Part shown: positions 1 to 64,000 of the stretch, piece by piece | Numbering within the stretch: position 1 is the stretch's first letter | Layout: every line of letters begins with the position of its first letter | From: Arthrobacter sp. efr-133-R2A-120 | Lineage (GTDB): Bacteria > Actinomycetota > Actinomycetes > Actinomycetales > Micrococcaceae | Reading direction: 5' to 3' | Length of the DNA stretch: 64,000 nucleotides | NCBI RefSeq assembly: GCF_030209835.1 | Contig: NZ_JARVRF010000013.1 | Coordinates: 1 to 64,000 of the forward strand | The notes under the pieces: generated by a model | Seen by the model: the letters and a program-made list of their open reading frames with translations, nothing else | Told to the model about the DNA's origin: nothing | Database searches by the model: none | Translations under genes and position numbers: made by a program

Positions 1-87
1 GTTCCCACCGGCGAAGTTGGTGTTCCGCTTGTCCGCGCCCAGGCGGTTGGAACGGCCGATCAGCTCTTCAACAGTCTTGTTGGTCAT
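1..87 (-). CDS. Bifunctional rhamnulose-phosphate aldolase / short-chain dehydrogenase, N-terminal fragment
   Basis: Only the first 29 codons lie in the window. They begin MTNKTVEELIGRSNRLGADK and run into NTNFAGGN, which I recognise as the start of the actinobacterial two-domain protein combining a class II aldolase (cleaving L-rhamnulose or its 1-phosphate) with a C-terminal short-chain dehydrogenase that oxidises L-lactaldehyde. The start ATG lies 3 bases after the stop of the L-rhamnose isomerase gene upstream on the same strand, so the two are almost certainly cotranscribed. The rest of the gene is beyond the window edge, so the domain layout is inferred from the family and not seen. Confidence 0.75.
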   Translation of the reverse strand, partial: MTNKTVEELIGRSNRLGADKRNTNFAGGN

Positions 88-90
88 TTT

Positions 91-1257
91 CTATGCGCCC
101 CATCCGGCTTGCTGGCCGCCCACGCGGTCCTCGTTGATCTTCTTCTGGTAGCCACTGGCCTTGAACGCGGTCATCGGGTCCGCGGGCAGGCCACGCGATT
201 CACGCCACTCGGCCAGGACCGGCCGGACATCCGTGTAGAAGGCATCGTTGAAAATGCCGTTCGCGGCCAGGACATCCCCCTCGCGCTGCGCTTCGGTGAG
301 CGCGTCCGTGTCGATAAGCAGGGCACGGGCCGTCATTTCCTGGACATTGAGCACGGAGCGGATCTGGCCCGGGATCTTCTCCTCCAGGTTGTGGCACTGG
401 TCCAGCATCAAGGCCACGCCCGAATCCTTTCCGAAGCCCCCGCCGCGGATGACTTCGTGCATGATGCGGAACAACTGGAAGGGATCCGCGGCCCCGACGA
501 TCAGGTCGTCGTCGGCATAGAAGCGCGAGTTGAAGTCGAAGGAGCCCAGCTTGCCCAGGCGCAACAGCTGCATCACGATGAACTCGATGTTGGTTCCCGG
601 GGCATGGTGGCCGGTGTCCAGGCACACGAAGGCCTTCTCCCCCAAAGCCAGCGTCTGTGCATAGGACGTGCCCCAGTCCGGAACGTCGGTGTGATAGAAA
701 GCCGGCTCGAAGAACTTGTACTCCAGCACCAGGCGCTGGCTATCCCCAAGGCCCGCGTAGATCTCCTGGAGGGATTCCGCGAGGCGGTCCTGGCGGCCGC
801 GCATGTCATCCTGGCCCGGATAGTTGGTGCCGTCAGCCAGCCAGACCTTCAGGTCCCGGGAGCCCGTGGCATGCATGATCTCGATGCACTCCAGGTGGTG
901 ATCGATCGCCCGGCGACGCACCGCCGAATCGGAGGACGTCAGGGAGCCGTACTTGTATTCGTCGTCCTGGAACGTGTTCGAGTTGATGGTCCCCAGTCCG
1001 ATGCCAAGGTCCGCCGCGTACTCGCGGAGGGCGGAGTAATCGTCCACCTTGTCCCACGGGATGTGCAGTGCAACAGTCGGTGCAAGGCCCGTCAGTTCGT
1101 GGACTTTCGCGGCGTCAGCCAGCTTCTCCTGGATGGTCCGCGGGGTGCCGGGCGTACCGAACACCTTGAACCGTGTGCCCGAATTGCCGTAGGCCCAGGA
1201 CGGGACCTCGATGGCCAGTTCCCCGAGGCGGCCCAGGGCCGTTTCCGTGGTGTTCAT
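91..1257 (-). CDS. rhaI: L-rhamnose isomerase
   Basis: This 388-residue TIM-barrel isomerase converts L-rhamnose to L-rhamnulose, the first step of rhamnose use in the cytoplasm. It belongs to the RhaI-type family (sugar isomerase, xylose-isomerase-like), not the E. coli RhaA type. Metal-site stretches visible include VLEYKFFEPAFYH, CLDTGHHAPGTNIE, SFDFNSRFYADDD and ALMLDQCHNLEEK. The reading frame stays open for 28 codons further upstream, but the ATG at 1257 is preceded by AGAAGGA at good spacing and gives the family N-terminus MNTTETALGRLGEL, so I chose it. It is followed within 3 bases by the aldolase/dehydrogenase gene. A promoter and a LacI-type operator lie just upstream. Confidence 0.9.
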   Translation of the reverse strand: MNTTETALGRLGELAIEVPSWAYGNSGTRFKVFGTPGTPRTIQEKLADAAKVHELTGLAPTVALHIPWDKVDDYSALREYAADLGIGLGTINSNTFQDDEYKYGSLTSSDSAVRRRAIDHHLECIEIMHATGSRDLKVWLADGTNYPGQDDMRGRQDRLAESLQEIYAGLGDSQRLVLEYKFFEPAFYHTDVPDWGTSYAQTLALGEKAFVCLDTGHHAPGTNIEFIVMQLLRLGKLGSFDFNSRFYADDDLIVGAADPFQLFRIMHEVIRGGGFGKDSGVALMLDQCHNLEEKIPGQIRSVLNVQEMTARALLIDTDALTEAQREGDVLAANGIFNDAFYTDVRPVLAEWRESRGLPADPMTAFKASGYQKKINEDRVGGQQAGWGA

Positions 1258-1328
1258 GATTGTTCCTTCTGTTGCCTGTGCGTCGTCTTCGAACAGCAAT
1301 GCTTTTCTTCCTTGAATCGAAACCGTCT

Positions 1329-1340
1329 TGAATCGATTCA
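1329..1340. promoter_or_regulatory. Putative LacI-family operator O1 for the rhamnose genes
   Basis: TGAATCGATTCA is a perfect 12-base palindrome with a central CG, typical of LacI-family operators. It lies in the 5' leader region of rhaI, about 18 bases downstream of the putative -10 box, where a bound repressor would block transcription. A second copy with one mismatch lies at 1440-1451 in front of the divergent LacI gene. Confidence 0.65.
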
Positions 1341-1357
1341 TTCAAGAACCTATTCAC

Positions 1358-1387
1358 ACGTTAGGGCCTGCTTCCATGGCGTGTCAA
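1358..1387 (-). promoter_or_regulatory. Putative promoter of rhaI
   Basis: Read on the minus strand, TTGACA (1382-1387) is followed after 18 bases by TAACGT (1358-1363), a good sigma-70-type -35/-10 pair. It lies 100 bases upstream of the rhaI start and just upstream of operator O1. Confidence 0.5.
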
Positions 1388-1439
1388 CAGTCAATCCCGG
1401 AGATTGCCAGTCGAACCACGTAATATTGATGAAGCGATT

Positions 1440-1451
1440 TGATTCGATTCA
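1440..1451. promoter_or_regulatory. Putative LacI-family operator O2 for the rhamnose regulator
   Basis: TGATTCGATTCA differs from the palindrome at 1329-1340 by one base. It is nested in a wider perfect inverted repeat, TTGATGAA (1426-1433) and TTCATCAA (1448-1455). It lies just in front of the LacI gene, as expected for autoregulation. O1 and O2 centres are about 111 bases apart, a distance compatible with a repression loop. Confidence 0.55.
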
Positions 1452-1469
1452 TCAATTGGGAGGTTGAGC

Positions 1470-2486
1470 GTGCCAAGCGGCCCGGGAGCAAAGCTGACAG
1501 ACGTCGCTGCCCTTGCGAGAGTTTCGGTCGGTACGGTTTCGAATGTCCTCAACCGGCCGGACCAGGTGTCCTTCGACAAGAGAACCCGCGTTCTGGCTGC
1601 CATCGAGGAACTGGGGTTCGTGCGCAACGAATCAGCCCGCTCGCTGCGTTCAGGATCCACCAGGAGCCTCGGCATGCTTGTGCTGGACGTGCGCAACCCC
1701 TTCTTCACCGATGTCGCTTTGGGCGCTGAAAACGTCGCCGAAGACCACAAGCACTCCCTGATCCTGGCCAACAGTGCCGAAGACGCCGGCCGAGAGCAGG
1801 CATATCTGGACCTGTTCGAGCAGCAACGCGTCCAAGGCGTTTTGATCACTCCGTTCGGACAAGTTCTTCAGCGGCTCGAAAGAATGCGCGATCGGGGCAT
1901 CCCCTCAGTACTCGTCGACAGGCTCGCAAGCACGGATCAGTTCTGCTCGGTATCAGTGGACGACGTTGCCGGCGGCGCCACGGCCCTGGATCATCTCGTC
2001 AGCGTCGGTTCGGTACGCCCTGCATTCGTCGGCGGCCCTTTCACGCTGCAGCAGGTCGAGGACCGCTATCGGGGAGCCGCCGATGCGGCAGCACGTGCTG
2101 GGGTCCCGCTTCAGCTCTTCGAAACGCCGGATCTGAAATTTGAACGCGGGCGCCGGATTGGAGACCTAATGTCCAATCTCCAGTCCGACAAGCGCCCGGA
2201 CGCCGTGTTTGCCGCCAACGATCAATTGGCTCTTGGTCTCTTGCAATCCTTCGCCGCGAACGGGCTCCGCGTGCCCGAGGACGTCGCCATCGTTGGGTTT
2301 GACGACATCGATTTTGCCTCGCAGTCGAGCATCCCGCTCACCTCCATCAGTCAGCCGAGGCAGCTGATCGGCGAGCGTGCCGCACAGCTCCTCTTCGACG
2401 AAATCGACGACGAACCCGGTCACGTCCACAGCCAAGTGGTGTTCACACCGGAACTCGTGGCGAGGCAGAGCACCCTGCGCCGCTAG
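1470..2486 (+). CDS. LacI-family transcriptional regulator, probable rhamnose repressor
   Basis: The 338-residue protein has an N-terminal LacI helix-turn-helix (LTDVAALARVSVGTVSNVLN), a hinge helix and a periplasmic-binding-protein-like effector domain. The C-terminal motif VPEDVAIVGFDDIDFA is characteristic of the family. The frame is open from a TTG at 1464, but GGGAGG at 1458-1463 is correctly spaced for the GTG at 1470, so I use that start. It is divergent from rhaI and two matching palindromes lie between them, so it probably represses the rhamnose genes and itself. The inducer is not determinable here. Its stop codon overlaps the stop of the convergent TetR gene by 3 bases. Confidence 0.88.
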   Translation: MPSGPGAKLTDVAALARVSVGTVSNVLNRPDQVSFDKRTRVLAAIEELGFVRNESARSLRSGSTRSLGMLVLDVRNPFFTDVALGAENVAEDHKHSLILANSAEDAGREQAYLDLFEQQRVQGVLITPFGQVLQRLERMRDRGIPSVLVDRLASTDQFCSVSVDDVAGGATALDHLVSVGSVRPAFVGGPFTLQQVEDRYRGAADAAARAGVPLQLFETPDLKFERGRRIGDLMSNLQSDKRPDAVFAANDQLALGLLQSFAANGLRVPEDVAIVGFDDIDFASQSSIPLTSISQPRQLIGERAAQLLFDEIDDEPGHVHSQVVFTPELVARQSTLRR

Positions 2487-3118
2487 GCGGATCCTTTCGA
2501 TCCGGCCGTCGGCACGAGATCGCCTTTTTCGGATGAAATGAGCGATATATAAGTCTCCAGTTGGGACCGTAGCTGATCCGCTGAGTGGTGTTCCGGCGTC
2601 AGCGTGGCTGTGATCTGTGCACCGAGCGCGAACGTCATGATCCCGCCAACGATGTCGTCGTCGTTCAGCCCCTCCTTCAGTTCGCCAAGTTCCCTGGCTT
2701 CACCGAGCTTGTCGAATAGTGCCTCACGCCATTGCTCCATCGAGGAATCATGCAAGGCGGCCTTCGCCGGGTCTGTCAGTGCGCGCTGCCAGAAGGCGAT
2801 CGCGATTCGCGCCTCGTTGAGCCTCTCGGCGTCGAGCGGCAAAATTTCGTGGCAATAGCTGCGCAATGCAGACAGGCCCCGCTGGCCGGCCGCGGAATCG
2901 CTCATGCGGGTGTTCGTCTGGTTGAAGACGTGGCCGAAAGCAAACGTCAAGAGATCGTCTTTCGTAGGGAAGTACGGCTTGAGGGCACCGTTGGCAAAGC
3001 CTGCCTCCGTTGCTATCTCGCGCATCGTGGCGCCCTCTATCCCCCTGCTGGCGATGATCCGCCACGTGGCTTCGACAAGCTCCACCCGGCGCTTGTCGTG
3101 GTCTACGATCTTCGGCAC
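2483..3118 (-). CDS. TetR/AcrR-family regulator of the amine oxidase module
   Basis: This 211-residue protein has a TetR DNA-binding domain at residues about 8-55 (WRIIASRGIEGATMREIATE, then AGFANGALKPYFPTKDDLL). Its all-helical C-terminal domain resembles the BetI-like TetR_C group. The start is a GTG at 3118 with GGGGAAAGC before it. It is divergent from the copper amine oxidase gene, with about 100 bases between them containing a dyad that overlaps the putative promoter. I infer that it represses the amine oxidase-permease genes and is released by an amine or aldehyde. The gene converges with the rhamnose LacI gene, and their stop codons overlap. Confidence 0.85.
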   Translation of the reverse strand: MPKIVDHDKRRVELVEATWRIIASRGIEGATMREIATEAGFANGALKPYFPTKDDLLTFAFGHVFNQTNTRMSDSAAGQRGLSALRSYCHEILPLDAERLNEARIAIAFWQRALTDPAKAALHDSSMEQWREALFDKLGEARELGELKEGLNDDDIVGGIMTFALGAQITATLTPEHHSADQLRSQLETYISLISSEKGDLVPTAGSKGSA

Positions 3119-3141
3119 GCTTTCCCCAAATCTTTTTTTCT

Positions 3142-3177
3142 ACAACCGTTGTGACTCAGATTACACGATGCTATTCT
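3142..3177 (+). promoter_or_regulatory. Putative amine oxidase promoter with overlapping TetR operator
   Basis: ACAACCGTTGT at 3142-3152 is a perfect dyad with a one-base centre. Its right half overlaps a possible -35 box TTGTGA (3149-3154), followed after 17 bases by TATTCT (3172-3177). A near-identical dyad without the central base, ACAACGTTGT, is found at 7240-7249 before the aldehyde dehydrogenase, which suggests one regulator for both. Confidence 0.5.
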
Positions 3178-3219
3178 CTACACACATAGAAAATAAATCG
3201 CCACACACAAAGGCCTTCC

Positions 3220-5169
3220 ATGAGCACAACTTCCTCTCCCGAAATCGCCGAAATGGCTGCGTTTGCCGGACTGTCTCCGTTTGCATTGACCAGTGCCGAA
3301 GACATCACGGCCGTCAGGGGCATTTTGGCTGACGCCGGACTCTTCAACGGATCCATCCGGATCGCCTACCTTGGCCTCCTTGAGCCACCACGGAATGCGG
3401 AGGCTGTGGACCGCAGGTTCAGGGCGTTCCTGCACAATGTTTCAACCGGTGCGGCACAGGACGTCGTGGTCTCTGTGACACACCAGGAAGTCGTCTCGAA
3501 GGTTGAACTCGACACCTCGGTGACGGGCGAGCTTCCCGTCATCGAAGAAGAGTTCGAGGTGGTCGAAGAGATCCTCGCGCAGGACGAACGGTGGCTCAAG
3601 GCCTTGGCTGACCGGAACCTCGACGTCAGCAAAGTCAGGGTCGCTCCCCTGTCAGCCGGGGTCTTCGAGTACCCGGAGGAGAAGGGTCGCCGGATTCTGC
3701 GCGGTTTGGCTTTCGTCCAGGAGTTCCCCGGGGACAGCGCCTGGGCCCACCCCGTGGATGGGCTGGTTGCCTACGTTGACGTCGTCAGCAAGACGGTGGA
3801 CCAGGTCTTGGATTTCGGGGCCGTCCCGGTGCCGCAAGAACACGGCAACTTTACGGACCCGGAGCTGACCGGAGCGATGCGCACCACCCAGAAGCCGATC
3901 CACATCACCCAGCCGGAGGGTCCGAGCTTCACCGTCCGCAATGGAAACCACGTCGAGTGGGAGAAGTGGAGCCTGGACATCGGCTTCGATGTCCGGGAAG
4001 GCGTTGTTCTGCACAATGTGGCGTTCGACGACGTCGATCGCCGTCGCAGCATCCTCAAGCGTGCTTCCATCGCCGAAATGGTGGTGCCTTACGGCGACCC
4101 TTCCCCTGTGCGCTCCTGGCAGAACTACTTCGATACCGGCGAATACCTCGTGGGCCAATACGCCAACTCGCTCGAGCTCGGCTGCGATTGCCTCGGCGAA
4201 ATCACCTACCTCAGCCCGGTAGTGAGCGACGCGTTCGGCCGGCCACGGGAAATCCGCAACGGCATCTGCATGCACGAGGAGGACTGGAGCATCCTCGCCA
4301 AGCACAGCGACCTCTGGAGCGGCGTGAACTACACTCGCCGGAACCGCCGGCTCGTCATCAGTTTCTTCACGACCATCGGCAACTACGACTACGGCTTCTA
4401 CTGGTACCTCTACCTCGATGGCACCATTGAGTTCGAAGCCAAGGCCACCGGCGTCGTCTTCACCAGTGCCCACCCCGGAAAAGGCTACCCTTACGCCTCG
4501 GAGCTCGCTCCGGGCCTTGGGGCTCCGTTCCACCAGCACCTTTTCAGTGCCCGCCTGGACTTCGCCATCGACGGCCTGAGCAACAGGGTCGAGGAAGAGG
4601 ACGCCGTCCGGGTACCCATGGGAGAAGGCAACGAGCGCGGCAACGCCTTCGCCCGCCGTCGGACTGTGCTCAAGAGCGAAGCGGAGGCCGTGCGGGAGTC
4701 CGACATGGCGGCCGGACGGGCCTGGATCATCTCCAATCCCGAATCACTCAACCGCCTGGGCGATCCTGTGGGGTACAAGCTCCACGGACAAGGGCATCCC
4801 ATGCTCCTGGCGGACCCCCAATCATCCATCGCCCAGCGCGCAGCGTTCGCTACGAAGGATCTGTGGGTGACGCGCTACGACGAGAATGAGCGCTACCCCA
4901 GCGGCGACTTCGTCAACCAGCATTCCGGAGGAGCCGGATTGCCGTCCTACATTGCCCAAGACAGGGACATCGATGGACAAGACATTGTCGTGTGGCACAC
5001 CTTCGGGCTGACCCACTTCCCCCGCCCCGAGGACTGGCCGATCATGCCTGTCGACACGGTGGGATTCAAACTCCGCCCCGAGGGCTTCTTCGACCGGAGC
5101 CCCGTCCTCGACGTCCCTGCGTCGAAGCCCGCCGAAGGCGGCCACTGCCACATGGAGGCCCAGAAATGA
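3220..5169 (+). CDS. Copper-containing primary amine oxidase (TPQ enzyme)
   Basis: The 649-residue enzyme oxidatively deaminates primary amines such as phenylethylamine, tyramine or histamine to aldehydes, releasing ammonia and hydrogen peroxide. All key residues are visible. The topaquinone precursor is Tyr389 in [11 protein letters not shown], the catalytic base is Asp305 in YFDTGEY, and the copper ligands are His438 and His440 (HQH) and His599 ([11 protein letters not shown]). The spacing matches the Arthrobacter globiformis enzyme with a constant offset of 7. There is no signal peptide, so it is cytoplasmic. The stop overlaps the start of the permease gene (ATGA). Which amine it prefers cannot be read from the sequence. 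Confidence 0.93.
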
Positions 5170-6680
5170 GTTTAACAACCGGGAAAGAGACCACTGAAGT
5201 GGGACACCCGCATCACCATCGACGCCGTCTCGGCGTACCCGCGGTGACATTCATGATCATCGCCGCCTCGGCTCCGCTCACCGTCCTCGCCGGCGGCGTC
5301 ACGACGACGTTTGCCGTCACGGGGGTAACCGGCGTTCCGCTGTCCTTCCTGCTGCTCGGCGGAACCCTCGCCGTGTTCGCCGTCGGGTACGCGGCAATGA
5401 GCCGGTACGTCGTCAACGCCGGCGCTTTCTATTCCTACGTGGCGCAAGGCATCTCGCGGCCGGTCGGCGTCGGGGTTTCCATGGTGGCCCTGATGGCTTA
5501 CAACCTGATGCAAGTCGGAATCTACGGGCTCTTCGGCTTCACCGTCTCAAGCCTAATCAACGAACGCTTCGGCATCACTGTCCCTTGGTGGATTCCGGTG
5601 CTGGTCTGCATCGCCGTCGTCGCATTCCTCGGCGTGAACAGGGTGGACCTGTCAGCGAAGGTCCTCGGGGTGCTCGTCGGCCTGGAGTTCCTTGTGGTGA
5701 TCGTCTACGACGTCGTCTCCTTCGTTGTGGCACCCGAGGGAGTCAGCGGAGCGCCGCTCAGCCCGCAGAGCCTCTTTGTGCCGGGCGTAGGAGCGGTCCT
5801 CTCCTTCGGCATCGCGGCGTTCATGGGATTCGAGTCGGCAGCGATCTACGGTGAGGAAAGCAAGGACCCCAAGCACACGGTCGCCCGGGCCACATACACT
5901 GCCGTGGCCATCATCGCCCTTTTCTACGCTGTTTCCTCTTGGGCCATGGCGGTCGGAACCGGACCGTCCGCGGTTGTCGACGCTTCCGCCAAACAAGGAC
6001 CCGACCTGATGTTCGGCTTCCTCAGTGACCATGCCGGGGTGCTTCTCGCCGACGTGGCCCGCCTGCTCTTCGTCACCAGCCTCTTCGCGGCCCTCGTCAG
6101 CTTCCACAACGCCGCAGCGCGCTACTTCTTCTCCCTTGGCCGGGAACAAGTCCTCCCCCGGAAGCTGGGTGCAGTACGGCGGCACAGTGGCGCCCCCTAC
6201 GCCGGGTCGATCGTCCAGACGGTCATCGCCGTCGTGGTCACGGTGGCGTTCGCCATCGCGGGGACCGGATCATCGTTGGGTGATCTCTACCCTGTCCTGA
6301 CCATGTTCACGTGGCTGACGAACGACGGCGCCATGGGACTTGTCCTCTTGATGACGATCGTCTCGCTGGCTGTCATTGGATTCTTCCGCAAGAACAGGCA
6401 TGACGCTGGAATCTGGACCCGCGTGATCGCCCCTGCCCTGGGGTTCCTGCTCCTGGCGGCGATCTTCGTTCTGATCGTGGTCAACTTCAACGTACTGCTC
6501 GGCCAAAACGAGACCAATGCGCTGACGTTCATCCTGCCGGCCACGATCATAGTGCCCGGGCTGGTGGGGGTCGCGTGGGCGTTCCGCCTCCGCCGGAGCA
6601 GCCCCGCCGTGTATCGGCGGATCGGGCACGGCGAAGAGGGGCCGGCGGTCGTCCACCTCGGGGACGAAGAAGACTTGTAG
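5166..6680 (+). CDS. APC-family amine/amino acid permease
   Basis: A 504-residue membrane protein of the amino acid-polyamine-organocation superfamily with about 12 hydrophobic segments. TM1 begins [20 protein letters not shown], and the loop [20 protein letters not shown] after TM6 is typical of the family. The ATG at 5166 overlaps the amine oxidase stop, so I prefer it to the longer open frame that runs back into that gene. The ATGA coupling suggests that it imports the amine substrate of the oxidase. The N-terminus is short and histidine-rich (HPHHHRRR). Substrate specificity is inferred from context only. Confidence 0.88.
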
Positions 6681-6698
6681 CGCCGGGACTGACGACTT

Positions 6699-7235
6699 GT
6701 GAACAACATGCACACAACCCTTTCGATAGTCATGCTTGCCTGCTGCGCCCTCGGAATCTGGAGCCCGATGCGCGAAGGACTGGTCAGGAACCTCAGCCAG
6801 TGGGGACCGATGGCACTCATGCTCGTTGCGATGGCGGACACGACCGTCGGGCCAGGAATCGTTCCGGGCGTCGTGTGGGGCCTGTTGCTGCTCCTCACGT
6901 CCCCTCTTCCGTTGGTGCTCCTGCCCAAGGATCGCCGCGGCGGCATGGAAATACACCGTTCCCTGTCCATGGTGGCCATGTTCGCCATCTTGGTCACAAC
7001 CCTTCCCACAGCCCCATCCAGTTCAGCACACCAAACACATGCGCATTCAGGACTTGGTGGAGCGAACCCGGTCCTGGCAGTTGCCCTCGCGGCAGCGGTC
7101 ATCGCCTACTCAATCGCCCTGGCGGCCCGAACGGTTGGGCGAAACGGCCGAGGACACCGTCGTCACCGGTCTGCATCGCTTGAGGCCATCTCTTCGGCGG
7201 GCGCCTTGGGCGCCATGATCCTGATGGCCGTCTGA
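6699..7235 (+). CDS. Small integral membrane protein of unknown function
   Basis: A 178-residue protein with four or five hydrophobic segments and a soluble, histidine-containing stretch (SSAHQTHAHSG) at about residues 108-118. The start may be the GTG at 6699 or the ATG at 6708; neither has a strong ribosome site. It lies 18 bases after the amine permease gene and 52 bases before the aldehyde dehydrogenase on the same strand, so it is probably part of the amine operon. I do not recognise its family with confidence; it loosely resembles actinobacterial DUF5134-type membrane proteins. The histidines suggest possible metal (copper) binding, but that is speculation. Confidence 0.7.
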   Translation: MNNMHTTLSIVMLACCALGIWSPMREGLVRNLSQWGPMALMLVAMADTTVGPGIVPGVVWGLLLLLTSPLPLVLLPKDRRGGMEIHRSLSMVAMFAILVTTLPTAPSSSAHQTHAHSGLGGANPVLAVALAAAVIAYSIALAARTVGRNGRGHRRHRSASLEAISSAGALGAMILMAV

Positions 7236-7239
7236 CCCT

Positions 7240-7249
7240 ACAACGTTGT
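7240..7249. promoter_or_regulatory. Second TetR-type dyad before the aldehyde dehydrogenase
   Basis: ACAACGTTGT is a perfect 10-base palindrome, preceded by CT as in the dyad at 3142-3152. It lies about 40 bases upstream of the aldehyde dehydrogenase start. The likeness to the dyad near the TetR gene suggests shared control, possibly of an internal promoter. Confidence 0.45.
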
Positions 7250-7287
7250 CCATCGAAACCATTACCAACTCAGAGTGGAGTAAACCC

Positions 7288-8697
7288 TTGGAAAGCTACG
7301 ACGCCCTCCTGGCTTCAATCACCCCGACCACCGGCGAAACCCGCACCATCCTGGACCCAGCCACGGACACCGCCGTCGGCGAGGCCCCGGTCCACACCGT
7401 CGGTGACCTCGAGGCCGCCATCACCGCAGCCCGGGCGGCCCAACCCGTGTGGGCCGCTCTGGGCCACGACGCCCGGTCCGCCGCGCTCCTCAGGGCCGCC
7501 GACGCCGTCGAACGCTCCGCCGAAGAACTCGCCCGCCTGCTCTCCCGCGAACAAGGCAAACCGCTCAACGGCCCCAACGCCCGCTTCGAAGTCGGCGCCT
7601 GCGCCGCGTGGCTGCGCGCCACCGCCGCGACCCCGCTCGACCCCGAAACCATCGTCGACGACGGCGAAATCCGCGCCGAACTGCACTACCGGCCCATCGG
7701 CGTCGTCGGCGCCATCGGCCCCTGGAACTGGCCCATGATGATCACCATCTGGCAGATCGCCCCCGCCCTGCGCATGGGCAACGCCGTCGTCGTCAAGCCC
7801 TCCGAATACACGCCCCTGTCCGTGCTCGCACTGGCCGCCGTGATCAACGAAGAGCTTCCCGAGGGCCTCCTCACCGTGGTCTCCGGCGGCCGCGACGTCG
7901 GCGCCCGGCTCGCCGAACACCCCTCCATCGGCAAGGTCATGTTCACCGGCTCCACCGCTACCGGCAAAGCCATCATCCGCTCCAGCGCCGACACGGTGAA
8001 ACGCCTCACGCTGGAACTGGGCGGCAACGACGCCGGCATCGTCCTGCCCGACGCCGACCCCAAAGCGATCGCCGAAGGCCTCTTCTGGGGCGCCTTCATC
8101 AACACAGGCCAGACCTGTGCGGCGTTGAAGCGCCTCTACGTCCACGACTCCCTCTACGAGGAAGTGTGCACCGAACTCACCAAGGTCGCCGCCAACATGC
8201 CCATGGGGGTTGGCCTTGATGAAGCGAACGTCCTCGGACCTTTGCAGAACCGGCAGCAGTTCGACATCGTAGCCCGCCTCGTCGAGGCCGCCCGCGATTC
8301 CGGCGCCCGCATCCTGCTCGGCGGCAATCCGGACCCGGGCCTGCCCGGCAACTTCTATCCCACCACCCTCGTGGCCGACATCGACAACGACAACCCGCTC
8401 GTCGCCGAAGAGCAGTTCGGCCCCGCCCTGCCCATCATCCGCTACAGCAGCGTGGACGAGGCCGTCGCCAAGGCGAACGCGCTCGACGTCGGACTCGGCG
8501 CCTCCGTCTGGTCCACGAACCCAGTCGCCGCCCGCGACGTCGCCGCCCGCCTCGATGCCGGAACCGTCTGGATCAACAAACACGGCAACGTCGACCCCCG
8601 CATCCCCTTCGGCGGGGCCAAACAATCCGGCTACGGCCTCGAATTCGGCGTCGAAGGCCTCAAAGCCCTCGGCGTACCCCAGATCATCAACGGCTGA
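7288..8697 (+). CDS. NAD(P)-dependent aldehyde dehydrogenase
   Basis: A 469-residue aldehyde dehydrogenase that probably oxidises the aldehyde made by the amine oxidase to the acid. The substrate-channel motif GPWNWPM, the catalytic glutamate motif LELGGNDAG and the catalytic cysteine in NTGQTCAALKR are all present. The frame is open from a TTG at 7246, which would lie inside the palindrome. The TTG at 7288 has GTGGAG 7 bases upstream and gives a family-like N-terminus, so I chose it. It closes the amine module of uptake, oxidation and aldehyde oxidation. A strong hairpin follows the stop codon. Confidence 0.88.
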   Translation: MESYDALLASITPTTGETRTILDPATDTAVGEAPVHTVGDLEAAITAARAAQPVWAALGHDARSAALLRAADAVERSAEELARLLSREQGKPLNGPNARFEVGACAAWLRATAATPLDPETIVDDGEIRAELHYRPIGVVGAIGPWNWPMMITIWQIAPALRMGNAVVVKPSEYTPLSVLALAAVINEELPEGLLTVVSGGRDVGARLAEHPSIGKVMFTGSTATGKAIIRSSADTVKRLTLELGGNDAGIVLPDADPKAIAEGLFWGAFINTGQTCAALKRLYVHDSLYEEVCTELTKVAANMPMGVGLDEANVLGPLQNRQQFDIVARLVEAARDSGARILLGGNPDPGLPGNFYPTTLVADIDNDNPLVAEEQFGPALPIIRYSSVDEAVAKANALDVGLGASVWSTNPVAARDVAARLDAGTVWINKHGNVDPRIPFGGAKQSGYGLEFGVEGLKALGVPQIING

Positions 8698-8710
8698 CCC
8701 AACCAGCCCG

Positions 8711-8750
8711 CAGTTGTTGTCGTTTTGAGGCTCCAGAACGACAACAACTG
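8711..8750. terminator. Bidirectional hairpin between convergent genes
   Basis: A 17-bp stem with one GU pair is formed by 8711-8727 and 8734-8750 (outer arm CAGTTGTTGTCGTT with its exact complement) around the 6-base loop AGGCTC. It fills the gap between the aldehyde dehydrogenase stop and the LtrA-like stop. No U-tract follows in either direction, so it may act as a mRNA end-stabiliser or an intrinsic terminator of the U-poor actinobacterial kind. Confidence 0.75.
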
Positions 8751-9932
8751 TCAGTCAGTTGGGGCGTGCCTCCGTCGCCTTTGAATCTCGACGTAGGCCG
8801 TGACAAGGAGCACGACAATCACAGCAAGGGCCAAGACGACGGCGGCGGGAACCACAGCGCTGACCGGTGCGAGCAAGAAAGCGATCACCACAGTAGGAAC
8901 TGCCCATGGCAGCACTGCGCGTAGAGGCTGACCGTAGCGAAGCGACACGATCGCATTACATCCATAGAAGAGGGCCAGGCCTCCGCCGAGCGAAATCCCG
9001 GAACCGAACGGCAAGTGCTCATAAGGCGCTGGAATGGCCGTCGCGATCGCCCCGGCGATCGCAGTGACTCCCAGCACCAGGAGAAACGGCATAAACAAGG
9101 TGGTCTGAAGGATCCCGGCGAAGTCGGACCGGGCCTGCAGCCGCTCGAGCCCCGCGGTGATGGTCCCGGTGCCGTATTGGAAGAACGCCCAGCCGAGGAA
9201 GGCAACAACGAGGAATCCGAGCGCGCCGACGAGTCCCGCGCCCGGGCCCCAATCGTCGGACACCTCAGTGACGATCGTGAATATGGATTCGCCGAGGACA
9301 ATGATGACGAACAATCCAAGCCGCTCGGAAGCGTGCTCGATGTTGATGCCACCGATGCCCCGGTTGGGCCAAAGGCGGGCGCCAATCGCCACCATGCCAA
9401 CCTCGACGACGATCGCGGCAGCCCACAGAATGACAGCGGTCTGGAGAGGCAAGAAGGCCGAGATGAGCCAGAGGAAGGCCGTGCCGCCGTTGTAGATCCA
9501 GATCCGCCACGGAGTCTCTGACGAATTTTCGCGGTGTTGGTACAGCCACAAGACCAGCAGGACAACGCGAATGGCGGCATTGGCCAACGAAAAGGCCCAA
9601 GCCCGTTCGCCAAAGGCGCCGGGCGCGGCCGCGGCCATGACGCTCGCCGCCGCCATGGCCGCGAGCATCGCGACACCCAGCGCCCTGGACGACAAACCAG
9701 GCAGGAGGTTGACCACGGAAACAATGTTCACCCAAGCCCACCACGCCGGAAAGAAAAGCAGGACGTAGGTGCCGAATTCGGCCCATCCAGGATCGCCATG
9801 GATCCCGCGGGCAAGCTGCCCAACGAAGGCCACAAAGACGAGGTCGAAGAACAACTCCATCCAGTGGACGCGGCCAGGGTCACGGGCCACCTCGTGTTTC
9901 AACCCGCCGGGAACCGGCGACTTATCCATCAT
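8751..9932 (-). CDS. ltrA: Low temperature requirement protein A (LtrA) family membrane protein
   Basis: A 393-residue membrane protein with about ten hydrophobic segments. The family hallmarks are seen: WMELFFDLVFVAFVGQL near the N-terminus and HASERLGLFVIIVLGESIF in the middle. LtrA was named from a Listeria cold-growth mutant; its biochemical role is unknown. The gene stands alone between convergent aldehyde dehydrogenase and the lipoprotein gene upstream on the same strand. The ATG at 9932 is used; a second ATG follows directly. Confidence 0.85.
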   Translation of the reverse strand: MMDKSPVPGGLKHEVARDPGRVHWMELFFDLVFVAFVGQLARGIHGDPGWAEFGTYVLLFFPAWWAWVNIVSVVNLLPGLSSRALGVAMLAAMAAASVMAAAAPGAFGERAWAFSLANAAIRVVLLVLWLYQHRENSSETPWRIWIYNGGTAFLWLISAFLPLQTAVILWAAAIVVEVGMVAIGARLWPNRGIGGINIEHASERLGLFVIIVLGESIFTIVTEVSDDWGPGAGLVGALGFLVVAFLGWAFFQYGTGTITAGLERLQARSDFAGILQTTLFMPFLLVLGVTAIAGAIATAIPAPYEHLPFGSGISLGGGLALFYGCNAIVSLRYGQPLRAVLPWAVPTVVIAFLLAPVSAVVPAAVVLALAVIVVLLVTAYVEIQRRRRHAPTD

Positions 9933-9988
9933 TGACCCATGCTATTGGCTGCCGGACTTCCCTTCCCCAGGGGAGCGATTTGGGTTGG

Positions 9989-10522
9989 CTACTTTCCCTT
10001 GAAAGTGAGCATGTCGGAGCCGCTCTTCCAGGTGAGCGTGCCCTGGCTAAATGACATTTCAATGGGTCGCTTCAGGAAATCCACAAACCACTGTTGCCGA
10101 GTGGCGGCGTCGGCGGCGCACCCCATGGCGCCGATCCCGAGCGTGCCGACCACCAATGTGTCCCCCGTAATTGTGGCCGCTCCGCTGATCGGCGAGCAGG
10201 GAGTTTTCGCAGCGATGTAGAGGGAACCATTCACGGAACTCAATTGCACCGTGAGTCGCCCTGATGCCGCCCAGGGCAGGTCAACGCCGTCTGATGTTCC
10301 GGCTGTACTGACGTACTCGGTACACGGAGCCGACGGCAGGAATGCTGCGCACATCTCCCGCGGCGGCGCAGGGGTTGTCACAAGGGACGTGGGGCCCGTC
10401 TGGGGAGGCATGGGTGCGGTGGTTCGCGGCTCCCCGGCTTGTTGTGACGCACACGAAGTCAGCGTCGTTCCGATAAGAAGCAGAAGAATCAGCTTTCCTT
10501 GCAAACCACCTCTGCACTGCAT
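9989..10522 (-). CDS. META-domain lipoprotein, putative
   Basis: A 177-residue secreted protein with an N-terminal signal peptide ending in the lipobox LTSC, a Pro/Thr-rich spacer of about 30 residues and a C-terminal beta-rich domain (residues about 75-177). The pattern GRLTVQLSSVNGSLYIAAKT, then TITGDTLVVG, then FVDFLKRPIEMSFSQGTL resembles META/HslJ domains. Two cysteine pairs may form disulfides. Function is unknown; such lipoproteins sit on the outer face of the cytoplasmic membrane. Confidence 0.65.
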   Translation of the reverse strand: MQCRGGLQGKLILLLLIGTTLTSCASQQAGEPRTTAPMPPQTGPTSLVTTPAPPREMCAAFLPSAPCTEYVSTAGTSDGVDLPWAASGRLTVQLSSVNGSLYIAAKTPCSPISGAATITGDTLVVGTLGIGAMGCAADAATRQQWFVDFLKRPIEMSFSQGTLTWKSGSDMLTFKGK

Positions 10523-10749
10523 TGTGCCCCCTGGTAGACGAACGCTGCTCGGTGCCCGCTGTTGAAGGAGTCTATGCCCGTGCTGGGGCTAAGGTCGCGC
10601 CGTTGCTCCAGTTCCGAGGGAGCTTTCATTGGTCATGCAGTACCGGCAGTGCGCCCCACGCAGCCCGGGATAGTAGCATGTGGAATGCAGGAATACGCTT
10701 TGCGAGGAGCGTCCCACGGACATGGAAAAGTTGGGGGCAAGCAAAAGCA
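10523..10749. other. Intergenic stretch with no recognisable feature
   Basis: About 227 bases upstream of the small ORF at 10750. An open frame on the plus strand extends through it from 10522, but I see no ribosome site or protein-like composition supporting it. It presumably holds the promoter of the META lipoprotein gene. Confidence 0.4.
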
Positions 10750-10974
10750 ATGGATTCGGAACCGGTACAGCCAGAGGTAAATCCGCGATTCAGCAACACC
10801 CGGAAACAAAATACTGATCTTGCCGTCCAGCAACTCCGGGCGGGCGGGTTCACGAACACTCAGGTGGACGAATTCCTCGAGACGCTGCACCGTATGGAGG
10901 CCGACGATTCAATACTTGCGCCGCTGACGAATGCCCTACTCGCCATGAACGTCTCAGTCCAGTGGCTAATGTAG
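10750..10974 (+). CDS. Small hypothetical protein
   Basis: A 74-residue hydrophilic ORF, MDSEPVQPEVNPRFSNTRKQ, continuing into a helical stretch with DEFLETLHRMEADDSILAPL. The frame is open further upstream, but the sequence there looks like translated non-coding DNA, so I place the start at 10750. No clear ribosome site is visible except a G-rich run about 12 bases upstream. The helical second half is protein-like. I do not recognise a family. Confidence 0.4.
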   Translation: MDSEPVQPEVNPRFSNTRKQNTDLAVQQLRAGGFTNTQVDEFLETLHRMEADDSILAPLTNALLAMNVSVQWLM

Positions 10975-11004
10975 GACCCGCCCCCACCTCAAGACTTAGG
11001 TAGA

Positions 11005-11385
11005 TCAGTCGGACTCGGCCTGCTGCTCGATGCGTCGACGCTGCTCCTCGAGCTCCTTCTCGCCTTCGTCTTCAGCTTCATAGAGCTTGGAGTTGGTGAT
11101 CTGGAGTTCACGCATCACAGCGTCAAGCTTCACGTGAAGGGCGGCACTGTCTCTGTTTTGGGTGTTCTGGATGATGAAGACCATCAGAAACGTCACGATA
11201 GTGGTGCCGGTATTGATGACCAATTGCCAGGTATCCGAAAATCCCAGCAGTGGTCCAGTGAAGGCCCAAACGATGAGAATGATTACCGCCGCGCTGAATA
11301 CCCAGGCGTGGCCAAGAACTTTAGCCACCCTCGTGGTGAACCGGGTAAAAAAGTCCTGACGGGAGTCTCCAGTTTTGCCACTCAT
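11005..11385 (-). CDS. Low-affinity iron permease family protein
   Basis: A 126-residue protein with two membrane segments (VFSAAVIILIVWAFTGPLL and LVINTGTTIVTFLMVFIIQN), followed by NTQNRDSAALHVKLDAVMRE and a charged coiled-coil tail. This is the signature of the Iron_permease (DUF307) family, of which the bacterial members have no proven transport role. The frame is open for another 100 codons upstream, but the ATG at 11385 gives the typical length and N-terminus and has GGAGATG upstream. It is divergent from the next LacI gene. Confidence 0.8.
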   Translation of the reverse strand: MSGKTGDSRQDFFTRFTTRVAKVLGHAWVFSAAVIILIVWAFTGPLLGFSDTWQLVINTGTTIVTFLMVFIIQNTQNRDSAALHVKLDAVMRELQITNSKLYEAEDEGEKELEEQRRRIEQQAESD

Positions 11386-11506
11386 GCAGACATCATCTCC
11401 CATTACCGGGACTGCAACTACTAGTTCGCGCCTTTTGCCCCGCCCCCTTCGGCCAAGCTTGACCACGCCTCGGCCACGCGAGTGATGACATTTCGGCCCA
11501 AAATCT

Positions 11507-11520
11507 TTCCAACGTTGTAA
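11507..11520. promoter_or_regulatory. Putative autoregulatory operator of the arabinoside LacI gene
   Basis: TTCCAACGTTGTAA matches 11 of 14 positions of the perfect palindrome TTACATCGATGTAA at 12652-12665 before the ABC importer genes. It lies 47 bases upstream of the LacI start, a usual position for autoregulation. Confidence 0.4.
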
Positions 11521-11566
11521 TCTGCAGGTTAAGACGGGTACCGGCTTGCGCGCGGAAGAAGGAAAA

Positions 11567-12598
11567 GTGGCAATTACCATGCGGGATGTGGCCCAAGCGG
11601 CCGATGTGTCAATCAAGACGGTATCCAACGTCATCAATGACCATCCAAACATCAAAGCCGAGACGCGCGAGCGGGTTTTGGTAGCCATCGAGAAACTTGG
11701 CTACCAACCCAATCTCTCGGCCCGTGGGTTGCGGTCGGGCCGTACGGACGTCATCAGCCTCATCATCCCGGATTTGAAGAACGCATACTTTGCTGAACTT
11801 GCCGACGCCGTCATGACGGCCGCCTCAAAGCGCGGGAAAGTCGTGATCATCGAGCAAAGCGGAGGCTCACGGGCACGCGAGTTGGAGATCCTGCATGGCC
11901 CACGGATGAGGATGGTCGATGGCGTCTTGTACAGCGTGCTCGGCCTGAGCCAGGAGGACGCGGGCCTCATCGACATCCCGACTCCCATGGTCCTCCTGGG
12001 TGAGCGGATCTTTCACGGCCCCACGGACCACGTCACCATGCAAAACATCGAGGCTTCTCAAGCAGCCACGGAACACCTCCTGCAACGCGGACGAACGAAA
12101 CTACTCGCCTTTGGTGCCCACCGAAATGAAGTCATCGGCTCAGCCGGGCTCCGCTTGGAAGGGTACCGCCGCGCCCTGCAGAAGGCCGGGCTGGATTACC
12201 GCGACGAACTGGCAATCGACGTCCAGTCGTGGCACCGGTCCGACGGCGCCCAGGCCATGCGGGAGGTCCTGGCGTCCGGGCTGGACTTCGACGGCGTCGT
12301 GGCATTCAACGACTCCCTCGCCCTGGGCGCCATGCGTGTCATGCAGGACGCCGGACTGAGAATCCCCGAGGATGTGGCAATCATCGGCTTTGACGACATC
12401 GACGAGACCCGGTATTCACTACCGACGTTGTCGACCATAGATCCCGGCCGGCAGGAGATCGCCGAGACCGCCGTCGCGATGCTCCTTGAGCGGATCGACG
12501 GCGCGGCCGAAGCAACGCCCGCCCGCGAGTTTGAAGCAGGTTTCAAGGTCGTCAGCCGGGAGTCCACAGCGATCCAGCCTGCCGAAGACTCCGCCTAA
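11567..12598 (+). CDS. LacI-family regulator, probable repressor of the arabinofuranoside genes
   Basis: A 343-residue LacI-family protein with the DNA-binding helix-turn-helix MRDVAQAADVSIKTVSNVIN, the hinge QPNLSARGLRSGRT and the sugar-binding core ending VPEDVAIIGFDDID-like (here IPEDVAIIGFDDIDETRYS). The start is taken as GTG 11567, with AAGAAGGA just upstream; an earlier TTG is possible. The gene lies directly before the binding protein-permease-arabinofuranosidase genes on the same strand, with a perfect palindrome in between. I infer that it senses arabinose or an arabino-oligosaccharide. Confidence 0.87.
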   Translation: MAITMRDVAQAADVSIKTVSNVINDHPNIKAETRERVLVAIEKLGYQPNLSARGLRSGRTDVISLIIPDLKNAYFAELADAVMTAASKRGKVVIIEQSGGSRARELEILHGPRMRMVDGVLYSVLGLSQEDAGLIDIPTPMVLLGERIFHGPTDHVTMQNIEASQAATEHLLQRGRTKLLAFGAHRNEVIGSAGLRLEGYRRALQKAGLDYRDELAIDVQSWHRSDGAQAMREVLASGLDFDGVVAFNDSLALGAMRVMQDAGLRIPEDVAIIGFDDIDETRYSLPTLSTIDPGRQEIAETAVAMLLERIDGAAEATPAREFEAGFKVVSRESTAIQPAEDSA

Positions 12599-12605
12599 TT
12601 TCTTC

Positions 12606-12665
12606 TTGACATGTAAGTCCGGTCACATCATCATGGATTTACAACGATTACTTACATCGATGTAA
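12606..12665 (+). promoter_or_regulatory. Promoter and LacI operator of the arabinoside importer operon
   Basis: TTGACA (12606-12611) followed after 17 bases by CATCAT (12629-12634) is a plausible promoter. Downstream, TTACATCGATGTAA (12652-12665) is a perfect 14-base palindrome with a central CG, the expected form of a LacI-family operator. A degenerate half-copy, TTACAACGAT, lies at 12639-12648. Confidence 0.65.
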
Positions 12666-12797
12666 AAGCTTGGGAATCTCTTCTTGTCCCTACCGAGCCC
12701 GTCCAGATCCCGCCAGCATCCGTTGGCTGGAGGACGCCCTACCCTCGCCTGCTCTACCTCCGACGACGACGTCCATGCACGACCGAAGGGAAACTAC

Positions 12798-14150
12798 GTG
12801 AACAAGAAAGCAATCGCGGCAGCAGTGTCAGCCGCTGCCCTGGCCGCCACACTGGCAGGGTGCAGTGGTGGCGCGGATGCCGCCAGTGCGGGCTCCAACA
12901 CCACCAATTGCACCAACAAGATTGTCCATGCCGACGCTCCGAAGGTCTCCGTGTGGGCGTGGTATCCCAACATGGCCACGGTCGTCGACAACTTCAACAA
13001 CTCCCACACCGATGTCCAGGTCTGCTGGACCGTGGCCGGCCAGGGTGGTCCGGAGTACGCGAAGTTCCAAACAGCTATCCAGGCAGGCAAGGGAGCCCCT
13101 GACGTGATCATGCTCGAGGCTGACCAGCTGACGGGTTTTGAACTGCAGAACGCACTTGTCGACCTGAGCAAGTATGGCGCCGGAGACGTCAAGAAAAACT
13201 TCAGTGCCGGTTCCTGGAAAGACGTCTCGCAGGGCCATTCGGTCTACGCGATTCCGGTCGACGGCGGGCCCATGGCCATGATCTACCGCAAGGACGTGCT
13301 GGACAAGTACGGTATCAAGCCGCCGACGACGTGGGCCGAGTACGAAACGGCCGCGCAGAAGGTCAAAGACGCCGGCGGCCCCGCATTCGGGGATCTTGGC
13401 AGCAATGTCCCTGCCGCCCTGACCGCCCTCATGGCCCAAAAGGGCGCCGTTCCCTTCACTTATGACCTGGCAGACCAGAAGAATATCTCCATCCACCTCG
13501 ACAGCCAGCCGGCCAAGGACGTCCTGAACTACTGGGCAGGGCTCGTGAAGAAGGGCCTGGTTGCCACCCAGGACCAGTTCACCACCGACTACATCTCAGG
13601 AATGATCGGCGGCAAGTACGCCACGTACATCTCCGCTGCATGGGCTCCCGGCTACCTCACCGGGTCAGGGGTGGGCAAGGGCAACGAGAAGGGAACATTC
13701 GCTGCGGCGCCGCTCCCCCAATGGGATCCAAGCAACCCTGTCTCCGTTAACTGGGGAGGATCCACCTTTGCCGTCACCTCACAGGCCGGTGACCAGAAGC
13801 TCGCCGCCGAAGTCGCCAAGGGCCTCTACGCCGACGACGCCTCTCTGACGGATGGCTGGAAGACCCAGACAATCTTCCCGCTCAACCAGAATGTGCTGAA
13901 GTCGGACGCATTCACCAACAACGCCGTGGACTTCTTTGGCGGACAGACCGCAAACAAGGACATCTACATCCCGGCCGAAAATGCCTACAAGGGCTTCAAT
14001 TACAGCCCGTTCAGCGTCTACTACTACGCGCAGCTGCAGGCCGAGACGGTCAAGATCAACGCCGGCAAAGTCAGCGGGGACGAAGCAGCCACCGAGCTGC
14101 AGGGCATCATGGTGAACTACGCGAAGAGCCAAGGGTTCACGGTCAACTGA
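12798..14150 (+). CDS. ABC transporter sugar-binding lipoprotein
   Basis: A 450-residue family 1 solute-binding protein. The N-terminus MNKKAIAAAVSAAALAATLA ends in a lipobox with Cys22 (LAGC), so it is a lipoprotein on the outer membrane face. The GTG at 12798 has AAGGG upstream and gives a clean signal peptide, so I reject the longer frame from 12684. Core motifs such as GAPDVIMLEADQL and WAEYETAAQKVKDAG fit carbohydrate-binding proteins. Together with two permeases and a GH51 enzyme, it probably captures arabino-oligosaccharides or arabinofuranosides. Confidence 0.88.
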   Translation: MNKKAIAAAVSAAALAATLAGCSGGADAASAGSNTTNCTNKIVHADAPKVSVWAWYPNMATVVDNFNNSHTDVQVCWTVAGQGGPEYAKFQTAIQAGKGAPDVIMLEADQLTGFELQNALVDLSKYGAGDVKKNFSAGSWKDVSQGHSVYAIPVDGGPMAMIYRKDVLDKYGIKPPTTWAEYETAAQKVKDAGGPAFGDLGSNVPAALTALMAQKGAVPFTYDLADQKNISIHLDSQPAKDVLNYWAGLVKKGLVATQDQFTTDYISGMIGGKYATYISAAWAPGYLTGSGVGKGNEKGTFAAAPLPQWDPSNPVSVNWGGSTFAVTSQAGDQKLAAEVAKGLYADDASLTDGWKTQTIFPLNQNVLKSDAFTNNAVDFFGGQTANKDIYIPAENAYKGFNYSPFSVYYYAQLQAETVKINAGKVSGDEAATELQGIMVNYAKSQGFTVN

Positions 14151-14158
14151 CAGGCCCT

Positions 14159-14191
14159 CCCGTTCCGCCGGCCCCGGGCGGGCGGAACGGG
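14159..14191 (+). terminator. Intercistronic hairpin between binding protein and permease genes
   Basis: CCCGTTCCGCC (14159-14169) and GGCGGAACGGG (14181-14191) form a perfect 11-bp stem with an 11-base GC-rich loop and no U-tract. In ABC importer operons such hairpins commonly stabilise the binding-protein mRNA or reduce read-through, raising the binding protein above the permeases. That role is inferred. Confidence 0.65.
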
Positions 14192-14226
14192 ACGGAATCG
14201 ATCAATAGAAAGTTGCAGGACAGCTC

Positions 14227-15213
14227 ATGGCAGTTCACGGGTCAACGGTGACGTCGTTGCCACACACTTCCACGCCGGACAAGGTGAATCCCCCGCCTCC
14301 GCCCGAACGCAGAATCCGCTCCCGCAGCGACAGAATGAATGCACGGCGGGCCAGGACCGGGTGGCTCTTCATCGCACCGTTCGGCGTAGTTTTCGTGGCG
14401 TTCCTTCTGGCTCCGCTTGCTTACGCCCTCTACCTCAGCCTGTTCACCAAGGGCCTGGCGACAGGTACGCGGTTCAGCGGTTTGGAGAACTATCTCCACG
14501 CTTTCTCGGATCCGCAGTTCCTCAAGGGCGTCTGGTTCGTGGTGCGCTTCTCCTTGGTACTCATTCCGGTCCAGATGGCCGTCTCCCTGGCGGCCGCCCT
14601 CGTGCTCGACCACCTCACCACACGGCTCGCCAGGTTCTCCCGGCTCATGATCTTCCTGCCGTACGCAGTGCCCGCGGTGATCGGCGCCCTGATGTGGGGG
14701 TTTCTCTACAGTCCGACATTCGGCCCCCTGGAGCAGTTGTTCTCCCTGTTTCACGCGTCGGCGCCCTTCCTGCTCAGTCAGGACAACGTCTTCTATGGCT
14801 TGCTCAACGTTGTGACGTGGCAGTGGGCCGGCTATTACATGATCATCATTTACGCGGCATTGCAGGGAATTGATCCGACGCTCTACGAGGCCGCCAAGAT
14901 TGACGGCGCCTCCGAAAGGCAAGTTGCTTTTCGCATCAAAATACCCCTGGTTTCTTCGGCACTGGTGCTCATTCTTATCTTTGCGCTGATCGGGACGCTG
15001 CAGTTCTTCTCCGAGCCGCAAATCCTCGGGCCGGTAGCCAATGGCAGCATCACTCCGGATTTCACCCCGAACATCTACGCGTTCAATTTGGCCTTCGGAT
15101 ACGCCCAGTTCAACTACGCCTCGGCCATATCCTTCTCCCTCGGCATCGTCGTCTTCATCGCGGTGTATATCTTCATGTTCGCTACCCGTAAGAAAGGGAG
15201 CAACCTCTCATGA
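14227..15213 (+). CDS. ABC sugar transporter permease (MalF-type)
   Basis: A 328-residue inner-membrane permease with six predicted membrane segments and the cytoplasmic EAA loop EAAKIDGASERQVAFRIKIP, which docks the ATPase. The N-terminal 40 residues are a proline-rich, basic cytoplasmic extension. It forms a heterodimer with the next gene product. The start ATG at 14227 follows GGACAGCTC. Its stop overlaps the start of the second permease gene by 4 bases. Confidence 0.9.
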   Translation: MAVHGSTVTSLPHTSTPDKVNPPPPPERRIRSRSDRMNARRARTGWLFIAPFGVVFVAFLLAPLAYALYLSLFTKGLATGTRFSGLENYLHAFSDPQFLKGVWFVVRFSLVLIPVQMAVSLAAALVLDHLTTRLARFSRLMIFLPYAVPAVIGALMWGFLYSPTFGPLEQLFSLFHASAPFLLSQDNVFYGLLNVVTWQWAGYYMIIIYAALQGIDPTLYEAAKIDGASERQVAFRIKIPLVSSALVLILIFALIGTLQFFSEPQILGPVANGSITPDFTPNIYAFNLAFGYAQFNYASAISFSLGIVVFIAVYIFMFATRKKGSNLS

Positions 15214-16109
15214 GCGCACTAACAACAAATCTCCCGGCCGCAACCCGGCTGTCGCGGCCCCGTCGCCGCAACGTGGTGGCTCATGTCTTTCTGGGCGTCC
15301 TGGTCCTGTATTTCCTGGCTCCCATTTGGTGGCTGTTCGTCGCCAGCACGAAAGACGCCCAAGGACTTTTCGCCGGCTCTTCCGGCGCTATGTGGTTCGA
15401 CAAGAATTTCAACCTCATCGCGAACATCCAGGACCTTTTCGCCTACAACGGCGGGGAATACGTACAGTGGCTGGGCAATTCGCTGCTCTACGCTGTCAGC
15501 GGCGGCTTGGGAGCGACCGCAATCTCGGTCCTGGCCGGTTACGGCTTCGCCAAGTACAAGTTCCGGGGACGGAACCTTACGTTCGCATTACTGATCGGTG
15601 CCGTGATGGTCCCCATGACGGCGCTGGTCATCCCTACATTCATCCTGATGTCCAACCTCAAACTGACCGATACCGTGTGGGCGGTCATCCTGCCGTCGCT
15701 GCTTAGCCCCTTCGGTGTCTACCTGATGCGGGTATACACCGCAGAAGCGGTGCCTGATGAGTTGCTCGACGCGGCCAGAGTGGACGGAGCCGGTGAATTG
15801 CGCACGTTTTTCCAAGTCTCCTTGCCCCTGCTTCGGCCGGCGCTGGTGACTGTCCTGCTGCTTTCCGTCGTGGGGACGTGGAACAACTACTTCCTGCCCT
15901 TGGCCATGTTGTCCACTGAGAGGCTCTATCCGCTCACCGTGGGCATCGGGCTCTGGGAGCAGCTGGCTTCGTCCAACAACGGGGGTGGCCACTCACTCTG
16001 GAGCCTGATCGTGGTCGGTTCGTTCATTTCCATCATTCCCCTCGTGGTGGCATTCCTCACCCTGCAGAAGTACTGGCAGGGCGGCCTGTCACTCGGCAGC
16101 CTCAAATAG
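15210..16109 (+). CDS. ABC sugar transporter permease (MalG-type)
   Basis: A 299-residue permease with six membrane segments and the EAA loop DAARVDGAGELRTFFQVSLP. It is translationally coupled to the first permease by an ATGA overlap. No ATPase gene is present in this operon, so the importer probably uses a shared MsiK-type ATPase encoded elsewhere, as is common for actinobacterial oligosaccharide importers. Confidence 0.9.
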   Translation: MSALTTNLPAATRLSRPRRRNVVAHVFLGVLVLYFLAPIWWLFVASTKDAQGLFAGSSGAMWFDKNFNLIANIQDLFAYNGGEYVQWLGNSLLYAVSGGLGATAISVLAGYGFAKYKFRGRNLTFALLIGAVMVPMTALVIPTFILMSNLKLTDTVWAVILPSLLSPFGVYLMRVYTAEAVPDELLDAARVDGAGELRTFFQVSLPLLRPALVTVLLLSVVGTWNNYFLPLAMLSTERLYPLTVGIGLWEQLASSNNGGGHSLWSLIVVGSFISIIPLVVAFLTLQKYWQGGLSLGSLK

Positions 16110-16158
16110 GCCCTCAAAGCACCCTTTCTCTCCCCGCTCCTCTCACTGAAAGCAGACC

Positions 16159-17670
16159 ATGGTTTCCGCACGCCTTACCATCGACCCACAATTCGCAGTG
16201 GGCACCGTCAATCCCCGCCTCTTCGGTTCGTTTGTTGAACACCTTGGACGCTGTGTCTACGACGGCATCTACGAACCCGGACACCCCAGCGCCGACGCCG
16301 ACGGCTTCCGCACCGATGTGATCGAGCTCGTCAAAGAACTCGGTGTCTCCACCATCCGCTACCCGGGCGGCAACTTCGTCTCCGGGTTCCGCTGGGAGGA
16401 CAGCGTTGGACCCAAGGAACAGCGTCCTCGCCGCCTCGACCTCGCTTGGCACTCCACCGAAACCAACGAGATCGGCATGCACGAGTTCAGCACGTGGCTG
16501 GAGAAGGTGGGCAGCGAACTCATGCTGGCCGTCAACCTCGGCACCCGCGGCACGCTGGAAGCCTTGGACCTGTTGGAGTACTCCAACATCCGCTCCGGGA
16601 CGGAGCTGTCAGACCGCCGGGCCGCCCATGGCCGGGCGGAGCCTTTCGGCATCAAAATGTGGTGCCTCGGCAACGAAATGGACGGCCCGTGGCAGTTGGG
16701 CCATCGCTCCGCTGACGACTACGGCAAAATCGCATCGCAGACCGCGAAGGCAATGCGCCAGCTGGACCCTTCCGTTGAACTCGTGGTCTGTGGCTCATCC
16801 AGCGCCCACATGCCCACCTTCGGAGAGTGGGAGCGCATAGTACTGACCCACTCCTACGACGACGTCGATTACATTTCCTGCCACGCCTACTACGAAGAGA
16901 AGAACGGAGACCTGGATTCGTTCCTTGCCTCCGCGACCGACATGGACCACTTCATTGAATCCGTGGTGGCGACGGCGGACCACGTCAAGGCTGTCAATGG
17001 AAGCACTAAGACCATCAACATTTCCTTCGACGAATGGAATGTGTGGTATCTCGAACGGTTCCATAACGTGGACAAAATCGAAGGGATGGACAACTGGCCC
17101 AAGGCGCCACGGCTGCTTGAGGACACGTATTCCGTGGCCGACGCCGTCGTCTTCGGCAACCTGCTGATTTCACTGCTCAAGCACGCCGATCGTGTCACGG
17201 CCGCTTCCCTGGCGCAGCTTGTCAACGTGATCGCTCCCATCATGACCGAACCCGGCGGCCCGGCGTGGAAACAGACCACATTTTTCCCGTTCGCGTTGAC
17301 ATCCAAACTGGCCAAGGGAGTCGCCTTGGATGTGAGGCTGGAAGCGGATACGTACAGCACGGACGCCTACGGTACCGTCCCGCTCATCGACGCCGTCGCG
17401 ACCTACGACGCGGACGCGGCTACGACGTCGGTCTTCCTGGTCAACCGATCACGGAGCGAGGAGGCAACCGTAACCATAGATCTTGTGGCCCTCGACAGCG
17501 CGATCGTTGTGGACGCGCAGACGCTCTCGGACGCGGATGTATACGCCAAGAACACGCTCGACGATCCGAACCGCGTAGGACTGCACCCGAACAAGACTGC
17601 CGTGGTGCGCAACGGCGTCGTCGAAATCACCCTGCCTCCCGTCTCTTGGACGGCGCTGCACCTCGGCTGA
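16159..17670 (+). CDS. abfA: Alpha-L-arabinofuranosidase, GH51
   Basis: A 503-residue retaining glycosidase that releases L-arabinose from arabinoxylan or arabinan fragments. The catalytic acid/base is Glu173 in CLGNEMDGPW and the nucleophile is Glu292 in ISFDEWNVWY; both positions closely match characterised GH51 enzymes (175 and 294 in Geobacillus AbfA). The N-terminus with NPRLFGSFVEHLGR is also typical. There is no signal peptide, so it acts in the cytoplasm on imported oligosaccharides, which agrees with the importer genes directly upstream. A strong terminator follows. Confidence 0.93.
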   Translation: MVSARLTIDPQFAVGTVNPRLFGSFVEHLGRCVYDGIYEPGHPSADADGFRTDVIELVKELGVSTIRYPGGNFVSGFRWEDSVGPKEQRPRRLDLAWHSTETNEIGMHEFSTWLEKVGSELMLAVNLGTRGTLEALDLLEYSNIRSGTELSDRRAAHGRAEPFGIKMWCLGNEMDGPWQLGHRSADDYGKIASQTAKAMRQLDPSVELVVCGSSSAHMPTFGEWERIVLTHSYDDVDYISCHAYYEEKNGDLDSFLASATDMDHFIESVVATADHVKAVNGSTKTINISFDEWNVWYLERFHNVDKIEGMDNWPKAPRLLEDTYSVADAVVFGNLLISLLKHADRVTAASLAQLVNVIAPIMTEPGGPAWKQTTFFPFALTSKLAKGVALDVRLEADTYSTDAYGTVPLIDAVATYDADAATTSVFLVNRSRSEEATVTIDLVALDSAIVVDAQTLSDADVYAKNTLDDPNRVGLHPNKTAVVRNGVVEITLPPVSWTALHLG

Positions 17671-17694
17671 CTTTGTTCAATTGGACAGAAGCCA

Positions 17695-17728
17695 CGCGAC
17701 ATCCCGGTCCGAAGACCGGGATGTCGCG
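17695..17728 (+). terminator. Terminator after the arabinofuranosidase gene
   Basis: A perfect 15-bp stem is formed by 17695-17709 (CGCGACATCCCGGTC) and 17714-17728 around a CGAA tetraloop. It is followed by a short T-containing stretch (CCTATTTGC). It ends the arabinoside importer operon. Confidence 0.85.
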
Positions 17729-17792
17729 CCTATTTGCATCACCGCCGACCGAACCTCTTTTGCCTGGTCCCGCCCGGTGGGACGATTTTGAT

Positions 17793-17987
17793 ATGAGCGA
17801 AAACGAAGACCGAAAGCTCGTATCCCCGGCTGCCGGCCAAAACCTTCTCAGGGAAAAGGGCACGTTCGTGGAGGAATACGAACACCCGACCACTCACCAG
17901 ATGCGCATCGTAGGCCAGCGAAGGACCGAAGCGGAAGCCAAGCTTGAGCGGCAACAGCGGGAGGCGCGGGAGAAATTCCACGAATAA
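17793..17987 (+). CDS. Small charged hypothetical protein
   Basis: A 64-residue, very hydrophilic protein starting MSENEDRKLVSPAAGQNLLR and ending in an Arg/Glu-rich helix (RRTEAEAKLERQQREAREKF). It sits between two strong hairpins, so it seems to be an independent transcription unit. The ribosome site is weak (GGTGGG about 10 bases upstream). I do not recognise the family; it has the look of a small conserved actinobacterial protein. Confidence 0.6.
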   Translation: MSENEDRKLVSPAAGQNLLREKGTFVEEYEHPTTHQMRIVGQRRTEAEAKLERQQREAREKFHE

Positions 17988-17993
17988 ATCGAA

Positions 17994-18033
17994 GAAGCCC
18001 GGGCTAACGGCCATCGCCGATAGCCCGGGCTTC
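17994..18033. terminator. Terminator hairpin between small genes
   Basis: GAAGCCCGGGCTA (17994-18006) pairs perfectly with TAGCCCGGGCTTC (18021-18033) around a 14-base loop. It lies after the 64-residue ORF and before the convergent 72-residue ORF, so it may serve both. Confidence 0.8.
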
Positions 18034-18073
18034 TCCTGTGTCGCGCGAACCGTAAGCGGCCCCCGAGATCTAC

Positions 18074-18292
18074 TCAGTCGATGACGCGGACATCGTAACC
18101 GTCGCCACGGGTGATGAGTTGCCTGCCGTGGATCCCGTCGAAGCGCAGCCACATAACCGAAGAATCTGCCGTGGCATCTTCCACTTCAGCGATGCGGACA
18201 CGCGTGCCGTCTCGGAACAGTTCGATGGTGTGCCCCACCAGCGGTGGCCAGTCGTTGATTTCCCCAAGCATGTGTTCAGCGACAAAGTTCAC
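18074..18292 (-). CDS. Small hypothetical protein
   Basis: A 72-residue ORF with a GTG start, MNFVAEHMLGEINDWPPLVG, followed by a beta-rich portion (HTIELFRDGTRVRIAEVED, then LITRGDGYDVRVID). The alternating pattern looks like a small beta-barrel fold. There is no strong ribosome site. No family is recognised, and function is unknown. Confidence 0.5.
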   Translation of the reverse strand: MNFVAEHMLGEINDWPPLVGHTIELFRDGTRVRIAEVEDATADSSVMWLRFDGIHGRQLITRGDGYDVRVID

Positions 18293-18586
18293 GGGTGATT
18301 CCGAAAGGAACCTGGCCGGAGAGTTCGGCCGTATAGTGACCAGGCTGATGACGCGTGATGAGTATCCCGCAGGTCCTTGATCGCATGGCGGTTTCCTGAA
18401 GGTCCTTCACCGCGGCCTAGAGCCGACCGTCGAGGGCGTGCCGGCTCTTCACTTGGATTTCGATGCATTCGGTGGCGTTGAACATTGGAGGGCCTTTCTA
18501 TATGTGCTCAGTTCTTTCGACGATGCTGACTCGGCTGGGTTATGCCAGTGACCATCGGGCCTTGGTCGACTCGAGCGCTCCTGTGG
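18293..18586. other. Intergenic region, no gene seen
   Basis: About 294 bases between the 72-residue ORF and the mutarotase gene. Short open frames exist, but none has a ribosome site or family-like sequence. I saw no strong hairpin; it probably holds the promoter of the small ORF and the 3' end of the arabinose operon. Confidence 0.4.
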
Positions 18587-19489
18587 TCACGCAGCGAATA
18601 TGGTCCAGTGTGCCTCGTGCACCGAGCCTGCTTCCAGCCGGGCCAGGTCCTGGCCGCTGTTGAAGGCATCCGGTGGGCAGGTCATGGGTTCCACGGCGAG
18701 CCCGAGCCGGTTAGGCAAGGGGGTGGGCTTGTCCGCGGTGTGGACCTGTAGCCAGGGGCTGTTCCGGTCCCACGACATGCCGACACCCGTTCCAGAGGGG
18801 TCGCGGACTACCATGCGGGCGGTCCCGTCGTCGTCGAACGCGATGTCCGTAAAGGCGTGATCGATTTCCGTCGCGCCGATGGTGCGCGGTGTGCGGAAGT
18901 CGAATTCGTGGCCGGCCACGGCGCGTGTGCCCAGGGGTAGCAGCCTGTCCGCGGTGACCTCCATGAAGGATTCGGCGGGAAGTTCGAGAGTCCAGTCGTC
19001 CAGCGGGGCGGGTCCTGCCAGCAAATAGGGGTGCGGGCACACACCGTAAGGCGCTGTCCGTTCACCGAGGTTTCGGGCCGTCACCGTGGTGTGCAGTCCG
19101 TCGCCATCCAGCCGATAGTCCACTTGCAGCGAGAGCCGGAATGGGTACCCGGCGCTGGCCGCAAGTTCGTAGCCCAGGCTGAGTGTATCGGCGCTGCCGG
19201 AGTGAAGTGTCCAGAGCTGGTCGAAGACGAGTCCGTGCAGTGCGGTCCGCCTCGCGGGCTCGTTGAGCGGAAGATGCAGGACGGCGCTGTCGTGGCGGTA
19301 GCTTCCATCCGCGATCCGGTTGGGCCAGGGCGCGGCAATGATTCCCCGGTAGTCCGGGATCGGTTCGCCGGAAGGGAACGGGACCACCAGGTCCCGCCCC
19401 CGGAAAGTCAGCTGCCGCAGGGCACCGCTTCGCTGGACGATTGAGGCGGTGTAGTCCCCGGCGGCCAGCCGGAATTCCTGGCCGTTCAC
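18587..19489 (-). CDS. Aldose 1-epimerase (mutarotase)
   Basis: A 300-residue galactose-mutarotase-like enzyme that interconverts anomers of aldoses, here most likely arabinose. Motifs [12 protein letters not shown] near residue 53, a conserved His in [17 protein letters not shown] and the C-terminal [14 protein letters not shown] are typical of the family. The GTG start at 19489 overlaps the araA stop (GTGA), so translation is coupled. The open frame running further into araA is a shadow. As the last gene of the ara operon it would speed delivery of the anomer used by the isomerase. Confidence 0.87.
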
Positions 19490-21006
19490 AGTCCGCCGGC
19501 GAGTTTGTAGTAGGCGGCGTTCCAGGCGAGTTCCTTCTTGAACGCCTTGAGGGTGGTGCCTTCGTCGATGGTGAGCAGTTCGGTCCGGGCGATCTCGGCG
19601 AAGTCTTCGAACACGTCCATGCCCACCTGGGTGGAGAGGACGGTGTGGTGCGCGGCGCCCGCGGTGAGCCACGCGGCGGCGGAGGTGGCGAAGTCGGGCT
19701 TGGGTGACCACAACGCCCGGGCGACGGGGAGGTTGGGCAGCGGTTCGGGGAGGTCGAGCACGTCGACGGCGTTCGCGACGAGGCGGAAGCGGTCGCGCAT
19801 GTCCGAGAGTGCGACGACGACTCCGGGGCCGGCGTCGGTGTCGAAGACCATGCGGACGGGGTCTTCCTTGCCGCCGATGCCCAGCGGGTGGATCTCCACG
19901 CGCGGCTTGGCCGCGGTCAGGGAGGGGCAGACTTCGAGCATGTGCGCGCCGAGGATCTTCTCCTGCCCCGGGGTCAGGTGGTACGTGTAGTCCTCCATGA
20001 GCGAGGCGCCGCCGGGCAGCCCGGCGCCCATGACCTTCGCGGCCCGGACCAGGATCGCGGTCTTCCAGTCGCCTTCGGCGCCGAAACCGTAGCCGTCGGC
20101 CATCAGCCGCTGCACGGCCATCCCGGGAAGCTGCCGCAGCGCGCCCAGGTCTTCGAACGACGTCGTGAACGCGGCCGAGCCGTTTGCCTCCAGCATGCTG
20201 CGCAGGCCGAGTTCGATGCGGGCGCTGTAGCGCAGCGCCTCATGCCGGGCCGCGCCGGCGCGCAGTTCGGGGGCGACCTCGTAGAGGCGCTCGTACTCGG
20301 CGACGAGGGCGTCGACATCGGACTCCGGCGCGCCGTCCACGGCGTCAGCGAGTTCGTTCACGGACCAGGTGTTGACCGAGACGCCGAAGCGCAGCTCGGC
20401 TTCGGTCTTATCCCCTTCTGTGACGGCGACGTTGCGCATGTTGTCCCCGAAACGCGTCAGTTTCAGGGTGCGCACGGCGGCCCAGCCGGCGGCGGCGCGC
20501 TGCCAGGCGCCCACCTGGCGGGTGACTTCGGGGTTGGAGACGTGCCCGACGACGGTCTTCCGCGGCACGCCGAGGCGGGATTGGATGTATCCGAATTCAC
20601 GGTCGCCGTGGGCTGCCTGGTTCAGGTTCATGAAATCGAAGTCGATGTCCGCCCACGGCAACTCGACGTTGGCCTGGGTGTGCAGGTGCAGGAGGGGCTT
20701 GCGGAGCAGGTCCAGGCCCTGGATCCACATTTTGGCCGGGCTGAAGGTGTGCATCCAGGCCGTCACGCCGATCACGGCGTCATCCGCGTTCGCCTCCAGC
20801 GCGGTGCGGCGGATCGCGTCCGCGTCCGTCAGCACGGGCTTCCAGACCAGCTTGACCGGAACAGCGGAAGACGCGTTCAGGGCGGCGGCGATCTCCTGGG
20901 ACTGCGCAGCGACCTGCTTGAGGACGTCCTCGCCATAGAGGTGCTGGCTGCCGGTGAGGAACCAGACTTCGTAGTGTTCGAGGGAGGTGTTGTGGGCTAT
21001 GGGCAT
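19486..21006 (-). CDS. araA: L-arabinose isomerase
   Basis: A 506-residue enzyme converting L-arabinose to L-ribulose, with a Mn-dependent active site. The N-terminus ([20 protein letters not shown]) and the conserved segments [24 protein letters not shown] and [10 protein letters not shown] are characteristic of AraA. Length equals the family norm of about 500. A ribosome site (AAGGAG) precedes the ATG at 21006. It lies between araD and the mutarotase in the ara operon. Confidence 0.96.
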
Positions 21007-21042
21007 GGGTTTCTCCTTGAAAGTTTGGGGGCGCCGGGCGCG

Positions 21043-21750
21043 TTAGCGGCCGTAGACGTTCTGGTAGCGGCTGTAGAGGGACTCGATCTGGCCGGCGTCG
21101 ATGGGCAGCGGCTCGCCGAGCTGCCGGGAAATGTGGACCGTGCGGGCCACTTCCTCGCACAACACGGCGGCCTTGACGGCGGAGCGGGCGTCCTTGCCGA
21201 TGGTGAACGGGCCGTGGTTCTGCATCAGGACGGCTGGTGAATGGGAGGCGCGGAGCGTGTCCACGATGCCGCGGCCGATCGAGTCGTCCCCGATGAGCGC
21301 GAACGGGCCCACCGGGATGGTGCCGCCGAATTCGTCGCCCATCATGGTCAGCACGCACGGGATCGGTTCCCCGCGCGCGGCCCAGGCCGTCGCGTAGGTG
21401 GAATGCGTGTGGACGACTCCGCCGACGTCGGGCATGTTCCGGTACACGTAGGCGTGCGCGGCGGTGTCCGACGACGGCGAGAGGTCTGGGTTGCCCCACG
21501 CGACAGTGCCGCCGCTCTTGGTGTTGATACCGCAAACTGGTGTGCCGTGCAGGTCCGTGACCACCATGAGCTCCGGGGTCAGCGCATCGTAGGACACCCC
21601 TGATGGTTTGATAACCATCAAGTCATGCTCGGGGACGCGGGCCGAGACATTGCCTGCGGTCCAGACCACCAGCTCGTAGCGGGTGAGTTCGGCGTGCAGC
21701 GCGCACACCTCGGCCCGGATCCGTGCAATTGTCTCCAGCAGGGCGCTCAT
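21043..21750 (-). CDS. araD: L-ribulose-5-phosphate 4-epimerase
   Basis: A 235-residue class II aldolase-like, zinc-dependent epimerase that converts L-ribulose 5-phosphate to D-xylulose 5-phosphate, feeding the pentose phosphate pathway. Seen are the phosphate-binding GNVSARV and the zinc histidines in VVHTHSTYATAWA, with QNHGPFTIG following. Its ATG overlaps the end of araB by 4 bases. Confidence 0.95.
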   Translation of the reverse strand: MSALLETIARIRAEVCALHAELTRYELVVWTAGNVSARVPEHDLMVIKPSGVSYDALTPELMVVTDLHGTPVCGINTKSGGTVAWGNPDLSPSSDTAAHAYVYRNMPDVGGVVHTHSTYATAWAARGEPIPCVLTMMGDEFGGTIPVGPFALIGDDSIGRGIVDTLRASHSPAVLMQNHGPFTIGKDARSAVKAAVLCEEVARTVHISRQLGEPLPIDAGQIESLYSRYQNVYGR

Positions 21751-23477
21751 GCCGAGGCCCCCGCGGGGATTGCGGCAAGCAGCGACGCGCTGTTCCGCTG
21801 GATCTTCTTGAGCCGGTGCATGACCTCGTTGGCTCCCCTGCCGAAGTAGTCGTGCAGGGTCCGGTATTCGCGGAACAGCTCCTCGTAGGCGGCTACGTTT
21901 TCAGGGATCGGCGTGTAGACGGCGCCCGGCTCGGATCCCATGGCGGCCGCGGCCTCCCGGATGTCCGGGTACTCCCCCGCGGCGACGGCCGCGTGGATCG
22001 CCGAACCCAACGCGGGACCCTGGGTGGAGCCGATCGTGGAAAGCGGCAGCCCCGTGATGTCGGCGTAGATCTGCATCAGGAGCTTGTTCTTCAGGAGCCC
22101 TCCGGCAACGATGAACTCCTTCACCGGCACTCCGGAGTCGCGGAAGGCGTCCACGATGGTGCGGGTGCCGAAGGCCGTGGCCTCCAGCAGGGCCCGGTAG
22201 ATGTCCTCCGGGCGCGTTGCGAGGGTCTGGCCCACGATCACTCCGGACAGTTCGTGGTCCACCAGGACGGACCGGTTCCCCGAGTGCCAGTCCAGGGCGA
22301 TGAGTCCGTGTTCACCGATCTCCTGGGTGGAGGCGAGTTCGGTGAGGTATTCGTGGATGCCCAGCCCTGCTGCTTCGGCGGCTGCATGGTATTCGGGCGG
22401 GACTCCGTACTTAGTGAACCAGCCGAAGATGTCGCCCACCCCGGACTGGCCGGCTTCGTAACCCCAAAGACCGTCCACGATCCCGCCGTCGACCACTCCG
22501 CACATGCCCGGCACCTCGCGAAGGACGTCGGCGTTCATGACGTGGCACGTGGAGGTGCCCATGATCGCGACGAGCTGTCCCGGCTGCACGGCCCGCGCCG
22601 CAGGCGCGGTGACGTGGGCGTCCACATTCCCGACCGCGACGGCGATGCCCTCGCGCAGGCCGGTCCAGGCGGCGGCTTCGGCCGTCAGGTAACCGGCCGC
22701 ATCACCCAGGCGGCCGATGGTGTGTTCGAGCTTGCTGGACACGAAGTCCGTGAACGCCGGATTCAGGGCCCCGAGGAATTCCCCGGACGGGTAGGCGCCG
22801 TCCTGGTAGATGCCCTTGTACCCCGCGGTGCACGCATTCCGCACATAGTTTCCGCACAGCTGCCAGACGATCCAGTCAGCGGCTTCCACCCAGTGGTCGA
22901 TCGCCGCATACGCTTCCGGGTCCTCCTCCAGGAGTTGGAGGCCTTTGGCGAACTCCCACTCAGATGAAATGAGCCCGCCGTAGCGCGGCAACCACGATTC
23001 GCCCCGCTCGGCGGCCAGCGCATTGATGCGGTCCGCCTGGCCCTGGGCCGCGTGGTGGCGCCACAACTTCACATACGCATGCGGCCGGTTGGCGAAGCCG
23101 GGTAGCTCGTTCAGCGGAGTGCTGTCGGCCTTCACCGGCACCATCGTGCAGGCCGTGAAGTCCGTGGCAATCCCGACGACGGCGGCAGGATCGATCCCCG
23201 CTTCGCGCACCGCGGCCGGAACCGCGTGACGCAACACGTCGCGGTAGTCTTGCGGCACCTGCAGCGCCCATTCGCCCGGAAGGCGGACAGCTGGTCCAGC
23301 AGGCGCGCCCGCCAGATCGGCCGGCAAGGCCTCCGTGATGACGGCATGCGGGTACTCAAACACGCCGCTTCCCAGTTCTTTGCCGTCCCTGACCCGCACC
23401 ACCACGGCCCTGCCCGAAAGCGTGCCGTAGTCCACGCCGATGACGTAATGTTCGTTGCCGTCCGCTGCGACGTCCAT
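21747..23477 (-). CDS. araB: Ribulokinase
   Basis: A 576-residue FGGY-family kinase that phosphorylates L-ribulose. The N-terminal phosphate loop YVIGVDYGTLSGRAVVV is the AraB type, and GIATDFTACTMVPV and VAGGLLKNKLLMQIYADITG are conserved FGGY segments. GGAGGAC lies 6-7 bases upstream of the ATG. It is the first gene of the araB-araD-araA-mutarotase operon, downstream of a lac-like operator and a leader hairpin. Confidence 0.95.
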   Translation of the reverse strand: MDVAADGNEHYVIGVDYGTLSGRAVVVRVRDGKELGSGVFEYPHAVITEALPADLAGAPAGPAVRLPGEWALQVPQDYRDVLRHAVPAAVREAGIDPAAVVGIATDFTACTMVPVKADSTPLNELPGFANRPHAYVKLWRHHAAQGQADRINALAAERGESWLPRYGGLISSEWEFAKGLQLLEEDPEAYAAIDHWVEAADWIVWQLCGNYVRNACTAGYKGIYQDGAYPSGEFLGALNPAFTDFVSSKLEHTIGRLGDAAGYLTAEAAAWTGLREGIAVAVGNVDAHVTAPAARAVQPGQLVAIMGTSTCHVMNADVLREVPGMCGVVDGGIVDGLWGYEAGQSGVGDIFGWFTKYGVPPEYHAAAEAAGLGIHEYLTELASTQEIGEHGLIALDWHSGNRSVLVDHELSGVIVGQTLATRPEDIYRALLEATAFGTRTIVDAFRDSGVPVKEFIVAGGLLKNKLLMQIYADITGLPLSTIGSTQGPALGSAIHAAVAAGEYPDIREAAAAMGSEPGAVYTPIPENVAAYEELFREYRTLHDYFGRGANEVMHRLKKIQRNSASLLAAIPAGASA

Positions 23478-23497
23478 GAAAAGTCCTCCAATAACCA

Positions 23498-23515
23498 GTC
23501 CGCAGCCTTGCGGAC
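23498..23515 (-). other. Small leader hairpin in the araB 5' UTR
   Basis: GTCCGCA (23498-23504) and TGCGGAC (23509-23515) form a 7-bp stem with a 4-base loop between the operator and the araB ribosome site. It may affect mRNA stability; no riboswitch is recognised. Confidence 0.4.
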
Positions 23516-23522
23516 AGAATCA

Positions 23523-23540
23523 ATTGTGAGCGCTAACAAT
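23523..23540. promoter_or_regulatory. LacI-family operator of the arabinose operon
   Basis: ATTGTGAGCGCTAACAAT is an 18-base palindrome with one mismatch. It is nearly identical to the idealised symmetric lac operator of E. coli. It lies 46 bases upstream of the araB start and 41 bases after the end of the LacI gene, whose recognition helix (SHQTVSR) is close to that of E. coli LacI (YQTVSR). Confidence 0.8.
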
Positions 23541-23580
23541 GTATCCGTCAAGCCGTCCAGCCCACATGAACAGAAAGCGA

Positions 23581-24591
23581 TCAGGCGGGAGCCGACGTAC
23601 TTTGCCGCACCACCAACTCGGGCTCCACCACGGTGGTGCCGACGCTTTCCCCGTTCTCGATGCCGCTCAGCATGAGATCCATGCAGCGCCGCCCGAGTTC
23701 CTCGAAGTCCTGGCGCACCGTGGTCAACGGTGGCGTGAAATAGCCCGATTCGGGCTGGTCATCGAAACCCACCACCGAAACATCCTCGGGCACCCGGACA
23801 CCGGCCTCGTTGAACGCACGCAGCAGGCCCAATGCCATCTGGTCATTTCCCACGAAAAGCGCGGTGGCAGTCCTTTCGTCGGCAAGCTTCTTGCCGATGT
23901 CATAGCCGCTGCCGGCACTCCAGTCCCCCACCACCAGCAGGTCGTCCTCAAGGCCCGCGGCCTGCAAGGCCTCGCTCCACCCTTCGGAGCGGGCCACGCC
24001 GTCGATCCAGTCCTGAGGGCCGGCCACGTGCCCGATCCGGCGATGCCCTTGATCCACCAGATGCCTGACGGCCAATTCCGCGCCCCGCCTTTGGTCCACC
24101 ATGGCACCGCCGACGGAGGCGCCGCCCAGCGACCCCACGGCCACCACGGGAACCCCGGGGTTCACTTCCGCCAACGCGAGCAGGGTTTCCGAATGCGGCA
24201 CGATCACCACGATCCCGTCCACGGACTGATCCAGGAAATGCCGGACCGCATCAAGGATCGACTCGCGATTGACCGTCCTCAAGGCTGCGATGCTGACGAA
24301 ATAGCCGGCATCCCTCGCCGCTTGTTCCACGCCGAGCAAGGTGTTCGCCGGGCCGTATTGTGCCAGCTCGCTCGCCAGGACGCCGATGGTCTGGGAACGG
24401 CGGGTCACGAGGCTCCGCGCGGCCGTGTTGCGCCGGTAGCCCAGCTCGGCGATCGCCGCCTCGACGCGCTCCCGGGTGCCTTTACTGACGTTGGGGTGAT
24501 CGTTGATCACCCGGGAGACGGTCTGGTGCGAGACTCCCGCCAGTTCCGCTACGTCTTCAAGCCGTGGCAAGCGCCCGCTGGTATTTGTCAT
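23581..24591 (-). CDS. LacI-family repressor of the arabinose operon
   Basis: A 336-residue LacI-family protein with the helix-turn-helix LEDVAELAGVSHQTVSRVIN and the hinge RRNTAARSLVTRRSQTIGVL. The effector domain ends with VPEDVSVVGFDDQPESGYF. The frame is open 59 codons further upstream, but the ATG at 24591 gives the usual N-terminus (MTNTSGRLPRLEDVAELAGV). It lies directly upstream of araB on the same strand, with a lac-type operator between, so it is the likely arabinose-responsive repressor. It is divergent from the next alcohol dehydrogenase gene. Confidence 0.9.
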   Translation of the reverse strand: MTNTSGRLPRLEDVAELAGVSHQTVSRVINDHPNVSKGTRERVEAAIAELGYRRNTAARSLVTRRSQTIGVLASELAQYGPANTLLGVEQAARDAGYFVSIAALRTVNRESILDAVRHFLDQSVDGIVVIVPHSETLLALAEVNPGVPVVAVGSLGGASVGGAMVDQRRGAELAVRHLVDQGHRRIGHVAGPQDWIDGVARSEGWSEALQAAGLEDDLLVVGDWSAGSGYDIGKKLADERTATALFVGNDQMALGLLRAFNEAGVRVPEDVSVVGFDDQPESGYFTPPLTTVRQDFEELGRRCMDLMLSGIENGESVGTTVVEPELVVRQSTSAPA

Positions 24592-24733
24592 GGGGCTATT
24601 GTGCTCGACGTGGAGGCCATGCGGCGAACGGGGCCGCTGTGACTCGCAGCCTAGGCTACCGGTCAGTACAGGACCACAGGCGTGCCGGGGATAGACTCGA
24701 TCCAAGCCCAACAACCACCATTTGAGGAGCCCC

Positions 24734-25789
24734 ATGCGCGCCACCATCATCCACGGTCCAGGCGACATCCGTGTTGAAGACCGTAACTACCCCACGGTCC
24801 AGCTGCCCACCGACGTCGTTGTCAAAGTCACGGCCTCCTGCGTCTGCGGATCGGACCTGTGGCCGTACCGCGGTGTCAAGCCCACCCACAAGCCTTCGGC
24901 CATCGGACATGAATTCATCGGTACCGTGGAGAGCGTCGGCAACGCCGTCACCACCCTGGCGCCCGGCGATTTCGTGATCGCTCCGTTCGTGGTCAGCTGC
25001 GGCAACTGCCCGCAGTGCCTCGCTGGCGTCACAGTGGCCTGCGACCACTTGGCAGGCTGGGGCGGCAAGGATGACAGCGGTCACGCGATCGACGGCGGCC
25101 AGGGCCAGGCCGTCCGGGTACCCCTCGCCGAGTCTACGCTCGTCAAAGTTCCCGGCGTCACGGAGCCCGACGACGCCCTCCGCGCGAGCTTGCTGACGCT
25201 CTCCGATGTGATGGCCACCGGCCACCACGCCGCCCTCGCGGCGAAGGTCGGCCCCGGCAGGACGGTCGTCGTCGTAGGCGACGGCGCAGTAGGGCTCTGC
25301 GGCGTGCTCGCAGCAAAGCGGCTCGGAGCCGAACGAATCATCGCGATGTCCCGGCACGCCGACCGCCAGGCGATTGCCCTCGAGTTCGGCGCAACGGACA
25401 TCGTCGCAGAACGCGGCGAGGACGGCGTAGCCAAGGTCCGCGAGTTGCTGGGCGGCGTTTTGGCCGACTCCGTGCTGGAGTGCGTCGGGACCAAGGAATC
25501 CATGGAACAGGCACTACACAGTGTCCGCCCGGGCGGCGCCCTCGGCTTTGTCGGTGTCCCGACAGGCGGAGCCGAAGCCCCGTTGCGCTACTTGTTCGAC
25601 ACGAACATCTCGATTGCCGGCGGAATGGCGCCTGCGCGCACGTACATCCCCGAACTGCTCGCGGACGTGCTCGACGGCAAGATCAATCCGGGCCGGGTCT
25701 TCGACACCGTGATGCCGCTCGAGGAAGCCCCCGCGGCCTACCGCGCCATGGACGAACGGCGCTCCATCAAGGTCCTGCTCACTCCCTGA
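24734..25789 (+). CDS. Zinc-dependent alcohol dehydrogenase (MDR family)
   Basis: A 351-residue medium-chain dehydrogenase. The catalytic zinc cysteine lies in ASCVCGSDLWPYRG and the histidine-glutamate in IGHEFIGTVE; the structural zinc site is CGNCPQCLAGVTVACD. The NAD(P)-binding motif is VVVVGDGAVGLCGVLAAK. GAGGAG lies 4-9 bases upstream of the ATG at 24734. It resembles actinobacterial threonine dehydrogenase-like enzymes; the substrate is unknown. It stands alone, divergent from the arabinose repressor. Confidence 0.88.
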   Translation: MRATIIHGPGDIRVEDRNYPTVQLPTDVVVKVTASCVCGSDLWPYRGVKPTHKPSAIGHEFIGTVESVGNAVTTLAPGDFVIAPFVVSCGNCPQCLAGVTVACDHLAGWGGKDDSGHAIDGGQGQAVRVPLAESTLVKVPGVTEPDDALRASLLTLSDVMATGHHAALAAKVGPGRTVVVVGDGAVGLCGVLAAKRLGAERIIAMSRHADRQAIALEFGATDIVAERGEDGVAKVRELLGGVLADSVLECVGTKESMEQALHSVRPGGALGFVGVPTGGAEAPLRYLFDTNISIAGGMAPARTYIPELLADVLDGKINPGRVFDTVMPLEEAPAAYRAMDERRSIKVLLTP

Positions 25790-25904
25790 GGCCGTGGTCG
25801 GAACCCGTGGCTTCTTGCGGGATAGGTGGACCGTGGCGTGCACGCGGGAACGGCGAGAGAATCCATATAGGAAGGCTGGCCTGAACCCAAAGGAGTGAAC
25901 AGTC

Positions 25905-26903
25905 GTGCGTGCGTGGTGGGTCCGGGAACCAGCTCCGATTGAATCCGGGCCACTTGTTTGGGGCGAACGCCCCGATCCTCAACCAGGAGTGCGTGAGCTC
26001 CTGGTCAGAGTCGGGACCTGCGGTGTATGCCGCACGGATCTGCATTTGGCCGAAGGCGACCTCACCCCTCGGAGGCCGAATGTAGTCCCCGGCCACGAGG
26101 CAGTAGGAGTAGTCAGCGAGGCGGGCGAAGGGTGCGTGCGGTTCCGGCGCGGTGACAGGGTCGGAGTGGCATGGCTGGGTGGAACCTGCGGGAGCTGCGG
26201 GTTCTGCCGCCGCGGCGACGAGAACCTTTGCCTCTCCCCCGTCTTCACGGGTTGGGACAGGGACGGTGGCTATGCCGAACAACTCACGGTATCCGAGGAT
26301 TTTGCCTATGCCATCCCGCCCCGGTTTTCGGACGAACAGGCGGCCCCTCTGTTGTGCTCCGGCATCATCGGGTACCGGGCGCTCAAACGGGCCGCTGTTC
26401 CGGAGGGTGGCCGGCTGGGCATCTATGGTTTCGGAGGATCCGCCCATCTCACGGCGCAGATGGCGCGCCACCAAGGAGCGCAGGTCTACGTGATGACCCG
26501 TTCGGAGTCGGCCCGTGCACTGGCGCGCGAGCTGGGCGCCGTGTTTGTCGGAGACGCGTATGATTCCCCGCCCAGCCCCCTCGACTCGGCGATACTTTTT
26601 GCCCCGGTCGGGGACCTCGTCCCTGTCGCCCTCAAGGCATTGGACCGGGGCGGTACCCTCGCCATTGCCGGAATCCACCTGAGTGACATACCGCCCTTGA
26701 ACTATTCTGCCGATCTCTTCTATGAGCGGCAGCTCCGCAGTGTCACCGCCAACACCCGGGCAGACGGCGAAGAGTTCTGGTCCCTGGCCGCGGAAATTCC
26801 GCTGGCTCCCACCACGACGGTGTATCCGTTGGCTCAGGCCGATCGGGCGCTCCGGGATTTGGCCGGTAGCCGTGTTACCGGAGCTGCCGTCCTGAAGGTC
26901 TGA
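25905..26903 (+). CDS. Zinc-dependent alcohol dehydrogenase (AdhA-like)
   Basis: A 332-residue medium-chain alcohol dehydrogenase of the AdhA group. It has catalytic zinc residues in [14 protein letters not shown] and PGHEAVG, the structural zinc cluster [15 protein letters not shown], and a nucleotide-binding motif [14 protein letters not shown]. The GTG start at 25905 is preceded by AAAGGAG. Short-chain alcohols are the usual substrates of the group. There is 115 bases between it and the previous dehydrogenase, and they may be separate units. Confidence 0.88.
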
Positions 26904-26952
26904 ATTGCGCATGTCCCCCATCACAGACGGGCAGGCCGGAGCAAAAAACGGC

Positions 26953-26983
26953 GATCGGCGGGTCCGATGACGGCCCGCCGGTC
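26953..26983 (-). terminator. Intrinsic terminator of the SPW-protein gene
   Basis: GATCGGCGGG (26953-26962) pairs with CCCGCCGGTC (26974-26983), with one internal GU pair and two further pairs towards the loop. Read on the minus strand, the stem is followed by a run of six T (from the A run at 26943-26948). This is a textbook rho-independent terminator for the minus-strand gene ending at 27027. Confidence 0.75.
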
Positions 26984-27026
26984 GGTATTCCGCTGTTCAG
27001 CGTTTCAACACATCGCGTTCAACACT

Positions 27027-27389
27027 TCAGTGCGAAGGGCTGACCATGTGATGCCGATGTTCCTCGGTGCTGGGCTTGATCGCCATCGCGGTGACGACGA
27101 GTGCCACCAGGCCAGCGATCCACGATGTCCAGGCGACTCCGGCTTGCATGGAGTACGAGCCTAGCCACGGAGAAAGGAACAACAAGGCACCGAAGGCCGC
27201 CTGCACCCACTCCATGACCGGCGTTCCGGGCATGGCCAGATTGATGACACCACTAACGATCAGCAAAGCGCCGAATACGACCATCAAGGCAGCCGAGGAG
27301 CCGGCGGCCGTGGTCCAGATGACCGATAAAGCAGCATAGAGACCGGCGACAACCGTGACCCAATCCTGCCATCGCGTCCATTTCTTCAT
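27027..27389 (-). CDS. SPW-repeat membrane protein
   Basis: A 120-residue protein with four membrane segments and two copies of the SPW-repeat pattern. The first copy is degenerate (WTRWQDWVTVVAGLYAALS), and the second has the SPW triplet in ALLFLSPWLGSYS. The C-terminal tail is histidine-rich. GAGGTGG precedes the ATG at 27389, and a longer frame upstream looks non-coding. The family is widespread in actinobacteria and has no known function. Confidence 0.8.
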   Translation of the reverse strand: MKKWTRWQDWVTVVAGLYAALSVIWTTAAGSSAALMVVFGALLIVSGVINLAMPGTPVMEWVQAAFGALLFLSPWLGSYSMQAGVAWTSWIAGLVALVVTAMAIKPSTEEHRHHMVSPSH

Positions 27390-27802
27390 TGAACCCACCT
27401 CTGTGATGTGGACTGCATTCCGGGGCACCGAGCAAGTACTCCGGTATTGGTGTAACAAAATCCGCACGCAGCTACTTCCCGACAGACGCGTGCGGTAATG
27501 GACCGCCGTCGTCGAATCCTGCCGCGTATGAAGCCTTGCTAAGAGCAGACTTCCGGTCTACAACGTAGTCATAGAGCAACATCGACGAACATGCCCGGCG
27601 TCGCCGGGACGTCCGTCCGGAGAGGACCCCGTGATATCGAGTCGCTGGTCGTAACGTCGCAGTCAGCCCAGTGCTGACTCATCGACGTCCGTTGGTGCGA
27701 ACCGCCGTGGCCTCCGGCGTGGACCTGCGTCCGCCGCCAACGCCCAGGTTCCGGCCCGACCCCGCCAGGTCGCCTGCAGTCGCAACCAACAGAAGGAAAG
27801 AA
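27390..27802. other. 413-base intergenic region upstream of the xylose-type importer
   Basis: No gene seen. A possible promoter, TTGCTA (27536-27541), 17 bases, then TACAAC (27559-27564), lies about 240 bases upstream of the binding-protein gene. The -10 box is part of a small dyad, CTACAACGTAG. The rest contains an open frame (from 27671) whose translation is proline/arginine-rich and looks non-coding. A long leader RNA is possible. Confidence 0.35.
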
Positions 27803-29026
27803 ATGTTAAACATGAAGGTCCCGGCACGAGGCGCCGGAACCGCCTTCATTGCAACCCTCGCTATCACGGCACTCGCCGCATGCTCGAGCACGGGCACATC
27901 GTCGTCGCCGTCGAGCGCCACGAGTTCCGGAGGAGCGGTACCGCAGATATCTGCGGATGCGTTCACGGCGGATTTCTCGGCGATGAAACAGCTCACGTCA
28001 CTCGCTTCACAAGGAAAGGGCATGGTGGGCGTGCTGCTGCCGGACACCACCACTTCGGCGCGATACGTCACGTTCGATGCCCCGTACCTCAAGAAGGCAT
28101 TCGAAGCCGCTGGACTCGATTCCTCCAAGTTCAAGATCGACAATGCGCAGGGCAGCGCAAGCACGATGCAGACGCAGGCCGAGGCTGATATCACGGCCGG
28201 CGCATCCGTGCTGCTTGTCGACGCCCTCGACTCCGGTTCGGGCGCAGCCATCGAGGCGGCCGCCAGCGCGCGCGGCGTCAAAGTGATCGACTATGACCGG
28301 CTCGTCAAAGGCGGGGCAAAGGATCGCACCTATGTCAGCTTCGACAACGTCAAGGTTGGTCAGTTGATCGGCCAAGGCGAGGTCACGTGCATCGCAGACT
28401 GGAAAGTCACCAAACCAAACATCCTGGTCATGGATGGTGACCCAACCGACAACAACGCGAAACTGTTCGCAGAAGGCTACAACGGCGTACTCAAGCCGCA
28501 CTTCGACAATGGCGAATACGTCAACGTAGGAGAGCCGGCGGGCACCTGGACGCCGTCGGTAGCGCAGACGACGTTCGCCCAGCAGTACACCGCCCACCCG
28601 AACATCAACGCAGTGGTCACGCCTAACGACGACAACGCCAACGCCGTGATCGCCTACCTGCAGAGCAAGCAAATTCCCGCCAAGACCTTCCCGACGACGG
28701 GCCAGGATGCGTCCTTGTCCGGCCTGCAGAACATCCTGAAGGGGTACCAGTGCGGAACGGTGTACAAGCCGATCTACTTTGAGGCCCAGGCGGCCGCCGC
28801 GGCAGCTCTCTACCTGCGGGCGGGCGTGACCGTTCCGTCAACGTTGGTAAACGGCAAGACCACAGACGACACCGCGAAGGCCGACGTCGCATCGGTCCTG
28901 CTGACCCCGCTGTGGGTGACCACGAAGAACATGGCGGACACGGTCGTCAAGGACGGTGCAGTGACGAGCTCTTCGCTGTGTATCTCACAGGTGAAGGACG
29001 CGTGCACCGCGGCAGGTATCCAGTAG
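27803..29026 (+). CDS. xylF: ABC transporter xylose-type substrate-binding lipoprotein
   Basis: A 407-residue type-B periplasmic binding protein of the XylF/ChvE group. The signal peptide ends in a lipobox (LAAC), followed by a Ser/Thr-rich linker. Conserved parts include MVGVLLPDTTTSARYVTFD, DALDSGSGAAIEAAASARGV, VIDYDRLV and TPNDDNANAVIAYLQSK, which fit D-xylose-binding proteins. The ATG at 27803 has AGAAGGAAAG just upstream. The following gene encodes the fused ATPase-permease. Xylose as ligand is likely but not proven. Confidence 0.85.
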   Translation: MLNMKVPARGAGTAFIATLAITALAACSSTGTSSSPSSATSSGGAVPQISADAFTADFSAMKQLTSLASQGKGMVGVLLPDTTTSARYVTFDAPYLKKAFEAAGLDSSKFKIDNAQGSASTMQTQAEADITAGASVLLVDALDSGSGAAIEAAASARGVKVIDYDRLVKGGAKDRTYVSFDNVKVGQLIGQGEVTCIADWKVTKPNILVMDGDPTDNNAKLFAEGYNGVLKPHFDNGEYVNVGEPAGTWTPSVAQTTFAQQYTAHPNINAVVTPNDDNANAVIAYLQSKQIPAKTFPTTGQDASLSGLQNILKGYQCGTVYKPIYFEAQAAAAAALYLRAGVTVPSTLVNGKTTDDTAKADVASVLLTPLWVTTKNMADTVVKDGAVTSSSLCISQVKDACTAAGIQ

Positions 29027-29034
29027 TCCGAACG

Positions 29035-31149
29035 ATGAGTGAGTTGGCAACCCCGGACCCCGCCGACGTCGGGCCCCTGCTTCGGCTGGAGGGCATCGAC
29101 AAGAACTTCGGGCCGGTGCAGGCACTGGTCGACATCACCCTTGAGGTGCCGATCGGCAAGGTGACTGCGCTTGCCGGCGACAACGGCGCGGGCAAATCGG
29201 TATTGATCAAATGCGTCGCCGGCATTCACACCCCCGACGACGGGCAGCTGTTTTGGGAAAACCAGCCCGTACGGTTGAACTCGCCGCACGAAGCCGCGGC
29301 GCTCGGCATCGAGACCGTCTACCAGGACCTGGCACTGTGCGACAACCTCGACATCGTGCAGAACCTGTTCCTCGGCCGCGAACGCCTGCGCCGTTTTCTC
29401 CTCGACGAGGAGAGCATGGAGATCGCGGCCCGGGAGACGCTCGCGAGCCTGGCCGTGACCACCGTGCGTTCCATCCGGCAGCCCGTCGCCTCACTGTCCG
29501 GCGGGCAACGCCAGTCCGTGGCGATCGCGAAGTCGGTGCTGTGGAACTCGAAGCTCGTCATCATGGACGAGCCCACCGCGGCCCTCGGCGTCGCCCAGAC
29601 GGAGGTCGTCCTTCATCTGATCCGCCAGCTCGCCGACCGTGGCGTTGCCGTCATCGTCGTCTCGCACAACATGAACGACGTGTTCGAGGTCGCAGACCGC
29701 ATCGCCGTGCTCAGGCTCGGGCAGCTCGTGGCAATCAGACCCGTCACGGAAATGGACCGGCAGATAGTGGTCGACCTGATGACCACAGGGTTCTCCGATC
29801 GGGCAAAGCCGGAACTCGCACCGCCGCCGTCGAAGCGCCCGCTCACCGCCGGCAAAGGGCCCCTCCCCTCCGCGGCAGCCGTGCTCCAGGACGAACCGAC
29901 CACGGCAGCCGCCAAGCGGAAGGCCGCATTGGCGTTGAACCCGGACATCACCGCGACTTCGCTCCCCGAATATTTCCGCGCGGCGTTCGCGCGGGTCCGG
30001 GGCGGCGAGAGCGGAGTGCTGCCGGTTCTCGCGGGCCTGTTGCTGATCTCGGTACTGTTCCAATCGCTGAACCCGAACTTCCTGACTCCCGGCAACATGG
30101 TGAACCTGCTTATCCAGGGTTCGGTTTTCATGCTCTTGGCGATGGGACAGGTCTTCGTGCTCCTGCTCGGCGAGATCGATCTGTCCATCGGCTACGTCGG
30201 CGGGGTGGGCGGCGTCATCATGGCCGAACTCGTCCAGGAGTCGACCGGTTGGCCATGGTGGACGGCGATCGCCGTCGGCCTGCTGAGCTGTGCCGGGATC
30301 GGACTGCTCCACGGGACGATCATCACCCGGCTCGGACTGCCGTCGTTCGTCGTAACTCTTGGCGGCCAGCTCGGCTGGCTTGGCGTGATGCTCATCATCC
30401 TCGGCAGCGGCGGCGTGGTGCCTATCAACGACACCGTCATCAACAACATCGCGAGCGGCAACCTCAGCCCCGTCACCAGCTGGATCCTCATGCTCGTCGT
30501 CGTCGGAGCGTTCAGCACATGGACGTGGCTGCGGGACGCCCGCCGGCGCAATACCGGACTCGTCGCGCCGCCCGCCAGCGTGAGCGCGCTGAAGATCGCG
30601 GCGGTGCTCGCCGCCGGTGTGGCCATCGTCTGGCTCTGCAATACGGACCGGGGAACCCTGGTCGAAATCAGCGGCGTGCCGTGGGTGCTTCTCGTGGTGC
30701 TCGGAGTCCTCGCCGTCTGGACGTTGCTGCTCGGGCGTACCCGGTTCGGCCGCTATGTCTACGCCATTGGCGGCAACGCCGAGGCCGCACGGCGGGGAGG
30801 CGTAAACCTTGCGCGCATCCGCACTCTCGCCTTCATTCTCGCTTCCTTCACCGCAGGAATCGGCGGAATCGTCTACGCGTCACGGCTCCGTTCCGTCTCG
30901 ACGTCGTACGACGGCGGCACGCTGGTGCTTTACGCCGTGGCGGCCGCGGTAATCGGCGGGACCAGCCTCTTCGGCGGGCGCGGCAAGGTGCTGCACGGGG
31001 TCCTGGGCGGGCTGGTGATCGCTACGATCGATAACGGCATGGGCCTGCAGGGCTACAGCGCACCGGCCAAGTACGTTGTCACGGCGCTGGTTCTCGTCGC
31101 GGCCGTGACGATCGACGCCGTCGCACGCCGCGGGCGCTCCCGGACCTAA
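29035..31149 (+). CDS. Fused ABC ATPase-permease of the xylose/ribose type
   Basis: A 704-residue polypeptide joining two proteins that are normally separate. Residues 1 to about 255 are a single nucleotide-binding domain: Walker A GDNGAGKS at 48-55, signature LSGGQRQ, Walker B LVIMDEPT and an H-loop VVSHNMND. A Pro/Ala-rich linker of about 60 residues follows. Residues from about 315 to the end are a BPD_transp_2 permease with about ten membrane segments and motifs such as LLLGEIDLSIGYVGG and GGNAEAARRGGVN. I see no frameshift or stop at the junction. It starts 8 bases after the binding-protein gene, without a strong ribosome site. Confidence 0.88.
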   Translation: MSELATPDPADVGPLLRLEGIDKNFGPVQALVDITLEVPIGKVTALAGDNGAGKSVLIKCVAGIHTPDDGQLFWENQPVRLNSPHEAAALGIETVYQDLALCDNLDIVQNLFLGRERLRRFLLDEESMEIAARETLASLAVTTVRSIRQPVASLSGGQRQSVAIAKSVLWNSKLVIMDEPTAALGVAQTEVVLHLIRQLADRGVAVIVVSHNMNDVFEVADRIAVLRLGQLVAIRPVTEMDRQIVVDLMTTGFSDRAKPELAPPPSKRPLTAGKGPLPSAAAVLQDEPTTAAAKRKAALALNPDITATSLPEYFRAAFARVRGGESGVLPVLAGLLLISVLFQSLNPNFLTPGNMVNLLIQGSVFMLLAMGQVFVLLLGEIDLSIGYVGGVGGVIMAELVQESTGWPWWTAIAVGLLSCAGIGLLHGTIITRLGLPSFVVTLGGQLGWLGVMLIILGSGGVVPINDTVINNIASGNLSPVTSWILMLVVVGAFSTWTWLRDARRRNTGLVAPPASVSALKIAAVLAAGVAIVWLCNTDRGTLVEISGVPWVLLVVLGVLAVWTLLLGRTRFGRYVYAIGGNAEAARRGGVNLARIRTLAFILASFTAGIGGIVYASRLRSVSTSYDGGTLVLYAVAAAVIGGTSLFGGRGKVLHGVLGGLVIATIDNGMGLQGYSAPAKYVVTALVLVAAVTIDAVARRGRSRT

Positions 31150-31159
31150 GGAGGCAACT

Positions 31160-31207
31160 ATGCCCGCGGTTGTGGCAGGTCTAGACGCGGATAATCAGCT
31201 GGCTTAA
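31160..31207 (+). pseudogene. 15-codon ORF, possible remnant of xylB
   Basis: A strong ribosome site, AAGGAGG (31148-31154), overlaps the stop of the ATPase-permease gene and is followed after 5 bases by ATG. The ORF reads MPAVVAGLDADNQLA and stops. The first part resembles the start of xylulokinases (VAGLDTSTQ-like), and xylB is a plausible third gene in such operons. I infer that a deletion or decay removed the rest of the kinase gene. It could instead be a genuine micropeptide or a leader. Confidence 0.4.
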
Positions 31208-31293
31208 CGTTCAAGAGTGGCTGGCTTTCCGGAGGGACGGCCCCATTGGCCATCCCTGCGGCCGGCTCACGCAAGTCCGAGCGAGGAGGAAAG

Positions 31294-31719
31294 ATGCAAA
31301 AGGTTGAAGAAGCGATTGACGTGGCCGTTCCCGTCCATACGGCTTACAAGCAGTGGACGCAGTTTGAGTCGTTTCCCCGGTTCATGCCCGGTGTGGAATC
31401 CGTAACCCAGCTGAGCGACACCACCAACCATTGGGTCACCAAGGTAGGGGGTGTGGAACGGGAATTCGATACGGAAATAGTCGACCAGGAACCCGATGAT
31501 CGGATTGCTTGGCGCAGTATTGACGGCAAGTCGCACGCCGGCATCATCAGGTTTTCGCCGCTGGACGCCGACCACACGCACGTGAAGGTACATTTCGAAT
31601 GGGCGCCCGAAACCGTCATGGAGAAGGCCGGAGCCGCGCTTCAAGTTGACGCGATGCAGGTGAAGGCGGACCTGAAGAAATTCAAGGAGTTCATAGAGTC
31701 GCGTGGAAACGAAACCTGA
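31294..31719 (+). CDS. SRPBCC-family protein (polyketide cyclase/dehydrase-like)
   Basis: A 141-residue START-like/SRPBCC fold protein. The N-terminus MQKVEEAIDVAVPVHTAYKQ, followed by WTQFESFPRFMPGVESVTQL-type residues, and the later GGVEREFDTEIVDQEPDDRI are typical of the COG5637-like group. GAGGAGG lies upstream of the ATG at 31294, so I reject an earlier start. The ligand is unknown. It lies 27 bases before the SDR gene and may be cotranscribed with it. Confidence 0.85.
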   Translation: MQKVEEAIDVAVPVHTAYKQWTQFESFPRFMPGVESVTQLSDTTNHWVTKVGGVEREFDTEIVDQEPDDRIAWRSIDGKSHAGIIRFSPLDADHTHVKVHFEWAPETVMEKAGAALQVDAMQVKADLKKFKEFIESRGNET

Positions 31720-31746
31720 GGGTGGCGCCGCGAGGTGGAGAAGTAG

Positions 31747-32613
31747 ATGACTGAGTCTGGACCAGTGCTTGTGGTCGGCGGAACCGGGATGCTCGGCAGC
31801 CAGGTAGTGTCCAGGCTGCTGGCAGGCGGAAAACAGGTCCGCGCCTTGGTGCGGCCCGGTTCGGATGCTGGCCGCCTGGAAGAAGCAGGGGCGACGATCG
31901 CACGTGGCGACATGATGGACCCGGAATCGCTTGCGAGAGCCATGGACGGCGTCGACGCTGTGATCACCTCAGCGGCGGGATACACCCATCACCGGGAAGG
32001 CGACACCCCTCTCACCGACACGGTGGGCAACATCAACCTCGTCGATGCGGCCAGCCGCACCGGTATTCGCCGATTCGTTCTCACCAGCATCCTCACGTGC
32101 GATCAGACTCCGAATGTTCCGCACTTCTGGCACAAGAAACTGACCGAGGATCGCCTGGAAGAACTCGGGGTCCCGTTCGTGGCTCTGCGTCCGGGCGCAT
32201 TCCTCGAGCAGATCGCCCGCTTCGGCGACCCTTTCAGCGAGGGGCGGCTCATATGGTTCGGGTCGTCAAGCGTTCCCCTGACGTACATTCTTGCCAGTGA
32301 CCTCGCCGGATACCTTGCGGCGGCAGTCGACGCGAGCGGCGTCGAGGGGCAGCGCATCGACATCGGTTGGGACCGGCCGGTAACCATGCAGGACATCGCC
32401 GATATTTCTGCCCGAATGCTCGGCCGGCAGATCGAGCTCGTCCTCAACCCGATCAACCAGATGGGGGCGGACTTTGAGGCGATGATGGAGTGGTTCCGGA
32501 CCGGACGCTATGTCGCCGACACCTCACGGCAACGCGAGGTCTTCGGGCCGCCGCCAACCGCCGAGGACGCCGTCGCACGCCTGCTCACCAGCCTCGGACA
32601 CAGGCTTGACTGA
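31747..32613 (+). CDS. NmrA-like NAD(P)-binding SDR protein
   Basis: A 288-residue atypical short-chain dehydrogenase. The nucleotide-binding motif GGTGMLGSQVVSRLLAGG is at residues 11-28, followed by the NADP-type VRALVRPGSD. The active-site YxxxK of classical SDRs is not evident; the protein has FWHKKL where the Tyr would be expected. NmrA-like proteins act as redox sensors or as reductases. It is located between the SRPBCC gene and the convergent clpC. Confidence 0.82.
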   Translation: MTESGPVLVVGGTGMLGSQVVSRLLAGGKQVRALVRPGSDAGRLEEAGATIARGDMMDPESLARAMDGVDAVITSAAGYTHHREGDTPLTDTVGNINLVDAASRTGIRRFVLTSILTCDQTPNVPHFWHKKLTEDRLEELGVPFVALRPGAFLEQIARFGDPFSEGRLIWFGSSSVPLTYILASDLAGYLAAAVDASGVEGQRIDIGWDRPVTMQDIADISARMLGRQIELVLNPINQMGADFEAMMEWFRTGRYVADTSRQREVFGPPPTAEDAVARLLTSLGHRLD

Positions 32614-32657
32614 GACAGGTCCGACGGCGGCCTGACGGGGCAGCCTGTCTACTCGCC

Positions 32658-35153
<2,496 letters not shown>

Positions 35154-35323
35154 TTCGCCACACTCCTGGCAGCCGCCTACCTTGATGCTACGTCGCCGAG
35201 GGCCTTCTTGGGGGATCGCCGGAGGCAGAATTTTAGATACCGGGCCGGCGGGCTGCATGGATCTTCTGCACAGACGGTCCAGACCGTGAAGAATGAAAGC
35301 AACCACTAAGTAGAGGGAATACC

Positions 35324-35788
35324 ATGAGCACCCTGAAGCAACGCCTGCATGCCGACGTCGTAGTCCACATGAAGGACCGCAACAAGACCGCACTCACGAC
35401 GGTCCGCAACGTCCTGGGCGAAATCGAGACGCGTGAGAAGTCCGGCAAGGCACCCGTTGAGCTGGACGACACCCAGGTGACCGCCCTGCTGCAGAAGGAA
35501 GCCGCTAAGCGCAGGGACACGGCCCGCATTTACATGGAGGCCGGCGAGGCCGAGCGCGCCGCGGCGGAAGTCGCCGAAGCCGAAGTCATCGAGGCGTACC
35601 TGCCCAGAATGTTGACGCCCGCCGAAGTCGAGGACATCGTTGACGAGGCAATCGCCGAATTGAAGGCCAATGGACAGGAACTCACGCTCAGGCAGATGGG
35701 CGCCGTGATGAAACCCGTCACAGCAAAGGTTGCCGGCCGTTTCGACGGTAAGGCCGTCAGCGAGATCGTCCGGACCCGACTCGCATAG
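35324..35788 (+). CDS. GatB/YqeY-domain protein
   Basis: A 154-residue protein of the YqeY family, which resembles the tRNA-binding tail domain of Gat[21 protein letters not shown], later [20 protein letters not shown] and [19 protein letters not shown], and the C-terminal [13 protein letters not shown] are diagnostic. A role in tRNA-dependent amidation has been suggested for the family. It is divergent from clpC and followed 28 bases later by the HNH gene. Confidence 0.92.
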
Positions 35789-35816
35789 ATTCACCGGCAC
35801 GCAGGGAGGAGCAGCC

Positions 35817-36680
35817 ATGGCAGCCATCATCCTGGGATGGAATCCACGGCGTTGGAACGACTGGAACTACGAGGCTGTGCTCGAGCAGGTCGCCGAAACA
35901 GGCCAATTCCTGGAGGCGTGGAACGTCGGGCAGCACCGGAAGATCCAGCCAGGCAACCAAGCATGGCTTCTCCTGCAAGGCGAGGGTCCACACGGACGCG
36001 GGCTGATAGGACACGGCGTCGTCATGTCCGAAAGCTATGAGGCGCCACAACGCTCCGGGCCGAAGAGTACTGCGTGGTACGTAAGCGTGGCCTTCGATGC
36101 CCTACTCCCCCTCGGCGGCCAGATACCGTCGAGCGTCCTCTGCGGCGAGGTGCCGGACGTGGCCTGGGACACCTTCCGCGGTTCCGGACGATTCATTCCG
36201 ACAGAGTCAGGACCGGGCCTTCAACGCGTGTGGCGGGAGCACGGACCGGCGGCCTCCGAGCCGGGCCAGATCGTCCCAGGGACCTACCCGGAAGGAGCAG
36301 TCAGCAGGATTGAAACGAACCGCTACGAACGGGACCCCGAGGCCCGTCGGATCTGCCTGGCTTTCCATGGAACGTCTTGTGCCGTGTGCACCTTCTCCTT
36401 CGAAGTAAGCTACGGGGACATCGGCAAAGACTTCATCCATGTCCACCACGTGGTTCCCGTTTCACAGCTTGGCAGCGGCTACCGGCTGGACCCCATAGCG
36501 GACCTCGTGCCGCTGTGTGCCAACTGCCACGCCATGGCGCACCGGGGCGTGGGCACCCCTCGCACCGTGGCCGAGTTGCGGCGGGCGGTCGCCGCCGCCG
36601 GACACTTGCCCGGCCAGGTTGTTGACGACAGATCATTGGCCGCCCAGGACGCCGCGCACCGGATCCTTGAGCAGCGGTAA
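35817..36680 (+). CDS. EVE-like/HNH endonuclease, putative modification-dependent restriction enzyme
   Basis: A 287-residue two-domain protein. Residues 1 to about 130 look like an EVE/PUA-like modified-base reader: ILGWNPRRWNDWNYE, then FLEAWNVGQHRKIQPGNQAW, then LIGHGVVMSES. Residues about 185-245 form a McrA-type HNH nuclease with zinc cysteines C188, C191, C234 and C237 and catalytic residues H210-H211, N236 and H242 (FIHVHHVVPVS and LCANCHAMAH). GGGAGG precedes the ATG. There is no methyltransferase nearby. By analogy with EVE-HNH and McrA enzymes I infer type IV restriction of modified DNA. Confidence 0.78.
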   Translation: MAAIILGWNPRRWNDWNYEAVLEQVAETGQFLEAWNVGQHRKIQPGNQAWLLLQGEGPHGRGLIGHGVVMSESYEAPQRSGPKSTAWYVSVAFDALLPLGGQIPSSVLCGEVPDVAWDTFRGSGRFIPTESGPGLQRVWREHGPAASEPGQIVPGTYPEGAVSRIETNRYERDPEARRICLAFHGTSCAVCTFSFEVSYGDIGKDFIHVHHVVPVSQLGSGYRLDPIADLVPLCANCHAMAHRGVGTPRTVAELRRAVAAAGHLPGQVVDDRSLAAQDAAHRILEQR

Positions 36681-36877
36681 ACGTGGTTCCGCCCTGGTGC
36701 ACTAGCCAGCCAAGGCTCTTCCCCGTATTTTGGTTAACTACACCGTGTGGCGAGCACCACGCACTGTGAGTCAGATGATCCATTTGCCGGACTAAAACCA
36801 CTGGGCGCAACGCCGCGCCCAGGACCCGGCGAGACCTACCGGGCGTCACGTGCCGCCCGCTGTTCAGGAGGATACGC
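36681..36877. other. Intergenic, nothing recognised
   Basis: About 197 bases between the HNH gene and the DUF1508 gene. No hairpin or operator stands out; it should hold the promoter of the DUF1508 gene. Confidence 0.35.
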
Positions 36878-37237
36878 ATGGCCGGGATGTTTGAACTCTT
36901 CATCGACGAGGACACGAGCTTCAGATTCAGGCTCAAAGCGCCGGACGGAACGGTGGTAGCCGTCTCCAAGTCCTTTCCCGACAAGCGCGCCGCGGTGAGC
37001 GGCATCAGTGACGTACGCGAATATGCAGGAATGGGCCTGATCACCGATCTATGCCCCGAAGTCCCCGTTCGCGGAACATCACCCACGCCACCGGTTCCCG
37101 CCGTACGCCAAACCAGTCCTGCCCCAATGCCGCAGCTTCCCGTCCCGCCGCGGCACCATAGTCCGCTTCCACCACGCGAAAGAACCGGCCGCCCCTGGCA
37201 CACCCCCGCCCTGGTCGACCATCCTGCACCGGTTTAG
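36878..37237 (+). CDS. DUF1508 (YegP-like) protein with proline-rich tail
   Basis: A 119-residue protein. The first 60 residues match one DUF1508 repeat: FELFIDEDTSFRFRLKAPDG, then SKSFPDKRAAVSGISDVRE. The rest is a Pro-rich low-complexity tail (TSPTPPVPAVRQTSPAPMPQ and so on). AGGAGG lies 6 bases upstream of the ATG. Its last codon and stop overlap the stop of the convergent glycerate kinase by 4 bases. Function is unknown. Confidence 0.75.
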   Translation: MAGMFELFIDEDTSFRFRLKAPDGTVVAVSKSFPDKRAAVSGISDVREYAGMGLITDLCPEVPVRGTSPTPPVPAVRQTSPAPMPQLPVPPRHHSPLPPRERTGRPWHTPALVDHPAPV

Positions 37238-38394
37238 ACGAGGCGTGAAGCCATTGCCCGCGCCGCGAGGACACGCAGCAGTGGCCGTGCGTTCCTGATT
37301 GCGTCGTCCCTGTCCTCGGTTAGATCCCTGATGCATTCAGCCGCACAGATCCCGTTGAGGTGGAGGCGTGATCTTGTTTCGGCCTGAATGATGCCACTGA
37401 GGGCAAGGACGGGAATGCCCCGACGCATTGCGGCCCGGGCTACCGCAATTGGCGCTTTTCCTTCCAAGGATTGATCGTCGAGTGAACCTTCTCCAACGAT
37501 CACCAGATCGGAACCGCTCATGGCGGTATCGAGGCCGATGAGTTCCCCGATGAGCTCGATGCCCGGCGCGATCCGGCCAACACCCGCTGCAAGGAAGCCG
37601 ACTGCGAATCCGCCCGCGGCACCCACACCTGGCGTGGCTGAGGCGTCAACGCCGAACGCGCCGAAGAAGAGGCCATTCCATCTCTCAAGGCGGCGTTCGA
37701 GGCGTTCAATGGTCACCGGGTCCGCGCCCTTCTGGGGACCGAAAAGGTGTGCCGCCCCTCGTTCGCCGACAAGGGGGACGCAGACATCTGTGGCGATGAC
37801 CACTTCGGCGCCAGCCAGTCGTGGGTCGAGAGTGGATCCGTCAATAGCGGTCCCGCACACGGCGTCACTGCTGTGTGTGATCACGGTCCCGCTTGGATCG
37901 AGAACCGTCAGGCCAAGAGCCGAAAGCGCCCCCACGCCCGCATCGGTGCTGGCAACGCCCCCGGCAGCGACGATGATCTTGCGGAATCCGGAGTCGAGGG
38001 CGTCGAGAATCAATTGACCGACGCCATACGTTGAGGCATCTTCGGCTGTTGCTGCAGATGGTTGTGGAATGAGCTGCAGTCCGGCGGCCTGGGCCATCTC
38101 GATGACCGCCGTGTCCTTGAGAGAGGCCCAGGCCGCTTCCACTGGTTCGCCAAGCGGGCCGCTGACGGTGAGATGGTGGAGGTCTGCCCCTGCAGCAACA
38201 AGTGCATCGATCGTCCCCTCACCGCCGTCCGCGACAGGAAGGAGGGTGATCTCACTGTCAGGAGCGGCATCAAGCACGCCTGCGGCAATAGCATCGGCGG
38301 CTTGCCCGGCGGTGAGGGACCCCTTGAATTTGTCGGGAGCGACGAGAATTCGCAGCGGCCGGGAAGAAAGCCGCGCATCGTGTGCGGTGGTCAA
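37234..38394 (-). CDS. Glycerate kinase (GlxK/GarK family)
   Basis: A 386-residue kinase that phosphorylates D-glycerate to 2- or 3-phosphoglycerate, joining lower glycolysis. The N-terminal ILVAPDKFKGSLTAGQAADA, the loop LPVADGGEGTIDAL and the C-terminal DLVIVGEGSLDDQSLEGKAP are diagnostic. It is the last gene of the eight-gene operon that starts at 46140 and overlaps the SDR gene by 4 bases. Its presence suggests that the pathway yields glycerate. Confidence 0.93.
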   Translation of the reverse strand: MTTAHDARLSSRPLRILVAPDKFKGSLTAGQAADAIAAGVLDAAPDSEITLLPVADGGEGTIDALVAAGADLHHLTVSGPLGEPVEAAWASLKDTAVIEMAQAAGLQLIPQPSAATAEDASTYGVGQLILDALDSGFRKIIVAAGGVASTDAGVGALSALGLTVLDPSGTVITHSSDAVCGTAIDGSTLDPRLAGAEVVIATDVCVPLVGERGAAHLFGPQKGADPVTIERLERRLERWNGLFFGAFGVDASATPGVGAAGGFAVGFLAAGVGRIAPGIELIGELIGLDTAMSGSDLVIVGEGSLDDQSLEGKAPIAVARAAMRRGIPVLALSGIIQAETRSRLHLNGICAAECIRDLTEDRDDAIRNARPLLRVLAARAMASRLV

Positions 38395-39176
38395 TAGGTG
38401 GCCCTTCCGCCGGATAGGTCATAAACGAAGCCGGTCGTGTACGAAGCGTTGGGCGAGATGATGTACTCGATCAGCGCGGCGGCCTCCTCCGCTGTGCCCA
38501 GCCGATGCATGGGGATCCGTTCGAGGTCTTGCCGCGTAGGCGGGTGCCCGCTCACCAAGGGGGTGTCGATTTTGCCCGGTGCGATTGCGTTGACGATGAC
38601 TCCGGTCGTCGCATATTCCCGTGCCAAGGCCTTCACCAGACCTGTGATTCCTGCCTTGCTGGCGGAATAGCCGGTCATCCCGGCCACGCCCTCCTTTCCC
38701 GCAGTGGACGAAAAGTGGATGAGCCGGCCGAATCCGTTCGCCGCCATACCTGGAAGCACGGCTTTTGATAGTGCGAACGCACCAACAAGGTTCACGCGGA
38801 GAAGCCTGTCGAACTCTTCGAGGGTTTCTTCGACGGAGGGTTGAACTTTCCCGAGGATTCCTGCGGTGTTGATGACTACATCCAGGCCTCCGGCCAAGGA
38901 GATAGCTTGCTCGACAGCCTCTTCAACTGATTGGGGTTCGGAAACATCGATGGGAAGCTGAGAGTATGGCGTTCGAGCTGCCGGCCATTGGGAGGTCGGG
39001 AGGTCGGCGCCGATGACTCTGCCAACTTTCGTACTGAGCAGTTCCGCGGTTGCATGGCCGATTCCGGACGCGGCGCCTACGATCAGGCAGCGGAGATCGG
39101 AGAATGAAGGAGTTGCGGCGGGCATCTGAGCGGACGCATCAGCCACGGCGCGGGCGGGGTTGCTGTATTGGGCCAT
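38391..39176 (-). CDS. Short-chain dehydrogenase/reductase
   Basis: A 261-residue classical SDR. It has the nucleotide-binding motif VGAASGIGHATA, the NAG-type segment NTAGILG, a catalytic Ser in HFSSTAGK and the YxxxK motif in TGYSASKAG. The first 25 residues (Met to about Ser25) are an extra N-terminal stretch, so a later start is possible. It overlaps glycerate kinase and follows the DUF993 gene by 3 bases. It may reduce or oxidise a three- or four-carbon product of aldol cleavage. Confidence 0.9.
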   Translation of the reverse strand: MAQYSNPARAVADASAQMPAATPSFSDLRCLIVGAASGIGHATAELLSTKVGRVIGADLPTSQWPAARTPYSQLPIDVSEPQSVEEAVEQAISLAGGLDVVINTAGILGKVQPSVEETLEEFDRLLRVNLVGAFALSKAVLPGMAANGFGRLIHFSSTAGKEGVAGMTGYSASKAGITGLVKALAREYATTGVIVNAIAPGKIDTPLVSGHPPTRQDLERIPMHRLGTAEEAAALIEYIISPNASYTTGFVYDLSGGRATY

Positions 39177-39179
39177 TGG

Positions 39180-40340
39180 CTACAGTCCTTGTGCTCGGAA
39201 GTACGCCGTCGCCCGTGCTGCCGAAAGGTCGGGCTCAGGGAACAGGCCGATGCCGTTGGCCGCATCGAAGAGGTCCGCGAGGTGGAGGATCGAGCGGCCG
39301 GATTCGAGCCCGGCGACCATCCTGAAGTGGCTTTGCCATCCGGTGAGGTAACTGAGCCAGACGACGCCCACTTTGTAGTACTGTGTCGGGGTTTCGAAAA
39401 TGAGCCGGCTGAGAGGGACCGTGGGTTCCAGGATGTCGCGGAATCCCACGACGTCTCCTTTGTCGAGTTTGGCGAAAGCCGCAGACGCGAACCGGGGCAC
39501 TGCGGCGAAGGCGCCCAGGAGCGCGTCGCTGTGGCCTTGTTCGTCCCCGGCGATGAGATCGGCGTAGTTGAAGTCATCGCCGGTGAACAGGCGGACGCCG
39601 GCGGGAAGCCGCCGACGGAAGCTGATCTCATGGTCCTTGTCGAGCAGCGAGATCTTGGTCCCTGCGACCTTTTCCCTTTTCGCACGGATGAGCGCCAAGA
39701 CTGTTTCCGAGGCATCGGCGATGGTAGGGGCGCCCCAGTAGCCCTCCAGCGAGGGGTCGAACATCGAGCCCAGCCAGTGCAGGATCACGGGCCGCGTGGC
39801 CGCATCCAGTACCTTGCCGTAGACGTTGAAGTAGTCGTCGGCCCCGCTCGCGGTGCGGGCCAGATGACGGCTTGCCATCATGACGACACTGCCCCCGACT
39901 GCCTCGATTTCGCCCAGCTGCTCGATGTAGGCGTCGGTGATTTCTTCGAGTGAATGAGGTGCGGCGTCCAGTTGGTCGGTGGCGATTCCGACGACGACCG
40001 AGCCGCCAACGCTTTTGGCTTCGGCAAGTGTGCGCCGTGCGAGTTCGAGCGCTATTGCCGGTCCGAGCCCCATTCCGCGCTGGGCGGTATCCATGCTCTC
40101 CGCGACACCAAGTCCAAGGTTCCAGAGGGAATGCCGGAGCTGGAGAGTGGCATCCCAGTCGATGGCGGCCGGAGATCCCGCGCCGGACCGTAGCGGGTCG
40201 GCGACGACGTGCCCGGCCGCGTAAGCAACACGTGATGTGGGCGGCGCAGTCAGTGTTTCCAGCGTGGCCGGCTGGGCTAGTTCCAGGGTCCGATGCCGGC
40301 CGGAGGCGGCGGGTAGCTGAATGGTGGTCAGGGTCTTCAT
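39180..40340 (-). CDS. DUF993-family protein, dihydrodipicolinate synthase-like aldolase
   Basis: A 386-residue TIM-barrel protein of the DUF993 family, distantly related to dihydrodipicolinate synthase and other class I aldolases. Recognisable parts include GVAESMDTAQRGMGLG, DAATRPVILHWLGSMFDPSL, KISLLDKDHEISFRRRLPAG and LFTGDDFNYADLI. A Lys in GTKISLLDK is a candidate Schiff-base residue. It overlaps the isomerase gene by 4 bases. No reaction is established for the family; retro-aldol cleavage of a dehydro-sugar acid is an inference. Confidence 0.8.
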   Translation of the reverse strand: MKTLTTIQLPAASGRHRTLELAQPATLETLTAPPTSRVAYAAGHVVADPLRSGAGSPAAIDWDATLQLRHSLWNLGLGVAESMDTAQRGMGLGPAIALELARRTLAEAKSVGGSVVVGIATDQLDAAPHSLEEITDAYIEQLGEIEAVGGSVVMMASRHLARTASGADDYFNVYGKVLDAATRPVILHWLGSMFDPSLEGYWGAPTIADASETVLALIRAKREKVAGTKISLLDKDHEISFRRRLPAGVRLFTGDDFNYADLIAGDEQGHSDALLGAFAAVPRFASAAFAKLDKGDVVGFRDILEPTVPLSRLIFETPTQYYKVGVVWLSYLTGWQSHFRMVAGLESGRSILHLADLFDAANGIGLFPEPDLSAARATAYFRAQGL

Positions 40341-41209
40341 GCTGGTTGACGCTCCGATTCGTTGAGGGGTTCGCCGACATAGCGGTTGAAGCTGGAGACG
40401 GTGCGCTTGATGATCGTCTCGAGGGGTAGCTTCCAGATGTCTTCGTTGAAAATTTCGACTTCGATGGGTCCGCTGTAGCCGGCGTGGCGGATCGAAGCGG
40501 TGAGGGCTGCTAGATCGATTTCGCCGTCCCCTGGAAAGAGGCGGCCGTTCATGTTCTCCGGGACAGGAAGGGGCAGTGCGAAGTCGCTGACTTGGTAGCC
40601 CGCGATCCGCGGACCCGCGGCCAGCACATCGTCATGGAAGCGGCTGTCCCAGGACGTGGCATAGGCATCTATGAGTAGCCCGACAGTGTCGGCGGGAAAG
40701 TCGGCGGTGACCCGCAGCGCCTGGGCGATGGTTGTCACAATGCTCCGCGTGCCGACGAACAGTGGATGCAGAGGTTCGAGCGCGAGTCTCACGCCGGCGT
40801 CGCGGGCGTACGGCTCCACTTCTTCGATGGCGGCCCGGAGCCGGACTTCAGCGTGCTGAATGCTGCGGTCGTGTGCCGGGAGACCGCCGGCGATAAGCGT
40901 CAGCATTGGACTGCCGACCTCGCGGGACAGCTCCAAGGCCCGCTTGACTCCTTCGAGCGCCGCCCGTAGATCGGCGCCTTCTTTGTCCGCGAGGAATCCA
41001 GCCCTGCAAACGGAGCTGACCGACAAACCTGTGTCGGCGAGCACCCGCCGGGCGCGGGCGATTCCGATCTCCTCCACCGGTTCGATCCACAAACCGATGT
41101 GCCGGATGCCCGCTTGCATTGCCGCTTCGGCTGTCTCAGTCAATGGATAGGGGCGGGTGGTGGCCTGGTTCAGGCTAAGTTCCACCGTTTCGCTGCGGAC
41201 GTGCATCAT
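40337..41209 (-). CDS. Sugar phosphate isomerase/epimerase-like TIM barrel
   Basis: A 290-residue xylose-isomerase-like TIM-barrel protein. Likely metal ligands lie in RLALEPLHPL (Glu), VGLLIDAYATSW (Asp) and GPIEVEIFNED (Glu). The family contains isomerases, epimerases, dehydratases (3-dehydroshikimate dehydratase) and keto-glycoside lyases, so the exact reaction is open. It overlaps both neighbours, DUF993 and Gfo/Idh, by 4 bases, which is strong evidence for a joint pathway. Confidence 0.85.
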   Translation of the reverse strand: MMHVRSETVELSLNQATTRPYPLTETAEAAMQAGIRHIGLWIEPVEEIGIARARRVLADTGLSVSSVCRAGFLADKEGADLRAALEGVKRALELSREVGSPMLTLIAGGLPAHDRSIQHAEVRLRAAIEEVEPYARDAGVRLALEPLHPLFVGTRSIVTTIAQALRVTADFPADTVGLLIDAYATSWDSRFHDDVLAAGPRIAGYQVSDFALPLPVPENMNGRLFPGDGEIDLAALTASIRHAGYSGPIEVEIFNEDIWKLPLETIIKRTVSSFNRYVGEPLNESERQPA

Positions 41210-42336
41210 CGGGATTTCCCCGCTTCGGCCAATGAGTGCGACAGATGGGTGAAGTGGCGCGATTCCACAGACGCGGAGCGGATTTGAACCGGTAGCCCTG
41301 TACGAGCCGATTCATAGACGGCGGCGACGATTTGGAGCGACTTCATGGCTTCACGTCCGGTGACGGCTGGTTGCCGTCCGGAGCGAATGGCATCGACGAA
41401 GTCGGCCACTTGGACTCTGTGCAAGGGCAGGAGCCGTGCGTTGACTTCCGCCACAGGGATATCGCCGCTCAAACCATCCGGGAATACCGTCCCGGCCCGT
41501 TCCTCGCCGGGTATTGCCCACAGGTCGTTCACCGCGTCGGAGCCTTCCGGGTATTCCGTGACCTGCACCGTCGCACCGTTGCTTCCAGTGACGACGATGC
41601 GCGTGCCAAGGTTCGGGCTGGCGGCGACCGTAGCGCTGAGTGTCGCTATGGCTCCGGAGGCAAAGGTGATGAGCGCAGCCGCGGTGTCTTCGACTTCGAT
41701 GGTGTCGCCGAGGACGAAGGAACCGGCCTTGGCGCTGACCTCCACGGGGTCCCCCATGAACCACTGAAGGAGGTCGATGTTGTGGATTGCCTGGGTCATG
41801 AGCACTCCGCCGCCGTCTGCAGCCCAGGTGCCGCGCCAAGCGGCCGCGTCGTAGTAGTCGATGCCGCGGTGCAGGAGTACTTGGCCGTGTCCAAGCATCG
41901 GTGTGCCGAGGCGACCGTCGTCGATGGCTGTCCGGAGGGCCCGGGCGCCGGGCCAAAAGCGGCGCTGGAACACCACCCCCAGGGTGATGCCGCCCTCTTC
42001 GGCGGCGCTGACCATTCGTTCAGCGGCGCCGGTGTCGGTGGCAATTGGCTTTTCGCACAGAACGTGCACTCCTGCGGACGCGGCTTCGGCCACGACGGCC
42101 TCGTGCGTCGGGTGCGGTGTGCAGACGCTGAGGGCGTCGATTCCCAGCGCTATGAGTTCCCTCACCGAGGGGACAGCGTGCGCGATGCCACGTTCGGCCG
42201 CGAACATTTGTGCGCGTTCGACGGCGACATCGCAGACTCCGACGATTTCGACGTCGGGCAACGCGGAGTAGGACTGGAAGTGGTTGTCGGCGATGTTGCC
42301 GCAGCCGACGATTCCTACGCGGAAGGGGTGGTTCAT
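41206..42336 (-). CDS. Gfo/Idh/MocA-family oxidoreductase
   Basis: A 376-residue NAD(P)-dependent dehydrogenase. The Rossmann motif is VGIVGCGNIADNHFQ, and the EKP motif is VLCEKPIATD. The substrate region has the usual HNIDLLQWFMGDP. Family members oxidise hydroxyl groups of inositols, glucosides and sugars, often at C3. It is coupled to the isomerase gene by overlap and lies 2 bases after the transporter gene. Confidence 0.9.
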   Translation of the reverse strand: MNHPFRVGIVGCGNIADNHFQSYSALPDVEIVGVCDVAVERAQMFAAERGIAHAVPSVRELIALGIDALSVCTPHPTHEAVVAEAASAGVHVLCEKPIATDTGAAERMVSAAEEGGITLGVVFQRRFWPGARALRTAIDDGRLGTPMLGHGQVLLHRGIDYYDAAAWRGTWAADGGGVLMTQAIHNIDLLQWFMGDPVEVSAKAGSFVLGDTIEVEDTAAALITFASGAIATLSATVAASPNLGTRIVVTGSNGATVQVTEYPEGSDAVNDLWAIPGEERAGTVFPDGLSGDIPVAEVNARLLPLHRVQVADFVDAIRSGRQPAVTGREAMKSLQIVAAVYESARTGLPVQIRSASVESRHFTHLSHSLAEAGKSR

Positions 42337-42338
42337 TG

Positions 42339-43721
42339 CTACTCTCCTGAGGGATTCGGCGTGGAAGGACGCACGCGGGCGGTGGAAATCGGGGCTCCCA
42401 GTTGTTCCAGGGGCACTTTGAAGGTTTCCTTTGCGGTGAGGGCGCTGGCTGCGGCCATGAGGGCGATGACGGCGGAGATCGTGGCGACCGGCATCCAGTC
42501 GCGCGGGTGGCCGGCCGTCAGCGCGGTGTAAATGGTCGGCGCGAACCCGGCTGCGATGAGGCCGATCTGCAAGCCGAGGGCCATGCCGGTCTGGCGGACC
42601 TTCAGGTTGAACATTTCCGCGAAGAACGACGGGTAGGTGGCGTTGATGGCCGCGTAGGCGAAGGAAACCGAAAGGAATCCCGCCACGAAGAGCAGTGGCA
42701 CGTTGCCGGATTGGATGGAGGCGAAGTACGCGAAGATCATGGCCGCGGATCCGATGTTGCCTGCTATGAATACCGGTTTCCGCCCGATCCGGTCAGAGAG
42801 GGCAGCGAACAAAGGCTGGGTCACGAGGGCGCACACGTGGCTGACGATGAGGACCCACAGCATGGTGCTGCTCGGGACAGCATAGACAGACGTCGCCAAT
42901 GAGAGCGCAAAGACCTTGATGACGGTGTCAATCGCGAACGCAAGCGAGCAGAAGGTGACCCGGACGATGGCACCCCAATGCGAGTGGAACACTTCGACCA
43001 CCGGTACCTTCACCAAGGCGTGCTCCTCCTTGGCTTCAAGGAATGCTTCCGGCTCGGTGAGCTTCGCACGGATGATGAGACCGGCGACTGTGACGAGGGC
43101 GCTGAGGAGGAACGGAATGCGCCAGCCCCAACTGAGCAGCTGGTCTTTGGGCAGTGCGGAGATCGGTACGAAGATGAGGGTGGCCAGGACGAAGCCTCCG
43201 ACGATCCCGTTGGGGGCCCAACTCGTGAAGAAGCCCCGGCGCCCTTCCGGCGATACCTCGATGGTGAGTACTGTGGCCGCGGCAGTCTCGCCGCCGACGG
43301 AAATGCCTTGGAGGATGCGAAGAGTCACCAGGAGGACTGCCGCCCAAACTCCGATCTGGGAGTATCCGGGTAGGCAACCAACGAGGAACGTGCATGTTCC
43401 CATGAGGATGAGAATGAAGACGAGGACCTTCTTGCGTCCGATCCGGTCCCCGAAGTGTCCCAGCAGAATCGCGCCGATCGGCCGGGCCACGTAGGAAACG
43501 GCGAAAGTGGCCAGGGCTGCCAGAGTCGCAACGCCGCCCGCTTCCGGGAAGAAGACTTTGCCGAAGACGAGGGCGGCAGCCAAGGCGTAAATGTAGTTGT
43601 CGTAATATTCCAGCGTGCCGCCGGCCATGCTTGCGATGGCAGCGCGCGTGGGGCTGTTCTTGACCCGCGGCGGGTGGACCGCCGTGGTGTGTAGGGATGT
43701 GTTCACTGACTTCTCCTTCAT
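42339..43721 (-). CDS. MFS transporter, metabolite:H+ symporter (MHS) type
   Basis: A 460-residue protein with 12 membrane segments. The family signature is clear: AGGTLEYYDNYIYALAAALV in TM1, the loop GHFGDRIGRKKVLVF between TM2 and TM3, and GISVGGETAAATVLTIEVSP around TM4. Known MHS members carry shikimate, citrate, tricarballylate, dicarboxylates or betaines, so a carboxylated substrate is likely. It is the only transporter in this operon. Confidence 0.9.
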   Translation of the reverse strand: MKEKSVNTSLHTTAVHPPRVKNSPTRAAIASMAGGTLEYYDNYIYALAAALVFGKVFFPEAGGVATLAALATFAVSYVARPIGAILLGHFGDRIGRKKVLVFILILMGTCTFLVGCLPGYSQIGVWAAVLLVTLRILQGISVGGETAAATVLTIEVSPEGRRGFFTSWAPNGIVGGFVLATLIFVPISALPKDQLLSWGWRIPFLLSALVTVAGLIIRAKLTEPEAFLEAKEEHALVKVPVVEVFHSHWGAIVRVTFCSLAFAIDTVIKVFALSLATSVYAVPSSTMLWVLIVSHVCALVTQPLFAALSDRIGRKPVFIAGNIGSAAMIFAYFASIQSGNVPLLFVAGFLSVSFAYAAINATYPSFFAEMFNLKVRQTGMALGLQIGLIAAGFAPTIYTALTAGHPRDWMPVATISAVIALMAAASALTAKETFKVPLEQLGAPISTARVRPSTPNPSGE

Positions 43722-43759
43722 TGCAGATTCAGTTGCCTGATACCCCTTGGGGACTCCGG

Positions 43760-44764
43760 CTAGGGGATGATGAGGGTCTTGCCACGGCCGAGGCGGCCTT
43801 GTGCAAATGCTTCGATCGCTGCCGGGGCGTCGTTGAGGCCCTGGACAATGTCGTTGGGGATTGCTGCCAGGCCATGGCGGGCGACCAAGGCAGCCGCCGT
43901 CGAGAGGTCTTCCGAGGTGTAGCAGAAGGTTCCGGTGAGGGTGAGTTCCCGCCGGACGAGGTCTTCCGTTGGTGGAAGGGCCCCTCCTTTGGCGAGTCCC
44001 GCCACGCAGATCGTCGAGCCCGGTTCCAGCAGCTCCATCACGGCGCTGACGCTGGTGCCGCTTCCCACGGTGTCAATGGCGACATCCCAGCGCTCCGCGG
44101 CTCCTTCCCCCGGGGCAATGGCGATGACCCCGTGATCCGTGATCGTCGCGCGGCGAACGGCGTCGGGTTCGATGACGGTGACGCTTTTCGCGCCAAGGCT
44201 GCGGGCCTGGAGTGCGGACGCCATGCCGATCGCCCCGCCGCCGACGATCACCAGGCGCGCGCCGGGTGAGACATTCGCGCGGGCGCAAGCGCGCACTCCG
44301 ACGGCGATGGGCTCAATAAGCGCGAGGGCCCGTGGATCTGCGGCCCCCGGGACAGCGACGGTGTTGACGGCGTCAACCGTCACGTAGCTTTGCAGACCGC
44401 CGTCGACGTCGAGGCCCATGAGTTCGCGCCGGCGGCACAGTCCACGCGAACCTGTTGCGCATTCCCGGCATTCGCCACAGACGCGGTTGGGATCGACTGC
44501 CACTTGCTGGCCGACGGTCCGGATCGTCACGTTCGGGCCGACCTCCACAACGGTGCCCCCGAATTCGTGCCCGAGTGTGGTTCCGATCCGGACGCGGTTG
44601 TTATGCCCGCGCCATATCGCAGCGTCCGTGCCGCACACACCAACGCTCTCGACGCGAATCACTATCTCGTCCGGACCCGGCGGAGTCGGCGCGGGCCGTG
44701 GCTCAACGACGAGCCGTTCCGCGCCCGTCCAGGCAACCCGGCGGGCCAACGTCGGGGCGCTCAT
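43760..44764 (-). CDS. Zinc-dependent MDR dehydrogenase
   Basis: A 334-residue threonine/sorbitol dehydrogenase-like protein. The catalytic zinc Cys is in SVGVCGTDAAIWRG and His-Glu in LGHEFGGTV. The structural zinc cluster is CGECRECATGSRGLC and the nucleotide-binding motif is LVIVGGGAIGMASALQARS. The start overlaps the flavoprotein gene by 4 bases, and 38 bases separate its end from the transporter gene, the largest gap in the operon. Oxidation of a secondary hydroxyl in a polyol or hydroxy acid is likely. Confidence 0.9.
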   Translation of the reverse strand: MSAPTLARRVAWTGAERLVVEPRPAPTPPGPDEIVIRVESVGVCGTDAAIWRGHNNRVRIGTTLGHEFGGTVVEVGPNVTIRTVGQQVAVDPNRVCGECRECATGSRGLCRRRELMGLDVDGGLQSYVTVDAVNTVAVPGAADPRALALIEPIAVGVRACARANVSPGARLVIVGGGAIGMASALQARSLGAKSVTVIEPDAVRRATITDHGVIAIAPGEGAAERWDVAIDTVGSGTSVSAVMELLEPGSTICVAGLAKGGALPPTEDLVRRELTLTGTFCYTSEDLSTAAALVARHGLAAIPNDIVQGLNDAPAAIEAFAQGRLGRGKTLIIP

Positions 44765-46140
44765 GGCGCAGAAACCAGTTCGTCGGCCCCGTGACCGCGC
44801 ACAATGTGGGCAACGGCGGCGTCTGCGGCGCGTCGGCCGAAAACGAATCCGAAGACGATGCCACCGACGTACCGGAGGTCCTGGGCTCCCCCGGCGTCGG
44901 CCCCGGCAGCGAACAGTCCGGGGATGGGAAGGTTGTCCCGGTCCAGGACCCGGCTATCACCGTCCACACGCAGTCCGCCGAACGGAATCGTGATGCATGG
45001 CTGCACCTCGATTGCCCTGAAGGGACCCTTCTTGAGCGCACTCGGGTTCGCAGGCAGCGGGGCGTCGAGCGCCACGGACTCGCCGTCGGAGGCTCGCTGG
45101 TAGCTTTCCAAGGTGGCGGCCAGGGCGGCGCGGTCGACACCCCAACTGGCAACGACCTCGACGAGTTCCTCCAGGGTGTCCGTTTCCGCGGTCCGGGCGC
45201 CGAGCTTCTTCGCTTCGCCATGACGGTCAAGCGCCATGCCGCTGGGATACGGGACAGCGAGAGCGCGATTCTGCTGGACCTGGTCATCCCAGATCAGGAC
45301 GCCGCGCTGCCCCGGCTCCCGGACAAGGAATTGGTTGGAGACTTCGTCGCCGAGCGACTCATCGGTGAATCGCAGGCCGCGCCTGTTGACCAAAACGCCG
45401 TAGGCGGAGAAATACAAGGTAAGGCGGAGGAACACCTCTGGCGAGACCGGCAGCGGACTCGGCAGGGTGTGGCCGTAGAAGCCGGACAGATGGCGGCTCG
45501 CCGCTCCCCCGGCCGCGGTTCCGAGGCGAAATCCATCACCGACTGAGTGCGGGTTGCTGCGAACAGCTATGTCGTCGGCACCGTTGCCAATGAACTTCTG
45601 CTTGAGCTCGGGGTCACCCTGGAACCCACCTGTTGCAAGTACTGTTGCCGCACCAAGTGCGCTCTTTTCTTCTCCCTCGTGGGTGAACGTCACGCCTGCA
45701 ACCTTGCCGCCGTCGATGATGAGTTCGACGTCGCTGACTCCGGTGAGAAGACCGCCGCCGCTGGCATTGATTTTCGCGGTCCACTTGGCGAACAGGTCAA
45801 GGATGTCAACCTTGCAGGCGCGACCCCATTCGAGGTGATCGCGCCATTCTTCGCTGACGCTGACACCGGCGGCACGCACATCCTTCACGGCCTGCTCGTA
45901 ACCTTCCACCACCAATGGCCCCAGGACCGGATCGCCGTCGGGCTGGATGCGGCGAAGGACATCAACATTCGGTGCCGTCCAGAGAATGCCCGCTGAAAGC
46001 GCGGCAGACCCTCCCGCAGCCGCGCCCTTCTCAAGCAGGAGAACGCGTCCCCCAAGGTCCACTGCCCGGTTTGCGGTTGCCAAACCTGCCGCCCCCGCAC
46101 CGACGACGATCAGGTCAAAAGGCTCCGTAATGTCTGTCAT
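44761..46140 (-). CDS. FAD-dependent oxidoreductase, fumarate-reductase flavoprotein-like
   Basis: A 459-residue FAD_binding_2 protein. The FAD dinucleotide motif LIVVGAGAAGLATANRAVDL is at residues 9-28, and the second FAD contact is GLFAAGADAGGAQDLRYVGG near the C-terminus. Relatives include tricarballylate dehydrogenase, 3-ketosteroid dehydrogenase and urocanate reductase, all acting on C-C bonds next to a carbonyl or carboxyl. It is the first gene of the operon, with AAGGAG 6 bases before the ATG. It faces a LacI gene across two operators. Confidence 0.87.
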   Translation of the reverse strand: MTDITEPFDLIVVGAGAAGLATANRAVDLGGRVLLLEKGAAAGGSAALSAGILWTAPNVDVLRRIQPDGDPVLGPLVVEGYEQAVKDVRAAGVSVSEEWRDHLEWGRACKVDILDLFAKWTAKINASGGGLLTGVSDVELIIDGGKVAGVTFTHEGEEKSALGAATVLATGGFQGDPELKQKFIGNGADDIAVRSNPHSVGDGFRLGTAAGGAASRHLSGFYGHTLPSPLPVSPEVFLRLTLYFSAYGVLVNRRGLRFTDESLGDEVSNQFLVREPGQRGVLIWDDQVQQNRALAVPYPSGMALDRHGEAKKLGARTAETDTLEELVEVVASWGVDRAALAATLESYQRASDGESVALDAPLPANPSALKKGPFRAIEVQPCITIPFGGLRVDGDSRVLDRDNLPIPGLFAAGADAGGAQDLRYVGGIVFGFVFGRRAADAAVAHIVRGHGADELVSAP

Positions 46141-46168
46141 TTGTCTCTCCTTTGAGTTTGTCTACTGC

Positions 46169-46183
46169 GGATAACGTTTACCG
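46169..46183. promoter_or_regulatory. Operator-like site A of the eight-gene catabolic operon
   Basis: GGATAACGTTTACCG, centred on the palindromic AACGTT. It is identical to site B at 46212-46226 except for one base. It lies 29 bases upstream of the flavoprotein start. The core fits a LacI-family operator. Confidence 0.6.
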
Positions 46184-46211
46184 TTGGCGGCAAGATTCTT
46201 GCTCTAGCAAT

Positions 46212-46226
46212 GGATAACGTTTTCCG
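46212..46226. promoter_or_regulatory. Operator-like site B of the eight-gene catabolic operon
   Basis: GGATAACGTTTTCCG, with near-perfect dyad GGANAACGTTNTCC. It is in the same orientation as site A and its start is 43 bases away, about four helical turns, so both sites face the same side of the DNA. Confidence 0.65.
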
Positions 46227-46339
46227 TTACGCTAGTTCCACCCGGACCTCCTGTCAAGACGGGCGCCGGAAGACATTGGGAATCGTCAGCTTCGGTTGCG
46301 GTTAGGCTGGAGCGTCGATCACATCAAAGGAGTCTGGAC

Positions 46340-47356
46340 ATGGCCACGTTGCGAGAGATAGCCGAACTGGCGTCCGTCTCGGTAGCCACCGCTTCACGCG
46401 TGCTCAACGGCTCGGCGGAGAAGCACCCGGTGTCCCAGGATGTGCGGGCCAGTGTGCGGGCTGCAGCGGACACTCTGGGCTACACGCCGAGCGCCACGGC
46501 CCAGGCGCTGAAGCAACAGCGCAGCAAAATCATCGGCGTCATTGCCAGCGACATCCTCGATCCATACTTCGCAGAGATGACCCGCGGGATCGAGATCGAA
46601 GCGGCCAAGTTCGGATATGTCACTATTTTGGCCAATGCCAACCGCGACCCGGAGCAGGAGCGGACAAAATTCCGCGTCCTGCGTGAACATCAAGTCTCCG
46701 GGATCGTGTTTTGCGGCAGCGACATCGAGGGCTCACCCGGAACCGCGCAACTCGCCCGCGAAGTCAACCTCGCCGTAAGGGCCGGTACGCGGGTAGTGGC
46801 GCTCGCTCCCCGGGGGTTTGATTCCACGAAGATCGTCATCGACAACGCCGCGACGGCGTACGAACTTACCCAGTACATGCTTTCGCTTGGGCACCGAAAA
46901 ATTGCCTTCATCGGAGGAATTCCCGGACTCTCCGCGGCCGAGCAGCGAATTGTCGGCTACCGCGATGCAATGTTCGAAGCGCAGGCCCCCGCACAAGTCC
47001 TCGGCTTGACCGGCATGAGCCAGGAATCGGGAAAGCGCGCCGCCGAGGAACTGACCGCATCGACTCAACTTCCGGACGCGATCGTCTGCACCAACGATGA
47101 AGTGGCCGTCGGCGTTCTCGCGCATCTTTGGACCGCAGGGTACAAGATCCCCGAAGACGTGTCCGTCGCCGGCATAGGTGGTACGCGTGGTGGTGCAGTC
47201 TTCGGCCTCACGACAATGACGCTCCCCCTGGTGGAGCTCGGCGGACTTGCCGCCCGTTACATCGCCACGGCAGGTGGCTCATCAGACGTGCCGGCTCCCC
47301 CGAGCTTTGAGCTGCATATCGGATCCACCTCTGCCCCGCGCGGACAATCCGACTAA
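46340..47356 (+). CDS. LacI-family regulator of the eight-gene catabolic operon
   Basis: A 338-residue LacI-family protein with the helix-turn-helix LREIAELASVSVATASRVLN and a sugar-binding-like effector domain (for example IPEDVSVAGIGGTRGGAVFG near the C-terminus). Unlike its paralogs here it has GIGG instead of the usual GFDD in that last motif, so the effector site may differ. AAAGGAG precedes the ATG. It is divergent from the flavoprotein gene, and the two operator-like sites lie between them. Confidence 0.9.
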   Translation: MATLREIAELASVSVATASRVLNGSAEKHPVSQDVRASVRAAADTLGYTPSATAQALKQQRSKIIGVIASDILDPYFAEMTRGIEIEAAKFGYVTILANANRDPEQERTKFRVLREHQVSGIVFCGSDIEGSPGTAQLAREVNLAVRAGTRVVALAPRGFDSTKIVIDNAATAYELTQYMLSLGHRKIAFIGGIPGLSAAEQRIVGYRDAMFEAQAPAQVLGLTGMSQESGKRAAEELTASTQLPDAIVCTNDEVAVGVLAHLWTAGYKIPEDVSVAGIGGTRGGAVFGLTTMTLPLVELGGLAARYIATAGGSSDVPAPPSFELHIGSTSAPRGQSD

Positions 47357-47428
47357 ACGGGCGTCCGCTGAAGGGCATCCCGCCGCGGCGCCCCTTGTCC
47401 CGGCCTCGCGCCGCCGGGTGTAATGGAC

Positions 47429-47455
47429 GCACGACGGCGACTCCCGCCGTCGTGC
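47429..47455 (+). terminator. Terminator hairpin before the acyl-CoA ligase gene
   Basis: GCACGACGGCG (47429-47439) and CGCCGTCGTGC (47445-47455) form a perfect 11-bp stem with loop ACTCC. It lies after the LacI gene and only 5 bases before the ribosome-site region of the next gene, so it may also shape that gene's leader. No U-tract follows. Confidence 0.6.
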
Positions 47456-47470
47456 GCTGAAGGAGCCGCA

Positions 47471-49063
47471 ATGTTCACCAGCCCGTACGCTGATGTCGAG
47501 ATCCCCGAAGTCACGATCTATGAGTATCTATTCGGTGGGCTGGGCGGCGAGGACCTTGACCGGACCGCACTCGTGGACGGCACGTCCGGCGTGGAAATGA
47601 GCTACCGGCAACTCGTCAGCCGAATCGACGCCACCGCAGGCTGGCTCGCGAGCCACGGGGCCGGCCCAGGGATCACCGTGGGCCTCTTCTGCCCCAACGT
47701 GCCGGCGTTCGCGGTCGTCTTCCACGGGGTCCTCCGCGCGGGCGCCGTCGTCACCACGATCAACGCGCTGTATACCGCCGATGAAGTCGGCAGCCAGCTC
47801 AGCGACGCCGGCGCCTCCTGGCTCTTCACCGTCTCGCCCTTCCTGGAGCGCGCGGAGGCCGCCGCCCAGGCCGCCGGCATTCCGGCGGAGCGCCTCGTGG
47901 TGCTCGACGGCGGCGACCTCGCCTCGGCCGCGGGCCATCCCTCGCTCGCGGACATCATCGACGCCGGCCTTCCCGCGCCGACGCTGAGCGTCGATCCGCA
48001 CGCCGCCGCCGTCGTGCCCTACTCCTCGGGCACGAGCGGCACACCGAAGGGCGTCCTGTTGAGCCAGTACAACCTCGTGGCGAACGTCGCGCAATCCAGT
48101 GCCTTCTTCCGGGTGACTCCCGACGACGTGCTGCTTGCCGTCTTGCCCTTCTTCCACATCTACGGCCTGACCGTGCTGCTCAATCTCGCCCTCGGAGAGC
48201 GGGCCCGGCTCGTCACGATGCCGAAGTTCGACCTCGCCGAGTTCCTCCGCATCACGCAGGACCATCGCTGCACGTACCTCTTCATCGCTCCGCCCATCGC
48301 CGTCGCACTGGCGAAGCATCCGCTGGTGGACCAATACGACCTCTCGTCCGTCCGCGCCGTGCTTTCGGGAGCAGCGCCCCTTGACGGCGAACTGGGGCAC
48401 GCTGTTGCGAACCGCCTCGGGTGCACGATGCTCCAGGGCTATGGAATGACCGAGCTGAGCCCCGTATCCCACGCCATCCCGCGCGACGGCGCCGAGCATG
48501 TCCCGCTCGACTCAGTGGGCTACACCGTGCCGAACACGGAGTGCAAGCTCCTCGACCCCGCCACGGACGAAGAAATCGAAGTCCCGGCCGAAGGACCGAG
48601 CGCCCGCGGACAGCTGCTAGTCCGCGGCCCGCAGGTCATGCTCGGCTACCTGAACCGGCCCGACGCTACAGCGGCGACGATCGATCCGGATGGCTTCCTC
48701 CGCACCGGCGATATCGCGACCGTCACGGCCGACGGCGTCGTGACGATCGTCGATCGACTCAAGGAGCTGATCAAGTACAAGGGCTACCAGATCGCGCCTG
48801 CCGAGCTTGAAGCGCTCCTGCTTACCCACCCACGGATTGCGGACGCCGCCGTCATCGGCATCCACGCGGACGACGGCGAAGAGGTGCCAAAGGCATTCGT
48901 CGTCCGGCAGGCAGGGGCCGAGCTCGGGGACGGCGATGTCATGGAGTTCGTCGCCGGGCGTGTGGCGCCGTTCAAACGGGTGCGATCGGTGGAGTTCGTC
49001 GAGGCGATTCCCAAGTCGGCGTCGGGGAAGATCCTTCGGCGGGAGCTGCGCGCTAAGGGTTAG
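47471..49063 (+). CDS. AMP-binding acyl-CoA ligase (4-coumarate-CoA ligase-like)
   Basis: A 530-residue adenylate-forming enzyme. It has the phosphate-binding loop PYSSGTSGTPKGVLLS, the motif GYGMTELSP, the hinge region VDRLKELIKYKGYQIAPAEL and the C-terminal catalytic lysine in PKSASGKILRREL. These fit the 4-coumarate/fatty-acyl-CoA ligase group; the substrate is not determined. AAGGAG lies 5 bases before the ATG. No beta-oxidation genes are near, so it is an orphan ligase. Confidence 0.9.
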   Translation: MFTSPYADVEIPEVTIYEYLFGGLGGEDLDRTALVDGTSGVEMSYRQLVSRIDATAGWLASHGAGPGITVGLFCPNVPAFAVVFHGVLRAGAVVTTINALYTADEVGSQLSDAGASWLFTVSPFLERAEAAAQAAGIPAERLVVLDGGDLASAAGHPSLADIIDAGLPAPTLSVDPHAAAVVPYSSGTSGTPKGVLLSQYNLVANVAQSSAFFRVTPDDVLLAVLPFFHIYGLTVLLNLALGERARLVTMPKFDLAEFLRITQDHRCTYLFIAPPIAVALAKHPLVDQYDLSSVRAVLSGAAPLDGELGHAVANRLGCTMLQGYGMTELSPVSHAIPRDGAEHVPLDSVGYTVPNTECKLLDPATDEEIEVPAEGPSARGQLLVRGPQVMLGYLNRPDATAATIDPDGFLRTGDIATVTADGVVTIVDRLKELIKYKGYQIAPAELEALLLTHPRIADAAVIGIHADDGEEVPKAFVVRQAGAELGDGDVMEFVAGRVAPFKRVRSVEFVEAIPKSASGKILRRELRAKG

Positions 49064-49091
49064 GGACAGCCCGCGCCGGCACTCTCTGTGG

Positions 49092-51260
49092 CTATGCTTG
49101 GCCCTGCGAAGCCGGTGGCACACGCAGGCTTCCATACCTCTCCATTCGGTGCCACCGCAGGTGCACGCCGGCCAAGGCCGTGACTACCGACTGGATGACG
49201 ACGAGATACATGAGTTGCCGATAGACGAACTGCTGAAGCGGAAGGGTCCACAGTGGACGAAGCGACTCATTGTCGAGCCGGAACGCATAGGCCGCCATGA
49301 GGAATTGCACCAGGAGGAAGACAAGCCAGAGCGCGGCGATCCGGACCGGATCAAGGAAGACCAGGCCGTAGATGGCGAAGACGTCCACTACTGGAGCGAA
49401 CAGCGGCAGCAGCACCTGGAGGACGAGCAGATAGCCGAGCCCGCGCCGGCCGAGCTTTCCAGCCTGCCCGCCCTGCACCACCGCGCCCCGGTGCTTCCAC
49501 ATGGCCTGAAGCGTGCCATAGCACCAGCGGTATCGCTGTTTCCAAAGCGCGCCAAGGCTCGCGGGAGCTTCGGTCCAGGCCCTCGCATCGTCCTGGTACA
49601 CGACCCGCCAGCCATCGCGGCACAGTGCCATGGTCAGGTCCGTGTCTTCAGCAAGCGTGTCGTCGCTGACTCCGCCAACCCGGAACAGGGCATCGCGGCG
49701 GAAGGCACCAATAGCCCCGGGAACGGTCGGCATGCACTCGGCGATGTCGAACAACCTGCGGTCCAGGTTGAAGCCGACGACGTATTCGATGTGCTGCCAG
49801 GCTCCGAGGATCCCTCCACGGTTGGCAACCTTGGTGTTCCCTGAAATTGCGCCCACTCGAGGGTCGGCGAAGGGCTGAATGAGGGCGTGAACCGTTTCCG
49901 GTTCGAAGACGGTATCACCGTCGACCATCACCACGAGATCGTGGCCGGCAGCTGCAAGCCCGGCATTCAACGCGGAGGGTTTGCCGCCGTTCGCTTTCCG
50001 GATCAACGTAACACCCGGCAAGCCGAGCTTTTCGACGATGTCCGCGGTGTCATCGGTCGACCCGTCGTCAACCACAATGATCTCCACCGGATGGCTTGAT
50101 TCGGCGATAGACCGGACTGCGGCTTCGATGCCGGCGGCCTCGTTGTACGCGGGGACGATGACGCTGACCGGCTCCGTGACCTCGGGCCGGACCGGCACGT
50201 CCACCCGGCGTCGGCTGCGGCCGGTCGCAAGGGACCGGCGCGCCGCTTTCCGGTGGCGCGCTCCGCACACCACCACGAGCACGGCCCGGACCACTGTCAC
50301 GACTCCGGCCGCAACGAGCGCCCAGGAGATGGCGGCGATGAAGAAATCGCTGAGCCGTATTCCCCACACCAACGCGTTTCCGCTGATCTGCTCTCCCACC
50401 GAGGCATCGCGCATGCTTGCGATCCCGACGGCGTCGCCCGCCGTCGTGACCCGGAAGCCTTGATCCGCGACCTTGGTGAGGACGGAGTCGAGCGCCGTGA
50501 CCGTCTGCTCCCTGTCTCCGCCGCCGTCGTGCATGAGGAGCACCTGGCCCTGCGGGCCTGAAGGGGTGAGGTTCTTCTCGATGGCGGCGACTCCGGGCCG
50601 CTGCCAGTCCTCACTGTCCTGGGTGGAGAGCACCGTGAGATAACCCCGGTCCGCAGCGGTGCGCATCGCCGCCCACGTCCCGTCCCGGACGGCGTCGTTC
50701 TCGGAGCTGTACGGCGGACGCAGGAGCGTCGAGGCACGGCCCGTGATGCCGGCAATCACTTGCTGGTCGCCCTGGACCTCAAGCTGCTGGCGCCAAGCCG
50801 GGGCGCTCCCAAAGTCCGCATGTGTCAACGTGTGCACCCCGATCTCGTTGCCGTCTGCAAGGATGCGGCGTACGAGGTCGGGATTGTCGATGGCAGCTGA
50901 ACCCACCACGAAAAACGTGGCATGGACATGGTGCTTGCGGAGGACGTCAAGGATCCGGGGAGTCCAGACCGGGTCCGGACCGTCGTCGAACGTCAGCGCG
51001 AGCGTGCGGTCCGGCGGACCGACGGTACGAACGGAGCCGCCACGGGAATCAACCACCGGCCCACCGTGCGAGACCGCGTCCGGGACGGTACTCGCGGAGC
51101 CACCCCCGGGCACCGAGTCATCGGCGATCCCGGCGAGGTGATGCATGTACCCCTGCACGACGAGTGCGACACCCAGTGCCAACAGGACGGCCAGAAGGAT
51201 GAACCAGTGCGCCCTGACACTGACCGGAGCAGTGCGCTTGCTCAGGCGGCGCGCACTCAC
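49092..51260 (-). CDS. Bifunctional polysaccharide deacetylase / family 2 glycosyltransferase
   Basis: A 722-residue membrane protein with an N-terminal anchor (about 18-40). A NodB-type deacetylase follows at about 85-280, with LTFDDGPDPVWT and IGVHTLTHADFG carrying the metal residues. After a membrane segment (about 310-335), a processive GT2 domain spans about 360-620, with VPAYNEAAGIEAAV, MVDGDTVFEPET and a QxxRW motif in KQRYRWCYG. Three or four terminal membrane segments follow. It probably makes and deacetylates an amino-sugar polymer at the cell surface. It overlaps the proline-rich gene upstream by 4 bases. Confidence 0.9.
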   Translation of the reverse strand: MSARRLSKRTAPVSVRAHWFILLAVLLALGVALVVQGYMHHLAGIADDSVPGGGSASTVPDAVSHGGPVVDSRGGSVRTVGPPDRTLALTFDDGPDPVWTPRILDVLRKHHVHATFFVVGSAAIDNPDLVRRILADGNEIGVHTLTHADFGSAPAWRQQLEVQGDQQVIAGITGRASTLLRPPYSSENDAVRDGTWAAMRTAADRGYLTVLSTQDSEDWQRPGVAAIEKNLTPSGPQGQVLLMHDGGGDREQTVTALDSVLTKVADQGFRVTTAGDAVGIASMRDASVGEQISGNALVWGIRLSDFFIAAISWALVAAGVVTVVRAVLVVVCGARHRKAARRSLATGRSRRRVDVPVRPEVTEPVSVIVPAYNEAAGIEAAVRSIAESSHPVEIIVVDDGSTDDTADIVEKLGLPGVTLIRKANGGKPSALNAGLAAAGHDLVVMVDGDTVFEPETVHALIQPFADPRVGAISGNTKVANRGGILGAWQHIEYVVGFNLDRRLFDIAECMPTVPGAIGAFRRDALFRVGGVSDDTLAEDTDLTMALCRDGWRVVYQDDARAWTEAPASLGALWKQRYRWCYGTLQAMWKHRGAVVQGGQAGKLGRRGLGYLLVLQVLLPLFAPVVDVFAIYGLVFLDPVRIAALWLVFLLVQFLMAAYAFRLDNESLRPLWTLPLQQFVYRQLMYLVVIQSVVTALAGVHLRWHRMERYGSLRVPPASQGQA

Positions 51261-51787
51261 GGGTGCGTCGGCGTGGACGGTCGCGTAGCCTGGCCCGGAG
51301 CTGTCCCGCTCTTGCCCGGACCCGTCGGCGACGAGCCCGGCGCAGAGGACGCAACCGGCGCAAACGAGGCAGCATGTTGCGCGGCCGCACCGTTGATCGG
51401 TCGTGCCACAGCAGCGGGCGAAGGAGAAGTCACCGGAACACCGAAAGCGGCCGGCGTCGAAGGCGCAGGCAATCGGCCCCCGCCGGTCGGGAGCCCGTCC
51501 GCGTTGGAAGGCGGAGTCGATGGGGATGACGGAAGACCACGGGCTGCCGGAGTGGCCGGTGGCGCCAAGGGCTTCACTGCGGCCGGCAGGGGCAGGAACG
51601 GCGCCGCAACATTGGGCCCTCCCATGAACGCAACCAGCAGGAGGACGACATAGCCTCCTGCGAGCACAAGGGCTCCGAGCCCAATAAGCTTGAGCCTCCG
51701 CAGGCGCCGGCCTGAGGCGTCGACGAAGACAGGCCCACGCGGCGACGCGGATCCAGGCTGATCGGACGTTTCATTAAAAGCTGCCAT
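51257..51787 (-). CDS. Proline-rich single-pass membrane protein
   Basis: A 176-residue protein with a basic N-terminus and one membrane segment (LIGLGALVLAGGYVVLLLVA, about residues 34-53). A long Pro/Ala/Ser-rich outer tail of low complexity follows. It overlaps the deacetylase/glycosyltransferase gene by 4 bases, so they are coexpressed. It may be a partner or wall spacer for that enzyme; no domain is recognised. Confidence 0.75.
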   Translation of the reverse strand: MAAFNETSDQPGSASPRGPVFVDASGRRLRRLKLIGLGALVLAGGYVVLLLVAFMGGPNVAAPFLPLPAAVKPLAPPATPAARGLPSSPSTPPSNADGLPTGGGRLPAPSTPAAFGVPVTSPSPAAVARPINGAAAQHAASFAPVASSAPGSSPTGPGKSGTAPGQATRPSTPTHP

Positions 51788-51871
51788 CGGGCACCAACCT
51801 TAGAGGATTCGCATCCCGTAGCCCAAAAAGCGTCTTGTGCGACGATCCCCCGGGTTCAAGGTTCAAAACGG

Positions 51872-54800
51872 CTAGCGCTTCGCCAGCGTTCGCAGGAGTT
51901 TCAGGGCCACGGAGATCGACGCGAGGTCTACTTGCCCGGGTTTGGTGACCTCCACAAAGGTGTCCTTGATCCTTCCCAGCTGCTCCTGGCGTCCACTCTC
52001 CCACTCCACGATGCGGTCCACGGCAGAGGCGCCGGAGGCCCCGCTCGCCCGGGTCGTCCGCATGACGGAAATGGTGATGTCGACGACGGCGGAATAGGCG
52101 TCGTCGCGCAGGGCTGCACGAGCCAGGGCTTCCCACCGGCTTTGCCGCGGCAGGTCAGTGATGCGCAGCAACAGCGTTCCCACACCGATCCAATGAATGA
52201 CCGTGTGGTACATGTCGGCGACGGTGGTGAGGGGTTCATCCACTTGCTCCGCCACCAGCGAGATGTCCAGGAGGGAGAAGCTCTCGAGCAAATCGGAGGC
52301 GCGCCGCCCCAGATCACCCGGCATCCCGACGTCGTTCCAATGCGCCAGCCGTTGCTCGGCGCGGTCAAGGTCCGAGCCGCGCAGAAATTCCGTGGTCCGG
52401 GTCCGTAGCAGGTCCAGGGTCGGCCCGATCCTCCTCAGGGCTTCCGCGATGGCTTGGTCCCGATGATCGTGTGTCACGTACCACCGGGTTGCCCGGTCGA
52501 GGAGCCTGCGCAGTGGAAGGGCCACAGCGGCGTGTTCGCTGGGAAACCCGGGAGGCAGGCTTGCGATCCTGTCCACGAACCGCTGCAGCTCATAAGCCTC
52601 GCGGACCACCACGAAAGCCCTGGCCACGGCCGCCGCAGTTGCCGTAGTCTCCTCGATGGCTCGGAAGGCGAACGTGATCCCTCCAAGATTGATCATGTCG
52701 TTGGCCACCACCGTGCAGATGATCTGCCGACGCAGCGGGTGGGAGTCCAGTTCAGCATCAAAGCGCTCGGACAACTGGCGTGGAAAGTAGCCACGGAGGA
52801 CCCGCTTGAACCAGGGATCGTCGGCGAGGTCGCTGGCGGTCAGCTCCCTCGCCAGCTCAATCTTCGCGTAGGCGGCTAGCACCGACAGCTCCGGCGAGGT
52901 CAGTCCAGTGCCTGCCCGCAGCCTGTCCTGGAGTTGTTCCGTGCCCGGCAGAGCCTCCAGGCCGCGGTCCAAGTCCGCCGCGTCCTCCAGCCAGTCCATG
53001 ATCCGTTCAAAACCAGGACTCAGCTCCGGCGCCAAGTGCCGGTCGTTGAAAAGGAGGACGTTCTGGTCCGTGTTGTTTGCCAGGACCAGGCGGCTCACTT
53101 CATCGGTCAGGGAATGCAGGAAGCCCGCACGTTCCCCAGACCCCATTTTCCCTGCCGCAATCATCCGGTCAACGAAGATCTTGATGTTGACCTCGTGGTC
53201 CGAACAGTCCACGCCGGCCGAATTGTCTATCGCATCGGTGTTGAGGAGGACACCGGCGAGTGCCGCCTCAATCCGGCCGCGCTGCGTGAACCCCAGGTTC
53301 CCGCCCTCGGCCACGATCCGGGTCCTCAGCTCGTTGCCGTTGACCCTGATGGCGTCGTTGGCTTTGTCGCCGACGTCGGTGTGGTCCTCGGTGGAGGCTT
53401 TGACGTATGTTCCGATTCCCCCGTTGTAGAGCAGGTCCACGGGCGCCCGGAGAATGGCCTGCATCAGCGCGTGGGGAGGCAGCGAAGCCGTCCCCGGCTC
53501 CAGGCCGAGGGCAGTCCGGACCTGCTCCGTGATCCCGATGGCTTTGGCCCGGCGGGAATGGACACCCCCGCCTTCGCTGATCAGCGAAGGATCGTAGTCG
53601 GCCCAGGACGAACGGGGAAGACCGAAGAGACGCCTGCGTTCTTCGAAGGACGTTGCCGCGTCAGGACTCGGATCAAGGAAGATGTCCCGATGGTCGAAAG
53701 CCGCCACCAGACGGATGTGCGGCGAGAGCAGCATCGCGTTTCCGAACACGTCCCCGCTCATGTCTCCGATGCCGGCCACAGTGAAGTCTTCGCTCTGTGA
53801 ATCCATGCCGAGCTCGCTGAAATGGTGTTTCGCGGATTCCCATGCACCGCGGGCCGTGATGCCCATCTGCTTGTGGTCATATCCCACGGATCCCCCGGAC
53901 GCGAACGCGTCGCCGAGCCAAAAGCCGTATTCCCGGGCCACGGAATTGGCTGCGTCTGAAAATGACGCTGTTCCCTTGTCAGCTGCAACCACCAAGTAAT
54001 AGTCATCGCCGTCATGGCGCACCACGCCGGCCGGGGGCACCACCGACTCTCCCTTGGATGAGGCGAGCAGATTGTCAGCGATGTCCAGCATGCCCTTGAC
54101 GAAGATCCGGTAGCACTCCAGGCCCTCAGCGAGCCATGCCTCCCGGTCCAGTGCCGGGTCGGGTAGCCGCTTGGGATAGAAACCTCCTTTTGCTCCTGTG
54201 GGCACAATGACGGAGTTCTTCACGTTTTGTGCCTTGACCAGTCCCAGGACCTCGGTCCGGAAATCCTCGCTTCGGTCAGACCACCGCAAACCCCCGCGTG
54301 CCAGGGTTCCGAAGCGCAGGTGAACGCCTTCCACCCGCGGCGAGTACACCCAGATCTCGTACTTCGGCCGCGGAAACGGGGCACCGGCAATCGCGGCGGG
54401 ATTGAGTTTGAAGCTCAAGTGGGCCTTGTCCAGGAAGTAGTTGGTCCGCGTTGTGGCTTCGACGAGGTTCATGAACGTGCGCAGCAGACGGTCAGCGTCG
54501 AGGACCGGGACGTCGTCGATCGCGGCCAGCAACTCCTTTTTGGCATCAGCAATGTTCCTGCCGCGGTCGGACTCGTCCAGTCCCGGATCGAACTTCGCTT
54601 GGAACAGTGCCAGGAGCGCGCGTGTTGCCCGGACGTTGCTGATCAGCGTGTCCGCGATGAATCCGTACGAGTTGGTGGTCCCCAGCTGCTGGAGGTATTT
54701 CGCGTAACTTCTCAGGATTGCGGCCTGCCGCCACGCAAGCCGTTCCCGGATGACGAGTGCGTCGATCCGGTCGGATTCGATGTCCCCCCGCATGGCGGCC

Positions 54801-56692
54801 GTGAAGGCATCCGCGAGCAGTCCGCTGGTTCCCTCGGGGTCGACGCCGCCAGGAAACTTCACGCCGAGGTCGTAAAGAAACAGCTCCTGGCCACCCCGCC
54901 GAAGCTCGAAAGGCCGCTGGTCCAGCACTTCGAGCCCGAAGTTGTGCAAGAAGGGCAGGATCTGCGTCAGGCTCCTGGGCCTTGTCAGGTAGAGGCGGAT
55001 CCGGGCGTCCTCGACGAGCGTGCCCGGCGCACCCTTCCTGGCGTATACCGTGAGCAGCGGATCCCCGTATGGCCTGCCCCCTGCTCCGTCCAGGTCGAAG
55101 GTCTCGAAGTTGACGATGTCCCCGAGCGCGGCCTCCGCCTCGTAGACCGCGCGATAACCCGGGGGAAAGGCATCAGACCAGAGCCCGGCGAGCCTTGCGG
55201 CCTCCGCCGCCGGGAAGCGGTCCCGGACCGCGTCCTCGAGCCCGTCCGACCATGAGCGGGTAGCGGCTATCAGGCGCCGCTCGAGTTGGGAAGGGTCGAC
55301 GACGGCGGCCCTGGACGCGGCGGCGTCGGGCGTGGCACCTACATGGATCCGGAAGAACACCCGGGCCATGGGCGACTCGCTCAGACGGACCTCGAAATCG
55401 ACTGCGTCCGCCTTGAACGCCCGCCTGAGTTCTTCCTCCATCAACAGCCGGACAGCGGTGCTGTAACGGTGGCGCGGGAAGAAGACGAGCGCGGACACGA
55501 ACCGTCCATGGCTGTCAGGTCGAAGGAACACACGGATCCGCTGCAGCACCTCGGCACGAAGAATTTCGCCCGCCAGGCGCGCGAGCTCATCCGCTTCAAC
55601 ATGGAACAGTTCGTCCCGCGGAAAAGTCTCCAGGATAGCCATCAGGTCCCTGGTTTGGAGCGATCGGGGCGTAAACCCCAGTCTTTCGCTGACTGCCTGG
55701 ACTTTCTCGCGGATTACCGGAATCCGGCGGACCGATTGGTGCGTGGCGCCGGGCGTGAACAACCCCAAGAAGCGTCGTTCGCCGGTGGCCCGGCCGGCCG
55801 CATCGAACATTTGCAGACGAACTTCGTCCAGGTACGAGCGCCTCAGGACGGTGGATCGCACCTCCGAGGTGGAAAGGGCGAGGGCCCGGGACCCTGGGAT
55901 ACCGGGTGCGCGTGCCCCAGCGCTTCCGGAGGCGTCCCCCCGTGGCCGCCGCAGCAGACCCAGCGCGGAACCTTGCCGCTCCGAAAGCAGTTCCTGGCCG
56001 CCCGCCGTCGTGAGTTCATCTTCGGTGTACCCGAGAAACAGGAAGTTTCCGTCGTCGAGCCAGAGGAGCAGTTCTTTGAGCTGTTCCGGTGGCGGCACCA
56101 TACCGCGCGGGAATCCGTCCACGGAGGCAACCGCTTCGGCAACCTTGCCACGGAGGGCGGCCGCGTCATCGGCGGCAACCCGGACATCGTCCAGCACCCT
56201 CTGCAGGTTTTCCGTCAGTTGACTCACGGCCGCAGCATCGGCCAGCCTGCCGATCTCCGCGGCAATCCAGAGCTCGGGTTCCCCGGCCTCCGGAGGGGTC
56301 GCGCCCTCGGACGTTCCTAGGCGGACGTCCAATAGCTCGTGGGACACCGGGTCGCGAAGCACCCGAAAGCCTGGATGAACAAGGAGGTTGATCGACGTGT
56401 CGTCGCGCGTAAGCTCCGCCGTGACGGAGTGGACCAGGTACGGGATGTCCTCTGTCACCACCGCGACGACGCTGGCATCCAATTCCGTCAGGATCCCGAC
56501 GGCGGCCCGCCCGGGCGCGCGCGACGACGCCACTTTCAGATGGTGCGCGGCCCGCGCACGGAGTGTCTCGGGACTGTAGCTTCGCAGATCCTCCGGGGGC
56601 ACCTGGGCAAAGTATTCGGCCACGAAAGCTTCGCTGGGCTCAAGGGAAGCTACTGACTTCGCCTGCTCCGCCGGCACCGATTCGCGTGTCAT
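51872..56692 (-). CDS. NAD-specific glutamate dehydrogenase, large (180-kDa) type
   Basis: A 1606-residue enzyme converting glutamate to 2-oxoglutarate and ammonia with NAD. The long N-terminal regulatory half precedes a catalytic domain at about residues 700-1250, which contains [20 protein letters not shown]-type residues, the catalytic lysine in [14 protein letters not shown], and [11 protein letters not shown]. The length matches the Streptomyces-type enzyme of about 1650 residues. It is transcribed alone. In this class the enzyme serves amino acid catabolism. Confidence 0.95.
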   Translation of the reverse strand: [1606 protein letters not shown]

Positions 56693-56823
56693 GTCACCGC
56701 GCCTCCACTGCGGGTGCCACTCGCAAACTGGGGTTGACGATCCAGCCCTCCGCGCCTCCCTTCATCATGGCTGGCCGTAATGACCCCGTCCAGATGCTCG
56801 AACAAAGTATCGGGACATGACGC

Positions 56824-56849
56824 GGGCGCGGGCCGCACGGCCCGCGCCC
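56824..56849 (-). terminator. GC-rich terminator of the CsbD gene
   Basis: GGGCGCGGGCC (56824-56834) and GGCCCGCGCCC (56839-56849) form a perfect 11-bp stem with a 4-base loop. It lies 20 bases after the end of the CsbD gene on the minus strand, upstream of the glutamate dehydrogenase gene. Confidence 0.75.
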
Positions 56850-56868
56850 TGCTGTCGGCGTCGGAGGA

Positions 56869-57045
56869 CTAGTGCTTCCTGAAGGCGCCTTTGATCTTTT
56901 CGCCTGCCAGCTTCAGATCGGCCCTGACCTGACGGGACTTGCCCTCAGCCTTCAGCCGGTCATTGCCGGTGGCCTCGCCGGCCGCTTCCGTGGCCTTGCC
57001 GTGGAATTTCCCGGCAGCGTGATGGATCCTCTCACCCCAACCCAT
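56869..57045 (-). CDS. CsbD-family stress protein
   Basis: A 58-residue hydrophilic protein starting MGWGERIHHAAGKFHGKATE and rich in Lys, Ala and Gly, followed by GNDRLKAEGKSRQVRADLKL. This is the CsbD pattern, a small general-stress protein under sigma-B-type control in Bacillus. AAGGAG lies 7 bases upstream of the ATG; a longer upstream frame is non-coding. It is divergent from corA. Confidence 0.88.
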   Translation of the reverse strand: MGWGERIHHAAGKFHGKATEAAGEATGNDRLKAEGKSRQVRADLKLAGEKIKGAFRKH

Positions 57046-57182
57046 GATGGCTCTCCTTAGTCGGCGGCCCGCGGCAGGACACCGCGCGGCCGCACTTAAA
57101 TTGTAGGGACGGAAGCGCGGCAAAGACACGTCCCGGCAGGGAAGCCTTGCCACTCAGGAAGCACGGATTAGGGTCCCGTACC

Positions 57183-58163
57183 ATGGGGCGGATGGTGTTC
57201 ATACGGCTATACCGCGAAGGCAAACTCGAACGCGACGATGTCCGGGCCCACGAAATCGAAGCCCTGGCCCGCCAGGATGACGTGGTGCTGTGGATCGACT
57301 ACACGGACCCGACGGCGGATGACCTGCTCGGCGTCGAAACCGTGTACGGGCTCCACCGCCTCGCCGTCGAGGACGCCGTCCACGACTTCCAGCGGCCCAA
57401 ACTGGACCGGTACCCGAACCATCTGTTCCTCTCGGCCTACCAAGCGGCGTTGCGGCCAGGCACCGGCGAACTGGCCGTCGTCGAAATCTCGGCGTTCGTG
57501 ACCCACAACGCCCTCGTGACAGTGCACGGGACCGGGTTCGACACCGACAAGCTGACGGCGCACTGGGACGCGGAAACCGACCTCGCCCAACACGGCGTGC
57601 CTTTCCTCTTCTGGGGCCTGCTGGACATGATCGTCGACGGGCACTTCGACGCCGTCCAGGAACTCGATGGCTACATCGACGCCCTCGAGGAGTCGCTCTT
57701 CGATGACCACTCCCCCGACCATGACCTGCAGCGGAAGACCTTCGAACTCCGCAAGAACCTCGTCCGGCTCCGCCGCGTCGTCCTGCCCATGCGTGAAGTC
57801 CTCAACACCCTCCTCCGGCGGGAGGACCTGGTCGGCTGCAGCCCGGCGATGCAGCCCTTCCTGCAGGACGTCTACGACCACGTGCTGCGTGCCACGGAAT
57901 GGACGGAATCCCTCCGCGATCTGGTCACCACCATCCTGGAAACCCACATCAGCATCCAGGGGAACCAGATGAACCTCGTCATGAAGAAGGTGACCAGCTG
58001 GGCCGCGATCATCGCCGTCCCCACTGCCGTGACCGGCTTTTTCGGTCAGAACGTGCCCTTCTTCGGCTTCCAGAGCGATTACGGCCTCTGGCTATCCAGC
58101 GCACTCATGGCCGGCGGTTCAATATTCCTGTACTTGGCATTCAAGAAGCGAGACTGGATCTAG
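57183..58163 (+). CDS. corA: CorA-family divalent metal transporter
   Basis: A 326-residue CorA/Mg2+ channel-type protein with a large cytoplasmic N-domain and two C-terminal membrane segments. The first is WAAIIAVPTAVTGFFG and the second LWLSSALMAGGSIFLYLAF. The usual GMN signature at the end of TM1 is replaced by GQN (GFFGQNVPFFG), a variant I recall in some actinobacterial CorA proteins. The start may be ATG 57183 or 57192; an AGGG about 8 bases upstream favours 57183. Magnesium or cobalt transport is assumed from the family. Confidence 0.88.
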   Translation: MGRMVFIRLYREGKLERDDVRAHEIEALARQDDVVLWIDYTDPTADDLLGVETVYGLHRLAVEDAVHDFQRPKLDRYPNHLFLSAYQAALRPGTGELAVVEISAFVTHNALVTVHGTGFDTDKLTAHWDAETDLAQHGVPFLFWGLLDMIVDGHFDAVQELDGYIDALEESLFDDHSPDHDLQRKTFELRKNLVRLRRVVLPMREVLNTLLRREDLVGCSPAMQPFLQDVYDHVLRATEWTESLRDLVTTILETHISIQGNQMNLVMKKVTSWAAIIAVPTAVTGFFGQNVPFFGFQSDYGLWLSSALMAGGSIFLYLAFKKRDWI

Positions 58164-58185
58164 CCAGGGGTCCTCCCAAGGCAGA

Positions 58186-58779
58186 ATGGAAGGCATGCCC
58201 CTTACTACCTTCGCCCTCGTCCGCCACGGCCAGACAGACTGGAATGCCCAGCGCCGGCTGCAGGGATCCACCGATATTCCGCTGAACGACGTCGGCCGTG
58301 GGCAAGCGCGTGACGCCGTCGCCGTCCTGTCCGGTCACGAGTGGGACGTCGTCGTTTCCTCACCGCTGAGCCGGGCCGCGGAAACCGCCGAGCTGATCGC
58401 TGCAGGGTTGGGGCTGAGCGTGGACCGGCACGTGCCGGAGCTCACCGAGCGACGCTTTGGACCTGCCGAAGGCCTTCATGCAGGACCTGAATTGGAGGCG
58501 CTGCGCATCCCCGGTGGCTTCCGCGGCGCGGAATCCGAGGACGAGGCAGCCTCCCGTGGGCTAGCCGCACTGGAAGCGCTGGCGGACGAGTTCAGCGGCC
58601 GCCGCGTCCTGGTTGTCGCCCACGGAACACTCCTCCGCGTGAGCCTCGGCCGCGCGGTTGGCCGCACTTTGCAAAGCATCGACAACGCCGTGCTCAACCT
58701 TGCCCACCACCATCCCGTTGACGGCTGGCAGCTCGAATACTTCAACGGTGAACGCGTCATGGCTACCGTTCCCGGCTGA
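58186..58779 (+). CDS. Histidine phosphatase-family protein
   Basis: A 197-residue phosphoglycerate-mutase-like phosphatase. The catalytic RHG motif is LVRHGQTDWNAQRRLQG, and the second histidine lies in VLVVAHGTLLRV. The acid residue is in LTERRFGPAEG. The start may be 58186 (AAGG upstream) or the ATG 9 bases later (58195). It lies 22 bases after corA and may be cotranscribed with it. The substrate is unknown; relatives hydrolyse small phosphate esters. Confidence 0.9.
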   Translation: MEGMPLTTFALVRHGQTDWNAQRRLQGSTDIPLNDVGRGQARDAVAVLSGHEWDVVVSSPLSRAAETAELIAAGLGLSVDRHVPELTERRFGPAEGLHAGPELEALRIPGGFRGAESEDEAASRGLAALEALADEFSGRRVLVVAHGTLLRVSLGRAVGRTLQSIDNAVLNLAHHHPVDGWQLEYFNGERVMATVPG

Positions 58780-58860
58780 GAGCAACGAGCCCAAGGCATA
58801 CCCACCGGCAAGGCGGCGTGGGAGACTGTTCAGCACGGACAGGAACTCTTTTCGAAGGGG

Positions 58861-60183
58861 ATGGTCGCCGTGACGGTAACTGGTCTCAACGCCGTCGACC
58901 ACATCGTCGTCTTGATGCTTGAAAACCGATCATTCGATCACATGCTCGGATACCTCTATGCCGATTCCGGCAATGTTTCCCCTGCGGGGGACCGGTTCGA
59001 GGGCCTGACCGGCACGGAGTCCTGCCCAGGATCCGATGGCAGTCCGGTTGGAGTCTATCGGCTGACTCCCTCGACCCCCGACCTCTACTTCATGCCGGGC
59101 GCCGACCCTGGAGAAGGGTACCGGGCAACGAACGCCCAGCTCTTTGGCAGCGCCGGCGCGCCGAAAGCGGGGGCTGTTCCTTCCATGACCGGTTTTGTAG
59201 GCAACTACGCCGGCGCCATCAAGGACAACCTCGCCAAGGGCTGGCACGTGGTGCCGGGCACAACCGAGCACATGATCATGGGCTGCTTCACCCCGCAGAC
59301 ACTGCCTGTGTTGTCGGCGATGGCGAAGGGATTCGCCGTCTGTGACGCCTGGTTCGCGTCGGCTCCCACGATGACGATGCCTAACCGGGCCTTCGCCTGC
59401 GCCGGCACCAGCCAGGGCAACTTGGATGACAAGGCCAAGCGGTTCACCGTGCCGAGTATCTTCGGGCACCTCGGCAACCATGGCATCCCGTGGAAGATCT
59501 ATGGCGAAACCAGGTCACCCCTGACGAAACTCGACTTCGACGACACGCGGCACGCTCCGGCGTCGAACATTGGCCTGTTCACGGACTTCCAAGCCGACGC
59601 GGCGGCCGGGCGGCTCCCCGCATACGCCTTCCTCGAACCGTCCTGGTCCTCGACAGGCAACAGCGAGCACCCCAACTACAACGTCGCGCTCGGAGAGCAG
59701 TTCCTGCTGGACGCCTATCGCGCCGTGCGCGATGGTCCGGCCTGGGACTCCACCCTGCTCATCGTCACGTATGACGAACACGGCGGCTGCTACGACCACG
59801 TCGCCCCGCCGTGGGGCGCAACGCCACCGGACGATACCCCCGGGGAATTCGGTTTCGATTTCACCCGGTTCGGAGTGCGGGTGCCAACGGTACTGATGAG
59901 TCCGCTCATCCCCGCTGGTACCGTCTTTAGGGCCCCTGGACCTGTCCCGCTCGATCACACGAGCGTCCTTGCGACCATCGAACATCGTTGGAATCTGCCG
60001 GCCCTCACCCGACGCGATGCCGCGGCACCCGACGTCGGCGGGGCCTTGAGCCTCGCCGTCCCTCGCACCGACGACCCCCTCGCGGACGTTCAGGCACCTA
60101 GTCCACCGCCGACCATGCGGGCACTCGCAGAACAACCGTCCCACCTGCAACAACTGCACGACGAGCTTCTCGCGCAACCGTAG
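58861..60183 (+). CDS. Phospholipase C-like phosphoesterase
   Basis: A 440-residue protein of the phosphoesterase family (phospholipase C/acid phosphatase, PF04185). The motif VVLMLENRSFDHMLGYL carries the metal ligands Glu and Asn at the N-terminus, APTMTMPNRAFACAGTSQG holds the catalytic Thr, and VTYDEHGGCYDHVAPP holds further ligands. No signal peptide or Tat motif is seen, whereas many relatives are exported, so a cytoplasmic location is likely. It follows the histidine phosphatase gene by 81 bases. Confidence 0.88.
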   Translation: MVAVTVTGLNAVDHIVVLMLENRSFDHMLGYLYADSGNVSPAGDRFEGLTGTESCPGSDGSPVGVYRLTPSTPDLYFMPGADPGEGYRATNAQLFGSAGAPKAGAVPSMTGFVGNYAGAIKDNLAKGWHVVPGTTEHMIMGCFTPQTLPVLSAMAKGFAVCDAWFASAPTMTMPNRAFACAGTSQGNLDDKAKRFTVPSIFGHLGNHGIPWKIYGETRSPLTKLDFDDTRHAPASNIGLFTDFQADAAAGRLPAYAFLEPSWSSTGNSEHPNYNVALGEQFLLDAYRAVRDGPAWDSTLLIVTYDEHGGCYDHVAPPWGATPPDDTPGEFGFDFTRFGVRVPTVLMSPLIPAGTVFRAPGPVPLDHTSVLATIEHRWNLPALTRRDAAAPDVGGALSLAVPRTDDPLADVQAPSPPPTMRALAEQPSHLQQLHDELLAQP

Positions 60184-60211
60184 GACCGAGCTTTGGCTGT
60201 GTGAGTCCTAT

Positions 60212-61327
60212 TCAGGCCACGGTTCCGTCGGCGGCGTCGATGGCGGCGGGCGCCGTGTCGCCTCGCCCGGTCCACGTCTTGATGGCAGTCCAAGCAACGG
60301 CGGCGGTCGGTACGGCCAGTAGGGCACCGATAATGCCTGCGAGCATCGTGCCGATGGCCAAAGCCAGCAAAATGGCCAGTCCATGAATGCTCAGGACCTT
60401 GCCCATCAAAACGGGTTGGAGGAAATGGTGCTCAAGCTGGTTGGCCGCTATGAGGACAGCGAGGACGATGAGGGACGTCACCGGACCGTTAGAGATCAGG
60501 GCGACACCCACAGCCAGGGTACCTGCCGCAGTGGAACCAATGATCGGAATGAAGCCGCCGATAAACACAAAAACACCCAGGGGCAGGGCAAGCGGGACAC
60601 CGAGGATGGCCAGGACTGTCCCGATGATCACGCCGTTCACTGCTGCGATCAGAGCCGTGCCGCGGACATAGCCTCCCAAAACGGTGGCGCTTCTTTCCGC
60701 CGTGAGATGCGCCTTCCCGCGGTGAGCCGCCGGAAGGAATCCGAAGAGGAAAGTCCTGATCTTTTCGCCGTCCTTGAGGAAGAAGAACAAGATCACGACC
60801 ATAAGAACCAAGCCGGCCAGGATTTCACCGACGGTACGGGCCCCGGTGAGCGCTTCCGCACCGAAGCTACTGCTCGTGAAGAAACGCTGGATGGAATCGG
60901 CCACGGAGCGGATCTGCTCGTCGCTGACCCTGAAAGGTCCGTTGTTCAGGAATTGGTGCAATTGGTCGATGCCGGCAGTGAATTTCACGGCAAGCTCCTT
61001 GGATTGCGCCCTGATAAGGAAGACGATTCCGGTGATAACTCCGCCGAAGACTGCGAGGATCCCCACGAACGATGCTGCGACGGCGAGGGCCCGGGGCCAC
61101 CGGCGGGCTGTCAGCCAACGCACTAGAGGCGAGATCGCAGAGGCAAGAATGAGCGCGATCGTGACCGGGATCATGACGAGCGGCACAGTGGTCATCGCCC
61201 ACACAATCACCGAGACCAGGGTGATGACCAGGAGCATCTGCGCTGAACGGATCCCGGCCCGGCCAAGGCCGTCGGACCAGATCGCCGACATCGTGGGTTT
61301 GTTCGGCGAATTGTTGCTTTCAGTCAT
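60212..61327 (-). CDS. AI-2E family transporter
   Basis: A 371-residue membrane protein with about eight membrane segments. The family pattern is seen in LVLMVVILFFFLKDGEKIRT, GVPLALPLGVFVFIGGFIPI and IIGSTAAGTLAVGVALISNG. Some family members export autoinducer-2, and others are Na+/H+ antiporters; the substrate here is unknown. It converges with the phosphoesterase gene, with 28 bases between them. Confidence 0.88.
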   Translation of the reverse strand: MTESNNSPNKPTMSAIWSDGLGRAGIRSAQMLLVITLVSVIVWAMTTVPLVMIPVTIALILASAISPLVRWLTARRWPRALAVAASFVGILAVFGGVITGIVFLIRAQSKELAVKFTAGIDQLHQFLNNGPFRVSDEQIRSVADSIQRFFTSSSFGAEALTGARTVGEILAGLVLMVVILFFFLKDGEKIRTFLFGFLPAAHRGKAHLTAERSATVLGGYVRGTALIAAVNGVIIGTVLAILGVPLALPLGVFVFIGGFIPIIGSTAAGTLAVGVALISNGPVTSLIVLAVLIAANQLEHHFLQPVLMGKVLSIHGLAILLALAIGTMLAGIIGALLAVPTAAVAWTAIKTWTGRGDTAPAAIDAADGTVA

Positions 61328-61354
61328 TGGATTCCTCCATTGGCCCAGTGGATT

Positions 61355-61555
61355 TCACGTCGGGGTCACGACGTCCTCCAGCATTGCCCTGTCGAAGAAT
61401 CGAATCTCTCCTGTTGCCTGGAAAAACACGGGAACTACCGACGTGTTCGCGTCCTTCGACGTTTCATAGATCTCCGGCGCGCTGCCGTGTTTTCGCGCAA
61501 TGGTTCCAACCATCTCGGTGCCACGAACCCGGACGGTTCGATACTTGTAGCTCAT
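61355..61555 (-). CDS. Small hypothetical protein
   Basis: A 66-residue protein, MSYKYRTVRVRGTEMVGTIA followed by RKHGSAPEIYETSKDAN and FQATGEIRFFDRAMLEDVV. AGGGG lies upstream of the ATG. The composition is protein-like, with a probable small beta-rich fold. No family is recognised. It lies 27 bases before the AI-2E-family gene on the same strand. Confidence 0.6.
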   Translation of the reverse strand: MSYKYRTVRVRGTEMVGTIARKHGSAPEIYETSKDANTSVVPVFFQATGEIRFFDRAMLEDVVTPT

Positions 61556-61641
61556 GTGGACCCCTATCGTCAGTCAAGGCAAACGCTACTCCTGTGAGGC
61601 ACAGTCGGCAGCCGAGGCGCGACCAGCCGCGTTGAGCTGGA

Positions 61642-62256
61642 TTATCCTTCGTCGCAGAGCAAGTGGTACCAGCTGTCGGCCAGCACCTCAAGCGCGTGGT
61701 CGCGGTTTGGCTCGAGCTTGCGGCGAGTCCAGAGCGTCGCGACGTAGTCCAGCTGCGTGAAGGCGAGTGTTCCGCGGATGTGGTGCGTTTCCTCAGGGAA
61801 GCGGCCAGCCTGTTGCATGCCGCGGACGATGTCGGAGATGACTTCCTCGTGCCATCCCTCCACCAACGTCCGCACTTCGCGATCGACCGCGGCGGCCTCG
61901 TCGAGCACATCGAGGTACGGACGGAAGACCGGCCAGAGCGCAGCGCGCGACTCTAGCCACGCAAGGATTCCCGGCAGTTTGCCCTCCCGTACCACGTCGA
62001 CGAGCTCGACGGCGGTCGACGCCTTGTCGGGACCATCCGCGCGGTCGAGCACGGCGTTGACACGCGCCATGAAGTCCCTCATCAGGTCACTGCGCGAGGG
62101 GTAGTAGGCGTAAAAAGTCACCCTTGTGGTGCCGGCAGCGGCGGCGATCTCGTCGATCGTGGTGGCGGCGTAGCCCTTCTCGGTGAAGAGTTCGAGCGCC
62201 CGTTCGACGATCATGTCGCGGGTCAGCTGCTTCTGGGCTTCTCGCAACGACGACAT
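61642..62256 (-). CDS. TetR-family transcriptional regulator
   Basis: A 204-residue TetR protein. The DNA-binding helix-turn-helix is at residues about 12-58 (MIVERALELFTEKGYAATTI, then DEIAAAAGTTRVTFYAYYPS). The C-terminal ligand domain is of unknown specificity. It lies upstream of the 66-residue ORF and the transporter on the same strand, and the repeat array is upstream of its start. The target and ligand are unknown. Confidence 0.87.
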   Translation of the reverse strand: MSSLREAQKQLTRDMIVERALELFTEKGYAATTIDEIAAAAGTTRVTFYAYYPSRSDLMRDFMARVNAVLDRADGPDKASTAVELVDVVREGKLPGILAWLESRAALWPVFRPYLDVLDEAAAVDREVRTLVEGWHEEVISDIVRGMQQAGRFPEETHHIRGTLAFTQLDYVATLWTRRKLEPNRDHALEVLADSWYHLLCDEG

Positions 62257-62374
62257 GGGTCAATCCTAACCGTGGTGTTCGGCAATTGTGCGGAGGAGTC
62301 GCAAAGGATGCGCGTCGCCCAGTGGCCTGACATGCCGTAAAGATGGGCACGCGTCCTCGTATTTGGCCGTGTAT

Positions 62375-62552
62375 GTGAGCGAGCGTCCGGGTTTATGGCC
62401 GTGTATGTGAGCGGGCGTCCGGGTGGATGTGCCGGCGCTGCTCGGTCAGTGCCCGACGGCAGCAGTCGCCTTGCGCCGTCGTCCTGCCATTGCGCCTGCC
62501 CTCCCCGGACGCCCGCTCACTTTTGGGGCTTTTCCGGCCGACGCTCGCTCAC
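62375..62552. repeat. Nested inverted-repeat element
   Basis: Outer arms GTGAGCGAGCGTC (62375-62387) and GACGCTCGCTCAC (62540-62552) are perfect inverse copies of 13 bases. Inner arms GTGAGCGGGCGTCCGGG (62407-62423) and CCCGGACGCCCGCTCAC (62504-62520) are perfect over 17 bases. The 178-base element could fold into a long hairpin or be a small non-autonomous mobile element. The left arms are spaced 32 bases and are part of the direct repeat. Confidence 0.7.
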
Positions 62553-62558
62553 ATGATC

Positions 62559-62637
62559 TGAGCGAGGGTCCTGGAATTTGGCCGTATATGTGAGCGAGGG
62601 TCCTGGAATTTGGCCGTATATGTGAGCGAGGGTCCGG
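62559..62637. repeat. Direct 32-bp tandem repeats
   Basis: The core TGAGCGAGGGTCCTGG occurs at 62559 and 62591, and with CGGG ending at 62623. The period is exactly 32 bases, and the units at 62559-62590 and 62591-62622 are nearly identical. The same 32-base period links the cores at 62375 and 62407. The last copy abuts the end of the reductase gene. Confidence 0.75.
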
Positions 62638-62639
62638 GT

Positions 62640-63836
62640 TTATGGGCCGGCGTCGGCCAGCCGCCGCAATTTCGGGACCGGAATCCGGTAGTTGATCGCC
62701 GCCGCGGTCCCGGAGCCGTCCTTGTCCTCCCAGCGCAAGAGCATCGAGTCGCTGTCCTCCCCCGGCTCGCAGTAGTCCGGTGCGCCGACCACGGGCGTGA
62801 ATCCGACCGACTTGAGCGACAGGCCGAAAGCCTCGGTCCAGAAGTACGGCTGGAAAGTGAACTCGGGCGCCGAGTCACCCTTGAGCAGCCCGACGGCGGC
62901 CGCCTTCGCCTGGTCGATGGCGCTCGTCCAGAGGGGCACCCGCCTCACCCCGCGACTGCTCGGGAAGAACGCGACGTCGCCGGCGGCGACGATATCCGGC
63001 CGAAGCCGGCCGCGGGAGTCGACCCGCAGCGCCCCATCGACGAGGAGCCGGGTTTCAGCCAACCAGTCCGTGTTCGGTTCGTCGCCGACGGCGGTGACCA
63101 CCAGATCCGCCTCAAGCTCGGTGCCGTCGGCCAAGACAACCTGCGTCCCGGCGTCGGACTCCACTAGGCGGGCTTTCCCCCCGACAACCACTCGTAGGCC
63201 CTGCCGGATGGCGGCGGAGGTGAACATGTCCGCCAGATGGCCGCCGAGCTGGCGCGAGAGGGGCTTGGCGTCGGAGACGAGCGTGACTTCGCAGCCAACG
63301 TGCAGGCAACCCGAGGCGACCTCCATTCCGAGCGGCCCGCCGCCGATCACAACCACCGAGGGACGCGATGCGAGGCGTTCCTTGAGCAGGATCGCATCCT
63401 CGATGGTGCGCAGTGTGAGCTCCCGGGAGGAGCCGTTCCCTTGCGCTCCCGCCGTGAGGTACTTCGCCCGGGAACCGGAGGCGATGACGAGGCCGTCGTA
63501 CGGCAGTTCATCGCCTCCGTCCAGATGAACCAGCCGGGCGTCGACGTCCAGTCCCGTGGCGCTGACGCCGAGCATCTCGCTCGCTTCGTGGCCCGGCTCG
63601 GGAAGTTGGTGCGCCTGGAGGGCGCCGGCGCTGCTCCCGCCAACCCCGCTCCCGCTAACCCCGCTCCCCCTAACATCGTGCAGCAGCGCCTTCGACAGGG
63701 CGGGACGGCTGTACGGTTGGTGGCGCTCGGCGCCGACCACCGTCAACTCGCCGTCGAAGCCCGCCGAACGCAGCGTGTCGCAGGCGGTGAGCCCGGCGAT
63801 CCCGTTGCCAACCACCACAATCCTACGCAAGGTCAT
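62640..63836 (-). CDS. FAD-dependent ferredoxin reductase
   Basis: A 398-residue pyridine nucleotide-disulfide-type reductase that passes electrons from NAD(P)H to a ferredoxin. FAD binding is at RRIVVVGNGIAGLTACDTLR (residues 4-23), NAD binding at PSVVVIGGGPLGMEVASGCL, and the second FAD motif includes RPDIVAAGDVAFF. A Gly/Ser-rich insertion (SGVSGSGVGGSSAG) occurs near residue 66. The ATG at 63836 overlaps the ferredoxin stop (ATGA). The pair is typical of the electron supply for cytochrome P450 or a Rieske oxygenase, which may lie beyond the window. Confidence 0.9.
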   Translation of the reverse strand: MTLRRIVVVGNGIAGLTACDTLRSAGFDGELTVVGAERHQPYSRPALSKALLHDVRGSGVSGSGVGGSSAGALQAHQLPEPGHEASEMLGVSATGLDVDARLVHLDGGDELPYDGLVIASGSRAKYLTAGAQGNGSSRELTLRTIEDAILLKERLASRPSVVVIGGGPLGMEVASGCLHVGCEVTLVSDAKPLSRQLGGHLADMFTSAAIRQGLRVVVGGKARLVESDAGTQVVLADGTELEADLVVTAVGDEPNTDWLAETRLLVDGALRVDSRGRLRPDIVAAGDVAFFPSSRGVRRVPLWTSAIDQAKAAAVGLLKGDSAPEFTFQPYFWTEAFGLSLKSVGFTPVVGAPDYCEPGEDSDSMLLRWEDKDGSGTAAAINYRIPVPKLRRLADAGP

Positions 63837-64000
63837 GCCGCAGCCAATCGGAGCGCCGCTACCGGGCAAACCCTGACCGCCGCCTGGGCGGCATCAAGCC
63901 CGGCCCCATCCACATCCGGCACATCGATGACCAATTCGCCGTCGTCATTCAGGTGCATCAGCGCGGGCGCGGCTTCTTCGCACAGGCCGTGGCCTTCGCA
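63833..64000 (-). CDS. Ferredoxin, C-terminal fragment, [3Fe-4S] type
   Basis: The last 55 residues of a small ferredoxin are read on the minus strand up to the window edge. They begin CEGHGLCEEAAPALMHLNDD and end VRVCPVAALRLAAA. The cluster motif CxxHGxC followed by CP has His in place of the second Cys, as in P450-associated 3Fe-4S ferredoxins of actinobacteria. The stop overlaps the reductase start by 4 bases, so they form an operon. The N-terminus, with at most about 10-15 residues, is outside the window. Confidence 0.85.
   Translation of the reverse strand, partial: CEGHGLCEEAAPALMHLNDDGELVIDVPDVDGAGLDAAQAAVRVCPVAALRLAAA

Follow-up and report, generated by a model that had tools for sequence, protein, structure and literature searches.

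Which compound is broken down by the eight genes clustered at 37234-46140 in the soil actinobacterium Arthrobacter sp. efr-133-R2A-120 (genome 5.12 Mb), and what part does the DUF993 protein encoded among them play? The locus lies in the window, the stretch of 64,000 nucleotides that was analysed. The eight genes had been predicted to form one minus-strand operon, and all of the open reading frames lie where that prediction placed them, with family assignments that Pfam upheld. The limits of the unit were drawn too narrowly, as the divergent LacI gene at 46340-47356 on the plus strand also belongs to it. We read the locus, at somewhat below even odds (about 45%), as a LacI-regulated system for the catabolism of a probably carboxylated polyhydroxy compound, in which uptake and oxidation or desaturation would be followed by retro-aldol cleavage by DUF993 and by conversion of a C3 acid to glycerate and then phosphoglycerate. 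The features are as follows.

37234..38394, minus strand: GarK-type glycerate kinase, GlyK (PF02595, Gly_kinase, 374 bits)
38391..39176, minus strand: SDR reductase/dehydrogenase with a YxxxK motif (adh_short_C2, 164 bits)
39180..40340, minus strand: DUF993, DHDPS-fold lyase, proposed class I aldolase (PF06187, 541 bits)
40337..41209, minus strand: xylose-isomerase-like TIM barrel, XylI (AP_endonuc_2, 112 bits; relative of PDB 7vpf, 3ju2 and 3qc0)
41206..42336, minus strand: Gfo/Idh/MocA NAD(P)-dependent dehydrogenase, Gfo (GFO_IDH_MocA, 96 bits; C-terminal domain, 103 bits)
42339..43721, minus strand: MHS-type metabolite/H+ symporter, carboxylate type (Pfam Sugar_tr, 114 bits; MFS_1, 102 bits)
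43760..44764, minus strand: Zn-dependent alcohol/polyol dehydrogenase, ZnDH (Pfam ADH_N, 92 bits, and ADH_zinc_N)
44761..46140, minus strand: FAD_binding_2 flavoprotein, probable C-C desaturase (Pfam, 125 bits)
46169..46182, no strand: LacI-type operator 2, GGTAAACGTTATCC (pattern scan of the genome and intergenic comparison)
46212..46225, no strand: LacI-type operator 1, GGAAAACGTTATCC (pattern scan of the genome and intergenic comparison)
46229..46257, minus strand: promoter-like pair TTGACA-17-TAGCGT (position checked; under threshold in the consensus scan)
46340..47356, plus strand: divergent LacI-family repressor (Pfam LacI and Peripla_BP_1)

Layout and control of the operon

The genes are as tightly coupled as predicted, with an overlap or a gap of at most 3 bases read from the sequence at six of the seven junctions rather than at the five originally counted. 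Overlaps of 4 bases join the flavoprotein to ZnDH, Gfo to XylI, XylI to DUF993 and SDR to GlyK (TTGA in the last case), and gaps of 2 and 3 bases separate MHS from Gfo and DUF993 from SDR. The ZnDH/MHS junction is a gap of 38 bases, or of 53 if the symporter starts at the GTG that follows an AAGGAGA box.

Orthologs of the LacI gene stand at the same place in all five of the other orthologous clusters (79-82% identity). Both operators are intergenic inverted repeats and the sole matches to GGWWAACGTTWWCC in the 5.12 Mb genome, whereas a looser pattern, GGNNAACGTTNNCC, has nine sites genome-wide. With the strict pattern confined to this operon in its genome, no further regulon members were found that might serve as a clue to the substrate. 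As judged by eye, one operator is kept as GGNAAACGTTWNCC in all six orthologous clusters and the other is exact in two and degenerate (GGTAAACCTTTGCC) in four; the strict pattern matches two of the six genomes that carry the clusters. A TTGACA-17/18-TAGC(G/T)T pair was recognized by eye in all six orthologous intergenic sequences; the consensus scan for promoters and terminators returned sites no more numerous than in shuffles. In an operon this compact, equipped with a dedicated repressor and a pair of operators, the substrate and the reaction are accessible to ordinary genetics. We also weighed the acyl-CoA synthetase gene next door (47423-49063) as a source of CoA activation and discarded it, as it had no tblastn match (1e-5) in the stretches of the five other orthologous clusters.

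A core with swappable members

The orthologous cluster is present in six of 206 genomes of the genus, the window's own included, and its flavoprotein is 81-84% identical in the five others. LacI, flavoprotein, ZnDH, MHS transporter, XylI and SDR are each found in all six clusters, Gfo/Idh in five and DUF993 in four, and a PF02595 glycerate kinase adjoins SDR in two. The operon is thus a core with swappable members. Several oxidoreductases and a transporter of a carboxylate-type family remain from the eight-member pathway originally proposed, but the fixed set of eight does not, and since DUF993 is absent from two clusters and the kinase does not adjoin in four, neither is strictly required in cis.

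These counts could be taken to mean that DUF993 and the glycerate kinase are hitchhikers on a six-gene core that makes some other product, a reading we consider very unlikely. The two clusters that lack DUF993 share 99% identity across five proteins and so probably reflect one event, and their scar-like fusion, in which SDR starts MKTLN, suggests that DUF993 was probably present earlier. Both genomes keep another DUF993 elsewhere, and kinases were recruited several times beside DUF993 at other loci.

DUF993 and its genomic neighbours

The structure of a DUF993 protein, S. meliloti SMc04132 (PDB 4dnh), has been solved since 2012, and the Pfam entry PF06187 is still annotated 'unknown function'. 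The window's protein scores 541 bits against that model (curated cut-off 24), which was the only Pfam match reported at E 0.001, with none to PF00701 (DHDPS). Its AF2 model (pLDDT 94.5) has 4dnh as top structure match (Z 56.6), followed by DHDPS-family chains (Z 30.4-31.6, rmsd 2.3-2.5 over 287-292 residues, 13-18% identity); Foldseek gave matches from E 2e-11, L-2-keto-3-deoxyarabonate dehydratase and N-acetylneuraminate lyase also among them. Lys229 is shared by all 41 DUF993 sequences that were aligned, and it is in register with the invariant Schiff-base lysine of DHDPS in an hhalign comparison of shallow profiles (E 0.0014, probability 17%). The DHDPS family has a catalytic Tyr (Tyr133 in E. 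coli) and a GTTGE motif. In DUF993 these positions hold His188 and DTAQ, so its chemistry may differ from that of DHDPS. As judged from sequence and model, DUF993 is a divergent sister family of the DHDPS/NAL class I aldolases and not a DHDPS, and we propose that it acts as a Schiff-base class I aldolase through Lys229. The original suggestion that DUF993 cleaves a C-C bond gains from the aldolase fold and the lysine at the probable Schiff-base position.

Of 394 Actinomycetes genomes sampled, 120 carry DUF993; search and tree also show it in named members of other phyla. We compared its neighbourhoods in a convenience sample of 165 loci (166 with a DUF993 match, less L041, whose gene is broken), in which one genome is counted twice (L031 and L076). 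Of these, 80 are the best 80 of 586 confirmed matches, and 58 class loci were hand-picked from the 120 genomes that proved positive in an evenly drawn class sample, with the largest genus under-represented relative to its share. Families were counted by tblastn because the gene caller erred on some DUF993 genes in GC-rich loci. The comparison, which the original prediction had called for, identified Gfo and XylI as the usual partners (both near DUF993 in 139 of 165 loci). LacI occurs at 110 of the 165 loci, SDR at 26, ZnDH and MHS at 11 each, acyl-CoA dehydrogenase at eight and the flavoprotein at five. A search with an RbsA-like ATPase seed, which is not specific and picks up further ABC ATPases, gave matches in 45 loci; carboxylate-type importers lie by other DUF993 genes, as branched-chain-type ABC parts (L215, L218) or a tripartite tricarboxylate transporter (L169).

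A glycerate kinase lies within 7 kb of DUF993 at 19 of the 165 loci (18 with the doubled genome counted once), a limit that leaves uncounted the kinases of L106, L107, L118, L138, L189, L215 and L217, just beyond it or distant. Fifteen of the 19 are downstream on the same strand, and the linked kinases belong to either PF02595 or DUF4147+MOFRL, Pfam families that are unrelated to each other. On the PF02595 tree, 13 of 37 rows carry the label 'in DUF993 operon', which needs six changes, at least five of them forced by supported branches; by this tree, glycerate kinases have joined DUF993 loci several times. Among the hand-picked class loci the kinase is present at 7 of 58, as against one to four kinase matches per whole genome (20 genomes). 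Such recruitment speaks for the predicted phosphorylation of a C3 product by glycerate kinase. Against our main reading, the kinase is that close at only 19 of 165 loci, and many loci carry sugar importers of the ABC type in place of acid importers.

The same kinases could belong to a route resembling the non-phosphorylative Entner-Doudoroff pathway, in which DUF993 would split a 2-keto-3-deoxy acid into pyruvate and glyceraldehyde, the latter then being oxidized to glycerate and phosphorylated. Archaea combine DHDPS-fold KDG aldolases with glycerate kinase in this way, and an aldehyde dehydrogenase accompanies the kinase at some DUF993 loci (pAO1 L175, L104, L167). The idea seems quite unlikely for the window, as Pfam finds no aldehyde dehydrogenase among its eight proteins and the Thr-Thr motif that contacts the carboxylate of pyruvate-type donors is Asp-Thr in DUF993.

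In a DUF993 tree built by a quick method (133 of the 165 sequences, those >88% identical removed), the window's protein groups in a nine-row clade (SH-aLRT 99). This clade holds four Mycobacteriales loci, two of which (L106, L082) are long branches that the tree program placed with doubt. All four have a CoA-transferase, and all except L082 an acyl-CoA dehydrogenase; L164 and L106 also have ZnDH, Gfo, MHS, SDR and XylI. The loci of these nearest relatives lack the window-type flavoprotein.

A possible route to phosphoglycerate

The flavoprotein probably is a C-C desaturase of the TcuA/fumarate-reductase/ketosteroid-dehydrogenase superfamily, and by cut-off not a tricarballylate dehydrogenase (143 bits against the TcuA equivalog NF006130, cut-off 369). 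The symporter is best matched by TIGR00883 (358 bits, cut-off 443) and also falls short of the shikimate transporter model (273, cut-off 538) and TcuC (198, cut-off 445). Tricarballylate catabolism likewise pairs an FAD_binding_2 dehydrogenase with an MHS symporter, but both window proteins lie below the TcuA/TcuC cut-offs. The XylI protein does not reach the cut-off of hydroxypyruvate isomerase (TIGR03234, 36 bits against 353), and the glycerate kinase passes those of TIGR00045 (340 against 168) and PF02595 (374 against 23), GarK-type models matching as well. An inositol- or cyclitol-type oxidation by members of the IolG, IolM and IolO/IolE families, with DUF993 and glycerate kinase as accessories, might be read from the fact that IolM is the best NCBIfam model for ZnDH (130 bits, cut-off 450) and IolG for Gfo (158.5, cut-off 355), with IolO among the matches of XylI (29, cut-off 300). 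All three scores fall far short, Pfam finds neither a hydrolase nor an inositol kinase/aldolase set among the eight proteins, and the transporter is of carboxylate type, which makes this reading highly improbable.

The route we favor, whose direction and order of steps, C3 oxo acid and desaturase role we infer, would begin with import of a probably carboxylated polyhydroxy compound by the MHS-type symporter. ZnDH, Gfo/Idh and the flavoprotein would turn hydroxyl groups into keto groups, form a C=C bond adjacent to a carbonyl, or do both; in most of the nearest relatives, acyl-CoA dehydrogenase and CoA-transferase stand in the place of the flavoprotein. XylI may then isomerize or eliminate to give a cleavable keto intermediate, which DUF993 would cleave by retro-aldol through a Lys229 Schiff base. 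The acid half would be a C3 oxo acid, either tartronate semialdehyde or hydroxypyruvate isomerized to it, that SDR could reduce to glycerate and glycerate kinase phosphorylate to phosphoglycerate, by the logic of garL(gudL)-garR-garK.

The gar/gud route of glucarate and galactarate uses GarL or GudL aldolase, GarR and GarK, GudL being a DapA-like (DHDPS-family) aldolase, and the window operon resembles it in having an aldolase-type protein, a reductase and a glycerate kinase in series (PMC11775122). The operon differs in having no GudD/GarD dehydratase, an SDR instead of a GarR relative and DUF993 instead of a PF00701 protein, and it adds further oxidoreductases, the XylI protein and LacI control. 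None of GudD/GarD, GarR or GarL/GudL appeared in the Pfam and NCBIfam matches of the eight proteins (for two proteins, among the best 25 NCBIfam matches); SDR, which had no GarR-family match, is of a different family.

The flavoprotein could point to another order of events, in which it would desaturate a ketone to an enone and DUF993, as a hydratase-aldolase, would add water and cleave through a lysine imine, the enone at Gfo-DUF993-XylI loci arising by a XylI-type elimination. Hydratase-aldolases of the NahE type belong to the DHDPS superfamily. At the positions of the His and Arg with which flavocytochrome c3 binds the carboxylate of its substrate, the flavoprotein has Gln and Tyr, which fits a ketone rather than a dicarboxylate. 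Of the four nearest loci beyond the group, three have acyl-CoA dehydrogenase, another alpha,beta-desaturase, in its place. Most DUF993 loci, however, show neither kind of desaturase (5 and 8 of 165, respectively) and no direct evidence supports an enone intermediate, so we regard this order as unlikely. Flavoprotein paralogs (35-44% identity) occur in 12 genomes, 11 of them (L064-L074) in another common operon type according to protein clustering; the one member examined (L068) has IclR, NIPSNAP, SDR and FAD_binding_2 genes. Comparison of the 12 paralog loci did not reveal the reaction.

A bolder version of our favored reading, which we consider rather unlikely, is that DUF993 could be a new class I aldolase family (possibly hydratase-aldolase) with a hydroxyketone instead of a 2-keto acid as donor, at the heart of an undescribed route of flavin desaturation and then cleavage giving glycerate, the window operon being a CoA-free version of the CoA-thioester route of the Mycobacteriales. 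Were this so, a route that desaturates a ketone or thioester before the split would be widespread in Actinomycetes and found in other phyla too. In keeping with the original expectation of no matching published pathway, no paper on DUF993 function or on such a pathway was found in the open-access literature searched, PMC12542648, PMC11775122 and PMC6305408 included; in the first of these SMc04132 has a single mention, a table entry as 'uncharacterized protein' with a negative value and no function (PMC12542648). The comparison of loci leads to a narrow hypothesis, that of a lysine-imine aldolase feeding glycerate kinase.

Other systems share parts of the operon's gene set. The widespread Gfo-DUF993-XylI trio has the same three families, often with LacI, but mostly lacks the flavoprotein, ZnDH, MHS and SDR; the window's genome carries a trio copy as well (L032), whose Gfo is only distantly related to that of the operon (29% identity over 135 aa). 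The pUSK13_1 cluster of Rhodococcus sp. USK13 (L164) has GlyK, SDR, DUF993 (63% identity), XylI, LacI, ZnDH, Gfo and MFS genes like the window. It differs in its acyl-CoA dehydrogenase, CoA-transferase, aldo/keto reductase and sugar ABC transporter, in having no flavoprotein match, and in gene placement on both strands and hence in more than one transcription unit. Its partner proteins other than DUF993 are 31-42% identical to those of the window, of the same families and probably not orthologs. In the pAO1 cluster of Paenarthrobacter nicotinovorans (L175), presumably the cluster for which an oxidative xylose pathway was reported (Mihasan 2013), Gfo, DUF993 and a GarK-type glycerate kinase adjoin as in the window, but GMC and AldH oxidoreductases are present and XylI, ZnDH, MHS and FAD_binding_2 are missing from a possibly incomplete feature table. 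The DUF993 protein of this cluster is 47% identical to that of the window and groups with the trio copies in the tree.

Organization, regulation and conservation of the operon

All eight minus-strand genes of the operon (37234-46140) were confirmed at their predicted coordinates, and Pfam bore out their family names: FAD_binding_2 flavoprotein, zinc dehydrogenase (ZnDH), MHS symporter, Gfo/Idh protein (Gfo), xylose-isomerase-like protein (XylI), DUF993, SDR and glycerate kinase (GlyK). The tight coupling claimed in the original prediction stands, although its count of five junctions in seven does not: six are four-base overlaps or lie within 3 bases, and the remaining one, ZnDH/MHS, has a gap of 38 bases. 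The unit is completed by a LacI repressor gene (46340-47356, plus strand), transcribed divergently. The 199-base intergenic region contains two predicted inverted-repeat operators, the sole GGWWAACGTTWWCC sites in this genome by a strict pattern search, the pattern matching just two of the six genomes with orthologous clusters (the window operon and five counterparts in the genus). Read by eye, the intergenic sequences retain the second operator in all six clusters; two clusters have an exact copy of the first and the other four a degenerate one, and in all six a TTGACA-17/18-TAGC(G/T)T pair lies upstream of the operators (window position checked). Judged from these sequences, the operon and LacI look like a stand-alone regulon. 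An AMP-binding acyl-CoA synthetase gene (47423-49063, plus strand) lies 66 bases downstream of LacI and has no match in the stretches of the other five clusters.

The flavoprotein is present in 6 of 206 genus genomes including this one, its five close orthologs being 81-84% identical. LacI, flavoprotein, ZnDH, MHS, XylI and SDR occur in all six clusters, Gfo in five, DUF993 in four and a glycerate kinase adjoining SDR in two, that of G003 belonging to a different branch of its family (43% identity). The finding that would have told against the original prediction, a gene order not conserved in relatives, applies only in part: the order is kept across clusters and the membership is incomplete. 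The operon is a genuine, compact and unassigned catabolic unit of partly conserved membership. The two DUF993-less clusters (L062 and L063) are 99% identical to one another over five proteins, and both genomes have DUF993 elsewhere. Their SDR (L062:11315-11400, same junction in L063) starts with MKTLN, resembling the DUF993 start MKTLT/MNTLT of the window and of the L060 locus, and then runs into its own LRCLIVGAASGIG, the SDR Rossmann start; this fusion resembles a scar left by deletion of DUF993 in frame.

DUF993 and its association with glycerate kinase

The only clear solved sequence relative of DUF993 is 4dnh (SMc04132, Sinorhizobium meliloti). The AlphaFold2 model of the window protein (pLDDT 94.5) matches chains of the dihydrodipicolinate-synthase (DHDPS) family at Z 30.4-31.6. 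A profile alignment with four DHDPS-family proteins from the same genome (shallow profiles; probability 17%, E 0.0014) aligns Lys229, invariant in 41/41 sequences, with the Schiff-base lysine; in it the catalytic Tyr corresponds to His188 and TTGE to DTAQ. We infer that DUF993 is a divergent class I lyase, the donor half perhaps not being a plain 2-keto acid. The operon offers a good handle on this old family.

DUF993 occurs in 120 of 394 Actinomycetes genomes (even draw). Of 165 loci in a convenience sample that counts one genome twice, 139 have both Gfo and XylI within 7 kb of DUF993, and 19 (18 genomes) have a glycerate kinase within that distance, downstream on the same strand in 15. These kinases represent two unrelated Pfam families, PF02595 (GarK-type) and DUF4147+MOFRL. 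Among 58 Actinomycetes loci chosen out of this draw, mostly to cover different genera and with neighbours disregarded, seven carry the kinase, which is downstream and on the DUF993 strand in six; of the seven, four come from a single genus and are not independent. Whole genomes hold 1-4 PF02595 matches (n=20), so chance proximity of such a kinase to DUF993 should be about 1% by our estimate. On the PF02595 tree, the label "in DUF993 operon" changes six times, at least five changes being forced by supported branches. Of all the evidence, this recurrent association points most strongly to glycerate as a product of DUF993 pathways.

The proposed pathway and its relatives

The best reading is a route in which substrate import would be followed by oxidations and/or desaturation, rearrangement by XylI and a retro-aldol cleavage by DUF993; the SDR would then reduce a C3 oxo acid, and the resulting glycerate would be phosphorylated. 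Importers found with DUF993 are of carboxylate type in some loci (MHS in the window, branched-chain-type ABC in L215/L218, tripartite tricarboxylate in L169) and sugar-type ABC in others; our guess for the substrate is therefore either a sugar acid or a sugar that the pathway would oxidise to such an acid. The gar/gud pathway, as described in PMC11775122, runs in series through the DapA-like aldolase GudL, then GarR and then a glycerate kinase, and the end of the proposed route resembles this series. The operon differs in having neither the gar/gud dehydratases nor GarR, and because of this we rejected its assignment as a gar/gud pathway.

In a tree of 133 DUF993 sequences built by a quick method, the window protein groups (SH-aLRT 99) with three genus relatives and with Agrococcus, in which the order XylI-DUF993-SDR-GlyK recurs. 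Four Mycobacteriales loci join them (nine rows, SH-aLRT 99), two of the four rows being long branches flagged as unsure in placement. All four carry a CoA-transferase and three an acyl-CoA dehydrogenase match; Rhodococcus (L164) and Mycobacterium aquaticum (L106) additionally have ZnDH, Gfo, MHS/MFS, SDR and XylI genes. The flavoprotein has no match in these four stretches, and Pfam finds no acyl-CoA dehydrogenase among the window operon proteins. The two enzymes would perform the same kind of step, an alpha,beta-desaturation, on a free acid or ketone in one route and on a thioester in the other. Counting against such a shared step, identity between the window operon and L164 is 63% for DUF993 but only 31-42% for the other families they have in common, so the two gene sets could have been assembled separately. 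Across the 165 loci, 16 carry two or more of CoA-transferase, acyl-CoA dehydrogenase, enoyl-CoA hydratase and ETF, and four of these 16 have a glycerate kinase.

Other loci

A different operon type occurs in 11 genus genomes (L064-L074). Its families, checked in L068:4552-12568, are an IclR regulator, MHS symporter, NIPSNAP, SDR and three FAD_binding_2-type genes, the middle flavoprotein being a paralog of the window's (41-44% identity); it may serve a ring-aromatisation or multi-desaturation route. L185:7443-14648, from another family of the same taxonomic order, carries Gfo, DUF993 and XylI with LacI and glycerate kinase, all in one direction; Pfam gives no match for a 331-aa open reading frame that separates LacI from the kinase. 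The family search reports three DUF993 copies in pieces, possibly reflecting decay in some lineages; one of them has an internal stop, and Gfo and XylI matches still flank the G002 and G030 copies (L040 and L041).

Fragmented DUF993 copies
G030:C1:2113666-2114858, fragmented DUF993 copy
G002:C1:379764-380957, fragmented DUF993 copy
G594:C1:750924-752067, fragmented DUF993 copy

On a Streptomyces plasmid, the DUF993 at L173:8908-10098, a divergent one of about 40% identity, lies beside an FAD monooxygenase and a type I polyketide synthase, a context in which a biosynthetic use of the family is possible.
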